A stretch of 64,000 nt of DNA from NCBI RefSeq assembly GCF_000001735.4, contig NC_003074.8, positions 3,410,101 through 3,474,100 on the forward strand, written 5' to 3'. The DNA is from Arabidopsis thaliana (taxonomy: Eukaryota; Streptophyta; Magnoliopsida; Brassicales; Brassicaceae). Position numbers and translations under genes: made by a program. Every line of letters starts with the position of its first letter. Position 1 is the stretch's first letter. Shown here piece by piece: positions 1 to 64,000 of this stretch. Below the pieces are notes generated by a model. The model did no database searches, was not told the origin of the DNA, and worked only from the letters and a program-made list of their open reading frames with translations.

Positions 1-151
1 ATGTATAAAAAGTTGGATATCATTTCAGTATATAATAGAATTTTATTTTTATTTTTTATCATTGCATTACATATTTTCAAATTATAAATGCTATAAAATA
101 TTAAATAAAGACTTTATTTAAATGTTAAATTTTGATTTTGCTGACTAAACT

Positions 152-1970
152 TTACTTTCTTGTGGTCTCACCAAGCAAACCCATCTTTCGTGCATGCTCA
201 CTTATAATATTAACCGTCGACGACTTGTCACTAAGTATAATGGAGGAGGGACCTGCAAAGTTGCTCATGCCTTCGCTAATAACCTCCCAAAACAATGCTC
301 CCGCGGCCGAACCGCCTTTTTGCGCAGATGCGTAAATGATGTCATATGTTGTGGTGAACACGCCGTCTCTATTAGCCAGAGTGTAACGTGGTGTGTCCGA
401 TCCTAACCCAAATTCTGCTAGAATTACAGGTTTTTTAAGAATGTTCTGCGCATCTTCGATGTGGCCTTCAAGCCATCTTTTTATGAAGGCCAGTCGAGAG
501 TTCTGATCCAACCTTTGAAACCTGTGCATAAATCCAAAAAGTTCAGTGGTTGTTGATTTGTAAACCCTAATAACATTTTTTATTTATAGAATCGATGTTA
601 GAGTTTTTAGCTCTGACATATATACGATTAGGATAGATGAAAATAAGTAGTTTTACATACTGATATGGATAAAAAAAAAAAAAAACCAATTGCTACTTTT
701 GCAAAAGAAAATCTAGGAAGATAAATCCCAAATGATAGCATGGGTGGATTATAAAAGCAAAATAAATGTTTTTCCTAGGCTGAGGTGTTCAACAAGGAAC
801 AAAAAAAGAGCAAGAAAAATATTTCTGAAAGATTGTTTGTCCTAAATGAATGTACATTATAAAACTTAGTGTGAATATGTCAGATTATCATTATATATAG
901 ATGGGCATTGTGTCATACCATAAGTCACTTCCACAGTGCATCGATGCGAAATCAATGGCATCGATATTGTGATTAGCTATGAAATCAGCTCCAACTGTGT
1001 TGGCTGAAACTGGATTTAGAGAATTCTTTCTTTCAGGAGATGAATCACCATAGAAACCTTCATGACCAGTAGAGAGGAGATGGTTTGGATCAACTGATTT
1101 TACAAAAGGAGCCATTTCATTAATCCAATCCATAAGGGTTTTTCCACTCTTATCCACACCGCATCGTGGCTCGTTCATAAGCTGCCAAGCCATAATGGCG
1201 GGTTCATCTTTGTATGCAACTTTAGTAAATGTATTCACTCTGTTTAACACAGTCTACAAATAGAGATAAAGATATCATGGGTTATATAAATTATGGTGTA
1301 AAATATATTTTTGTTACGAATCTTGAGAGATTAAAGAAGATATATATAAATTTTGGTTAATATGTATTTTTTTTTACCTTGACGTGGTTCTTGTAGAAAT
1401 CTTTAATAACTGGGTTTCTGTAGAAATCGTCATTGGAAGATACCACTTCGCCTTTACTTCTAGCCCAATCCACGTATTGTTTTTTCCCTCCGTAGTCATC
1501 CCAATTATTGACAAGGAGGATTATCAATTTTATACCGATTCTTTTTGCTTCGGCTATCACAAAATCCAAACCCTTGAAAAAAAGAAGACAAACTAATTAA
1601 CAAAAAGTAACATATATTTAGGTTGAAAAGGCTTCACACTTACCTGAAACGTTTGTTCATCGTAGGAACCAGGGGCTGTTTGGAGAGCGCGGTATATGGC
1701 GCCATCGCGGAACCCCCAGGTGCGGGCGATGGTCAAACCGAGACTAGTTGCGTTTTGAAACACATTAGTGATCTTAAATCTTGTGGTCGGATCGGTAGCT
1801 TCGTACGCGAGCCAGTAAGCATTGAAGCCATTAGCGTAAAATGGTTTCCCATTTAGAATAAATTGGACGCCATTTCTGCTCACGAACCCATCACTTGGCG
1901 CAGCTTCTACTCCTACATAGCTTTGTGCGATCACAATCGCTAAAAGCACGATAAAACACAAACACTTCAT
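152..1970 (-). CDS. MAN4: Mannan endo-1,4-beta-mannosidase, GH5 subfamily 7
   Basis: Secreted enzyme predicted to cut internal beta-1,4 bonds of cell-wall mannans. Four exons read in phase: 1970-1644, 1572-1378, 1253-919, 521-152, giving 408 aa. The start follows an upstream non-coding stretch and opens a signal peptide (about residues 1-23, ending near GVEA). GH5 landmarks: the ARTWGFRDG arginine segment, the acid/base Glu in WQLMNEPRC, the nucleophile Glu in VILAEFGLG, and the LFWEV tryptophan. Odd point: the family H-x-Y active-site pair reads H-C-G at the end of exon 3 (MHCGSDLW), so the tyrosine is missing, and the loop after it is short because exon 4 joins directly. Family membership is firm; full catalytic activity is uncertain. 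The symbol assumes this is the copy next to ATL72, with a sister gene expected just beyond base 1. Confidence 0.9.
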
Positions 1971-2967
1971 ATTCTTTTCTACTTTCTTTTTGTTTTTGTG
2001 CTCTTATCGTTTTCCAACGAGTATATATATATAGAGGGCATACGTGCTTTCTTATAATTGCAATGCATGCATATAAACATTCACTAATTCGTGGATTTTC
2101 ATAATTACACGCGTGACATCCATAGTAAATAAGAAATCATCAATGTACAATAATTCTTACATATAAGATCAAAATATTAACTAACAATAATACATTCTTT
2201 TATTATTATTATGATTTATTACCTACAATAAGAACAAATTATAATATATATTTGAGAGAATATCACCGTATCATTAATTTAATAGTAATATATAAGTTTT
2301 TTTTTTGTAATATTTAACTAGAAGTTGTTAATTATCTTCCTAATCAATATGAGCTTAGTAATTGGGCCTATTTGATCAAATTAAATAATAACAATAATAA
2401 TTGGGCCTATATTTTTATTCTTGTAATCATTATCTTTGTTCTCTTCCCCTTGATATATGAATTAGCAAAGTAAGTAAAAATCATGTTGTTGCATATTGAG
2501 TCTGTATTTCTTCCGTTTTGTAAGAAATTTTTTGTTGGGCTTCTGTTTTAAAACTATGATTAAACTATTTACAAAATATAATTATGATATATTTTTAACA
2601 AAAATCTTTTGGATCTTAGATCCATAATCCTCTCGGAAAAGGACCAAATCCGGTTAATCAAATCCATTTTCCGTTGTCGATACTAAAACTCCGAATCTTG
2701 ATAATTCTCCTATTTAGGTGATCAGTACACCAAAGTGTTGACACTTGACACCGTATCTCTCAATTATTTAATTATTTTAAACTAATAAAACGTAAAAATT
2801 AGCAAAGACTTGCTTGATTTCAAGAAAACCCATCACACTAATTAAATTCATCAGAACAAGAATATGTGAAAATAAATCACATTAGTTTGCACACACACAA
2901 ACAATTCCAACCAACAAAAACCAAGCCCACTTGAGAGAGCATAATTAAGAAATCACCGATCATGTCC
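1971..2967. other. Intergenic, MAN4 promoter side and ATL72 3' side
   Basis: AT-rich DNA with no supportable gene. A TATA-like run (tatatatata) near 2023-2032 lies about 55 bases upstream of the MAN4 start and fits its promoter. The rest probably holds the 3' untranslated end of the RING gene. I see no repeat or RNA gene. Confidence 0.5.
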
Positions 2968-3513
2968 CTATACGATGGAAACTACCATGTCCTCGTCCCG
3001 CCGGGAAACAGCCATCGGCGAAGGCTGCTCAAGGAGTAGCGATTGTCTACAAGTGGGGCAAGAGGAACGTGAGAGCAACCAAGTATCGATGCACCTCACG
3101 TGGAAGCCATGGTTACATTTAGGTAAAACCCTAACTTTTTCTCCATCTTCGAAATCTCCCAGACAGATCAAACACTCCGTAGCTTTCATGTCTATGATTC
3201 CTGATCCGTACAGTCCCACGGGGATTTGTTTCAACGCCTGTTTCTTGAGACCCGTGGCAGCCGCTAAACGTCCCAAATTTGCGTTTGCGTTTGAAGCGTT
3301 TGAGACTTGATCATCCGAAGTGAATCTCCGAGTTATGCGTAGCACACATCGCAAGGCAGAGTTGAGGCTTAGAGCACAGATTAAAGCGCAGAGTAAAGCA
3401 GCTAAAATGATAACCATGTTAGTGTCGAAGTAGGTGTCGTTTATGCCTCCTTTGGGTTTAGGGTTTGCGTTGGCGGGTGCGTTTGCTTGCGGCTCAAGTA
3501 GCAACCGACCCAT
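2968..3513 (-). CDS. ATL72: ATL-family RING-H2 E3 ubiquitin ligase
   Basis: Intronless 181-aa protein, typical for the ATL family. A hydrophobic membrane segment lies at about residues 33-55 ([17 protein letters not shown]). The ATL GLD-type motif follows ([16 protein letters not shown]). A RING-H2 domain sits at about residues 112-155: CLICLGDF, then [15 protein letters not shown], then CPTC, with Cys/His spacing right for two zinc ions and the Pro and Trp seen in ATL rings. Expected role: membrane-anchored E3 ligase that recruits an E2 and ubiquitinates unknown targets. The single ATG start matches the family N-terminus (short polar leader, then the TM). Symbol recognised from sequence and position; the biological target cannot be read here. 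Confidence 0.93.
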
Positions 3514-6000
3514 CTTTTGAGGTACGCTTGAGAAGCAGAGGAGAGAAGGAAAAAAAAAGCTTGATCACTTCACCTTCAAGACTCGTCTTGTTGGACAAAT
3601 CGAATGACAAAAGAGATGGAGAAGAGAGAATCGATATCCCTCATGTTCTTAAAAACTCTTAATGAATTAATCTCTGTACTCTTTATTTCTGAGCTTTGAT
3701 CTTTTTCTGATTTGCTTCTTCCTCGTGACTTGTGTGTAAAGATGGGAGGAGGCAAAAATATTTATGGCAAGATTGTGATAAAAGGAGTCATAAATGAATT
3801 TATGGGCGACTCTCTTTTGAGAGATATGATGATGTGGTTGGTCCAAGAAATTCTTTGGTTTTAAAAAAACCATATCATTGTTATTATTTATATATGTAGC
3901 AAGTGAATGGTCACTTTTTAATTTTGTTTGTATTGGTTGAGGTCAAATTTTTATTCGCTCTATATATCGTTTGAGAGGCTAGAATCAGTGATTTTCATAT
4001 TAATAGAAGCAAAAATGCAAATTTTAAAATTAAACGTTGGTATATCATGGTCATTTAATTCTATGTTGTTTTGAAACATGCGCTTTTTGGCCTGTAAGAT
4101 TCCAAGATTAGTATACACTTTGATCCGGAATAATAATAAAAAAAAAAGTATGAACATTGATTTACAATTTATGCTTAAAACACAAATTAGAACATGTATT
4201 GGGCCACTATATATATAATTTATACCGTAAATGTATGTACCAAAAATAATTTTGATCTCTATTTGTGGCCTTGTGGGACACAATCTTTGTTCAAATGTTT
4301 ATTGTATCGGTTGTGTATTGGATAAATATAAAGGATAGAGCAAAGAAGAAGACAAATAAGAAAAAGATTAGTTTAGTAGATATGAGAATTGACAACTAAC
4401 AAACTCATTATTAGTGGTTTTAAGAACTTTGGAATCAAGCTAAAAGGAATTAATTCTCAATTAAGAAAAACTACAAATGAGATTTGATGTAGAAAAGCAA
4501 TATTGGATTATATAAACTGTATGGTTGGGGTATCACATTCCCAACTAAACATGACGAATATAATTAACATATCATATATCGATTTATTCCATGGTTTTGG
4601 TTTTCTTGTGGGTAGACACATCTTTAATAACCAATTTGGTTTTGGCTACCACCTTGGTTTCGTGTATTTGGTCAAGGCCAAAAGATTTTCCATTTGTTTG
4701 GTCATTGCAAATTCCATATGATGGTATGTAGAATTCGAAGATTCTGATGATGAAAAAATAATGTATATATGTAGTTGGTTTACGAATCAAATGGTCCAAA
4801 CAAAATCATGTGGCACTTACGGGTCCACAACCACAAGTATAAGAAGTCCAATTCAAACACACTAGTTAATGTAGAAATACAAATAAAATTAAATAGAATT
4901 ACGAGTTCACGCAAAGGTCACAACACTTGTCTCTCTTAGCTTCAATAAGTTCCATTAGTTGATAACAACACTCCAACGTTAGAGATCCATCAAACCCCAT
5001 ACACGAGTCTATTTTGTGTATTTACTATGTCTATTTATCAGATTCAAATGCTTGGTTAGAAGTTGCTATGGGTCTCATATAGTCAGAAAATTTAAGGTAC
5101 TCGTATTTAATTCGTATATGTACATCAGTACAGATAACATGTACATCTATGTCTAATTGATCAAGTTGTTAGAATAAAGAATAATTATTTAAATTTAGAT
5201 GATGGCCATTTTAGGTTATACTAGACATAAAAATGATAGGATATATATAAAAAGTTGAAGACATAAAAAGATCAATACATGATAGGATTTATATATACAA
5301 GCAAATGAGTACTGTATGAGTTGTGAAAGATAAACATATATACCACCACGAAAGAGTGTGATACAAGTAAAATTCATTTAATTAATATAAAATATAGTAG
5401 GTGGACATGGAGATGGAATACTATATCATCATAGAATTTCATTTTATGTAATGAAATGATAGTCGTTGAAAGAAAACATGATAAATTAAAATGGAATTCG
5501 TAGGAATACGTAATAGAGTTTGATCATCTTCATTGATATGACCATGTATAATACTATAACAACACAAGTGACTACACCTACTCAATCATGTAGTATAGTC
5601 ATTACTTGTAGACTTGTTGTAGCACTGTTTTTCTTTTCCTGACGTCATATTTGTAGCAAGTCCGATTAAATTGTGTAAGTGAGGTTCTTCTGTGACGTGA
5701 ACACGTGACCTAACATTCTCAGCATATGGGCATTAAAGTTGGGCTAGTCAAATCCATCTGAAATGTGAGTATTGTTCTGCGCCACGACGTCGTTTAACGA
5801 ACAGCGGTGTTAAACTTTTTTTGTATTTTTTCCTCCAGTGGTGTTAAGCTTCAGACGAAGGCAAGAGTTAATTTAGTTGAACAAAGAAACCATCTTATAT
5901 TCATTCTGGATATGGCGTTTAGTTATACTACAAATGGTGAATAACAAGAAAAGCTAAACAAAAACAAGTAAAAGCATTCTCAGAATCACCAAAGTTAAGC
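3514..6000. other. Intergenic region upstream of ATL72
   Basis: About 2.5 kb of AT-rich DNA. Short open frames here have no family features and biased composition, so I call none. It should contain the ATL72 promoter and, near 6000, the 3' end of the reticulon transcript. No tRNA, miRNA hairpin or transposon ends recognised by eye. Confidence 0.5.
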
Positions 6001-7397
6001 TCATGAATCTTTATCCTTGGATAAGCTCCATGAGAGTCTGCTTATAACATTTTCGTCTACTATTTTGTAGTGGTGAGACAACCGCCTGTGAATCGTCCCG
6101 CAACACTTGTCTACTTTGCTTTGATATTTACTGTACAAAGCCGGTATTGTTACAGATAGGATGGTCCCTGTTCACACCATAAAAAGTATAAACTTCATAT
6201 AAGAATTTGGTTCACTGAGTTTAAAACAACAATGTCGCAGGAACTAAAACGAGATCAACAAGCCAACGTGGGGGATGAAACTGAAGGATCAAAAAACATA
6301 GAAGCTTTTTCCTTTCATTTGCATTTAAGGATCAAGTTACTAACCGATGTAAAGAAGAGTGCAGAGAGATATATAGCTACCAATGGCAGAGAGAAGCCAC
6401 AGACAAATCACCACCTGCTAAAGAAAAATCGTCAGACCAACAGTTCAGATGCTTAACGGTTCCCATGTCATTTCACTCAACATCATCGTGAGTTTCTGAA
6501 TGGGTTAGCTTCATAACCTTGAAGAAGAGTCGAAAATCGTTGCCAACTGTGACATCATGAGCCATTACAAGCAAGTGATTGAGTTTTATACGGAAAGAAG
6601 CTGCAGCACTATTCACCATTTCCTCTGATAGAACAAGCTCTGGCAACGAATGCAACTGTCTGCTTATAAAGAGATAACAGGTAGAAATCATCACTAATCA
6701 GTCACATAACAGCAAAGAATTAAGAAAAAGAAGACTAGTGAAAAGTAGAGCGCACCTATTCCTAAAAGCAGAAACCCGGGCATGAACGAATGATATCATG
6801 ATCACGATGAGTAAGACATCCGAAGAAACAGATAAGAAAGGCAACCCGGAAAACTCGAATATAAGCCAGGCTACAGTTGATATAATGATAACCCCCAAAG
6901 AAAGATGTCGCCTCCTCCATAAGAGCAAGTCAGCAGCTACATCAAAGAACAAAGCCATACAAAAATCACAAACAGTAGCTTTTTGCTGGACCTATGAACT
7001 CATCATGCGTATCCAGAGATTTGAATCAATCAATTTCTCATTCAAAATCAAACCTAAACCTAACTTTCACCTGCCAAGTTTTCCATTTTCTACTATACCC
7101 AAAATGCTAAATGTACTTACACACATGACGATTTTCACAACCAACCAAAATCAGAAACCCTAACTATTCCAACTATCATCCCCAATTTGAATTTTCTGTT
7201 CTGTAAATCCGAGAAAATTCTCATCACAAACTACCAAAATGATGAAAAAACACAAATTCTGGAAAAAAGAACTCGCCTTTGCCACCACCCATGAACTGAT
7301 GAACCGTAATCTGCCGACCCAACAATCGATAATCCGATGACGATCCTCCTTCATTTCTTCCATCGAAATCACCATCGATATCACTTAAACTATCCAT
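6001..7397 (-). CDS. RTNLB16: Reticulon-like protein (RTNLB), five exons with one GC-AG intron
   Basis: ER membrane-shaping protein with the reticulon homology domain. Exons: 7397-7277, 6936-6756, 6659-6518, 6414-6345, 6167-6001, giving 226 aa in one continuous frame. The N-terminus is acidic/polar, then the family motif [14 protein letters not shown] spans the exon 1/2 junction. The first hydrophobic hairpin follows ([14 protein letters not shown] onward) and a second pair lies in exon 4 ([15 protein letters not shown]) and exon 5 ([14 protein letters not shown]). The exon 1/2 junction only works with a GC donor (AAAG|GCGAGT) joined to the acceptor TAG at 6937; the nearby ATG at 6958 would instead discard the conserved GGGK start. 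Exons 4 and 5 are short and easy to miss. The B16 number is from memory and less certain than the family. Confidence 0.87.
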
Positions 7398-7914
7398 CGG
7401 AGAATTAAAAAAAAAAAACCGAATTTACACAAATTCTCCGACTTCCAGGTTCCTATTTCGATCTCGCCGACTCCGATTTGAAATTTACCTTAAAGATACG
7501 ATCTCAGTACAATGGTTTGTGAAAGCAGCTAGATTGATGGGAGAATGACAGCGATTGGGTGGATTATCAAGGAGGAACCAAATAGAATTGGCTTTCACAT
7601 GCATCCAACAAATTCAACATTTGGAAATTCTCCGTTTCTAGTCAACTTTCTTCATTTCTTTATTTTTTTCCTGTGAACAAACAAAAAAGTAACATTTAGC
7701 CGTCACAAAATATTAAAAATTACGCTTTATTATATTAAGGCCTTGGGCTCACTAATCCAATATTACGGCCCATAAATAAAAATCACATGTCTACGTGTCA
7801 AAACAGTCACTTTTCTCTATACATGACAGGCAGTGATATTATCATAACCCTCCACTTATACACATGTTCATTTTTGGCGACCACTAGAAGGAGAAACAAA
7901 TCTTCATTCCAACA
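7398..7914. promoter_or_regulatory. Divergent promoter between reticulon and MSD1
   Basis: The two coding starts point away from each other and are 517 bases apart. Site II-type elements occur as TGGGCT at 7744-7749 and GGCCCA at 7767-7772, which is usual for genes of mitochondrial or growth function such as MSD1. A splice-like site in the reticulon leader (AAG|GTAAAT near 7488 on the minus strand) suggests a possible leader intron that I could not close. Function is inferred from motif and spacing. Confidence 0.5.
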
Positions 7915-9481
7915 ATGGCGATTCGTTGTGTAGCGAGTAGAAAAACCCTAGCCGGCTTGAAGGAGACATCATCGAGGCTATTGAGGATCAGAGGGATTCA
8001 GACTTTTACGCTTCCTGATCTTCCTTACGATTATGGCGCATTGGAACCGGCCATTAGTGGAGAGATCATGCAGATTCATCACCAGAAGCATCACCAGGCT
8101 TATGTTACTAATTACAATAATGCTCTTGAGCAGCTTGATCAAGCTGTGAACAAGGGAGATGCTTCCACTGTTGTTAAGTTGCAGAGCGCCATCAAATTCA
8201 ACGGCGGAGGTGTGTTTGTGTGTCTGACTCTCTTTTTTTTTTTTTTTTACGATCTCGATTTCTATGTGTTTGATCGATTGGTTTGTGTTTAGATCGTGTT
8301 TGGATGATATTAGCAAATGAAGTAGTTGATTTAGGAGAGAAATTTGGTTTGAACAGTGAAGCTGATGAGTAATTTTGATGAATTGGGATGAAACTTCTGT
8401 AAGAATCAATGAAACTTTTATCGGTAATGCAAGCTTTCTTAGATAGCTACTTTTGTTTGCTGGGTCTTGAGATCATAACCAGTTGATTTAGTATAGAACT
8501 TTTGTTAGGAACATTGAAGCTGTTGATTAATTTTGATGACTATAGTTTGGTATTAGGATTGTTGCTTCTTGAGCTCCGGACCGGTTGGATTGATAGAAGA
8601 GAAATTGGCAGAGAAACTATTGGAAATAAATTGAGTTTTTTGTGTGCTAGAGAATGGGAATTGATCGACTTTATTTCTAACGTGCAGGTCATGTCAACCA
8701 TTCGATTTTCTGGAAGAACCTTGCTCCTTCCAGTGTGAGCTTGTGTTTTGAGTTTCTGTGTATTTCTTCGATTTTGTTGTTCTGTAATTGATGGTTTGTT
8801 TTAATGTATAACAGGAAGGTGGTGGAGAGCCACCAAAAGGATCTCTTGGTAGTGCCATTGACGCTCACTTTGGCTCCCTTGAAGGTCTGGTGAAAAAGAT
8901 GAGTGCTGAGGGTGCTGCAGTGCAAGGCTCAGGATGGGTGGTCTGTAGTCTAGTTTCACCTTTTTATTTCATCTGCTCACATTGTCGACTCTGGTGCTTT
9001 ACGTATAATAACCATGGTCCTTGATTCGCTTGTTTCTGTTGATTAATTCAGTGGCTCGGACTAGACAAAGAACTGAAGAAGCTAGTTGTTGACACAACTG
9101 CCAATCAGGTAACTTATCCATGATCAGGAATGCGCTATTGAATATGTTCAAAAGATTTCTTGGTACTCATGAACATCTGTGAGAATAATGGGTTTTAAAG
9201 AAAAAGAGTTTGTTTCGGTTGGTGCAGGATCCATTAGTGACAAAAGGAGGAAGCTTGGTACCTCTGGTGGGTATAGATGTTTGGGAGCACGCCTACTACT
9301 TGCAGGTAACAACACTTTTGATACCTTAAGTCTCATGAGTTAGCTTAAAAGATTAAGCTCTCTAATCAATCTGTATTCTCTCATTCAGTACAAAAATGTG
9401 AGGCCTGAGTATCTGAAGAATGTATGGAAAGTGATCAACTGGAAATATGCAAGCGAGGTTTATGAGAAGGAAAACAACTGA
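7915..9481 (+). CDS. MSD1: Manganese superoxide dismutase, mitochondrial
   Basis: Converts superoxide to oxygen and hydrogen peroxide in the mitochondrial matrix. Exons: 7915-8209, 8688-8734, 8815-8940, 9052-9108, 9228-9305, 9389-9481, all in phase, giving 231 aa. An Arg/Ser-rich presequence (about residues 1-29, [14 protein letters not shown] onward) precedes the mature start near [16 protein letters not shown]. The four metal ligands are visible: His in [14 protein letters not shown], His in [12 protein letters not shown], and Asp and His in [14 protein letters not shown]. Gln in [11 protein letters not shown] is the Mn-type active-site residue. Intron 1 is long (478 bases). The leader contains a short clean start context (caacaATGGCG). 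It shares a divergent promoter with the reticulon gene. Confidence 0.97.
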
Positions 9482-10365
9482 ATCGTTTACACGATGACAT
9501 AAGGAGATGAACCAGTTCCAGCTCAGCTTTTGTTTTAAGGTTGTCTGAAACAAACTTACAGTGTCTCTTTGGTTTTTAAGATTTGCTCAACTCAGCTGTG
9601 TGGTACGTTGTTTTACAATGAAAGTTTTCAAGAATAAAAATTTGCTATTATTGTCAGAAAGCGCTATTGTTTATTCTACGAAGAAAACAAAACGGAATCT
9701 TATTGGTATAATAATTACCTCATTTCAATAAAACAATAACTAATTTTCTCGTTTTTCACTACTCGACACATATATGACAGGAATATTATAACGAAGAAAT
9801 TTGGGATTAATGAAATTTGTGAAATAATGCATACACACTTGTGTAATAAAAATGCATTATCTTTGTGTCTGCGTTGTGGAAAATGGATCATAGTCAAGTC
9901 TCATAAAAAACGCGTTCAATTCAATTTATACATATTTCGCCTAACTTTTGATTCTTTACGCCTTGGCCCCATTCTTATCTTTTAATTTTATCTCTTTCTT
10001 GGAAGTTACCCAAACACTAATACAATGTCAATTCAAATGGTATCCTTGACTCTTTTATGCGTTTAACTTAAAAGACTTTCTTAGTCTAAATAAAATTGAT
10101 ACATAATCATAGAAATTAAAAAGCTGATTAACGTTTATCAAAGAAATATTGATGAAACGATACAAGATGATAGTCTAAGTCTTGATCATTTCGACTTACA
10201 TTACCAAATAAAATCCTCATTTTTCCTAAACTTCTACTGTAAATTTCTGTAATACATGTAACATTTACAATAATCTCTATTTGAAAACGAAAAATCAAAG
10301 AATCTCTAAAGAACAAAAAAAGAAAGAAGTAAGAATTAGGACAGAAAACTCTAGAAAGAATAGTG
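9482..10365. other. 3' ends of MSD1 and IDL7, convergent
   Basis: Converging genes leave about 880 bases. The MSD1 3' UTR occupies the first part; a poly(A)-signal-like aataaaa lies at 9633-9639. The IDL7 3' UTR lies at the right end. No additional gene seen. Confidence 0.5.
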
Positions 10366-10659
10366 CTAAGTCTTGACGTCGTTAGTTTTCTTGCTGGGTC
10401 CAGACCCCGGACGACTCCCTTTCGGAAGAGCATTCAACACCAAGGACCCGAACTTTCCGGCGACAACTTCAGGAACAAAAGAAGAATATTCCGTCTTGGT
10501 CTCCTGCTCGCCTCCGCAACCAACCACCGCCGACTTAGAAACAGGAGGGATCTCTCCGGAGAAGATGACTGGAACAAACTCTCCGGGTAAGATCCTCGCC
10601 GTCGATAGAGAAACAGAGATGAAAAGAAGAATCAAAAGTAAAGATCTGTTAATCGCCAT
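10366..10659 (-). CDS. IDL7: IDA-like peptide precursor
   Basis: Intronless 97-aa secreted precursor. Residues 1-21 form a signal peptide (MAINRSLLLILLFISVSLS). A variable middle follows and then the conserved C-terminal block FGSLVLNALPKGSRPGSGPS, the IDL6/IDL7-type version of the PIP/EPIP motif. The processed peptide would be read by HAESA-like receptor kinases at the cell surface, based on the IDA family; that step is inferred. Mature peptide followed by a short basic tail (KKTNDVKT). Upstream elements fit a stress-responsive small gene (separate entry). Recognised with good confidence. Confidence 0.92.
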   Translation of the reverse strand: MAINRSLLLILLFISVSLSTARILPGEFVPVIFSGEIPPVSKSAVVGCGGEQETKTEYSSFVPEVVAGKFGSLVLNALPKGSRPGSGPSKKTNDVKT

Positions 10660-10757
10660 CTGTAAAAATCTTTTTGTGGACTATTTTTTTGTTGGATTAG
10701 TCTTGCTTGGTTTGTAAAATGATGAAGTGGGTGAAGATCAAAGAGAGAGTGTATCCA

Positions 10758-10796
10758 TTATATATATACGGAGTTTGTGAAAGTGCGAAAGGTCAA
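10758..10796 (-). promoter_or_regulatory. IDL7 TATA box and W-box
   Basis: On the minus strand a TATA element (tatatatata, complement of 10759-10768) lies about 100 bases above the IDL7 start. Just upstream, ggtcaa at 10791-10796 is a W-box core (TTGACC on the other strand), the site for WRKY factors. This suits defence or stress induction; the link is inference from motif and spacing. Confidence 0.5.
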
Positions 10797-12158
10797 TGGG
10801 GGGAGTTGGAAAACTTACGCGGCAAGTGTTCGGACTAAACAATAGTGTTGAATAAATTGGTCCTTTCCATCGAGTCCAATTAAAAATATCATTTTCATTT
10901 GTAACGAGTTAACTTTTTTTTGTTTTATTTTTAAAATTCTAAACGTGTGTGGTAAGCTGAAATAAAACATAAAAAAACAATGATTCGGTTATCGATTTTG
11001 GTTGAAATGCAATCAATCAACAAAGATGTGCTTAGTTTAGAAATAGGTTTAAATGAAATATTAGAAAACACAAGAGTGAAAGAGACCATTGAGAAACAGA
11101 AAACGTTTACATATAATTCGGAAATATGATATCAGTTTATTTTATTTTATTTTTACTTTTTGTCAAAATTGTTGTGCTGAAATTGATAGATTACTTATTA
11201 TAGTGCATGATCTTGTATTACATGGACATTTTGAATAACATTCACGAGTTTCATCATCAAGTATAATATTAACAAGAACATTTAAACAGAGGTATGCAAC
11301 TATTGCATCTACTTTGTGAACCCTATAAGTTTGTCGTATGATCATCAAACTATACAAATATTTTCATGAAATGAATGTGCATATCAAATCACAAAATAAA
11401 AAGAAGATAAGATTTACACTTTTTAAGTCATTAATGGAATTTCCAACTGCTACCAAGAAAAGCCGTAGCCCACCGTCACTTTTTGACCGCGTCCTTCTTC
11501 TTGTTCCCCAAGTCTCTCCCACACTCTCACCGCCTTTACACTTCCATTAACGTGTGTGTGAAAGAGATATAACTTTTGTCTCCTTTATTAGATGAGCCAA
11601 ATTTTCAACATTAGATTGTAGATAACACGAATGTCATTTGTTGGATATTGCGGTGCAACTTTACGGTTGCTCATGAGAGTTGAAAAATATGACTTAGCAG
11701 TCATATTTTCTTCTTGTTTAAGCCTAAAGTAGGGTAACGAGAAAGCAAAGCGTATAGTCTTGATAGTTTCTCTAAGCTTTTATGGGGTTGTTGGGTCGAA
11801 AACACATTGACCATAGCCCAAGAATATTGGAGCATTAACATGAGCTAAGTGCTTTTCTTATGAAAAACCTCCCAATAGCCGATCACCAATTCTGATGAAA
11901 ACCAAAGTCAAATGTCGTGTAAGAAAATGGCCAAAAGTGTCGCTGCTAAGTCGTGCCATCACTTTAACAGTAAATACATCTAAGTGTATGTATAAATTAT
12001 ATAGACTTCATCTTTGTAGAACTAGACAAGAAGAACCACAGAGTTCCTGACAACAAGGTCGATTAATTCGCAGAAGAGGTTTTGTAATCCGTAGCTTTAA
12101 AATATACAGAAGTCTACATTTTATTCGAAATTATACATATTCTCAGAATTACTGATTT
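10797..12158. other. Intergenic, IDL7 promoter to LSF2 3' end
   Basis: About 1.36 kb of AT-rich DNA without a supportable gene. The right end, close to 12100, should be LSF2 3' UTR. Confidence 0.45.
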
Positions 12159-13294
12159 TCAGGTTCCACGGAGGGCCCGAACACGTTCTTGAATCAACTT
12201 CCTTTCCCAATCTGCAATGTCCTCGAATGCGTTCTCAGGGAGACTCTCAAAGGGCTCTTTCCAGGGATCATTCTTAGCCAGATCATATGTTGCACCACGG
12301 ATGGCTCCTTTGTTAGGCCCACATGGACGCTTTGATACCAAAGTGTCATAAGCCGTGTTAAGCTGTTCGAAACACAGAATCAGAACGCAAAAAAAGTATG
12401 AAACTTTCTTGGATTGAAGTAGAGTGAGACTATTAAACTTACATTCATGTCACAGAACCAATACATATAAGCAATGGAAACCCCTGGAGCTCTTCCCAAT
12501 CCGGCTGAGCAATGCACATAGACTCTTCCTTTACCTTCTGAAACCGCCCATTCCAAAGAAGAAACAGCTTTTGGAAGTTGGCTTCTCAACGAAAGTGGAT
12601 CAAAATCTTTAGCCTAACAGATTTGTAAACAACAAAACCCCAACTGATAAATGCTCAGATTCATATGATTCAACAGGTTGCAAAAGCAAGAAACGTTCCT
12701 TACAGGCCTTCTCATGTGACGGATTCCAAGCTCCTTACATCTTCTAACAATGGAATCCAAATCGATTCCCCAATACTCAATGTCCTTATCCTGCTGCAAG
12801 TTAAGTATGTAAGCAACATTCTGTTCCTGCTTCAAGTGATCTATGTCCTCAGGTTTCTGTGGCTGTGACCCAACTATAAGTTCATCTCTTATCAATGTAT
12901 AGTTCATACCTGAGAAAACAAAACAAAGACCAAAAATATAAGAAACATCACAACACAGAACCTTGGATCCATATGAAACACTAAATCCATGTAACACAGC
13001 TATCAATTTTTAGATATTGTAAATACCTAGATCATGATGATATTCATAAGGGCTTCTCATCAATCTCTTCATAGCTGTATTGTAATCCTCCATTTTGTTC
13101 TTGGAGCTAAGAGAAACCCCATTTGTTCCTGGATTTTCTCCAGAGAATTTGCAGGAAACTCCCGCCAGATTTCTGGGAAATCTCAGATCAAGCGAAGATT
13201 TCTTGTTGATAGAAGTGAAGCAAGAAGATTTCTCATTTTCTCGGGTGTATCTAGCCACAGAGAAAATACAGCTCTTGCTTCCAATCACACTCAT
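12159..13294 (-). CDS. LSF2: Plastid phosphoglucan phosphatase LIKE SEX4 2
   Basis: Dual-specificity-type phosphatase that removes phosphate from starch glucans during breakdown in the chloroplast. Exons: 13294-13027, 12909-12704, 12613-12443, 12362-12159, giving 282 aa in phase. Residues 1-65 look like a plastid transit peptide rich in Ser, Lys and Arg. The catalytic loop is VYVHCSAGLGRAPG (HCx5R), and the general-acid Asp is probably in AKDFDPLSL. A plant C-terminal extension (NDPWKEPFESLPENAF onward) follows; in SEX4-type enzymes this packs on the DSP core. There is no CBM20/48 module, which separates LSF2 from SEX4 and LSF1. Its 5' end faces the eL43 gene across a short shared promoter. 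Confidence 0.95.
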
Positions 13295-13792
13295 CGTTCT
13301 CTATCTCTCGTTCTTCACCTGATGCAACATTGATATCTGTGTTTTACAATAATCGTCCGTCACACAAACGAAAACGACATTGTGTTATTGGGCTTTTTAT
13401 TTAATGGGCTTTAAATGATAGATTATTATAGCCCATTGAATAAAACCCTAAAACCATCTCTATTGAGGTATCTCATAAGAGTTTCTCACAATTAAAAAAA
13501 TAAAAATAATGAAAATGAAGGAGAGAGAGTGTAGAAAGTTTCTCACTTGAGTCATGACAATTCTCATCTTACTATTGGTTCAATTTTTTAACAAAATTAC
13601 TTTTTTAATCAAATAATCAAATATAATATTAATATTTTTTTTTTTTAGAAACTTTGTGAGTTTATCATGGATGGAGATGCCCTAATTTCCCCTAATACCC
13701 TGTACTTATCGAAACGAGTAAAAAGCCTAGAGAGATCCTTCCTCTTCGCCGGGACTTGCACATTGTCTGCTTTTCTCCCTCAGCCGGCGAAA
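13295..13792. promoter_or_regulatory. Divergent LSF2/eL43 promoter with site II and telo-box
   Basis: The two starts are 498 bases apart and point outward. The interval holds TGGGCT at 13389-13394 and 13405-13410, the inverse AGCCCA at 13430-13435, and a telo-box AAACCCTAA at 13443-13451. Site II plus telo-box is the standard pair in plant ribosomal-protein promoters, so these most likely drive eL43. Whether LSF2 also uses them is not shown. A poly-T run follows near 13637. Confidence 0.65.
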
Positions 13793-14466
<674 letters not shown>

Positions 14467-14885
14467 ATCGTAAAAATCATAACGGCGATCACCGAGAAGT
14501 CATTTTTGTTCTATCAAATACAAAGTTTCCATAGGCTTTTTTCTTTTGTTACTTTCTTGATTCAGATTAACTTAAGAGAAGGTAAGTGTCCCTCTTGACT
14601 CCTTTTGGGGTCTTCCCTTTTTGTTTCTGTAATGAACCTTTCAATTCCTATTCAATGAAAGTCAAATTCAAGTGCTTAACCTCTACTAGTGTCAATGTCA
14701 AAAAGCATAATAGAGCTCGAAATTTCAACAGTTTTCTTTATTTTTCCCCAACATTTTTACACTTTTCTCTTCAAAAAATCTACAAGAGCAACAAATCAAT
14801 AATGCAATCACTTGTCCTTTCATCCTAAGAAAGAAATCTAAAAAATCAATAGTAACAAAAATGTAAAATCAAATCAAAGAAAAAC
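14467..14885. other. Convergent 3' ends of eL43 and AZG1
   Basis: About 420 bases between two converging stop codons. It should be made up of the two 3' UTRs. No separate gene supported. Confidence 0.5.
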
Positions 14886-16625
14886 CTAAACGGTAGTATC
14901 AATCTCACTAGCTTTGACAACTCCATTATTATTATCCTCTTCTTTAACTTTCCTTTTCAAAAACCCTAATTTCACCAAACCTTCTTCTCCCCAATCCCAT
15001 AGATGCAACACTACATAGCTCCCAATCCCTCCGATCAATCCATACGCGACGGAGTAAGTCAACGGCATCAGAATCATTGTCACAAATGCCGGAATCGCCT
15101 CTCTCATATCTTCCCAATCAATCTCTGTGACTGATTTCATCATCATCACTCCGACTAATATCAACGGCGGACCAACCGCCCATGCGGGAATCGAAGCTAG
15201 CAACGGTGTGAAAAACATCGCTAACAAGAAATAAACAGCCACCGTAATCGCCGTTAGACCCGTCCTCCCTCCTTCTCTTATCCCCGTCGACGACTCGATG
15301 AAAACAGTCACCGGAGATGTACCAAGCAACGATCCGATCACAATCGCAGACGCGTCAGACATAAACGCGAAATACTGTCCGGCGAAATCTCCTTTCTCGT
15401 CGACGAATCCGGCGAATCTAGCCATGGAGTAAAGCGTTCCCGTCGTATCCAAAATATCAACGTAGAGGAATGTCACCAGAGCTTCCCAGAAATGTCCTTT
15501 GTTTATCCCGGAGAAGCTTAAAGCTCCGGCGGTATGTTTAATGACGTGTACATCAACGATCTTTTTGAAATAATCATGAGCTGCATCTCCGGCCGATGTG
15601 TTCGGAAACGCCGTTACCTCTGTGTTACGGAACCACGAAACGGCCGTTACGAAGACGATCCCGTAGATCATCGCTCCTTTCACGTTCTTTACCAAACAAT
15701 AAGCTATGATCACGAATCCGACGATACCTAACCAGAACGTTGGACTCTCCATTCGTCCGTGAATACACATAATATCGCCGGAAACTGATCCTCCGGCGAG
15801 TAAACTAACGGTTCCGTTAGCTGACGTTATAACGGGAGCTAACGATATTCGTGATGAGGCTGGACAAGCGGCGAGAGTGACTAGTGTTGAAGGACTATAA
15901 CCGACTAAACCGATTCCTTGATTGTTCTGTAAACCGATGAAAGCGAGGAAAAGTCCGATTCCGGCGGAGGAACTGATTCTGACCGGTTTAGGAACGAGTT
16001 TCGCAAGTTTTGCTCTGAAACCTATGGCGGAGATGAAGAGAAATATCAGTCCTTCGATGAAAACGGCGGCGAGTGCGGTCCGGTATGAGATTGAACCGGA
16101 TCCGTGAAATCCAACGACGGTGTAAGCGAAATAAGCGTTAGTTCCCATTCCCGGAGCTAAAGCTAGAGGAAGATTCGCCATCAATCCCATGATTACACAA
16201 CCGATTAGTGACGCAGCTACGGTGGCGACGATTAGATCCTTTCGAATTTCTTCAACGCATGCGGCGTAACCAGGATTAACCGGGTTGAATTTACAGGAAA
16301 CGTCGGGTTGGATTAATCGGAGACCCGGTCCGGTACACTGCGAAGGTTCGATCGCTGGGTTTGAGCATAGAGGGATACAATCGGAAACAGAGCAAGTACC
16401 ACCGGAATCAGAAAGGATTGAAGCGTTGACGGCGAGGATATAAGCCATGGTTAAGAAAGTGGCGGTACCAGCACGGAGCTCCGTCGTGAAAGTTGAATTA
16501 CGTTCGGCGAGTTTGAACCGTTTGCCAACCCGGCTCGAACCGACGTAGGTATTGAGCCGGTTTAGTAGCTTGGGCTTGGGTCTAGTAGTAGTAGAAGGTA
16601 GTTGTTGTTGTTGCTGTTGCTCCAT
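14886..16625 (-). CDS. AZG1: AzgA-type adenine/guanine permease
   Basis: Plasma-membrane purine (and, by literature on this gene, cytokinin) transporter of the NCS2/AzgA family, 579 aa, no introns. I start at 16625 ([16 protein letters not shown]) and not at the in-frame ATG 21 bases earlier (16646), because the shorter form begins with the usual hydrophilic leader and has the known family length. Family features: [20 protein letters not shown] in the first membrane helix, [17 protein letters not shown], and the second half [17 protein letters not shown] and [15 protein letters not shown]. About 12-14 membrane segments follow. A CAG/CAA-type Gln run lies at residues 3-8. GC content is clearly higher than the neighbours, and many codons end in G or C. 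Confidence 0.95.
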
Positions 16626-19323
16626 TAGAGAGATCACAGAAAACAAAAATACAAGTTTTTATTTTTTTGGTGACTGGTTTTGTAATCTAGTGAAGAGAAC
16701 AGATTTTGCTTATATATATATATGCAGCTATAGAGAGATGGTTAAGGGAGCTTTTGATATGATTAGAGAAAGAGGAAAAGATTCTGGTTAAGAGGAATGG
16801 GATCTTTAGGTAGAAGTATCTCACATGTAACCATGTGTCCACGATTCTTGCTCACTTTTTATTTGTTACAGTTTTCTAATATAATCTCTGACAATTGAAA
16901 ATTCGTTCCACAATTCTTATAATCATCCATGAATTTGTTTTTAATTTTTTGTTGTCGGTAATTTTATCCCATGTATTCACACGTCTATTAAGGCAAGAGT
17001 ATAATTATATATCCATAGTTTTGATGATTAAGTATTGCAGCTTTGTATTAATTAACAAAAAAAATCAACATAGAGTTTTTTTTTTTTTTGTATGTTAATT
17101 AAAATAAATATGGATCATGATTTGTTTTTTTTTTTAATTATGATTATGGTGTGTATGAATATGTGGCAACTACAAGCAATTGCGGCCAACAAGATCACGT
17201 TACAAAGTTGGTTACAAAATACAAATGTGAACAACTACTCTTGACTAACATCTAGTATTATATATTTGATCGATTGACTTTTGACCTATCAAAAACTGTT
17301 ATTTTTTCATAATCTAATATTCTAGATAGACGTCACATTATTGATCTGAGTTTCTTTTTAGGATATAATTTCGCAAAACTAACCGTTGTTTGATATTTTT
17401 GCAAGCTGTTTTCTTTTGCAAAACTGAAAGTATGTTTTCGGAGAAATTAGGAGTGTTCAGAGGCATTACGAGTTACAACGACTTTTTTGAGGTAATGATA
17501 TGATCATAAAATTGAATCGTAGGAGATGTCATTTCTTTTCAAAGTGGATCATCGTTTGAGTCATTTTAAACTCAATTTGTTGGTGGGGAAGTCAAAGATA
17601 TCGGTTTGACTACCATATCGAGTAGGTTGGTTTATTTAATCGTATCTTATTAGAAAATCTCATAAACTATACACTAAACATTTAGTAAATCACAGGAAAT
17701 CCGAAATACTAAACTAAAAGATTTCCAACTCATTATTGGAAACTATCGGATTTTTAAACCCAAATAGCGGCCACCAAGTCGATAACATACTGTATTAATC
17801 ACTATTTCCAAATAATTTTCATTGTATGCTTCGATATAATATCCCTTTATATAATCTAAGTAGACGTCACGTCACATTGATCAAAATATACAGAATTCAT
17901 TCATTTTCTTCAATAGCACGTGGACATAAATAAGAGAACATATATATATTACTCTCTTGATAACAATTTATTTTAGTACTGCCAATAAATGATAGTTTCC
18001 CCGATCTATTTCATTAATAAATGGTATTTGATACGTAAGGGAAAAATAACTGTAGATTAGAGTATCAATCATCTGTTTATGAATAATGTGTAGTTATTTT
18101 GCTCCGATATGTAGCTGGTATTATTAATCCTACAAATTTTGAAAGTTGTTCATGAGTAAGATGATATATAAGTTTGAACGAGAAAAAACAATGTAGATTC
18201 GGACGTAAGATATCTTTTAAGGACCATCCATTTATATGTGTGTTGTTACGAGTGCCATGCTATTTATTGCTTGGGTCTCACTTACAAGTTACAACGTTAC
18301 TCTTATTGATATCAGTTTGTTCTCTTAGGCCGCAGTGTTTATTTCCTAGATCTACAATGTAAATGATGAAGACGATAAAGGATTAATCGAAGATGACTTT
18401 ATATGATTATATCTGTAGAAGATGTTCATAATTTCAACCACCGCACGATGTCAACTAAGAAGATGGCGCGCGCGTGTGCATGGAAAGTGTGCAAAAATTA
18501 CTTCACGATCATGATACTGTGACAAAAGGAAACGAACACAAAGTATGTGTCGCTACATCGTGAAATAAACGAAGAGAAAGATTCATGAATGAGATTTACA
18601 TAGATGTCCCAACTCCCAAATCAGGTGTTATTCATGACCTTGTTATAATCTCCTTCACAAGTTGGAATCTTATCGCAACGCATATAGAGAGACTTTGTTA
18701 TAAAATATTTTGAATAGTCGTTCTACCATCCATATATTTATGTTCATATTTTTCAGTTAAAATATACAATTTTAATAAATAAAAAACAAGAATTAAAAAT
18801 AGTACTTTTTTGGTTTGTAAATTTATAGTATCAATTAATTCTTGGAAATAGATTGGTGGTGGCCGACTTCACGTGAGGAGATGCCCTCATTGGACAGTCA
18901 TTTTGCTTTTGAGTTATAAATTTGCAATTAATAAATGCATTTCACCCACTTGACAACAATTTTGTTTATGTTTTTTTAGTAAAAGTTTCAAACATATTTA
19001 TGTTTCTCGATCATAATCCAACGGCTCCACCTTGTATGATTTTATCTCCTCCACATAACTAAAGGTTGGTGTTTCTAGATAATCGATTTTGTACTAGCTG
19101 AAGTATTAAATTTCCAATACCTTTCTTACGAGTTATGGCTCTTTTAATAGCATGCACTAATTTAATTTTTTTAATGAAATAATGATATGGCTGTAAAAAT
19201 TATCAAAAAGACAGAATATCGTAATCCGGAACCAAGAGACCATCAAGGTCTCGCATATAGCGAGCAAGACGTGTGATCATTCCTTGTGGATTAGAATCAT
19301 TCTTCATTGATGTACTAAGACAC

Positions 19324-19326
<3 letters not shown>

Positions 19327-19354
<28 letters not shown>
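19327..19354. repeat. (TA)n microsatellite, short
   Basis: An uninterrupted alternating AT run of about 28 bases. Simple repeat, likely polymorphic. Confidence 0.85.
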
Positions 19355-19357
<3 letters not shown>

Positions 19358-20428
19358 AAAAGTATATGTGTAAGTGATTGTCAATGTTAATATTATTCTA
19401 AAAGTCGATTCCTCATAGTCGAATTTAAAGCCATGTATATAATTTACCTATATCTTTCTACCCATTTTGTCTCTAATTGGCTTATAGTTTTATTTTGGTG
19501 TAATGGTTTTAGCGGTAAATTGGAAAATAATGCCACACTAAAGTTATTTTGAATACTTCTTACAGATTAAAATTCCAAAGCAAAACATTAATAAACCGAC
19601 CACCACGACTTAACATAGAGTTTAGGTCGGTAAAAGGAACACAATTCGACATGTTTCCACTTTGTTGTAGCCAACTTACAAATATAAATTTATTTTCGTT
19701 CGGTTCGTTTTCTATTGGATATTTGGATAAGTAACAAATAGATCTTAACTTAGTGGGTCCTCCCCCAAAAATCATGAAGCATATTATTTTTCGTTGAAGC
19801 AGTATCGTTTTTTACAAGCATTATATATACAAAATCATATAAACGAAATAAAATAAGAAATATGAAATATAAAGTTTCATGGGAAAGTATCGTTCGACCA
19901 CTCTTTTTGCGCTGTCAGTTTTTTGTTCGTCTCCACATGATTTCGACAACCAATAAGGCACTATCATATATATGAATCTTCACTTCCTAATGTTCATCTA
20001 TAGTGTTATATTTCTCTTCAAAATTTCCCTCTCTTTCGTTTGGGTTCTTTATTATAGACAAGTCAAAACACACAGATTTATTTCCTTGGTATGGCATCCA
20101 TCTTAGAATTACTGTTGATTTTTGCTTATATCTATAGCGCTCTACATACACAACTATATTATCAAAAATCAAGGTATTACATGAAATAAGAATATGAAAG
20201 AAAATGACAAAATGGAAGCTTGTAAGTAAGAGAGAGGAACAAAAGAAAGATAGCATAATGGAATTGGGCTCAATCAATCACTTTAGGGGACTTTTCAACA
20301 AAGTCTTCCTACAACATTTTATTTGTTTGGTCGTATCCTCTTATCGAACAAAAACTTTTAAACGAGAAAAAATAATTAATTCAATTACTTGTTTATTCTC
20401 TACTAACTAGATCAATTAGCTTAGTGGA

Positions 20429-20431
<3 letters not shown>

Positions 20432-20482
<51 letters not shown>
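20432..20482. repeat. (TA)n microsatellite, long
   Basis: About 50 bases of perfect alternating TA. The longest simple repeat in the window and likely variable between accessions. Confidence 0.9.
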
Positions 20483-20485
<3 letters not shown>

Positions 20486-23175
20486 TCAGTTAATTAACTT
20501 TCATAAGACCACTCACAAGTTAAGCAGCTAATGTTTCATGCAATTATATGTACATTAATGCACAAGCACAATTTGTAGGAAATAACACATATTATCCTAT
20601 GATTAGATGCAGTGGATATGGGAAGTTAAGTGTGTGTATGAATAAAATTTTGAAACGAAAGATAAGATGCAGTGGATTTTAGGGAAATTAAGAAAGTTTA
20701 ATCAGTGGAGGTTTTTGAACTTTTTAATGATGGAGTTGGCCAAACCAAAGTGATTAGTGGCTAAGTGTTGGCCTCTACTTTTTCTCCCTCTTGTGTTTCA
20801 ACTTTCTTCTTTTCTAAAAACCCACTAAATTTTCATTAAATACATTAAAATTCATTTGTCACTTGTTAATCATTAGTATTTTAGTGAATATTTTAAATAA
20901 GCAATGATACACGCAACTATATCTCAAGACTTTTGGCCACACCATATTATTAGATTCGAATTTGGTTCGTTGTACTCGGTAGCTTACGGCTAAAACAAAA
21001 TTATTTTTAAAATATTTGAATGAATCGAGTATCGACTGTAAGAAAATACTACTTTTCAGGATTTCGAAAATAATCTGTTGTAGACTTTTGATCCATTTTC
21101 TCTAAAGTGTGTAGGCAATACAAGCAACACCTTGTCCTCTTGTGTGTTAGTTGGATTATTTGACTTAACCAAAGATCTCTTTTGCTTTGAAAAGTATATG
21201 TATTTCTATATATGGTTTAAACAAACACAATGGATCAAACTCTTGTCAAATTTCTTTTGCTTGAAAGAAGGTTCATCACAGTAATTCGTTAAGATATAAC
21301 TCATCTTCATCTTATTTCATCTAAATACACACAACTCTAAACTCTAAAGTTTATATGAAGTTAGGTGTTTTACTTAGATTGTATCTACCAACAACATATC
21401 TACTTATGTTTTATGCAACATGCAAGTAATTTATATATCAGTATAAAGTATGACAAAGAAAGGGAAAAAAACTAACTAATAGTTAAAAGAAAATAATGTG
21501 GATGATCAGCATTTTAATTCATTAATTTATACCACAGTTTTGGTTATTTTCCCATTATCCTCTCTGTGTCCAAATCAACATTTAGCTGGCTGGGGAGAAG
21601 TGGACCCTTTTTCGTTATGTTGTTTTGTACAAATTCGTCCAAAAGTTGCATTACAATCACACTCATTTAATTCATATGAAAGATAAATTAAAGCTCCGAT
21701 CCAATTGGGTGAGTACAAATATCAAATTCTTATGTCCTAACTTTCTTAGTTGCATCTCTTTTTCTCTTTCTTTATTCTGCGATCGTATATTACTTTGATT
21801 GTTTTAAAGAAACGTGTCATTAGCCTATGCTAATTAGTTTCGTTAATTGTTTTAGGAAAATCACTATATTGAATCTATTTTCACTATTGAAATGTTCATA
21901 TTGTCGGATGAGGACTTGGATACTAATATTCACAAATAATTTTCTTTATCATATGGAATATTTGTTTCTAATCAGTGGATCACTTTAGGGTGAGGAACGA
22001 AGTTAACTTGTCAAAAAGTTGCCATGACACGAGGCTTTTACAATTTTGTACAAAACTAAGGTGGCCTAATTCGAATTAGTTTAACAAAAGCTTTTAATTA
22101 GTGCAAAACATTTTGAAAATGTTATCTTTTTTAGCTAAAAAAAACTAAGCTCAGCCAAGCAAAACCAATTTCATTGGATTATTAGTTATGTTCGAACCTT
22201 TTTTCAATATATTAAAAGCAAAGTTTACAAGAAAGCCTAATAGCTAGCTAATGACATTGGAAAATCTAATCATTACAAGTTTAAGTTATGCACAATGGAA
22301 CAAAGAATAAGTCTCTCAGAGAACATTCTGATTATGATTAGGACAAACATAAAAGAGACCCCACTTTTCTTTATCTTTTCATAAATCCCCACCCAATAAA
22401 ATGTCGAAATGAGTTTAAATACATTCATTAGATTAATAATTTAAATTAGAGGAGAGATACTTTATAAAAGTTTTTGTGATTTATGCGATTCTGTGGAGTA
22501 CAATTTTTAGGGCACATGTCAATCAAACAAATTGAATCAAGTCCTTTTGTAATTTACTTGTAACAACCAAATTGCTCCACTTAACCATTTCCCAAAAGGA
22601 AAACGTCTTTCTTTTATTCTCTTCTAAATTCGACCTACAAATATTTTTATGTATGCAATTTCTACATTATTGTAAATAAGCCAAAATAAGAAGAGAAGTA
22701 TATATATGGTAGTGTCTATTGTACATAAAAATTAGTAACTTAAATGTTAATTGGCCATTTTTTTTACGCCTATTATAAATCTAGGTGTTACTGAAACACA
22801 AATAGGTAAGTTTCAGTTTCACCACTTTGCCTGAACAGTCACTGTTTCAGTTTTGTCTTATGGGTTCTACTTTAAAGGTATCTGATTCGTTTGAACAGCC
22901 CACCATTGATGCCATTGTCCGAAGCTCTAAGAATGGTTTATTGGGTCCACTTTTCATCGCTTTCTCAGGACAATCCACAGAGCCAAAAATGTACAATGCA
23001 ACGAGTTAGAGCATTGCTCTTGCACAAAAACCCAAGAAAATGGCTTTAACAAGCTTCATATTTCACTCGATAGATCCGGTTTGCGTCTAGTATCAAACAT
23101 ATGTATAACCATAAAGACAAGAGCTTAAGAGATCATGAACCTAACCTAACTACTATATGCTGCGATCCAATGTGC

Positions 23176-25977
23176 TTAGAATATGGTATCAATGGTAAGC
23201 TTTCTTTTGGGCGGCGATTTTTCTATGATCTGTTTCTCGTGATCCATAAATGTAGAGCCTTTGTTGGCAAATAATCTCCTGAGGTTTATCACAGATAGCT
23301 CGTAAAAGTTTCCAACTGCAAGATCAGCCTGAACCAGATCATACCTGCAGATTTGTTTTTGTTAAAGTTAGATGCCAGAAATGCTTATGGTTTCCTGAAA
23401 GAGGGTAAAAGAGTATACTTACGCCCGATGAGCACCGATTAATCCAACTGCCATCATTGTACAGTTGTGAGCCGCGGTTATACCCCTAGGATCATCCTCA
23501 AACACAACACATTTCGACGGTTTTCTATCCAACTGTGCAAAAGTTTTAAGACTTCTCAGCAACATTTCTCAGAAACTGACTAGGATTTGCATTTGAATCG
23601 AAATGGTACCTTCACAGCCGCAGAAAGAAATCTGTGAGCTATCGATTCCATACCATCTTCCTCGGAAACCACTGCCTGAAACAGAGAATGAATACAAGCA
23701 TCAGAAAATATATCTATTTATCTGCAAAAAGTAAGATGATTATCTAGAGCTATGACTCGCCTGGAAATACTTTTGAAGTCCCATCCGTTCAAGAGCATTG
23801 ATCATGTTTTTCCGATCAAGATTTGAGACAACAGCACAGGGAATGCGAGCAGTTGTAACAGCGTCAAGCCAATCTCTAAGTCCTTCTTTTGGTTCTGTGA
23901 GCTGAAATATCGATAGCGACACAACTCAGGGAACCAAAACAAAGTGCATTTTATTAATACAAAGATTGATACAGAAAGACCTTACTTTGAGAAGACTATC
24001 ATAATATATTTCCGATAGCCTGAGTTTCAATCTATCAATTTTGCTTTGCGTTTTCTCCCAAAACAACACCTGAAATATTTTGGAAACCAGCAATTGGATC
24101 CAATTCCTTATGTTATGAATCAAGAATACACATAGAGCTCGTTATGGCTAACTCGTAAATATAAAAGAATATCATGAGACAAGTGTTTAATTTCACAATA
24201 GATATTTATGTTATTGCTTGCTTAAAATTTCATATCAAAGAAAAATGGTAACAGAACAAATAAATCTCAAACCTTACGAAGCACATGGTCAGCGCCGGCA
24301 TAAAGCATCAGTCTTTGGATGTCAACCTCCTCCGTAATTTCTTTTCCTGCCAAACAATTTAATATGAGAAATGGGTAGTTTAATATAAGTAAGATAAAAT
24401 CAATTCCTTTTTGAAGTTTAATACATACCAGCAAAAGAGCTAACACACAAGATTATTTCAATAGAGCAGTTCGCATATTCAGACCTTTACATAAATAAAC
24501 AAGTCAACTCTATACTGATTGCGCATCCAAAACACTAAAGTTTGTGGGAAACTCAAGGAAAACACACTAATTTAACATCTAAACGTAAAAGAAAACGTAA
24601 AACAAACAATTGAGGCCTCAAAGAAGGTAATGTAACGTTTGAGTTCATTGATATCTCTGGACACTCTCCCAACATTCCTTAAAAGGGTGCATGGGCCGCA
24701 CTAAACATATATGAGCAGGTATTGCAAGATATCTCTATCCACAAACACGTATGCAGAAAGAAACTAGACTATATTTGGGTAAAACCTTTAGGAGCAGGAG
24801 AGCAGCGCAATAAAGCTTACCTTCTTCTGCAGCGAGCTGCTTCCAAGCTTCCAACTTAAGACTTCGAGTATCAGCCTACAAAGTTTAAACCATAAGTGGA
24901 ACATTGAGAAAATACGACTCTTGAATCCAAAATTAATAGGCATGGACCATGCAATTCCACTATAGACCTCTTGAGATCTACCAGCTAACACGCAAGCATC
25001 ATTCTAAAGAAGCAATTATTCTACAACTTTTGCCAAATCCGCCAAGCCCTAGCGCCTAAAATAGACCCAAAACTAGTATGCATGGACCACGCAATTCTAT
25101 CCAACAACTTTTGAGATTTACCAATAACAGGGGAGCCATCATCTAAACAAACGAAAACACTAATATTTATAAGCCCCACTAGAAGAAGAAGCTTTTGTAG
25201 GTAATATATATAAGCTACAAGAAACTTCATCTAACTTAACTTGCTAACATAAAGATGGTGTCAAACAATTATTACCACGACATTGTCCCAAGAGAAAATA
25301 AGTCCATAGGCTTCATCTGGTTTCATTGCGTAACGTATTCTTTGAAGAAAACCATCTTGTAGTTTCTCATTCCAGAAATCCTATTTACAAGCAAAACGAA
25401 AAGCAAATCACATATTCCCTACAATAAAAGGTTTCCATAAGCAGCTTCTGATAAAAACAAATACAAACGAATAAAAGATTCATAATCATTAGTAGCTCTT
25501 ACCACATCCACTTTAAGAGGACCATCCTGTCTAAAAGTCTCAAACCCTTCTCCATACTCAGCTCCAATCGCCTAAAATTCAACAAAATCATCACTAAATC
25601 CATTTAATCTCCTCTTCTCAATCAACAAAAACACAGGAAAACATAAGAAATTTACCTCTTGCATAAAGAGTTTGTTTGGTTTGAGAGGAAACCCATTAAC
25701 GTCGCCGTTTTGATAATCAGAACCAGAGGAACTTCTCACTACCAAACGCTGCTTCACCAACTTCGTATCTTTCGGTATCTGGAAAATAAAATAGAAAATC
25801 TCAGAACTTTAAAATTGTTCTCCATTGATTTCGAATCAAATCTTAAAGCAGAAGACTAAGGATACTAATACAAACCTGAAAGCTGAGATTCGAGGAGAAA
25901 TTAGAGTGAGGAAAGCGAAAAGATGGTTCGGAAGAGATAAGCAGAGACGAAGGACGAGTACTGCATGAGCAGTCCAT
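23176..25977 (-). CDS. HAD-like protein, plastid-targeted, nucleophile Asp missing
   Basis: Eleven exons in one frame, 365 aa: 25977-25876, 25778-25656, 25571-25503, 25380-25276, 24875-24821, 24346-24273, 24069-23986, 23901-23761, 23675-23610, 23532-23423, 23344-23176. Residues 1-34 are Ser-rich and lack acidic residues until late, like a chloroplast transit peptide. HAD fold marks: motif I region YGLIFSWDNVVADTR, motif II VVSNLD, motif IV CVVFEDDPRGI. In motif I the normal D-x-D reads S-x-D, so the phosphorylated Asp is absent while the second Asp stays. Intron 8 needs a GC donor (CAG|GCGAGT), because the nearby GT at 23756 breaks the frame of the conserved VVSEED block. Substrate unknown; it may be a non-catalytic member. 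Confidence 0.88.
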
Positions 25978-26990
25978 GATTTATTTGATTAGGGTTTCTT
26001 CGGAATCAGAAACTGAGAAGATGATTGAACAAAAGCATTCGTTTTTGTTCGAAGTTTATTGAATGATTTTAGGGTTCGCAGACGGAACTATCTAAAAGGC
26101 TTTGTTCTGGTTCATACGTTTGGAGCCCGAGAACGTAGTGAGAGAGAGAGAAGGTGAAAGAGAGCAAGCTGAAATTGTTATCCAGTGGATCACGCCATTG
26201 ATGCCGTTTTACGTTCTTAGTATGAGACGTTACGTCGTTTTATTGAAGTGAAAACACCAGGAAGTCTGCATCTGACACAAATACTAACGCTTAAAGTAAA
26301 AACTTTCGGATCAGTGAATTATGGACTTTGTTGGAATGTTGGGTATATACAAATAGGAACGTTAATGGGCCAGTGAAATAAACTTTAATAGGCCATTAAT
26401 TCAACATGGTACATTAGTGGGCTAATATATATTTTTTGTGGTCATAAATAATTAGTTCAACATGGTCATAAATATTTAAACTTTTTCTCATTGTTTTTTT
26501 TTTTTCTCAATTGTTTTTTCTTCCATATTTGAAATTTCAATGCTTTTCCTCAAGTTAAATTTCATCAATATAGAAACATATAAATTTACTATTGTTATAG
26601 ATTTTGAGATACAAATATTTAAACCAATTAGATAAAAAATCCATATAAGATTTTATCATGAATTTCTTGAAAGATCTCCAATTATTAAATGTATATTCCT
26701 AGAAAAAACTATATACAGAATAATGACTAATTTGCCACAAAATACAATTATTCTTACATATATAAATTGCATCAAAAGGGTGATAAGTTATCAATTTCAA
26801 CACTGATTTACTCTTGAAATATCTCTTTCTCAATAGAACTTCCAAAGGAAATGAAGTAAGTCTCTAACATTCTCACTTTCTTTTGCCTCATAGCTCTCCT
26901 ATCCCGTAAGCATTTCTTATATCTCTGAGATTTTGTTCATTTCTGTAATCTAAAACTCAATCAATAAGACTTATTACTATTTAAAACAAT
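25978..26990. other. HAD promoter and intergenic DNA
   Basis: The upstream side of the HAD gene, with a purine-rich gagagaga run near 26141-26163 that may be its leader or promoter. From about 26400 the sequence becomes very AT-rich. No gene supported until the cysteine-rich fossils. Confidence 0.45.
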
Positions 26991-27213
26991 ATTAGCATAC
27001 ATGACTTAAGTTAGTTTTAACGGTGTAGATATAACATTCTCAAGTGTTAGCGTGGTGGAAGGTAGAAACACGTTGGAGCATGAAGCCATGTCGCATGTGA
27101 TTAACCAAAAGACTTCTCCATATGTTGTGCATCCGCAAAAGGTTCCATGCGCTGATTGCACTTGGCCATGTGATCCTGTTGTAGTTGGTGAAGGTTGTAT
27201 ATGTCGTTGCTAA
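26850..27213 (+). pseudogene. Defensin-like/LCR cysteine-rich peptide fossil, copy 1
   Basis: Looks like a remnant of a small secreted cysteine-rich peptide gene of the plant DEFL/LCR type. A hydrophobic signal-peptide-like stretch lies near 26850-26905, and a Cys-rich end with spacing C-x2-C-x3-C and then C-x-C-x-C finishes at 27213. The copy appears broken, with about one or two breaks. It is the better preserved of two tandem copies. Family placement rests on the cysteine spacing and is tentative. Confidence 0.4.
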
Positions 27214-27640
27214 AATTTCCGTTTCTATCATAATTTCGCCATATATAATGTGTTGGACCTTCGATAAAAATTAAATAACAATAAAATTATATTTATTATT
27301 GATTGCTCGGAGAAAGAGATATAATGATACCATGAATCTCTTTCTCATAACTACATGGTATAGGAAGTTGAAGAAAACAATATGTTGATTTGCATTTCTC
27401 CATAAAAGACTTCTCCACATGTTATGCATCCGCAAAAGCACCCATGCGCTGATTTGCACTTGCCCATGTGATCTTGTTGTATCTGGAGAATGTCATATAT
27501 GTCGATGCTAAAGTTTTTTTTATTTTATCGAATATCCGCCAAAATGTATTTGGCCTTCCACAAAATAATAATTATTATTGATTATAAACTCTGAGAAGGA
27601 GACCATAATTTCTTTCTCATGACAACATTGTCATTGTTAA
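27100..27640. repeat. Tandem repeat of about 297 bp carrying the Cys-rich fossils
   Basis: Blocks recur at a steady offset: the aaaagacttctcca block at 27107 and 27404, the tgcatccgcaaaag block just after each, the Cys-rich end stopping at 27213 and 27511, and ggaccttc/ggccttcc at about 27255 and 27551. A third, more diverged start of the unit (attattattgatta, then accat..tctttctcat) appears at about 27570-27620. This suggests two full and one partial unit. Confidence 0.6.
27401..27511 (+). pseudogene. Defensin-like/LCR cysteine-rich peptide fossil, copy 2
   Basis: Second copy of the Cys-rich end, about 297 bases downstream of copy 1 and still clearly alignable base by base, so the duplication is fairly young. 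It keeps the terminal C-x2-C-x-C ending but looks broken, with at least one break. Only the mature-peptide part is recognisable. Confidence 0.4.
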
Positions 27641-28709
27641 TCATCCAAATCGATTTCACTCTATGTGTTGTACACGCATCACATGAACAATACAACATAC
27701 TATGTCTCAGTGATATCGCACAGCTGAATAGCTGATCTACTTTCAAGTTAACATACAACACAAAAAAAAAAAAAAAACTATGATAGATAAGAAGAATATG
27801 GTTGGTAGTAAGAAAATGTATTTTCCCTAGATCAAATTCCAAAACTTGATACAAAAACTCTAAATTAACCACTGGATGGCTTCGATTCTGTCATTAACGT
27901 GCGAGAATCTCGGTGTAATCGAGATCATTATAAACTTAATGATATTTTATCATTCTAAGAGCTAGTCTTGGAAGGTGTGAAGACTTTATTAATCAAGTAT
28001 ATATAAATTATCAAAAAACACAACCCAAAAAACAGTAAGAACAATACACATCTGTAACAGCTTGTCAGTAAATTAGTAGTAATAATTAAAATCTGATAAA
28101 TACTATATGCTAAAACGTTTTGTGTATCTTATTTTTGTGAGTACACTAATACAATAATGCTTTTTTTTTTCCTTTTCATGAATAAAAAAAAACGTATTGG
28201 GACAATAATGGCGGCCTGATCAACGCTAAGTTAACTGCAACCACGAGAAAAAAAGAATCCGAGACTAGTTCTTCCCCAACGACCAATCTTATGTTGCATC
28301 AATTTCACAACAGAAGCCTTACCTTTTCATTACACGCATATTGCTTCTTCAAAGTTTCCTTTTAGATAAATTCTTAGTCTGAGTAACATCTCTTTCTTGT
28401 CTTGGGGGTTTCTCTGTAATTGCAGCTGAATCGGATCTTGGGCAATTTTTAAATTCCGATTCAACGAGTTTCTCAACTAAGGGTTTGATTCCTTTTCTTT
28501 TTCATCTTTGTTTATTCAAATCTGAATACTTTGTTAGGTTTCAATGTGCTGAGAAGTAGAAGAAGCTTCGTTGGCAAGTCCGAATCTTTTCTTCTTCTTT
28601 TTTCTGGGTTTTATATTCTTTGCCAACAATGTTTAAGCTTGCAAAGCATATATTCCTTTGAGTAGCTGTTTTATTCCTACAAAGATTTGATCTTCAATAG
28701 AGAGAGATA
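27640..28709. other. Intergenic and leader of the PLAC8 gene
   Basis: AT-rich DNA to about 28280, then a T/C-rich stretch with a plausible leader intron ending at gcag near 28426. That fits the 5' UTR of the downstream gene. No other gene supported. Confidence 0.45.
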
Positions 28710-30401
28710 ATGGGATCTAATTGTGATGGGAATTTGAAAGCAGAGATTGAAGAATCTAATGGTTCTTCTGGCAAAAATACTAAGGTTCCTCCTTGTCCTC
28801 TTGATGTTTCTACATCTAGAAGAACTTTGATTGGTGATGGTAAACCTAGGAGATGGTCTATTAGTGCTTTACCTGATGCTTCTAGTAGATTCCAGCTTCT
28901 CAAATTTGGTTCTCCTTCTGCTAAGTTCAAGAAAATGGCTGAGGATAGAGACGAGGTTTCACGGTCAGTGACTAGCTCAAGTAACGGAAGCAGTCATAAT
29001 TTCAGGGAAAGAATCAGTGGCGTGCTTCACCGGAAAATAGATTGGAGTTCTCTGATGAATATGGGGAAAGAATGGATTAGGAATCCTATTAACATGGCTT
29101 TATTCGTTTGGATACTTGTTGTTGCAGTCTCTGGTGCTATTCTCTTCATGGTTATGACTGGTATGTTGAATCATGCTTTGCCTAAGAAGTCACAGAGAGA
29201 TGCTTGGTTTGAAGTTAACAATCAGATTCTTAATGGCTTGTTTACTTTGATGTGTCTTTATCAACATCCCAAACGGTTTTATCACTTAGTGCTTCTTTGT
29301 AGATGGAAGCATGATGATATTACTAAGCTTAGGAAAGCTTATTGCAAGGATGGGACTTATAAGCCTAATGAATGGATGCACATTATGGTTGTTGTCATTT
29401 TGCTTCACTTGAATTGTTTTGCTCAGTACGCGCTTTGTGGTCTTAATGTTGGATACAGGAGATCAGAGAGACCTCCCATTGGAGTTGCTATATGTATCTC
29501 TGCTGCCATTGGAGCTCCTGCGGTTGCGGGTTTGTACACTATACTAAGTCCACTTGGGAAAGATTATAATGATTCTAATGAAGACGAGGAGAATCAACTG
29601 AAGCAACGTGAAGAAGGGTCTGTTAATCGTCGGTTTACTTTAGAGAGGAGGTATTCGTTTGCCTCTGCTTCCACGGGGGTTGGGGATGGGATGGTTCCGG
29701 TGAGTGATCCTCAGTGGAGTGGTGGAATTTTGGATATTTGGGATGATATTTCATTGGCTTATCTTTCTCTTTTCTGCACTTTCTGTGTCTTTGGATGGAA
29801 CATGGAGAGAGTTGGGTTTGGGAACATGTATGTTCACATAGCTACGTTTATTCTCTTCTGTTTGGCACCTTTCTTTATATTCAACTTAGCTGCGGTTAAT
29901 ATCGATAATGAGACGGTCAGGGAGGCGTTAGGGATATCTGGAATCCTTCTTTGTGTGTTTGGTTTGCTCTATGGTGGATTCTGGAGAATTCAGATGAGGA
30001 AAAGATTCAAATTACCGAGTTATAATTTCTGTTTCGGTAGAGCCGCGATTGCTGATTGTGCGCTCTGGTTATGTTGTTGTTGGTGCTCTTTAGCACAAGA
30101 AGTTAGGACTGCAAACTCTTATGAGATAGTGGAAGACAAATTCTGCCAAAGAAAAGAAGAGAAGAATATGGTATCTCCGAATTTGGTATCACCTTTGCCT
30201 CGTGAAGACGGTGTGTTTGATCCTCGGTTTGGTCTCGGGAGCTCCCCTAAGAACATAAGTGGAGCTAGTTCTCCTAGCCCGAGCAGGTTTTGGAAAGAGG
30301 CACATAGCCCAAATGTACAGACACCTAGAGAGAAAGAAGAGGTTAAAAGCGATGTTGCTCTGACTCCACCTTCTCCTCTGTCTATACACCGAGAAGCTTG
30401 A
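28710..30401 (+). CDS. PLAC8 / DUF2985 membrane protein
   Basis: Intronless coding region, 563 aa. The N-terminus (about 1-110) is hydrophilic and Ser-rich, with a basic RRWSISALPD-type segment. Membrane segments begin at about residue 131 (MALFVWILVVAVSGAILFM), and others follow at about 225-245, 260-280, 345-370 and 375-425. The PLAC8-type Cys block is near residues 440-470 (FCFGRAAIADCALWLCCCWC, then SLAQEVRTANSYEI). A long charged tail with SP motifs (SSPKN, SSPSPS, HSPN, TPPSP) looks like phosphorylation sites. Family: DUF2985 plus PLAC8, plant membrane proteins with unclear function; some PLAC8 members affect calcium influx, metal tolerance or organ size. I would not assign one here. 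Confidence 0.85.
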   Translation: MGSNCDGNLKAEIEESNGSSGKNTKVPPCPLDVSTSRRTLIGDGKPRRWSISALPDASSRFQLLKFGSPSAKFKKMAEDRDEVSRSVTSSSNGSSHNFRERISGVLHRKIDWSSLMNMGKEWIRNPINMALFVWILVVAVSGAILFMVMTGMLNHALPKKSQRDAWFEVNNQILNGLFTLMCLYQHPKRFYHLVLLCRWKHDDITKLRKAYCKDGTYKPNEWMHIMVVVILLHLNCFAQYALCGLNVGYRRSERPPIGVAICISAAIGAPAVAGLYTILSPLGKDYNDSNEDEENQLKQREEGSVNRRFTLERRYSFASASTGVGDGMVPVSDPQWSGGILDIWDDISLAYLSLFCTFCVFGWNMERVGFGNMYVHIATFILFCLAPFFIFNLAAVNIDNETVREALGISGILLCVFGLLYGGFWRIQMRKRFKLPSYNFCFGRAAIADCALWLCCCWCSLAQEVRTANSYEIVEDKFCQRKEEKNMVSPNLVSPLPREDGVFDPRFGLGSSPKNISGASSPSPSRFWKEAHSPNVQTPREKEEVKSDVALTPPSPLSIHREA

Positions 30402-31553
30402 TTTGTAAAACCATGGAAATCCGAGTCCACTGGTAACCCTCCTTTCCTTTCTCTTTAGATGTTGTATGAATATGATTTGAGGACAACTTTTGAATACAAG
30501 TCTCTTTGAGTGTTTTACAAAAAAAATTATGAAGCTGGTTTCTTCATGTGAGTTGTATACAATTTCAGTTTCTGGTTTAGAGAACTTTCACGGCTTCTTC
30601 TGTAATGTAAATTTGTCTGTCATGCTTCAGTGAGACTTTGAGTGATCTATGTACCTTTGCAGGCTTTGCTTTTTTACTTCTAATTCATGATTCGAACCAG
30701 ATGGTTGGAGAAGTTGTTGGCTTTTGAGGTTAAGTAGTAAGAACCATAGGAGATTTTGAGTCAGTCATATTCACAATTCTTTATTTTGCTTGGTTTTCTG
30801 GTCCGGTTTGGGGTTCAAATTCTCAAGTCTCAGTGGATTACATAAGGGATCACAGTGTATCTATAAACCCACGTATCGCTAATGGTGATCTACACCTGAT
30901 TTAGATAGAGGAGACTCCACAATGTTAACAAATAATATAAAACTATAGTGCTATTAGTGAAAATGATACCACAAGTTGTCATTAGCAGAGAAAGATCAGT
31001 ATCAATATCCAATATAGGAATGAAGCGTCACTGTCTTAAAGAGTCATTATCGTGGAGAACCACATCACTAATCCACTTATGTGTAGTTAGTTGTTTGTAA
31101 TCAACTTTTTGTATTTTCTTGTGTAATCCAACTTTTGATGTATTAGTTTAAGCTGTATTACTTTTAAAAGCTTGCCTTTATTTTCCTTGTGAAATTCTGC
31201 ATAAATATCAAAAGAGATTTATGACAAAACAATGTTGCTTTTTCATCATTAACGGTTGTGGTATTTTAGCCAATCAAATTCTTTAGTTTCTAATTTTAAA
31301 GTTGTGTTTAAAAACAAAAATGTACCACTATCGTCGACATAAGAAAAAAGTATCTAAGCTTAAAACGCTAACATTCATACCAATTTAAATTTATATCATT
31401 CCAAAGTTCTTCAAAATCCCTTAGTCTCTCTATTTCAATATGTACGTATAAAAATGTATTATAAGACATCGAAACGTGTCATGTGTACACTGAAGTCGCA
31501 GGACTAGAAGGAGCTAATAGGTGGCCATGGTGCTCTACGTGGACTCTCTGTGT

Positions 31554-31563
31554 GACACGTGTC
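31554..31563. promoter_or_regulatory. Perfect palindromic G-box GACACGTGTC
   Basis: A ten-base perfect palindrome around CACGTG, the binding site of bZIP and bHLH factors and an ABRE core. It lies about 0.9 kb upstream of SAG20, with more ACGT cores nearby (tctacgtgga, aaacgtgtca). Confidence 0.45.
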
Positions 31564-32314
31564 AAAGTGATTATGCATCTTTCAAACTTCTGTGATAGGT
31601 TGGTTGGCCCGACCAAGACGACCAACATACTCGTTGAACACGTTTCGTTGCATATTTCTGTATTCATCTGTATTAATACTAATAAGAAACCATTTCTGTT
31701 TGACTGTATTAATGAATAATGATTCCTGAAGATTTTAAATTATTTCTTCCAATAATATGAGCATAGAAAATTATTAAGAACTAATTAATTCTTTCAAGTG
31801 GAAAGTCATTATTGAAAATAAGTTAGAGATTTATCGGTTAGTGGGTTTTAAGTAATTTTAAGATGTAGAGAAAACTATGTATTAATGGATCATTATTCTG
31901 TATCAAAATTATGTGTAGTTTGTTAAATAATTTATTGATACTAATTAAAATTGGTGTTATTCTCTAAATGCTTTTTCAATAGATTCAAGAAACTTTTGAT
32001 TCCACATTTTATTTTAATAGATTTAGAAGTGTTTTTAATTGAACATAGCTAGAACTTTTGACTTTCAATTCCATTTTCTCATAAATTTATAGTTTAAACT
32101 TAAAGTCAAGAAAAAATCTTACATAAGTGATAAAATTTCATAGATATCTAAAGTCAATAGATATTTTGACTTACCAATTACCATAAGCAAATTCAATTAA
32201 CCTATTAAATATTCACCTAATACGACGACGGTGGGGTCAAACATTAGCTGGCTCAACTTTCAAAGCCCTTTATCTTCAGGTCCCACAATTTAGTTTAACC
32301 CAATAACATGGTAA

Positions 32315-32404
32315 CACGTGTCAGATTAAGCTAAATATCCAAAAACCTTAAAAATAGTATGCGTTACAGAGAATCAGATCCCAACCCCAAGCCTCTATAT
32401 AAAT
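32315..32404 (+). promoter_or_regulatory. SAG20 core promoter: G-box and TATA box
   Basis: CACGTG at 32315-32320 lies about 80 bases upstream of a TATA box (TATATAAAT, 32396-32404). Transcription would be expected to start near 32425-32440. This placement matters because it puts the upstream ATG at 32359 outside the message and leaves no AUG before the conserved protein frame opens. Confidence 0.6.
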
Positions 32405-32492
32405 CCCAGAATCATCAGTACCATTTTTCAAAATCCTTCAAGAATCGCTTCATCTTCTTCTTCTTCAACAAATCGAGTCCTTTTTCTGATAA

Positions 32493-33008
32493 CTCATTTC
32501 GATTTCAGAAACTCGCCAAGAACTGGATACTCTGGCGGAATCAGAGATTAAGAACCGAGACGTGGTTCTGAAACTGTATGAAGCCCTGAGATCTCGCGAC
32601 GTCAAATCTGTGCACCAGATCTTAACCCCAGATCTGGAGTATTGGTTCCACGGTCCTCCGCCGCACCAGTTTTTGATGCGCGTACTCACCGGAGGTGTCT
32701 CTCCGTCTTCTTCCTCCTTCGAATTCGTACCTCTCTCCGTCGTTTCCTTCGGATCTACCGTAATCGCGGAAGGCTGCGACGCCGCGACATCGATTTCTTG
32801 GATCCACGCTTGGACTGTAGCGAATGGGATAATCACACAGGTGAGGGAGTACTCTAACACTTCTCTCACCGTCACACGGATCGGTAACGTTGTTGCTGGA
32901 CGACGCTCCGCTGAGATTGCGCCTCCGTCGCATTGTTCCTCCGTGTGGGAAAGCCAATTCTCGGGTCGGGCTGGTAAACCCGTACCCGGTTTGGTTCTGG
33001 CGATTTGA
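32493..33008 (+). CDS. SAG20: SAG20 / WI12-type NTF2-like protein, start codon uncertain
   Basis: Wound- and senescence-associated protein of the WI12/WUN1 family with an NTF2-like fold. The open frame runs from just after the stop at 32490-32492 to 33008. The conserved fold begins at about 32544 (EIKNRDVVLKLYEALRSRD, then LEYWFHGPPPHQFLMRVLTG), and the family C-terminus is VWESQFSGRAGKPVPGLVLAI. No in-frame AUG precedes 32676, where the context is weak (ttgATGc); a start there gives 110 aa, like the classic short WUN1 proteins, but drops the first helices. In-frame CTG codons at 32523 (G at -3, G at +4) and 32532 (A at -3, G at +4) are good near-cognate candidates. The coordinates show the open frame, not a proven start. 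Confidence 0.8.
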   Translation, partial: LISISETRQELDTLAESEIKNRDVVLKLYEALRSRDVKSVHQILTPDLEYWFHGPPPHQFLMRVLTGGVSPSSSSFEFVPLSVVSFGSTVIAEGCDAATSISWIHAWTVANGIITQVREYSNTSLTVTRIGNVVAGRRSAEIAPPSHCSSVWESQFSGRAGKPVPGLVLAI

Positions 33009-34102
33009 AAGAGTTTGGTAAAGTAAGTAACAGCCACGTCAGGAGAATAACTAAATAAAGGCTGCTTACGTGTCTGTGTGTGGTTGGTTTGTTTGTTGTA
33101 TGGGTTAAAAAGGATTTTGTTGCTGTTTTAAACGCGGTGTGGGCTTCTGGGGCTACGGTCGCGTTTGGCTGTCGCTAGTTTTTTTTTTTTTTTAAGTTGT
33201 TTGTCTGAAAATTCGTGTGGGTTTGTGTTTTTTAGTGGGAGCAAGTATGGGGAAACCCAAATCGACTTGTTGTCCCGTTGCGTTTGATGTAACGTTTGCT
33301 TATGTTATAATTGAAATAAAAAAGTGCTTTTGGGATCTTTTGATGATTAAAGTTGTTTAGTACGAGAAGTTGTGCATTTGTTGGCAAAAGATGATAACCA
33401 TAACGTATGGCCCATATCTTTTTGTGAATTAGCCATGATTTGATAAACAAGTTGATTATGTACCTCATTTTGTAATAATATCAATGCGTGACAACTTTAT
33501 TTGGTTATTGTGGATTATAGGATTTGATACATAAGAGTTCTGTTTATCTAAGTTTTCTGATTTGGATATTGTGGCTTATAGGATTTTACTACATAGTTTG
33601 TCTTCAATGGAAAAAGAAGTATAGAATTGAAGAATTGATTAAATGCAATCGTGGACGCAAATATTAAAAAAGAGTTAAAAATAATGAAAAGAGAAAGAAT
33701 TGGGAGTGGGAAGCAACGAGGAAGGTCACTTGTGCGTCTTTTTGTGGATGTGGACACGCATTTATTCGCGTGATATATTTATCTTTTGGCGTTTGTATGG
33801 TCAAATTGGTGTGACGACTGGAACGATAATAACAGAACGGAGGAACTAGTAAACAAAACACATTAATCAATTTTAGAAGATAAAACTTATAAAAGTCTAC
33901 ATGGGCGTATTCATTTTTTTTTTAATTAAACGTGCGATGCACTGACGCAAATGTTGACATTCATTGAACTAGATGTGTTTTTGATGTCTCCCATACCCAA
34001 AATATTCATGAAATGTTATCCAAAATATTTATGTATATTACAAACCCATTTATCTAAAACATTTGAACAAAAATGTATACTGAAACAGTAGTTTTTTTTT
34101 GT
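33009..34102. other. Convergent 3' region of SAG20 and LURP-one gene
   Basis: About 1.1 kb between converging stops. A poly-T run at 33178-33193 and AT-rich DNA; no gene supported. Confidence 0.45.
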
Positions 34103-35572
34103 CTAACGTAGATTGGAAGTATCATCTGTGATTACAAGTAACGCCACGACAAATGCGAAATCCACATATGGATTAACTCTCACTTTGAAGCTGTAACTCC
34201 CTTTTATGAGTCCTCCCCATGTGAAATCATGAACCACCTGCATAATTTAAGCTCTCATTTATCTTTTTCTTTTAACGTAGTAGTAAAATCACTATAGTGT
34301 TGGTCCTTCGAACAAGAAGCTATATATGGGTGCAACTGGTAGTTAGCTAGAGGAACAAGCTAAAATGTGACATAATTTACCGTATAATATTTTAATTATC
34401 GAATAAACCAAAGAAGGTAGGAATAATGCATGAATGACATACCTCAGCAAGAAGAGTATTGTGAATTGGCTCGAAGAGTTTGAAAGAAGAGCCGATATAA
34501 CGACCAAATGTTTGAAAATCTGGCTCGACACTACTTATGTCCGTTGAAGATTGGTCTGGCGGTAAAGTGACATCAAGTGATGTTTTGAAGGATAATAGAT
34601 TTGGTTCCCTTGCTGAGAAAAGAAGATTATCAGATTCTGTGCTATCTCCTTTGTATACTTCCCAATTGTATCGCATTGGTACTAGTCCCTGAAACATGGT
34701 TCATTTGTTACTTTCAGAAAACCTAGTCCTTACTCGTGAATGTGGCCAATTGGTCATGAGATGGATTCAACTTTTTTTCTTCTCACGAGAGCATAAATTA
34801 TGCTTTCAAGTCACAAATACTTCTAAACATATCTAGACATTCTATTGACTACATATGTTTTAACTCTTTTGAGTGTCAAATCAAATTTTCATTGTTTTAC
34901 GTTCTACAGTTAAAAATTTGATCATTTTGTCATTGCCGATATGGTTAATCGAACCGATTAATCAATTAGTCATTCCATTGCTGGATACTAATAATTTGAG
35001 ACTGTTAAGCAACAAACTAAGGAGAAAAGTTGGCAAAAAGATTTGGTTTTAGGCCATTTACCACTCAGCCCGTCTATTGACATCTACCAATTTTCTGATT
35101 AATGAAATTAGGCAATACTACCTTGATGGGTTAAGCTAGGTTCTATATGTGGGCAAAATTAGGTTATGCAGCCAAATTGCCATTTAAAAACGTTTCGTAT
35201 AATCGACCTTGTATTAAGAAATATTTAATGAGTCGTTCCATTAAAATTTTTAAAACCGAACTAAAGTTTATATAACACAATTAACATGTGATGATCATCA
35301 ACAATACGACAGAATGATTTTCGTAGATAAATAGATGTGATTAGTGATGTTTGTGTGACCTTAGTACGCATGGAGAGAAGAGGAATTCCGGCGGCGTCAC
35401 GGAGGACACGTTTACGGCGGATGTTCCAAATGCCACCGTCCACGGTGAAGATGAGATTGTTAGAAAGATCGAAAACGTCGTAGCGTTCCCTTTTCAGGCT
35501 CTCACGCCGCCTTCTCACCACCAGCTCCGTCGTGTACGGATTACAAAACATCTCTCCCACAACACTCACCAT
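34103..35572 (-). CDS. LURP-one-related (LOR/DUF567) protein
   Basis: Three exons in phase: 35572-35360, 34688-34443, 34237-34103, giving 197 aa, the usual length of the LOR family (a tubby-like C-terminal barrel). Family marks: TELVVRRRRESL at the start, YDVFDLSNNLIFTVDG, IRRKRVLRDAAGIPLLSMRTK, and the last strand and helix YVDFAFVVALLVITDD. LURP1, the founder, acts in basal defence against oomycetes; for this paralogue the role is unknown. Exon 1 uses a weak donor (AAG|GTCACA), but the phase and the conserved join support it. Intron 1 is long (671 bases). Unusual for the family is the fairly polar insert around LDVTLPPDQSSTDISS. Confidence 0.88.
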
Positions 35573-36361
35573 TTTTATCCAACAAAATAATGAACAAGTC
35601 TGTCTGATACAAGATTTCTAATTAAAGGATCGCATTGTCTTGATTTTTTCTCAATTTTTTCTTTTATATTACTTAAATAAAGAGAAGAAAAGTAGAGCTT
35701 ATTACTTAAAGTTAATTAACGCGGTTCTTAGATTGCTTGAAGCAGAAGGAAATATTATTCATTTACTATTTTACTCTTATTAAAGAAGTTTTTTTCTTTT
35801 TTCTTTTTTGTGTGGTTTATGAATGCGACACGAAGAGAGGAATACGGTGTTCTAGCTAGTATTTTATCAAGCTTCTTGGTCATGTCCAAATCCGAATTTC
35901 TTCATTGACTAAGATAAAAGAGGGAATATTTTCTTAAGAAACAGAGATCATTGTGTGATTATCTTGATGATCAATAGACAATAGTCTTCAGAAGATTAAC
36001 TTCATCAGTTGATGTTGATGAACGAATATGTTTGCTAATTTGTTATTTGATTCTCTTATAGTATTATCTCTTCCAAAATTCTCTTTCTTCTTGAAAAATG
36101 GAAAACCAAACACAACAAAAAGTTCAGAAGTTCTTGCGATTAGAAATAAGATTCTTCTCTTAGTATAGTATGTTTAGATATAAATTAAATAGAATGAAAT
36201 AATGTATTATTTTACTGAAATGGAGAACAATACATAAGAAAAATATATGAAATAAATGATCCTTATGATTGGAACTTAATAGCCTAAATCTCAAGGTGTA
36301 TAAAATACTAAAATACTTGAACAAGCTTAATGTTCTCTACATGGTTTAGATATATGTAACA
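35573..36361. other. Intergenic, LURP-one promoter and F-box relic 3' side
   Basis: AT-rich, about 790 bases. Its right end (36301-36361) keeps degraded F-box coding sequence read on the minus strand in frame with the gene next door. Otherwise nothing recognised. Confidence 0.5.
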
Positions 36362-37021
36362 TCACTTACCGTTAAGCTCTTCCATTCCTTGGATTTCAAG
36401 TCTTATGATCGTGTTCCTCTCGATATTGTAGTAGAAGACGTAGGAAGGCATAAATGTAGATGGGTACTTGTACGAAAACACAATTTCATTGGTGCAACTG
36501 CCAACCATTCCAAGAAGTCGTAGCTTGGTCTCTTCTCCAACTACATTCTTCCACAGAGGAGGCAACATGTATACATGCTTCGACCAATCATGTTTTTCAG
36601 CGTCTTCTAGGACCCGCAACTCGAAACTTTTACTTGTTCCACTAACAATATCGGTAGACTCTTCCGTCATCAACAAACCTAATTTGCCATTGTAGTTTAT
36701 CATAGTTGTTGAACTAGGCAAATCTCTATCGAAAGTTTCCATGACTTTCATAAAGCTGAACTTCTCCGAGCTAATATCGAAGCAAACTACTATAGTAACC
36801 ATTAAAGACCCTTTTTCGACGGCAGTATAATACAAAACACTGTTAATGCATATTTCAGTACCACGAGGAACATGGGGTTTGCAACATTCAATCATCCTCC
36901 ATGATTTTCTTTTAGTTTCTAGTGTTAGAACTTGATACTCTTGGCATTGATACTCGTTAGCCAAAACCTTGAACTGTTTCTTAGTCTTACAAAAGTAAAA
37001 GAATTGTGCAATACTTGCAAC
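36362..37021 (-). pseudogene. Truncated F-box-associated (FBA) gene
   Basis: Keeps only the middle and end of a plant F-box protein with an FBA_3-type domain. Recognisable blocks: KTKKQFKVL, EYQVLTLETKRKSWRMIEC, PRGTEICINSVLYYTA, VCFDISSEKFSFMKV, NYNGKLGLL, and KHDWSKHVYMLPPLWKN. No F-box (usually residues 1-50) or first repeat is present upstream, where the DNA is plain AT-rich. The frame is open from a stop just before 37021; its first ATG is at 36895, leaving 177 aa. After the TGA at 36362-36364 the same frame goes on with the family ending NHVENIKLVQVF, so the C-terminus is also cut short. Likely a decaying host F-box copy. If expressed, it could not join an SCF complex through an F-box. 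Confidence 0.75.
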
Positions 37022-38341
37022 CTAAAAAGATAAACATCTAATATTTCACACATTTTATAAAACAAAAGAATTAAAAATTTAAAATATGTTATTTTTTGAA
37101 TTTATTTTTAGTAACCTTGCTCCAATTTCTGGATTTAAACAACAATTATAATTTCAGAATTAAATTAAAAATGATGGTAACAACAAATTTATTAATTTTT
37201 GTTTTGTCATGATCTTAAACAAACCTATAAAATCTGTCTACTTTATTAACCCAGAGCATTGACGTGATTGTCGTACAGGCAACTGCAACGTCTCTCTGCA
37301 TTCTCTGATGAATAATATTACGGAAACACCCCTATAACTTTCCATTTTAGTGTCAAAGCCCAAAAACCCAAAAGGGTAAACTCGTCTCATAAATATTTCT
37401 TTTTCGCGCTTCATCTATTTTCTTTCTCTCGGAAAATAAATTGCAGTGTTTTCTGCGATTTCCAGTCTATACCTTTTTGTTTTAACTCTCTCTCTCTCTC
37501 TCTCTCTCATACTAGCCATTATCAAATCGAAGAAACTCTAAGATTTTTCTCTTCAAATTCCATTTCTCTGTGAAAATTTCTTCATCCTAATGCGTTTCTC
37601 GACTGTTATTCGCAGGAATTTGAGTTTCTGAAGATTCGGTTCGCTTCGTCTTCTTCGTCTCTATCGTTCAGGTAAGGTCTTCTCTTACTCTAGCTGTTGT
37701 TTTTATTTTTGAAATTTCTTTGAGATTTTGTGGAGATTGTGCTCTAATGTTGCTCTGTTTGCTTATCTCTAAGCTCGGAAACCTTGAATCTCTCTTCGGT
37801 CGTCTCCTTAAACCTCAAGTAGCTGTGCGCTTAAGGAATCTGAGGTATTATTGTCTCAACTTCGCAGATTTGTTTTCATTTCGTTGTTTCCGTTTCAGAT
37901 TTCAGTTTTGTCTCTTTTAGAAACCTTCGATTTTGGTTTGTCACTGAGCGTTTGCTGAGAAAGAACTCATGTGGGTATGAGATCTTTCATTTTTCTTTGG
38001 TTTCTTAATTAGGAACTGTTGTTAACGTTCAGTGATTGAAGATCCTCTCTGCTTAAGGTTTCTGGAACTCGTGAATTTTTTTAGGTTTATGTGTTGCTAA
38101 CATTGTCTCAAAATGCAAGTTGGTCCTACTTAGAGTATCTGGGAACGAGTACTTCAGATAATAACTGCAAATTGCTTGATGATTTTAATGACAGTTTTGT
38201 GTTGACGATTTACTGTCACTTATGCTTTTGTTACGCTTTTGGTTTTGACATGCTTTCTAGTGAGAAGCAATGGGTGCAGGGAGGAAGACAGAGACCTATA
38301 CATTGGCTCAGGATGGTCAATACATATCAGGATAAGGAAAT
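37022..38341. other. Leader and promoter of the DCD gene
   Basis: AT-rich to about 37370, then T/C-rich DNA with a (CT)n run at 37487-37508. Splice-like sites (cag|gtaaggt near 37672) point to one or more leader introns. Near the end lies an upstream ATG (38270) opening MGAGRKTETYTLAQDG and closing with TAA at 38333-38335, in the same frame as the DCD protein. Confidence 0.55.
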
Positions 38342-40183
38342 ATGTGTGTGAGGAATCTGAAGAAGGGAGATCTTTGTGGGGTTATATTTGGATGCAAGTT
38401 CAGCACTATCAAAGAGTGCTATGCTAAGAATTTGTTTGGTTAGTTGGCTATACAATCTTTGAGGCTTAAAGTTTAATGACGACCAGGATTTTGAAAATGA
38501 TGCTTGTTTTGTGAACAGGCTTACCAGCCCCGCACATGGCTTATATCAAGAACATTGATCCTGGTTTGACGCTGTTCCTGTTCAACTACAGTGACAGAAC
38601 ACTTCACGGCATCTTTGAAGCTGCTAGTGAAGGAAAACTGAACATTGATTCCAAAGCTTGGTCTCCAAATGGGACAGATCCAAGTCCATATCCTGCTCAG
38701 GTACCTTTGCTTAGTACAGAACGTCTTCTTTAGTTGAGTCACCCAAATGTCCTCTAAACAGAAATGTATCTCGTTCTGCAAATCTTTGCCACAGGTAAAG
38801 GTACGAGTCCGAGTGCGGTGTGAGCCCTTGCCTGAAGAAAAGTTCAGCCCAGTAATTGTTGAGAATTACAATGACGACAAGATGTTTTGGTTTGAACTAG
38901 ATCGAGGTCAGACAAACAAGCTGCTCCGTTTGTTTAAACCATCCCCATCTGTTAGGCCACCAACGATATCCAGAGATGCTGTACCACCACCCAGAAAGCC
39001 TATTCCGGCATCTTCTCTTGCACAGATAGGTGACTCGGGAGCAACGCGTATTGATAAGTGGAGCAATCTGTTCAAATCTTCCGATGAGTCTACCAAAAAC
39101 AAAGAGAAAGACTCGAAAGAAGGTGCACTCGGAGCAGGTTCGAGATTAGTCAATCTTGGAAAAACTAAAGAATGGGAAACAGCTTCCAATAATGCAGATG
39201 AGCGAAGAACTCAACCATCAGTGTCACAGTCTGGTACATCTTACTCATCAGCTCTGAGTCACATGACCGCTTCTTCAACTCAGGAGAAGAAAAATTCTAT
39301 AACAAATGAAGGTTCATCTCAAGCATGTAAAGGTGTTGAAAATCCTTGGACATCTGCTGCTCGAGTTCCACCTATACACCAAGACAGTGGAGGATTCAGA
39401 AATGCTGCAATGGAAGGTGAAGATGTCAAAGTGAATGCTTATCATCATCAGCAAAATCTCCATCCAACACAAAAGGGAACCTCTACTACAGCTAACAATA
39501 GAATAGTACCTAGCATTAGCAAGGAAGAGCCTGCTGAGGATACATATTCATTCATCGATTGGGATGCAACATCTTCCTTTCAAGTCCATCTCGATGGACT
39601 GAACAAGATTTTGGAGGATCCTAAGGATAAGGAATGTTTCAAGAGCTTAGTGGGTAACACAGGACAAGCTTCTTCATCTATGGTGCCTAACAGTTGGGAG
39701 GATGACTTTGAGGAAAGAAGTATAGCTAAATCGCCTTGTGGATCATCGTATGTTTCTGCCGGTACAGGAGACGTGGTTGATGACATCGGACGTATGGATA
39801 ATTTCAAGATGGAAATTGGATCTCCCACTGTTGTGGATATATTGACTGAGGTAAGTTTAAGGTCATCCATCGTTCTCTGAACTATAAAAAACAGTTTTGC
39901 TTGTGACCCTCTAATGAAACATTATGAATATGTTTTTCTCTGCTAGCTATTGGCGGAAGTCAAGGAGTTGAAGCATACTCAGCTGAAACAAGCTGAGAGG
40001 ATGATTACTTTGGAGATGGAGCTGGTAAAAACACTTTGCAAAACTCGTAAATTGATACTTTTTCTTTTGTTTTTTTCTTACCTAGCTTCAAATGCAAACT
40101 TTCTTATCTTTTGTTTGGGTTCTTTGCAGCTTGAAACAAGAAGGGATATACTTCGGCTAAAAGGGAGCAATGGAAGTTTTTAA
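38342..40183 (+). CDS. DCD (development and cell death) domain protein
   Basis: Five coding exons: 38342-38438, 38519-38700, 38795-39850, 39947-40024, 40130-40183, giving 488 aa. The DCD domain fills residues 1-125: RNLKKGDLCGVIFGC, STIKECYAKNLFGLP, YIKNIDPGLTLFLFNYSDR, LHGIFEA, and PYPAQVKVRVRV. The long middle exon codes for a Ser/Thr/Asn-rich, probably disordered region, and the end (residues 447-482, LLAEVKELKHTQLKQAERM onward) is a likely coiled coil. DCD proteins are linked to stress, ABA and cell death responses; the molecular role is not known. I start at 38342 because an earlier in-frame ATG at 38270, whose peptide resembles the family N-terminus MGAGRKT, is closed by TAA seven bases before 38342. 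Confidence 0.9.
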
Positions 40184-40887
40184 GCATATGGTAACTAGCT
40201 ACTTTCTTTCTTTTGAACAAATGCGCTAAAAGGAAGAAGAATATGGAAATGATTTGACTCAACGTTCGAAACTGGCTCTAAGGGAATACTCTCTTCTTTT
40301 GTTGTCAATCCTTGATTTGGTATGCTTCAGTTTCAGTTTGTATTGCAGAAAAACTAGTATCTGGTTGGTTTTTTCGAACTCACTTCCATCGTTCTTCGCC
40401 ATAAAAAGGTTTGACTTTAACTATCACATGAAACTTACATTGCCACTAAACTAAAAGCTTTATATCACTCCAAATGTACTTATGGTTCACTTTTTGACAA
40501 GCAAAATGAAAGTTATTAATTAGACATTTGAGAGTTCTTAGACAAAACAAACCATAAATGCAGATCTTTGTATATGAGCTTCATTTCTCTCATACCTCCT
40601 TCTCTGTTGTTATCTTTGGACACCCTCAGAGCACCAAAGGATTGTGCCTATAAGAAAGCACCAAATACCAAACATAAGAGTTGTTTACATTTTAAAAAAT
40701 TTCAGCGGTTTAATCACCGAAACAGATTTTTGATTGCTTCTGGGTGCTGTGTGCGAAAACGAAAGATCAAAGAGATATTTCACAAATTTCGGTATCAATT
40801 ATACGGACCTATATTCAAAAGTTTGTCCACGTAATTTATTCTAATGTTTGCTAACAAATTCGTTTTAAAAATCAGAACATTACCTCT
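40184..40887. other. Convergent 3' region of DCD gene and RLP34
   Basis: About 700 bases of 3' UTR and AT-rich DNA. The last 40 bases before RLP34 match the 3' flank of RLP35 (ctagagaggtaatgttc type sequence), so the duplication reaches past the stop codons. No gene supported. Confidence 0.5.
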
Positions 40888-43761
40888 CTAGTGAGTTGTT
40901 GTGTGTCTTTTCCGTCTACGATTGTTTCGGCCAAAAGGGTTCATGAACCACTCTGGTTTATAGGAAACGAGTATGTATCCAAACATCAAACCAAAGGCAA
41001 TACCAGGTCCGAATCCTATTGCAGCTGCTATCCAACTAATCAGATCTTCGTCTTCTTCCTCTGTTTGCGGCGTTTCAAACTGTTGATGTGATGCTGGCGT
41101 GTGAATATCTCTGCAAACTTCTTCAAGAGAAGAGCCGAAAAGTCCCAAGTTACCTTCAAAGGAAGAGCAACGCTGCGTTAGAAACTGCTGGCCTCCTGGT
41201 ACTAGGCCTGTAAGCTGGTTATGAGAGAAGTTCATATACGAAAGCAACGAGAGGTTCCCTATCTCTTGTGGGATTTCTCCATAAAGCTTGTTCTGGGAAA
41301 CGTCCAACGACTCGAGAGCTGTCAGGTTCCCTATAGATGAAGGGATGTGGCCGGTGAAAGCATTGTTTGACAAGTTGAGCACATGAAGCTCTTTCAATAG
41401 ACCGATGGACTTTGGAATCTCTCCTTCAAATTTGTTTCCCGAAAAGTCGACTGCTGTGTAGATTGTGAGGATACGTACCAGCTCCGACTCTACACCTTTA
41501 TTCATCAAAACCATTGAATCTTGGTAATAGCCTGATCCCAGGTAGTTTACATTCGACCCATCTTCGTATGTCCCAAGTGATGACATCCTACTCCACTCCA
41601 CAAAATACTCTGTCGGCAAACTTCCATTGAAGTGATTATGTGATATGTCGATGATTCGCAACTTAGGGAACAAGGCTTGATTTATTGGTCCATGGAATGC
41701 ATTGGAGCGAAGGACAAGAACTTGTAGCTTTTGTAGAGAACTCAACCAGAACGGAAACATGTCGTTGATTCTGTTGCTTTCCACGTTCAAAACTTCAAGA
41801 TTAGAGAAAAATCTCAAAGATCTTGGAAGCTTTCCCACAAGCTGGTTATGGCCGACATCAAGCGACCTTAGACTTTCGAAAATATGCTCTGGAAAACCTC
41901 CACTAAGATTATTTTGACGAAGGTTTAGTTCTGAAAGATTACTCTTGAGATTTTCCATACAACGAGGGATTGAACCGCTAAAGTTGTTGTCTGATAAATC
42001 GAGAGTGTATAGAGAACGCAACTCACATATGAAAGAAGGAATCTTGCCGGTGAAGTTATTGTTGGAGCCAAGCAAGTACGCCATAGATGGTTCAGGTTTC
42101 GTTGGTCTTTGGAAACCGATGAAAGTGTTGTTGGAAAGATTCAAGTAGAACAAGTTTGGTAGCGTCCATAACCAGCCAGGAACTTGACCTTTGATTTTGT
42201 TGTTGGAAACGTCTAGAAACCCCAATTCGTGTTGTGTTCTTAGGATCTCTGGAAAATCGGTGATACCGCATCCTGACAAGTACAAAGATTGTATCGATTG
42301 CGAAGGAGGATCTGAAGAAACTGAAGACTTGTTTGTGGCTGAAACAAGGTTGCCTGAGAGATCCAATGAACGGAGCGTCTTGAAATATGGTAAGATATCG
42401 TTCAAGTCAATCGTAGTGGTGGTCAAATAGGATAGCCTAAGATCGTCAAGCGACTTGAGATGCGAGAAGATACTAAAGTCAACTGGGCGACATTGGGTGT
42501 TTAAATGGGAAATGCCAAGTTCCTGAAGGTTGATTAATTTGGAAATGGAACTCGGGATTGGTCCTATGAAGTTGTTGCTGCCAATGTTAAGGTATTGTAG
42601 GTTAGATGGTGAAGATATATTCCCAAACTCAAGAGTGCCTTTGAGTTGGTTACCACTCAAACCAAGGTAAGTCAAAGAAGGAATGATGAAGAGAAAAGAA
42701 GGGAATGTTCCGGTGAAGGCGTTGTCACTTGCATAAAAAGCCATCAAGTTGGATAGTGAAGTGATATTAGGAGGAAGCGTGCCTGTGAACTTATTGTTGG
42801 AGAGTGATACAACTGACAACCCTGTCAAGTTTAGTAGGACATTGGGAAAGTTTCCACCGAGCTTGTTGAAAGAAACATCTAAGCGGGTCAGCTGGTTTAG
42901 ATTGCCAAAAGAAGATGGGATTTCACCATAGAAATTGTTAACAGAAAGGTAGAGAACGATAAGTTGAGAAAGGTTGCCAATCGAAGATGGAATCTGACCC
43001 GAATATTTGTTATAAGAAAGGTGGAGATTGGTGAGATTAGAAAGACCTCCAATTGAAGACGGAAACTGACCAAAAAAACGATTACCAGAAAGACCTAGAA
43101 AGGTGAGATGAGAAAGATTACCAATTGAAGATGGAATCTGACCAAAAAAACGATTACCAGAAAGACCTAGAAAGGTGAGATGAGAAAGATTACCAATTGA
43201 TGATGGAATCTGACCCGAAAACTGATTAAAAGAAAGGTCGAGAGAGGTGAGACGAGAAAGGTTTCCGATTGAATTCAGAATCTGACCCGAAAAACGATTA
43301 TAAGAAAGGTCGAGAGAGGTGAGATGAGACAGATTTTCAATTGAAGACGTGATTTGACCTTCAAAATCATTATGTGAACGGTCTAGAGTGGTTAGGAAAT
43401 GAAGGTTTCGAATACTGCTGTTGGAATGAAACCGGCCATGGAGGGAGCTGCAGCTAAGGTTGAGCTCGATCACTTCCCCGGACTTGGCATTGCACGTGAC
43501 TCCCTCCCAATTACAACAGTCGCTGTTATTCCCCCATGACTCCGTCTTCCGATGAGATTCAATGCCAACCATCTTACAAGTAGGAGAAGGCTTCCCAATC
43601 TCAAACTCGTTTTTGAACTTGAGAAGTGCATCCTTTTGTTCGGGACGACACAAGTGCCTAGTAGGAGCCGCAAGCACGTCCGAAAAATGACAAATGAATA
43701 AGAAAGTAAAAGAAAGAGTAATACGAATGATACTCGTTGAGACCACCCAAGAGCCTTTCAT
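40888..43761 (-). CDS. RLP34: Receptor-like protein with extracellular LRRs
   Basis: Intronless, 957 aa from the ATG at 43761. Order: signal peptide (about 1-31), N-terminal cap with the paired Cys block [10 protein letters not shown], about 25-28 LRRs of the plant type ([26 protein letters not shown]), an island region before the last repeats ([28 protein letters not shown]), an acidic spacer ([11 protein letters not shown]), one TM ([20 protein letters not shown]) and a short basic tail without kinase. It needs a partner kinase such as SOBIR1 to signal, by knowledge of the family. A shorter start at residue 64 would give 894 aa but lose the signal peptide, so I prefer the longer. It shares a near-identical tract with RLP35, and one LRR is freshly duplicated at 43068-43200. 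Confidence 0.94.
42119..42509 (-). repeat. RLP34 part of the near-identical inverted tract shared with RLP35
   Basis: 391 bases that match 61573-61963 on the other strand with a single difference seen by eye. The difference changes one residue (LDLSGN here, LDISGN in RLP35). Outside the tract the two genes diverge visibly in both bases and residues. Confidence 0.85.
43068..43210 (-). repeat. 72-bp LRR unit duplicated in tandem within RLP34
   Basis: Two adjacent 72-base units, beginning at 43068 and 43140 on the plus strand, are almost identical (about 60 bases in a row without change). Each codes for one 24-residue LRR with the core [14 protein letters not shown]. The neighbours, though also LRRs, are clearly less alike. 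RLP35 does not show the same pair. Confidence 0.85.
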
Positions 43762-45453
43762 CCTCCTTAATTTACGCTAGCTAGCTAGTCGAATTTTCTT
43801 GAATATTGATAAAAGAAAGTGGAGTTTGTGGTAGTAAATAAGATGGTTTCGTGCCCATCTCTTTATAGACATAGTAATAGATTCTACTCCACAAAGATAA
43901 ATCCAACACAGCTTGACTCACATTATATAACCAGTCTTTCTACCAAGTGTTCTTCACGTTGAAACGAAAAGACTTAAAAGAGTCTTCATGTTGAATAGTC
44001 CATTTCCACACATTTTGTCTTTACTTTAATTACGTACAGGAAACTTCGAAAAGTTGTTTTCCCAACCAAATTGGACGACTTGTTACTATGTCTATAAGTC
44101 TGATATTATTAGTTCAGAGATGGATATTATCAATTTTGTGCATCAGTCTGAAAAACAAACTCGGGCTAAGGCCCAACAACATAGGAGGATAAAAATAAAA
44201 CGCAGGCCCATTTGATCACATTCCACCGAACTCAGAAGAGTATAAGTATTCCCCTTTTTGAAAAGAAAGAACAGATAACGTAAGATCGGTTGTGTCTCGC
44301 CGCAATTTCTCTTCATACCGTCGTCAACATGTAACGTTCTGTAGTCCGCATGAAACCTTAGCAAATTCGCGAGCTTCGATTTCCAAATTATGGGGGTTTA
44401 GGCCGACCGATAATTGAAGACCGTGATGACGAGTTTGATTTTGTCTCATTGATAATGCGTGGACATTTGCTTTGTGTTTGATGATTACTGTTAGAGACTT
44501 AGAGTTATTGTACTTAGTAGAAGAGACTAATTGTAAATTAATTAATGCGAGCTTTGGAGTTCAAAAAACCTATAACTGAACTAGAATCTCGTTAATTATT
44601 TGTGTGTTTCTCTGATTTTATGCTTTCAGGATAAAACACTGTTTGATGTGCTTCGTATATTCTCTCTTAGAATGAAATGAATTCAGAAGAAAAGTTTGTG
44701 GGTGATGGTGATAATCATGGTTGTGATGTTGCTTTGTGTTTGTTTGATTACTTATTTTTTGGAATTTTGGATGTATATTATTCAATTTAATATACTGCCA
44801 TACTAGAAAATAAATATTATAGATTATAAATCTACTTTTTTGGTTATAAATTATTCATAACATACTGTTAATTTGTTTTCCTCAAAATATCAGATTATTG
44901 TTCAAATATTGACTATAATCTTTAAAATGAGACTTTCTTAATAATTAAGTTTCATTATTTAAATATTTATTTCTTAAAATATTAGTATGGTTTTGTGATT
45001 CTTGAGTCTTAACATGTACATATTGTATTAAATATGTTTCTGTATGTGTTTATCAACTATAGTAAGGATTCCCATTGCTTACCCGTATTGAGAGCGTGTT
45101 TTTGTGTGGTGAAAATTTCAACACGTGTCGTCACTGGGGAATGTTATGATCCACAATTCGAATTAATAAGTGCCATGTCACTACTACTCTCATTAAAATA
45201 TCAGAAATATCTAGACAAAGTTATAAATACCCTTTCGACCTCTTGATAATATCTGATTTCTGTAAAAAGTTTGTTGTCTTTACAAAAAGAAAAGAAAAAA
45301 GAGACGCTAGAAAGAACGCGAAAGCTTGCGAAGAAGATTTGCTTTTGATCGACTTAACACGAACAACAAACAACATCTGCGTGATAAAGAAGAGATTTTT
45401 GCCTAAATAAAGAAGAGATTCGACTCTAATCCTGGAGTTATCATTCACGATAG
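43762..45453. promoter_or_regulatory. Divergent promoter between RLP34 and DREB2B, with DREB2B leader
   Basis: About 1.7 kb without a gene before DREB2B exon 1. A TATA-like ttataaatacc lies near 45220. The DREB2B leader exon then runs to 45453, followed by the donor GTATGT. DREB2B promoter responses to drought and heat are known for the family but I cannot point to a certain element. Confidence 0.5.
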
Positions 45454-45879
45454 GTATGTTTGATTTCCAATTAATCTTTTCTGGGTTTGTCGATTTTTCG
45501 CTGAATTAGTCTCGAAGAGGGTTTTGGGTTTGATGAATTTTGGGTTTTAGATGTTTTCGTGTTCATTGATTTGTTCAAAATGTCATCCTTTTAGGTTTCG
45601 CTGTTTTTGAGAGAAATTTGGGAAATTTTCTAATTTAGCGTTTATTTTTTTTTACACGGTTTCTTTAATCTAAGACTCGGGTTAAAAAATTGGAAATTCT
45701 AATGCGATTTTTGCTTTTCTATTAATAAAGTAAAACTTGGTGAGCAAGTAAAACACCCTTGGTGCCCAAGTTGTTTCTGTTCCTCTTTATAACTATAAAT
45801 TCCGTGACTCGATAATTTCTGTTTTCTGAAATTGAGAGGAAGAGACTGATTCAAAACCTTTTTTTTTCCTATCTTGTAG
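45454..45879 (+). other. DREB2B leader intron
   Basis: Donor gatag|GTATGT at 45454 and acceptor TTGTAG ending at 45879, after a long pyrimidine run (cctttttttttcctatcttg). The intron, about 426 bases, sits wholly in the 5' UTR and ends 29 bases above the start. Confidence 0.7.
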
Positions 45880-45908
45880 ATTCTTAGATTGCGACTATAA
45901 AGAAGAAG

Positions 45909-46901
45909 ATGGCTGTATATGAACAAACCGGAACCGAGCAGCCGAAGAAAAGGAAATCTAGGGCTCGAGCAGGTGGTTTAACGGTGGCTGATAGGCTAAA
46001 GAAGTGGAAAGAGTACAACGAGATTGTTGAAGCTTCGGCTGTTAAAGAAGGAGAGAAACCGAAACGCAAAGTTCCTGCGAAAGGGTCGAAGAAAGGTTGT
46101 ATGAAGGGTAAAGGAGGACCAGATAATTCTCACTGTAGTTTTAGAGGAGTTAGACAAAGGATTTGGGGTAAATGGGTTGCAGAGATTCGAGAACCGAAAA
46201 TAGGAACTAGACTTTGGCTTGGTACTTTTCCTACCGCGGAAAAAGCTGCTTCCGCTTATGATGAAGCGGCTACCGCTATGTACGGTTCATTGGCTCGTCT
46301 TAACTTCCCTCAGTCTGTTGGGTCTGAGTTTACTAGTACGTCTAGTCAATCTGAGGTGTGTACGGTTGAAAATAAGGCGGTTGTTTGTGGTGATGTTTGT
46401 GTGAAGCATGAAGATACTGATTGTGAATCTAATCCATTTAGTCAGATTTTAGATGTTAGAGAAGAGTCTTGTGGAACCAGGCCGGACAGTTGCACGGTTG
46501 GACATCAAGATATGAATTCTTCGCTGAATTACGATTTGCTGTTAGAGTTTGAGCAGCAGTATTGGGGCCAAGTTTTGCAGGAGAAAGAGAAACCGAAGCA
46601 GGAAGAAGAGGAGATACAGCAACAGCAACAGGAACAGCAACAGCAACAGCTGCAACCGGATTTGCTTACTGTTGCAGATTACGGTTGGCCTTGGTCTAAT
46701 GATATTGTAAATGATCAGACTTCTTGGGATCCTAATGAGTGCTTTGATATTAATGAACTCCTTGGAGATTTGAATGAACCTGGTCCCCATCAGAGCCAAG
46801 ACCAAAACCACGTAAATTCTGGTAGTTATGATTTGCATCCGCTTCATCTCGAGCCACACGATGGTCACGAGTTCAATGGTTTGAGTTCTCTGGATATTTG
46901 A
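45909..46901 (+). CDS. DREB2B: AP2/ERF transcription factor of the DREB A-2 group
   Basis: 330 aa, intronless coding region. Binds DRE/CRT elements (core ACCGAC) and turns on drought- and heat-response genes. Basic nuclear signal at residues 13-20 (KKRKSRAR). Single AP2 domain at about 77-134: [20 protein letters not shown], then [20 protein letters not shown], then [10 protein letters not shown]; the Val and Glu in WVAEIREP are the DREB-type specificity residues. Just after it comes a Ser/Thr-rich region that corresponds in position to the negative regulatory domain of DREB2A. An acidic/Gln-rich tail with a Gln run (about residues 238-250) and [15 protein letters not shown] probably activates transcription. 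The leader is interrupted by an intron. Confidence 0.96.
46611..46650 (+). repeat. CAG/CAA repeat coding for Gln in DREB2B
   Basis: A run of cagcaacag-type codons that gives a broken Gln stretch interrupted by Glu. Likely to vary in length between accessions. Confidence 0.7.
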
Positions 46902-47199
46902 GAGTTCTGAGGCAATGGTCCTACAAGACTACAACATAATCTTTGGATTGATCATAGGAGAAACAAGAAATAGGTGTTAATGATCTGATTCACAATGAAA
47001 AAATATTTAATAACTCTATAGTTTTTGTTCTTTCCTTGGATCATGAACTGTTGCTTCTCATCTATTGAGTTAATATAGCGAATAGCAGAGTTTCTCTCTT
47101 TCTTCTCTTTGTAGAACAATAAGTGTACGTAATTAACAAAAATTATAACCATAATTTACAATTACAGTTCTAAAAAAATCTTGAATTTAGAGAAAAGAA
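46902..47199. other. Convergent 3' ends of DREB2B and TBL32
   Basis: Just under 300 bases of AT-rich 3' UTR sequence. Nothing else seen. Confidence 0.5.
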
Positions 47200-49200
47200 T
47201 CATGGATAAAATAACTTGGCAAAGAAAAGCTCGTTCCAAGTATCTTGAAGACCAGGCAAGCACCAATGTATACAGTCTGAGTAGCTAGCCGGATTTGCTA
47301 GCTGCTCCTTCGTCAATGGGCTCCATTGCTTCTTGTAGATTGACGTGTGCGCGTCTTTCCGATAGCCAGAGAGTTGTGTAATGTTAAGTACCGTCACCGG
47401 AAACTCTGCTCTTTGGTCTAATTCCTCTCCTATCACTTTCATTAAGGTTTTGCTGCAGTCTGATGGCCAATGGTTCATGTCTTGGATCGGTGTCGTTTGA
47501 TTGTAACAATTTTTTCCTTGTTCGCCTCCCCAATCCTCGCCCCTGATCATGGAGGTAGACAAATATGAAACCTTTGTATGCTAAATCTTAGTGTGGTTTC
47601 TAATTGCGGATCATGTTATAAGCCACATTTACTTAAACTATTAAAGATAAACCGGATCAATCTAAACTCCATTACTCATTTCATTCAATACCAAATCCGG
47701 ACTACATTGTTCTAAGCCATATATCTCCTCTCTTTTTGGTTCCTGGTTTTGAATTTGAAGTGTTTATAGATAGTTAAATCACAGTAAAGTTCAAGAAGTT
47801 ACTGACTTGTAATGAGTAGGAGACATGGTAGCAAAGAAAACCCTCGTCTTCAATGGATCCATATTCTTCTTCACCCATTTAACCATAGTCTTCAACGCCA
47901 TTCTATAAGCATCTTCACTCTCCATCTCAACGATTCTCTTCTTCTCATCCTTGAAAGAACCTTCCCTTCAAATAACAAATCGAAAAAAATAATCAAATCA
48001 TAAGTATTATACAGAAAAGTATTTGAGAACCTATACTTAAGAAACAATGACGAGAGCTTTAAATTTCATGATTGATAACATACAAGATCTTCATTTTGAA
48101 GCCAGTCCTCCACCACAAGTATGTGTTGAACACAACTATATCAGCCCCTCGCCAATGCCTACCGTGTTTGTTGATCGATCCTTTCCTCACAATTCGATCT
48201 GATACTCTATGAACTGTTGCGTTATCTGAATTCGATTCTAGAAGAAACGGTGCCCAATAGAACTCAATCGTTGCATTGTAATCCTACATAAACATACCAC
48301 AAGAATCTATAAGAATCCTAACCAAGCCAACAGTTTTCACATCTAAGCTTAATCTTTGTCATCCTCATACTCAGATCTCTATGAATTGTAACATCAGATT
48401 CTACAAAGCAACTTCAATGGCTTCCGCAAGACTTTCTAAATCTGAACCAAACTTACCTTGAGAGAGAAGACGGTGAGTGATCCGAAAGTATCCATGGATT
48501 TGGAGTTCTCTGGGATTTGTGAATGAAGAAGACAGATGAGAGAAACATACATTCCTCTGTTCAACGAATCTCCAACGAACATCATCTTCTTCCCTCTTAA
48601 GCTCTCCAACATCACCGTCGCATTAAACCTATTAACACATTCAACAACCACAGAGCAAATCCGATCTGAAGATCAATCACCGAATCGCATTCAAAATCGA
48701 ACGGAGAGAGAGACTAACGAAGGAAGTGAGCAGGAATCAGGTCGCCATCTCCATGACTGATAATCACTATCGGGACGGCCATGCGTGCGGCAAGTGAGCT
48801 GCGGCTGAATGTACGGACACTCGGATTCTCTGTAAAGTGGACGCGTTGACCAGTCTTTGACCCAATTCCCTTTGAAGACATCGCATCCTTCCGGCGTTTT
48901 ACCTACTGCAAAAGCAGGTGGCGGAGGAGATGGCGGTGGAGGAGATGGTGGTGGAGGAGACGGTGGTGGAGGAGAAGGCGGAGGAGGAGATGTTGGTGGA
49001 GGCGGAGGAGGTTCGTCAACTACAACGACGATTGCGGATTGGTGGACGATCGTCGGAGAGTGAAGAGATCGACGAGAGAAAGAGATGAAATCGTGGCCGT
49101 AGATGAAGGCGGCGAGTAAGATGAAAGCGAGTACGGTGAAGAAGAAGTGTGTGAGACGGCGTTTTCTACGGTTAGACGGTGAAAACAACGCCGTTGTCAT
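47200..49200 (-). CDS. TBL32: TRICHOME BIREFRINGENCE-LIKE xylan O-acetyltransferase
   Basis: Golgi type II membrane protein of 451 aa that acetylates xylan (TBL32 acts on glucuronosyl-substituted xylose by published work). Exons: 49200-48719, 48628-48457, 48283-48084, 47965-47807, 47542-47200, all in phase. Short basic cytosolic end (RRKRR), one TM at about 17-36, then a Pro-rich stem at 63-95 made of SPPPP units. The TBL domain starts at [18 protein letters not shown]; it has the SGNH-type serine in [13 protein letters not shown] and the DxxH pair in [16 protein letters not shown]. The donor of exon 4 is weak (AA|GTCAGT), yet it keeps phase into GEDWGGE. The stem repeat is long for a Golgi enzyme. 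Confidence 0.93.
48915..49012 (-). repeat. SPPPP-coding repeat in TBL32
   Basis: A run of ggaggagatggtgg-type units (plus strand), read on the minus strand as repeated SPPPP. Resembles the extensin-type motif. Confidence 0.8.
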
Positions 49201-49931
49201 ATTTTTTTTTTTCTTTTATTATAACGTTTACCTTTTTTTTTCTTTTTCCTTTTTACGCCTTTCTCTTTTTATGGTGTAGTAATGACAAAATTTGGTTTGA
49301 TTAAAACTTTAATTTGGAGTATACTGAATTATTATAGTATATGATTTTAATGTTTATAAACAAAGCTATAATTTGTTGTACTTGCACGATCCAAAACCAA
49401 ACCCATGTTCTTGCCCATAATTAAGCACGACTGTTTATATTTTAATTCAAACTTACAAAATTGGAACAATTTCGTTGCTTGTATCCAATGAACTTATCTA
49501 TCTCCAAATTAGTCTGAATTCCAATTTGGATTACGGTGTTATAAAACAAAAAGAAAGCAAGAAAAGCCACTACACTTTTTGCTAATCACATGTTTGAACT
49601 TTTAAAGGATCAACAATAACATTTAACTTTGTTTGTATTCAAAGGCCTTATAAGCATTTTATCAGATCCAATAAAGAAGAATCCAACTTTTCATGCCTTA
49701 ATCAGTAATCACAGGCCAAGGCCCATATAAATATCTTATCTCTCTGCTTTCGTGTAAGTTTACTTTATAAAAAAAATGAAATTGTCATGTCGTTTAGATT
49801 CACATCAAAAGAATGATAAATTCACATGCTCTGTTTTTTTTCTTCTTTAATTTGGCGTACGAATAAACCAAAAGAAGAATAAATTAAATAAAAAGCCATC
49901 GTCATCATCTTCCTTCGTTGACCACTGCAAA
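49201..49931. promoter_or_regulatory. Divergent promoter between TBL32 and ENGase85B
   Basis: About 730 bases between two outward starts, AT-rich. GGCCCA at 49719-49724 is a site II-type element about 0.2 kb upstream of the ENGase start. No other gene seen. Confidence 0.4.
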
Positions 49932-52900
49932 ATGCGAGAACTTCTTCGCGCCTATTTCTCTCGAAGAACTCTCGTATCTCTTTACAATCTCTTCTTCACC
50001 CTCTCCCGTAAGCTCCTCACTTCATTTCCCCTCTCTCTCCTCATGCCCAAATCCAACGATGACGACGTTGCACAATCTGAAGCCGTTCCGTTGCTTGATC
50101 TTGTCAAGCCATCGTTACCTATATCTTTCCCGATCAAAGCTCTTCAAGACCTGAAATCTCGCTCTTACTTTGATTCCTTTCATTTCCAGTTTAATCGCTC
50201 CACAGTACCTTTCCGCCGAAACTCCGACTGTTTACCGAATCGCCCAAGGGTTTTAGTCTGCCATGACATGAAAGGAGGGTATGTAGATGACAAGTGGGTA
50301 CAAGGGTGTGAAAACGAAGCCGGATTTGCGATTTGGCATTGGTACTTGATGGACATTTTTGTTTACTTCTCTCATTCTCTGGTCACTATTCCTCCTCCTT
50401 GCTGGACCAATACTGCTCATAGGCATGGCGTTAAAGTAAGTAAGCTCAAAACTTTTTGATTGTTCAACATCCAAAGTTTCGATTTTTATTGAGATATCTC
50501 TGAGTTTGCTGATTAGGATGATAAAATTAGAGAGTTTGATTGTTTGTGTACAGAGATATGAATATTGCTGAGGATTTTATTGGTAAAAGTGTTTACTTTC
50601 TTGTGTGTTATGGAAATATAAAGGTATTGGGGACTTTCATCACAGAATGGGATGAAGGAAAAGCTACCTGCAAAGAGATGCTTGCCACAAAGGAGTCTGC
50701 TCAAATGTATGCAGAGCGTTTGGCTGAACTTGCTACTGCTCTAGGCTTTGATGGGTGGCTGGTGAGCATTTTTTGCTTGGTTTTTATAAGATATCTGTAT
50801 TTGATGGGTGGCTGGTGAAGAAAGACTTCTATAATATATAGACTGTCACTTGCAGATAAATATAGAGAATGATATAGATGAGGAACAGATTCCAAATATG
50901 AAGGAATTCGTCAGCCATCTAAAAAAAGTCTTGCATTTATCGACACCTGGGGCTTTAGTCATATGGTGAGTTGATCAGAAGTTTTTCTTTGTTCTTTTTG
51001 TATACCACTTTGTTCTGATAACTTTCTGCAGGTATGACAGTGTCACTGTTCGTGGTAATCTTCAGTGGCAAGATCAATTGACTGAGCTGAACAAACCTTT
51101 CTTTGACTTATGCGATGGAATATTCATGAACTACACATGGAAGGTCTGTCTATGGGTTTGATCAATCTCTCGAGTCTCAGTTTCTTCTATTTGTCTTGTT
51201 TTACTATTAGTGAGTAATGATGTATCAGGAGAGCTACCCAAACCTATCAGCTGAAGTTGCTGGGGACAGAAAATTCGATGTCTACATGGGAATTGATGTT
51301 TTTGGGCGGGGCTCTTTTGGTGGTGGGCAATGGACTGTATGTCTCAGCCACTCTTTAATATTTGCTTCTCTATTGGTGTAGAGTACAAAACAATGATCTA
51401 TACTTAAATATTTCTTTTCTTCCTATTCTTTTACATGCTAGGTAAATGCTGCTCTGGATTTGCTGAAGAGAAACAATGTGTCAGCTGCCATATTTGCTCC
51501 TGGATGGGTTTATGAGACTGCACAACCCCCCAATTTTCACACAGCTCAGAATAAGTAATATTTTAAATATTTTCCAATCTCCTTGTCATCTTTAAAGTTT
51601 GAACTAGCATTACTGTGACTGTGAGCTTAAAACTTTATTTTACTATTGCTGTAAAGGAGACGCTGGATCTTATTAGTATGCATGTGTTTTCTCTCCAGAT
51701 GGTGGTCACTTGTCGAGAAGTCATGGGGAATAGTCCAAACTTATCCACAAGTCTTGCCTTTTTACTCAGATTTCAATCAGGTAAGGTGAGATTGATCAGG
51801 TCTTATTTTGTAACACTAACACCATGGTAGATCATGCATTGATTTTCTTGGTTATGATTATGTTCAGCTATGTTCTGAAACCCTCTTCTCTCTTTTGTTC
51901 AGGGCTTTGGTTACCATGTTTCACTCGAAGGTCGCCAACTGTCAGATTCTCCATGGTACAACATTTCTTGCCAAAGTCTTCAGGTTCAACCATCTTACTG
52001 TCTTTGATTTTATATGAATCAAAAACTTTTCCTGCCACAACATGACAATCGTTCTTCCTGATCTGGGTGTGTCGCTCCTCTCATCTGATGATCTCTGTGT
52101 TTATTCTGTTCTTCACATCAGCCTCTCCTAGAATTCAATGAAGACAACAAAGATATCATCCAGGTCACTGTTGAGTGAGTTCTGGCCCTAATACTATCTT
52201 CATATTCATTTCGGTAAAGCCAAGAAGGGAAAAATGTTTTTGACTTTTCTGAGCAACATTTAAACAATTACTATGAATATGATAGTGCTCGAGAGGCATC
52301 TTTTAACGGAGGAGGGAACATCGTTTTTAGAGGAAAACTCAAGGGAGATGCGTATTTCACAACAAGGCTCTTCAAACCCCATCTTCAGCTTTCATCTTCC
52401 CCCATCACAATCTCCTACTCTGTAAGTCTCTGCTTCTAGATACATCACATTATGAGATCTTCTTGTTTTTACTAATGGGGGTTTTTGAGCTGGTGCAGGT
52501 GAAATCAGATGAAACCTCTAATCTTGGAATCCTGCTTTCTTTCTCGTCTCCATCACTAGAGACTAAATCCATACTCGTGGCGCCAGAGGATCCCATCCGC
52601 AGATTTGACGACATGTCCTTACAGTGTCTCACCACATCAGTGCAGACTGTATCCGAGTGGACGGTACACGAGGCAAGTCTTGTCATGGATGGTCACACAC
52701 TGACTGAAATCTCTGCCTTTTGCTACAGACCAGAGAATTCGACAAAGAGTGCAGAATTTGTTGCATTGCTCGGACACATCTCAGTCAAAGATCATGTTCA
52801 AAACCAGCAGAACCCCGAGATTTTACTTCCAGCTTCATCGTGGGTCATCGAGGCTCATAACGTAGAGCTTGTACCAGGCAATTCCAGTTCCAAGATCCTC

Positions 52901-53212
52901 AGGGTTAAGCTAGAATGGAGACAGAAAGACCTCGAAGATTCCGCATTCACAAGGTACAATGTATATGCAGAGAATGTGAAGTCGACTGATCTAAGACCGA
53001 GGAAGGTTCTAGAGAAACCGAAAAGCGAGACAGTGCTCCTTGGAATTGCTCACGTACCAGCCTATTATGTAGCGGAACTGGTGGTAGAATCAGACGTGAA
53101 GGCAGTCCGTTTCATGGTTCAAGCTTGTGGCGAAGATGCTTCATTGGGGAAGCTGGATGAAGCTCTTAACCTTCTTGTGGACCTAGAAGGTCTCTCAGTA
53201 AATCACGATTGA
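49932..53212 (+). CDS. ENGASE85B: Cytosolic endo-beta-N-acetylglucosaminidase, GH85
   Basis: Cleaves the chitobiose core of free N-glycans released from misfolded glycoproteins. Eleven exons in phase: 49932-50435, 50624-50761, 50856-50965, 51032-51143, 51229-51336, 51442-51554, 51699-51780, 51903-51983, 52122-52174, 52286-52421, 52499-53212, giving 716 aa in this model. GH85 landmarks: VLVCHDMKGGY, GFAIWHWYLMDIFVYFSHS, the GTFITEWDEG block, and the catalytic Asn-x-Glu pair in GWLINIENDID split over exons 2-3. Next come TPGALVIWYDSV, FFDLCDGIFMNYTWK, and GIDVFGRGSFGGGQW. There is no signal peptide, which fits the cytosol. My length is a little longer than I recall for this protein, so one internal border may differ. 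The last exon holds the beta-sandwich C-terminal part. Confidence 0.9.
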
Positions 53213-53550
53213 AAACAATCTATATATATTTTTACAGGGTATCTTTGGCCTAAATTCTCTTGACCCGGCTTTAATTCATTTGGGTCGGGTTTTGATCCGG
53301 TTTCGTAGCAATTTTATCATCTTACGTTAGATGTACACGACGCTTAATTTGCTCAAGGCTTATTCTAGAGACACCACACGTATGCCACAAGCCTTTTCTC
53401 CTCTTTCCACGTGTCCAACAAACAGACAACCACGTCATTCCCATCCCTGAACCATCGCCGTTCCCTTAAACCTCTCACCGTTCGCTTTTACTCCGACGTT
53501 TACAGAGACTATGCTCTTCGTTCCTTTCTCTCTCTAGATCTTAAGCCCAA
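53213..53550. promoter_or_regulatory. FER2 promoter with CACGTGTC element
   Basis: Only 338 bases separate the ENGase stop from the FER2 start. CACGTGTC at 53408-53415 is an ABRE/G-box, with a second ACGT core in accacgtca at about 53430. FER2 is known as the seed ferritin under ABA control, so the site is a good candidate regulator; this is inference. Confidence 0.55.
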
Positions 53551-55194
53551 ATGTTGCACAAGGCTTCTCCCGCTCTCTCTCTCTTGAGCTCCGGCTACAC
53601 CGGCGGTGGAAATCTGTTTCCTCCGTCGAGAAATTCGTCGAATCTTCTGTTTTCTCCGAGTGGATCCAGGTTTTCTGTTCAGGCGGCGAAAGGAACGAAC
53701 ACGAAGTCGTTAACCGGAGTTGTATTCGAACCTTTTGAGGAGGTGAAGAAAGAAATGGAGCTCGTTCCCACTACCCCTTTTGTTTCTCTCGCTCGCCACA
53801 AGTTCTCCGACGATTCTGAATCTGCCATCAACGATCAGATCAAGTATGTTCTCTTGCTTAGTTTTTTGGTTTAGTCTGTCTCTAGTTTTTCGAATCTCTT
53901 CTCTAAGAATCACCCCAATCGAAAATTTTGAAGGAACCAAATTCATTGATTGATTAATATCTTCCCGAATGATCATCATTTATCATCATGGTGCTACTGA
54001 TCTGAATCGCAATTGTTCATATCTTGCTTTCAATGATTTTGCTTGTGGGAATCGTGTTAGCTTGGTTAATACGTGACCATGTGTATGAATATGAATCTTA
54101 TAATTTGATTTTTTGTGAATCATAGCGTGGAGTACAACGTCTCGTATGTCTACCATGCCCTGTATGCCTACTTTGACAGAGACAATGTCGGCTTGAAAGG
54201 TTTCGCCAAGTGAGTTTCTTCTTTAGTCTAAGCAAAAACCGTATTTTTGTGTCTCTTCAGCTGATGAATCATCTTTTTGTTTTTGTTGTGGGTTTAACTC
54301 TGATAGGTTTTTTAACGATTCGAGTCTTGAAGAACGAGGTCATGCTGAGATGTTTATGGAGTATCAGGTATAATTTCAAAATCTATCAAGTGATGGACCT
54401 TTCAAAGTGTTTCTTATGTTTGATGGATTTGATTTTTAGAACAAGCGTGGTGGGAGAGTGAAGCTGCAGTCTATTTTGATGCCCGTCTCTGAGTTTGATC
54501 ACGAGGAGAAGGGAGATGCATTGCATGGTAAGTTGATTCAAGCTTTATTGTAGCAGCGTTTTGGTAATCTTTGAGACTAATATAGATCTTAGTAAGCCTC
54601 ATATATCGTCTTTCATATAGTAGTATTAAGCTCTTGATGATTCTGACTCTTTGATTAATCAGCGATGGAGCTTGCATTGTCTTTGGAGAAACTTACAAAT
54701 GAAAAGCTTCTGAAGTTACAAAGTGTAAGGACTTTATCTTTTCATCATTAGAAGTACTATTCTAAGCCTTAATCCCATGATTTCACTATCACAGAGCACA
54801 TTTTGACAGTGAAGAAGTAGTTTAATCTCTCTTCCGTGTTTGGTCCTTCAGGTTGGTGTGAAGAACAATGATGTTCAGCTGGTTGATTTTGTAGAATCTG
54901 AGTTTCTAGGCGAGCAGGTAAAAACAAAAAGTTGTCACATTATCATTACATTAAAGTACACAACGATCCTCAAGTAATTGGTGAAAACAGGTCGAAGCTA
55001 TCAAGAAAATCTCAGAGTACGTTGCACAGCTAAGAAGAATAGGAAAGGGTCATGGTAAGTCTTTATACAACCCCAAAGATAAACCTCAAAACTTCAATTC
55101 ACTTTCTTTTGGGTGTTACATTAAATTACCGTCCGGTGTGAAAACTGCAGGAGTGTGGCATTTTGATCAAATGCTTCTCAATGATGAGGTTTAA
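53551..55194 (+). CDS. FER2: Ferritin 2, plastid iron storage
   Basis: Shell-forming ferritin that oxidises Fe2+ and stores Fe3+ in plastids (seed form). Eight exons in phase: 53551-53843, 54126-54209, 54307-54367, 54440-54527, 54663-54724, 54852-54917, 54991-55054, 55151-55194, giving 253 aa. Residues 1-45 are a transit peptide; the plant extension peptide follows ([20 protein letters not shown]). Ferroxidase residues: Glu in [20 protein letters not shown], and Glu and His in [14 protein letters not shown]. Then LQSILMP, and the last helices [17 protein letters not shown] and [13 protein letters not shown]. This is the plastid type with the extension peptide; typical length. Confidence 0.97.
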
Positions 55195-56202
55195 GGAAGG
55201 AGAGTTCAGCTTCTGAGTTTGATGACAATCTTCCTTGTGCTATATGGCACCGTTCTATCTCTATAACGACGTCTCTAAGTTTGGTCGGAGAAAAGTGTTC
55301 TTGCTCGTTCTTTCTTTTCTTTGTTTTTGGTTAACCGAATGCTTGTGAGTGTGTACTTAATAATGTAACTCGTAGTCTGATAATAAATGCAAGTCCCACT
55401 GTTTCAATGCGACTATCGCCATAAATATCCTGAACCCGAAACTCCGAATTTTTGGAATGGAACGGATCTTGGAGCCAAGTACGTGTCGTTTATGACATTG
55501 AAACGGCATGGCGTTGGAACCATTATACAACTTACAGAGAAACTTACAGAGAGTGTATATAATGTACAAGAAAAGGTGTTTAAAACCATTAACCTAGACA
55601 TCTTGAAATATCATATCTATCGCAGATGTCATATGATTGCTGTTCCCATACAAAATCGTCTTGATGTGAATCTGATCTAACGGTTAACCACGAAGTAAGT
55701 AAGGGCGATCACACACACGTCCTTCAAATAGTAGCGGGCTATTAATTAACTTATGATTGTACATTTGTACTAGTTTTGTTAAATGTGTGATTAATTATGA
55801 AGGAATTCATGTGGAAGTAGAGAGATGGGCTAAGAGAATCTTTTCTAGTGCCGTTGTTTGTAGAAGAAGCTTTAATGATTTATAACCCTACGTGGAGTCG
55901 AAACTAGAGTCCATGATTATGGGCTAAGGAAGGGTTCAATGTTGATTCTGTCTCTTAAAGATGAGGAGTTGTTATCGACAAGCTGCAAAGGGTACATATT
56001 CAAACTCTCACATTTTTTATAGCTCACGTAATCTCAAGTTCTCAACTAAATGGCAAAAAAAAAATAAAAGAGAAGAGAAGTTAACAAAAACTGATTCTTC
56101 GAATATCGATGGACTAACAATACCATTAGTACGTACTTAATTATGTAAGCAATTTGACAGGAAAAAAATTGCTCAAATTAATAAGAAAGAATGTATGTGT
56201 AA
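55195..56202. other. Convergent 3' region of FER2 and the six-TM gene
   Basis: The FER2 3' UTR takes the first 200 bases. A plus-strand frame of 97 codons at 55387-55680 has no family features and lies in what should be transcript end or intergenic DNA, so it is not called. Nothing else seen. Confidence 0.5.
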
Positions 56203-56856
56203 TCAGACAAGCGTTTCGGGAGATGCAGTCAAAGTATGCAAGTCCTTCTCCTTCTCCGAGGGGAAATTATACGCAAAGAGCCCAAAGGAAACCAATACAT
56301 AAAGACTGGTAACGAACAATGCCACTCCGTTATAGTCCTTAGAGTATAAAGCTTCAAAGATGCCAAAAAGACCAAACAACCAACCGAAGAAAAGCGTGAT
56401 CAAAGCATGTCTCGTCTCCATCCTACACTTTTCCGTTAGCTGAATAAGCCCTATCCCTCCGGTGAACAACGATATGGTGAATAACGATATGTATAACAAA
56501 GACAACACGTTCTCCGTAAACACGAGTGAACAAGCTAGCGGCGTTATGAACACTAGGTACAAGGCAAGCTCCGAGAACACAACCTGAGGAATCCTCTTTT
56601 TAGGTGTAGTAAACTCCGTGTAGCAAGTGGAGGGAGGATCGGTGAAGAAAAGATATCTGAGTATCGTCACTGCGTAGAATGTTGTGGCACTGACCGCACC
56701 GTCTCTTAGGAACCGAGACGAGGAGTCACCAGATGGCAAGAGAAGGTTGAGGGATATGGAGAGGCCAAAGATGGAGAGTAGAGTCATTGCATACCATAAT
56801 CCTCTGCATACAATCACATCTCTTTTACTCTTCATCTTCTCCATTAAGTATCTCAT
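56203..56856 (-). CDS. Uncharacterised six-TM membrane protein
   Basis: Single-exon frame, 217 aa, that I do not recognise. It begins with a basic leader (MRYLMEKMKSKRD; a second Met at residue 5 is an alternative start) and then alternates hydrophobic helices: about residues 19-40, 54-71, 92-113, 118-140, 150-170 and 176-197. Charged, short loops lie between, including TTPKKRIPQ and LTEKCRMETRH. The C-terminus is polar with SEKEKDLHT. Codon use is ordinary and the frame is long for AT-rich DNA, so it is very likely a real gene. A TC-rich run just above the start suits a plant leader. No transporter signature or catalytic motif was seen. It may be a plant-specific or lineage-restricted membrane family. 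Confidence 0.75.
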   Translation of the reverse strand: MRYLMEKMKSKRDVIVCRGLWYAMTLLSIFGLSISLNLLLPSGDSSSRFLRDGAVSATTFYAVTILRYLFFTDPPSTCYTEFTTPKKRIPQVVFSELALYLVFITPLACSLVFTENVLSLLYISLFTISLFTGGIGLIQLTEKCRMETRHALITLFFGWLFGLFGIFEALYSKDYNGVALFVTSLYVLVSFGLFAYNFPSEKEKDLHTLTASPETLV

Positions 56857-57700
56857 CTCTCTCTCTCTCTTTTTTAAAAGGCTTTATCTCTCCTCGTGTG
56901 ATGGGTTTCAGAGACTTAATATAGGGATGGTGAAATAGGTGTAGAACTAGGTATTGAACTGACTAATCTTTATTGATTCACAAAACATGTGTATTTATAC
57001 AAGAGTCATTGTATGTGATAAGCTCAAACTCCTAAACTATAGGAACTAAAACATATCAAAAGAATATACGACATGTCCCAATAATAGGGTTTTCGACTTC
57101 TTGTCTTTGAAGGCTTTTTAGATTTATTATACACATGCTAAAAAGATCTTCACCTCACAACGAAACTTACTAACAAAAATAAAAATATAAATATAAAATA
57201 ATATTAAGAAACTTCTAGCAAGATGTGGCGTTGTCTCTGATTCTGACTTCTAGCAATATTAAGAAACTAACAAGATCTACAGGCTCACCAAAACATGTTG
57301 TTTTATGTCTTCCATAGGTTCCTTTAAGTCCATCTACTCAAAACAAATCCAACACTGCTTTAGCAAAATAGTTTGCACAGACAATGTGACTACTCCATCC
57401 AATGTCAATTAACAAAACCACTTAAATCCAACTCATATCTCTTTTGATTACCTAATAGAAATATGTGCGTAGCTCATGTTTTGCTCTTTTGCATGATGTC
57501 CCTTTTAGTAATTGCAATATGGCATAGTCAATGAAATTGCTAAAACGACATCGTTCAAGAAGCAAAAGAGCTCATAAACACCCTCTACACTATCTAGAAG
57601 GTTACATAGACGCCTGTGGACTTATAGTCGTCAAATTGATTCCTGGATTCGCCGAAAACTCGAAATCGTTGTACTCTCTCAGTTACTATCTCTCTGTCTC
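56857..57700. other. Divergent region between six-TM gene and OMP85 gene
   Basis: About 840 bases, AT-rich; carries the six-TM leader (tctctctctc at 56858-56870) and the OMP85 promoter. No other gene seen. Confidence 0.45.
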
Positions 57701-59715
57701 ATGGCGAATCCGACGGAGAACCTCGACGCGAATCCACAAATCCGAGAACCAGAAGCTGAAGAAGAAGTTGAAGAACTGAACGGATACGAAGGTGACGATG
57801 GAGGAGAAGATGACGATGGAGAAGACGATGACACCGAGTCGAAATCTCAAACGCGCGAAAGCGGATCCAGTGTAGACAGAATCAAGGCGGAATCGCTATT
57901 CCGTCGGATGCGAGCTGCTCCTGTGCCGGTGCGTGTTCACGACGTGATTATCGGTGGAAACGAGAAGACTAAGGACCATATCATTGAAGCGGAAGTGGAT
58001 GCTGTGAGAGAGGCGACCACGTTGCAAGAGCTTCTCGAAGCATCTAGGGTTGCCAATTCGAATCTCCGTGCGTTAGATATCTTTGATTCCGTCAACATTA
58101 CGCTTGATTCTGGTCCTCCTGAGCTTCCTGGTACTACCAATGTGGTAATCGACGTCGTCGAGAGCAAAAGCCCTCTCACCGGCCAAATTGGTGCCTACAC
58201 TAGAGCAGAGGTATTGCTTTAATAGTAACAATTCACTGCTATGTTTAAATTGTGTTGGTTTATTACGTATTGGTTTCTATAGAGTTGAATTTGTCATCTT
58301 CATGAAGCTGTTTTTGTTCTTCAATACTGTGATGCTCTTGTAGGCTAGATCATCAAGCGTTGAAGCATCTTTGAAGTATAAGAACATTTTTGGTTATGGA
58401 GATATTTGGGACGGGTCTATAGTTTATGGCTGTGACAACTCTGCTGAGGTTGGTTTGGGGATGTATTTGCCAAGGTTCAGAGGATTGTCTACTCCTTTTA
58501 CTTCCCGTCTTTTCCTTTCGACTCAAGACTGGCTTAAGTTTTCATCGTATAAAGAACGATCCCTCGGTCTTTCTCTTGGTCTTTTCTCAAGCAAGTATCA
58601 CGAGCTGATCTACACGATTGCGTGGCGTAATCTGATCGATCCATCACAAGCTGCTGCAGTATCAATAAGGAGACAACTGGGACACAGTCTGCTTTCTGCG
58701 TTGAAGTATACTTTTAGGTTTGATCAGAGAAACTCAAGCTTGAGGCCAACTAATGGATATGCTTTCATCTCTACATCTCAAATTGGTGGTCTTGCTCCTG
58801 ATAGCCGAAGCTTACGCTTCCTGAAGCAGGTTGGTCTCCTCTTCTTTCTTGTTGCCAACATTTAGATGACCTTTATTTTAAGTTTGGAAGGTTGTAAGTT
58901 CTTACACAGCAAATTCTGTGGTTTCAGTCCCTTGTTTTCATACATATCTTCCCTAGTATGTCTGAAATTTATGCTCACTGTGAGAGGGAATAACAAGAAT
59001 CTAAGACATCTGATAGTTTTAGCATCTATTTTCATTTGTTTGGTCAGGAAGTTGATCTTCGGTATGCTGTTCCGTTTGGATTTTACAATGCTGCTATAAA
59101 TTTTGGTGTGTCTGGGGGTGTCTCCTTTCCGTGGGGAAGCGGATACCAGAACCGTCCTTCATCTATACCAGAGAGATTCTTCTTGGGTGGCAATTCATCG
59201 CCTGTGTGCTCCTTGAGTGGGCCATCTGCGCTGTGGGGATTCAAGACCAGAGGAGTTGGTCCCAGTGAGCCAAAGAGGAAAGGTGATAGTGAACGGGATT
59301 TTGTTGGAGGAGATGCGGCAGTGACTGCATTTGCGGATCTCTCATTTGATTTGCCAGTGAGATGGTTAAGAGAGAGAGGAATCCACGGTCATGTGTTTGC
59401 CTGTGCAGGGAATATGGCGAAGTTATCAGAGAATGAGTTTAGAAACTTCACTGCTCCAAAGTTCTTGGAGACATTCAGAACTTCAGTTGGTGCTGGAATC
59501 GTCTTACCAACAAGCCTATTCCGTATGGAGGTTTGGTTCTCATCACTACTCTCCCTTATGCATTTTTATCGAATGAAAGTGCAATGATTAACACCAAAAT
59601 TATCCATCGTTTTTGTTTTGTTATGAGACAGCTTAACTACTGCCACATATTGAAGAAACAGGAACACGATCAAGCGAGATCAGGGGTTTTCTTGACATTC
59701 TCTGCTTCGTCCTGA
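57701..59715 (+). CDS. OMP85/Sam50 outer-membrane beta-barrel protein
   Basis: Likely the core subunit of the mitochondrial sorting and assembly machinery, which inserts beta-barrels in the outer membrane. Exons: 57701-58210, 58344-58829, 59048-59530, 59632-59715, giving 520 aa. A strongly acidic leader (EAEEEVEELNGYEGDDGGED) precedes a single POTRA-like domain at about 72-158 (VRVHDVIIGGNEKTKDHII, then LRALDIFDSVNITLDSG). The barrel follows to the end, with the Omp85 L6-type loop in GERFFLGG-like text (IPERFFLGGNSSPV, FKTRGVGP) and a last strand closing in GVFLTFSASS, an aromatic beta-signal. Omp85 of plastids (Toc75/Oep80) has more POTRA domains, so one POTRA argues for Sam50. Confidence 0.92.
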
Positions 59716-60380
59716 GAAATTTTTGCTGAAGAATCAAGGTACTCCATATGATATGGCCTTTCATTATTTTCTTTTTCTTAAAGCCGTGTCCCAATGTCTG
59801 GTAGAATCTTTGATCTATTGTTGAATCGAGAAAACTTTACATAGAGAGTCGATTCTTTTTGTTATGTTTGCATGGATTTCTCATTTCTGGATCCACGAGG
59901 AATGATAATAAAGAGAAAAGAACCACCATTAATTGGTTGAATGATTGATGCATTGATGCGGATGAACCCTTGATTGGATAAATTTAAAACTGTGCTAAGA
60001 AAATTTACAGTTTACACTTGCCATCAAAACTTCCTCCTTTTTTGGTTTTACATTTATCCTTTATTCAAGGAACCAATAAGTAGATTACTCTTTATTTTCC
60101 ATTCTTTTTCATGGATTTCTCAGTTTCTGGACAAGCAACCTTTTCAATTTCTGCACGTATATTTTATAGTACGACAAAAATGTGTGGAAATTGACTATTC
60201 AACTTGACTTAGTCTTTTATTCTTTGCGTTTAACAGAATTCCCTAGTATCTTAATATAAGTCTTCTATTATGTGAATTAAACAGATGGGTGCGAATTAAA
60301 TTATTCTACCTACCATCGAAATCTCTATATTTTCTTTTTCATAATCGATATTCAAGAATGCTAATTAAGCATAGAGAAGG
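59716..60380. other. Intergenic, OMP85 3' side and RLP35 promoter
   Basis: About 665 bases of AT-rich DNA. No gene supported. The last bases before the RLP35 start resemble the corresponding RLP34 upstream flank only over a short stretch. Confidence 0.45.
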
Positions 60381-63212
60381 ATGACAGGCTCTTGGAATCC
60401 AACGAGTATCATCATCCCTGTTACACTTTCCTTTCTCCTCTCATTCATTCACAATTTTGCGGACGTGGTTGCAGCTCCTACTAGGCACTTGTGTCTTCCC
60501 GAACAAAGGGATGCACTTCTCGAACTCAAGAACGAGTTTGAGATTGGGAAGCCTTCCTCTAATGATTATTGCTATCGCAATAATAGCCGTGTAAGCCCTC
60601 ATCCGACGACAGAGTCATGGAGGAATAACAGCGACTGTTGTAATTGGGAGGGTATCACGTGTGATACCAAGTCCGGGGAAGTGATCGAGCTCGACCTTAG
60701 CTGCAGCTGGCTCTATGGCAGCTTTCATTCCAATAGCAGTCTTTTTAGGCTTCAAAACCTCCGTGTTCTAGACCTTACTCAAAATGATCTTGATGGTGAA
60801 ATCCCTTCTTCAATCGGAAATCTTTCTCATCTCACCTCTCTCCACCTATCTTATAATCAGTTTTTGGGTCTGATTCCTTCTTCAATTGAAAACCTTTCTC
60901 GTCTCACCTCCCTCCACCTGTCTTCTAATCAGTTTTCAGGTCAAATCCCGTCCTCAATTGGAAACCTTTCTCATCTCACATCTCTCGAGCTTTCTTCTAA
61001 TCAGTTTTCGGGTCAAATCCCGTCTTCAATTGGAAATCTTTCTAATCTCACCTTTCTCAGTCTCCCTAGTAATGATTTCTTTGGTCAGATTCCATCTTCG
61101 ATTGGGAACCTTGCTCGTCTCACCTATCTCTACCTTTCTTACAACAATTTCGTTGGTGAAATCCCATCTTCTTTTGGCAATCTAAACCAGCTGATCGTCT
61201 TACAGGTTGATTCCAATAAGCTCAGTGGAAATGTTCCCATCTCACTACTGAATTTGACGAGGTTGTCTGCTTTATTACTTTCCCACAATCAGTTCACAGG
61301 CACGATTCCTAATAACATCAGTTTACTATCAAACTTGATGGACTTTGAAGCAAGTAACAACGCTTTCACTGGAACTCTCCCTTCTTCTCTCTTCAACATT
61401 CCTCCTTTGATTAGACTTGATTTGAGCGATAACCAACTCAACGGCACTCTTCATTTTGGGAATATATCTTCACCATCTAACCTACAATACCTTATCATTG
61501 GCAGCAACAACTTCATAGGGACAATCCCGAGATCTCTTTCCAGATTTGTCAACCTCACGCTTTTTGACCTTTCCCATTTAAACACCCAATGTCGCCCAGT
61601 TGACTTTAGTATCTTCTCGCATCTCAAGTCGCTTGACGATCTTAGGCTATCCTATTTGACCACCACTACGATTGACTTGAACGATATCTTACCATATTTC
61701 AAGACGCTCCGTTCATTGGATATCTCAGGCAACCTTGTTTCAGCCACAAACAAGTCTTCAGTTTCTTCAGATCCTCCTTCGCAATCGATACAATCTTTGT
61801 ACTTGTCAGGATGCGGTATCACCGATTTTCCAGAGATCCTAAGAACACAACACGAATTGGGGTTTCTAGACGTTTCCAACAACAAAATCAAAGGTCAAGT
61901 TCCTGGCTGGTTATGGACGCTACCAAACTTGTTCTACTTGAATCTTTCCAACAACACTTTCATCAGTTTTGAAAGCTCGTCGAAGAAACATGGACTCTCC
62001 TCTGTCCGGAAACCATCTATGATTCACTTGTTTGCCTCCAACAACAACTTCACGGGCAAGATTCCTTCTTTCATATGCGGGTTGCGTTCTCTAAACACTC
62101 TGGATTTATCTGAAAACAACTATAATGGTTCAATCCCTCGTTGCATGGAAAAACTCAAGAGTACTCTTTTCGTTCTAAACCTTCGTCAAAATAATCTGAG
62201 TGGAGGTCTTCCAAAGCATATATTTGAAAGCCTAAGGTCGCTTGACGTCGGTCATAACCTACTGGTGGGAAAGCTTCCAAGATCTTTGATCCGTTTCTCT
62301 AATCTTGAAGTTTTGAACGTGGAAAGCAACAGAATCAACGACACGTTTCCGTTCTGGTTGAGTTCTCTGTCGAAGTTACAAGTTCTTGTATTACGCTCCA
62401 ATGCATTCCATGGACCAATACATGAAGCCACATTCCCTGAGTTGCGAATCATTGACATATCACATAATCACTTCAATGGAACTTTGCCAACAGAGTACTT
62501 TGTGAAGTGGAGTGCTATGTCATCACTTGGAAAAAACGAAGACCAGTCTAACGAAAAGTACATGGGATCAGGCCTTTACTACCAAGATTCAATGGTTTTG
62601 ATGAATAAAGGTTTAGCGATGGAGCTGGTACGTATTCTAACAATCTACACAGCACTCGACTTTTCCGGAAACAAATTTGAAGGAGAGATTCCAAAGTCCA
62701 TTGGTCTATTGAAAGAGCTTCTCGTGCTCAACTTGTCAAACAATGCTTTTGGTGGCCACATCCCATCATCTATGGGGAACCTGACAGCTCTCGAGTCATT
62801 GGACGTTTCCCAGAACAAGCTTACAGGAGAGATTCCACAAGAGCTAGGGGACCTTTCGTTCCTTGCGTATATGAACTTCTCTCATAACCAGCTTGCAGGC
62901 CTAGTACCAGGAGGTACGCAGTTTCGAAGGCAAAATTGCTCTGCCTTTGAGAATAACCTGGGACTTTTTGGCCCTTCTCTTGACGAAGTCTGCAGAGATA
63001 AACATACGCCAGCATCACAACAGAATGAAACGACAGAAACAGAGGAAGAAGACGAAGAAGAGATAAGCTGGATAGCAGCCGCAATAGGATTCATACCTGG
63101 AATTGTCTTTGGATTAACGATTGGATACATATTGGTTTCCTACAAACCAGAGTGGTTCATGAACCCTTTTGGCCGAAACAATCGTCGACGCAGAAACACC
63201 ACCACCCACTAG
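60381..63212 (+). CDS. RLP35: Receptor-like protein with extracellular LRRs
   Basis: Intronless, 943 aa. Signal peptide about 1-31, Cys-paired N-cap (CCNWEGITCDTKSGEV), about 25-27 LRRs of the [13 protein letters not shown] type, an island region ([20 protein letters not shown]), last repeats, an acidic spacer (TETEEEDEEE), TM (AAAIGFIPGIVFGLTIGYIL) and a short basic tail, no kinase. It would act at the plasma membrane with an adaptor kinase such as SOBIR1. Many N-x-S/T sequons. The tail and TM match RLP34 closely, and residues about 398-527 are the same but for one residue, because of the shared tract. Opposite orientation to RLP34 across about 17 kb of unrelated genes. Confidence 0.95.
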   Translation: MTGSWNPTSIIIPVTLSFLLSFIHNFADVVAAPTRHLCLPEQRDALLELKNEFEIGKPSSNDYCYRNNSRVSPHPTTESWRNNSDCCNWEGITCDTKSGEVIELDLSCSWLYGSFHSNSSLFRLQNLRVLDLTQNDLDGEIPSSIGNLSHLTSLHLSYNQFLGLIPSSIENLSRLTSLHLSSNQFSGQIPSSIGNLSHLTSLELSSNQFSGQIPSSIGNLSNLTFLSLPSNDFFGQIPSSIGNLARLTYLYLSYNNFVGEIPSSFGNLNQLIVLQVDSNKLSGNVPISLLNLTRLSALLLSHNQFTGTIPNNISLLSNLMDFEASNNAFTGTLPSSLFNIPPLIRLDLSDNQLNGTLHFGNISSPSNLQYLIIGSNNFIGTIPRSLSRFVNLTLFDLSHLNTQCRPVDFSIFSHLKSLDDLRLSYLTTTTIDLNDILPYFKTLRSLDISGNLVSATNKSSVSSDPPSQSIQSLYLSGCGITDFPEILRTQHELGFLDVSNNKIKGQVPGWLWTLPNLFYLNLSNNTFISFESSSKKHGLSSVRKPSMIHLFASNNNFTGKIPSFICGLRSLNTLDLSENNYNGSIPRCMEKLKSTLFVLNLRQNNLSGGLPKHIFESLRSLDVGHNLLVGKLPRSLIRFSNLEVLNVESNRINDTFPFWLSSLSKLQVLVLRSNAFHGPIHEATFPELRIIDISHNHFNGTLPTEYFVKWSAMSSLGKNEDQSNEKYMGSGLYYQDSMVLMNKGLAMELVRILTIYTALDFSGNKFEGEIPKSIGLLKELLVLNLSNNAFGGHIPSSMGNLTALESLDVSQNKLTGEIPQELGDLSFLAYMNFSHNQLAGLVPGGTQFRRQNCSAFENNLGLFGPSLDEVCRDKHTPASQQNETTETEEEDEEEISWIAAAIGFIPGIVFGLTIGYILVSYKPEWFMNPFGRNNRRRRNTTTH
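61573..61963 (+). repeat. RLP35 part of the near-identical inverted tract shared with RLP34
   Basis: 391 bases equal to the reverse complement of 42119-42509 apart from one base seen by eye. Lies in the mid-LRR region, around the block [15 protein letters not shown] to [15 protein letters not shown]. Confidence 0.85.
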
Positions 63213-64000
63213 AGAGGTAATGTTCCGACTTTTGAACGAGTTTGGTAGCTTTCCATCAGAATGAATTTTATTTCTGTTTTAACAACTTATTTTCGTTGTT
63301 ATAGGCTTATAACCTATCTGAATAATCTGGAAGAGGAAAGTCAAAGTAACCGGACGAACTCCTTGACGTTAACCAACCACTCTTTTAGCCATTTTCAAAT
63401 CCAGATTGTTTCCGGTTTAGCTTGTGTTTTTCTCTTCTACTCTGTTTTTAGCCAACTTTGTAATTGAACAACTCTGTTTTTCGCTCTTTAGATGTACATG
63501 TAAAGTTGTTTTTTCCCGCGAGTTTGTTGTTATCATTTCTTTCCCCATTGCACTCTCGTATCTAAAAATGTATGTCTATTTGTTCGTATCAATTAAGACG
63601 CAGAAATACAGAGCAATTATAGAATTGGGGAATATTTGATCAAAAAGCCATTTTTACTGTATTTTGATAAACTAAACCTTATACATGGATATATTTGAAG
63701 TCAGTTGTGTCTGGTTCTTTATTAGACATTTATCTGCTATTTTGCAGCAGCAAGCTGTTTCATTCTCGACATTTTCAAGTAGTTTATACGAGAATGGAGA
63801 AGTGTGTTTTGATGATGAGTTTTTGGGTTTTTGGTAATGGCTTAAGGAAAGGGAGTGATTATATGCTAAGCTCTGTGAACTACTAGAAAAGTTTAGGTAA
63901 GCCTATGGGATTATAATCCATAGTGGAAAAGGAATGGAAAGCATTACATATTACGATTTAATTTATGAAATGACAAGATAAGAAGATTTAATTAAGTAAA
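63213..64000. other. RLP35 3' flank and intergenic DNA
   Basis: The first 40 bases are alike to the RLP34 3' flank. After that AT-rich DNA with short frames that have no family marks. No gene supported before the window ends. Confidence 0.5.

Follow-up and report, generated by a model that had tools for sequence, protein, structure and literature searches.

SAG20 of Arabidopsis thaliana, a WI12/WUN1-type gene with a probable CUG start codon

Plant genes whose main open reading frames begin at a codon other than AUG include AGAMOUS, FCA and organellar DNA polymerase. The SAG20 locus described here is like these in having a coding region without an AUG and a putative near-cognate start codon in what would be presumed to be the leader. 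It differs from them in that the extension appears to lie within a globular domain and in that it is known from the sequence alone. By its title, the work of van der Horst et al. 2019 (RNA 25:292) reportedly concerns conserved in-frame 5′ leader extensions in Arabidopsis and non-AUG main open reading frames, and both this work and that of Li and Liu 2020 are said to be highly relevant to the question of non-AUG starts. Judged by title, the extensions of van der Horst et al. 2019 are the same kind of object as the extension of SAG20, and the non-AUG start of SAG20 may already be in earlier lists such as theirs. Non-AUG initiation in plants is established, though uncommon, and the CUG start of SAG20 is a good further candidate.

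A passage of a Plant Cell review gives CUG as the commonest near-cognate start codon (PMC11062462). In a portion of a 2022 riboproteogenomics paper, CUG accounts for 14.1% of non-annotated Arabidopsis start sites (PMC8770321), and near-cognate starts that include CUG are reported in the main text of Willems et al. 2017 (PMC5461538). The latter main text names neither SAG20 nor any AT3G number, and the gene number AT3G10985 is absent from the main text of the riboproteogenomics paper. The words start codon are absent from the available portion of a soybean WI12 paper (PMC8753364), and the papers found to name AT3G10985 do not take up start-codon choice in their titles or in the beginnings of their abstracts. 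No paper that treats SAG20 and non-AUG initiation together was found in the literature search; among the matches listed, none had non-AUG beside SAG20, WI12, WUN1 or AT3G10985, and peptide words from the extension or from the WI12 family were absent from the literature searched. The work of van der Horst et al. 2019 is cited in a portion of PMC9305500.

The locus is found in a stretch of 64,000 nucleotides (contig NC_003074.8, positions 3,410,101 to 3,474,100, forward strand), termed the window; positions are counted from its first letter (Table 1). We take the locus to be AT3G10985 (SAG20). It is likely that SAG20 is a single-exon gene that starts at the CUG at 32532 and encodes an NTF2-like protein of 158 residues, with a short form as at most a minor product. 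Within this reading the exact start codon, the message start, the fold and the absence of an upstream exon are predictions. Ribosomes would scan from near 32430 and meet no AUG before initiating at CUG 32532, which is in strong context; CUG 32523 may be used as well. The product would be a WI12/WUN1-type protein with an NTF2-like domain, whose whole coding sequence is in one exon. The short form would be minor at most because AUG 32676, itself in a poor context, comes after AUG 32578. A preliminary description of this DNA had suggested that a short AUG form is perhaps also made; this can stand as at most a minor product, and is less likely than was implied. The pairing of the name SAG20 with the number AT3G10985 is given in a portion of PMC11901513.

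Table 1. Features of the SAG20 locus, with positions in the window
Feature	Position	Strand	Remarks
TATA box TATATAAAT	32396..32404	+	Seen in sequence; putative role, from sequence and position
Predicted 5′ leader without ATG	32430..32531	+	Start is a CA about 34 bases past the start of the TATA box
In-frame TAA stop	32490..32492	+	Bounds the coding frame; seen in sequence
SAG20 open frame	32493-33008	+	171 codons plus stop; seen in sequence
Plausible 3′ splice site TTTTTCTGATAACTCATTTCGATTTCAG	32507-32508	+	
CUG, candidate start	32523..32525	+	G at -3, G at +4; 161-residue form; putative use
CUG, most likely start	32532..32534	+	A at -3, GCG next; 158-residue form, Met-Ala-Glu-Ser-Glu-Ile-Lys...; putative use
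Proposed full SAG20/WI12 coding sequence	32532..33008	+	158 residues plus stop; from homology and profiles
Putative coding extension	32532..32675	+	48 codons; probable NTF2-like domain start and YWFHGPP motif; from paralogue homology, weak SnoaL_2 match and 3EBT/3FGY
Possible hairpin	32551..32569	+	7 bp; 16 bases past CUG 32532; -7.5 kcal/mol
Out-of-frame AUG, 3-codon open reading frame	32578..32589	+	T at -3; first AUG 3′ of the TATA box
Short open reading frame from first in-frame AUG	32676..33008	+	110 residues; poor context; extent is exactly that of the Pfam WI12 match
Peptide SVHQILTPDLEYWFHGPPPHQFLMR			Predicted; spans the internal Met of the SAG20 frame

Four ATGs are found on the + strand between 32300 and 32720, at 32308, 32359, 32578 and 32676. 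That at 32308 is 5′ of the TATA box, that at 32359 is in a frame different from that of SAG20, and that at 32578 lies 3′ of the TATA box, between the two CTGs and 32676; a sequence scan of 32405-32577 found ATG absent. If the TATA box is a guide, the message would start near 32430. From there the sequence is free of AUG for 148 bases, up to AUG 32578, which is followed by AUG 32676. AUG-free runs of this length are not rare, being found in 8% of window stretches and 17% of randomised leaders. Several statements of the preliminary description are confirmed by the sequence: that the frame opens after the TAA at 32490-32492 and has no in-frame ATG until 32676, that the context of the latter is poor (T at -3, C at +4), that there is a TATA box at 32396-32404 with an ATG at 32359 in another frame, and that the CTGs at 32523 and 32532 have a purine at -3 and G at +4. 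Its statement that 32359 is the only nearby ATG was wrong, as the other three ATGs show.

The stop-free run of 61 codons upstream of 32676 has a probability of about 0.066, which is unremarkable by itself and weak evidence of coding. Comparison with a paralogue gives the decisive evidence. The Pfam WI12 profile and the SAG20 open frame were each searched against the genome (119,662,809 bases in 7 contigs), and both queries pointed to the same two WI12-family places, SAG20 and one on contig 5, among the best candidates, the only ones scored, such that more distant WI12 copies could escape. The contig 5 locus, which is presumably AT5G01740, is like SAG20 in its family match, in its upstream segment and in having one open frame. 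It differs in having an ordinary AUG: its 180-codon open frame has the first Met at residue 19, giving 162 residues, and this AUG, at C5:280793, is in a good context (ACAAATGGAAG) and shares the open frame with the upstream segment.

The homology of the two proteins starts at SAG20 codon 10 (32520) and continues ungapped past the YWFHGP motif. Ahead of Met 62, 19 of the 52 aligned codons encode identical residues, and beyond it 43 of 101. Counted by codon position (1, 2 and 3), the differences are 29, 20 and 37 in the first part, and 44, 37 and 71 in the second; the third position is the most divergent in both, a pattern of the coding type. An alignment limited to the part before Met 62 scores 106. 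The best of 2000 shuffles reaches 41 (mean 21.8), and the other 35 of the 36 frame pairs of both DNA stretches score at most 46. The two best of these other pairs (46 and 39) are corresponding frames of the opposite strand, as is expected because coding stretches align. From this comparison of two sequences, SAG20 and the contig 5 paralogue, in one genome, the segment of SAG20 upstream of 32676 is almost certainly protein-coding. Two features of a non-AUG main open reading frame are found here: coding homology extends upstream of the first in-frame AUG, and a near-cognate codon in good context precedes the conserved segment, with no in-frame AUG of the exon that could serve this segment. No relatives of SAG20 were found in the scanned viral contigs, bacterial and archaeal genomes, and plasmids.

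The SAG20 protein is a member of the WI12/WUN1 family (PF07107), with 165.7 bits against a curated cut-off of 27 and a match to the full profile, 1-104. The WI12 score is 166 bits for the 158-residue form and 167.5 bits for the 110-residue form. The first residue matched is precisely the internal Met (residue 62 of the open frame), and the Pfam model therefore omits the conserved upstream segment. A second family, SnoaL_2, is matched by residues 13-103 of the form that starts at CUG, along positions 2-101 of its 102-position profile (E 8e-4), a weak match of 20.4 bits that is under the curated cut-off of 27; for the 110-residue form the Pfam search lists no such match. When a single sequence was searched against the PDB the matches were weak (TerC, E 0.01; 3EBT, E 0.46). 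A two-sequence profile gave 3EBT at E 3.2e-4 and 3FGY at E 2.2e-3, both crossing the boundary at 32676, with the upstream segment aligned from residue 5 or 6 of these proteins onward; the 3GRD and TerC matches of this profile cover mainly the part after 32676.

The SnoaL_2, 3EBT and 3FGY matches make it most likely that the upstream segment forms the first part of an NTF2-like domain; this is a weak fold assignment, and we take the segment to comprise the first helices of that domain. The two NTF2-like proteins 3EBT and 3FGY are like SAG20 in aligning over both the upstream segment and the later part. They differ in that their sequence similarity to SAG20 is weak, and a shared function is not implied. 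The preliminary description had held that the sequence ahead of 32676 codes for protein, that it needs a non-AUG start and that it is part of an NTF2-like domain. This is supported by the paralogue and, to a lesser degree, by the matches to family profiles and to NTF2-like proteins of known structure. Single-sequence structure predictions of the 158- and 110-residue forms were unusable, with pLDDT values of 41.6 and 39.5. There was no NCBIfam match for the three proteins searched, and no Rfam match over 31500-33600. In a portion of PMC4608573, WI12 is placed among the domains of a tree with NTF2 and SnoaL.

The near-cognate codons in frame before the part aligned to 3EBT and 3FGY include AUU at 32496, 32502 and 32547 and CUG at 32523 and 32532. 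As all of these precede the aligned part, the long form might be made mainly from CUG 32523 or from one of the AUU codons, which we regard as a lesser possibility to be kept in mind. The paralogue alignment starts at codon 10, just before CUG 32523, and would accommodate such a start, although the match before codon 14 amounts to two identical residues in four. Against the other codons is the better context of CUG 32532, with A at -3 and GCG following, as the three AUUs are without one or both of the context bases. An A at -3 together with a following GCG is close to the plant start consensus. In randomised sequences of the same dinucleotide make-up, the first 20 codons (32493-32552) would contain one or more in-frame CTGs flanked by a purine at -3 and G at +4 with a probability of about 0.021, and two with a probability of about 0.0002; this test was picked after the sites had been seen. 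Base composition changes in the same region: overall G+C is 0.33 in 32427-32492 and 0.51 in 32532-32675, and at third positions it goes up from 0.31 over the 13 codons of 32493-32531 to 0.60 over the 48 codons of 32532-32675, which are small numbers. The third-position rise weakly favours a coding start near 32532.

The possible hairpin at 32551-32569, 16 bases past CUG 32532, is placed close to a distance that is reported to favour initiation. It has a z score of -2.41 in a 30-base piece chosen post hoc, and of -1.15 and -1.01 in 50-base and 100-base pieces. The hairpin was left out of the evidence for use of the CUG because it is modest and was chosen post hoc.

An unlikely alternative is that only the 110-residue form is made, from AUG 32676, and that the sequence upstream is a relic left after loss of an ancestral AUG. 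The absence of an in-frame AUG upstream and the start of the Pfam WI12 match exactly at Met 32676 are both consistent with this, and the context at 32532 is what a change of AUG to CUG would leave. A relic is not readily reconciled with an upstream segment that is stop-free and nearly as similar to the paralogue as is the rest of the protein (19/52 compared with 43/101). Moreover, the short form would be without the start of the NTF2-like domain, and its AUG has the unfavourable bases noted above and lies behind AUG 32578.

Very unlikely is an upstream exon, transcribed from a promoter at least about 0.9 kb away, that contributes an AUG in frame through splicing to the acceptor at 32508. In its favour, there is an intron-like 3′ end just before 32509, and a donor after 31566 (AAA|GTGATT, 7 of 9 consensus bases) could join an ATG in frame. 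However, such in-frame joins number three where 4.4 are expected with randomised upstream sequence, and 75.5% of 200 randomisations gave at least three. Two of the three joins go to an acceptor before 32670 and delete the conserved segment, with one keeping it. In addition, a TATA box is found just 5′ of the gene, and the AUG of the paralogue shares one open frame with its own upstream segment. Joins were counted for donors up to 1.5 kb upstream of 32676 with at least 6 of 9 consensus bases and for two acceptable acceptors. Donors 3′ of the TATA box that would use the acceptor of 32481-32508 to give an in-frame AUG were not found. GT-AG splicing within 32405-32700, with introns of at least 60 bases, was likewise tried as a source of an AUG and rejected, as none is in frame before 32676. 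The segment 32481-32508 itself, which surrounds the in-frame stop, resembles the last part of a plant intron in its CTGATAAC, its many Ts and its CAG.

If initiation is at CUG 32532, a SAG20 protein that begins at the first in-frame AUG would lack 48 N-terminal residues out of 158, with which the domain starts, and constructs, tagged proteins and overexpression lines made from AUG 32676 would probe an incomplete protein. In that case the WI12 family model, too, would seem to begin inside the real domain. Given that the gene takes its name from senescence and wounding, the choice of start codon could be a control point. A broader and tentative conjecture, which we think has a real but smaller chance of being correct, is that the whole WI12/WUN1 branch is without an AUG: the CUG would be kept across plants, records and the Pfam model would be cut at the internal Met for that reason, and stress or senescence would alter how much the CUG is used and hence how much folded protein is made.

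Upstream of the gene, ACGTG motifs are found within 31535-31563, about 0.9 kb away (CTACGTGG, GACACGTGTC), and at 32314-32322, about 75 bases before the TATA box (ACACGTGTC). These are presumably G-box/ABRE-like, and would fit a stress-responsive promoter.

The opposite strand carries an open frame of 220 codons from stop to stop (32465-33127) that covers the whole gene. It has no Pfam match and is taken as a by-product. Neighbouring open frames encode a DUF2985/PLAC8 protein (28701-30401), an F-box associated domain protein (36362-37021), a development-and-cell-death domain protein (38738-39880) and a leucine-rich repeat protein (40888-43776).
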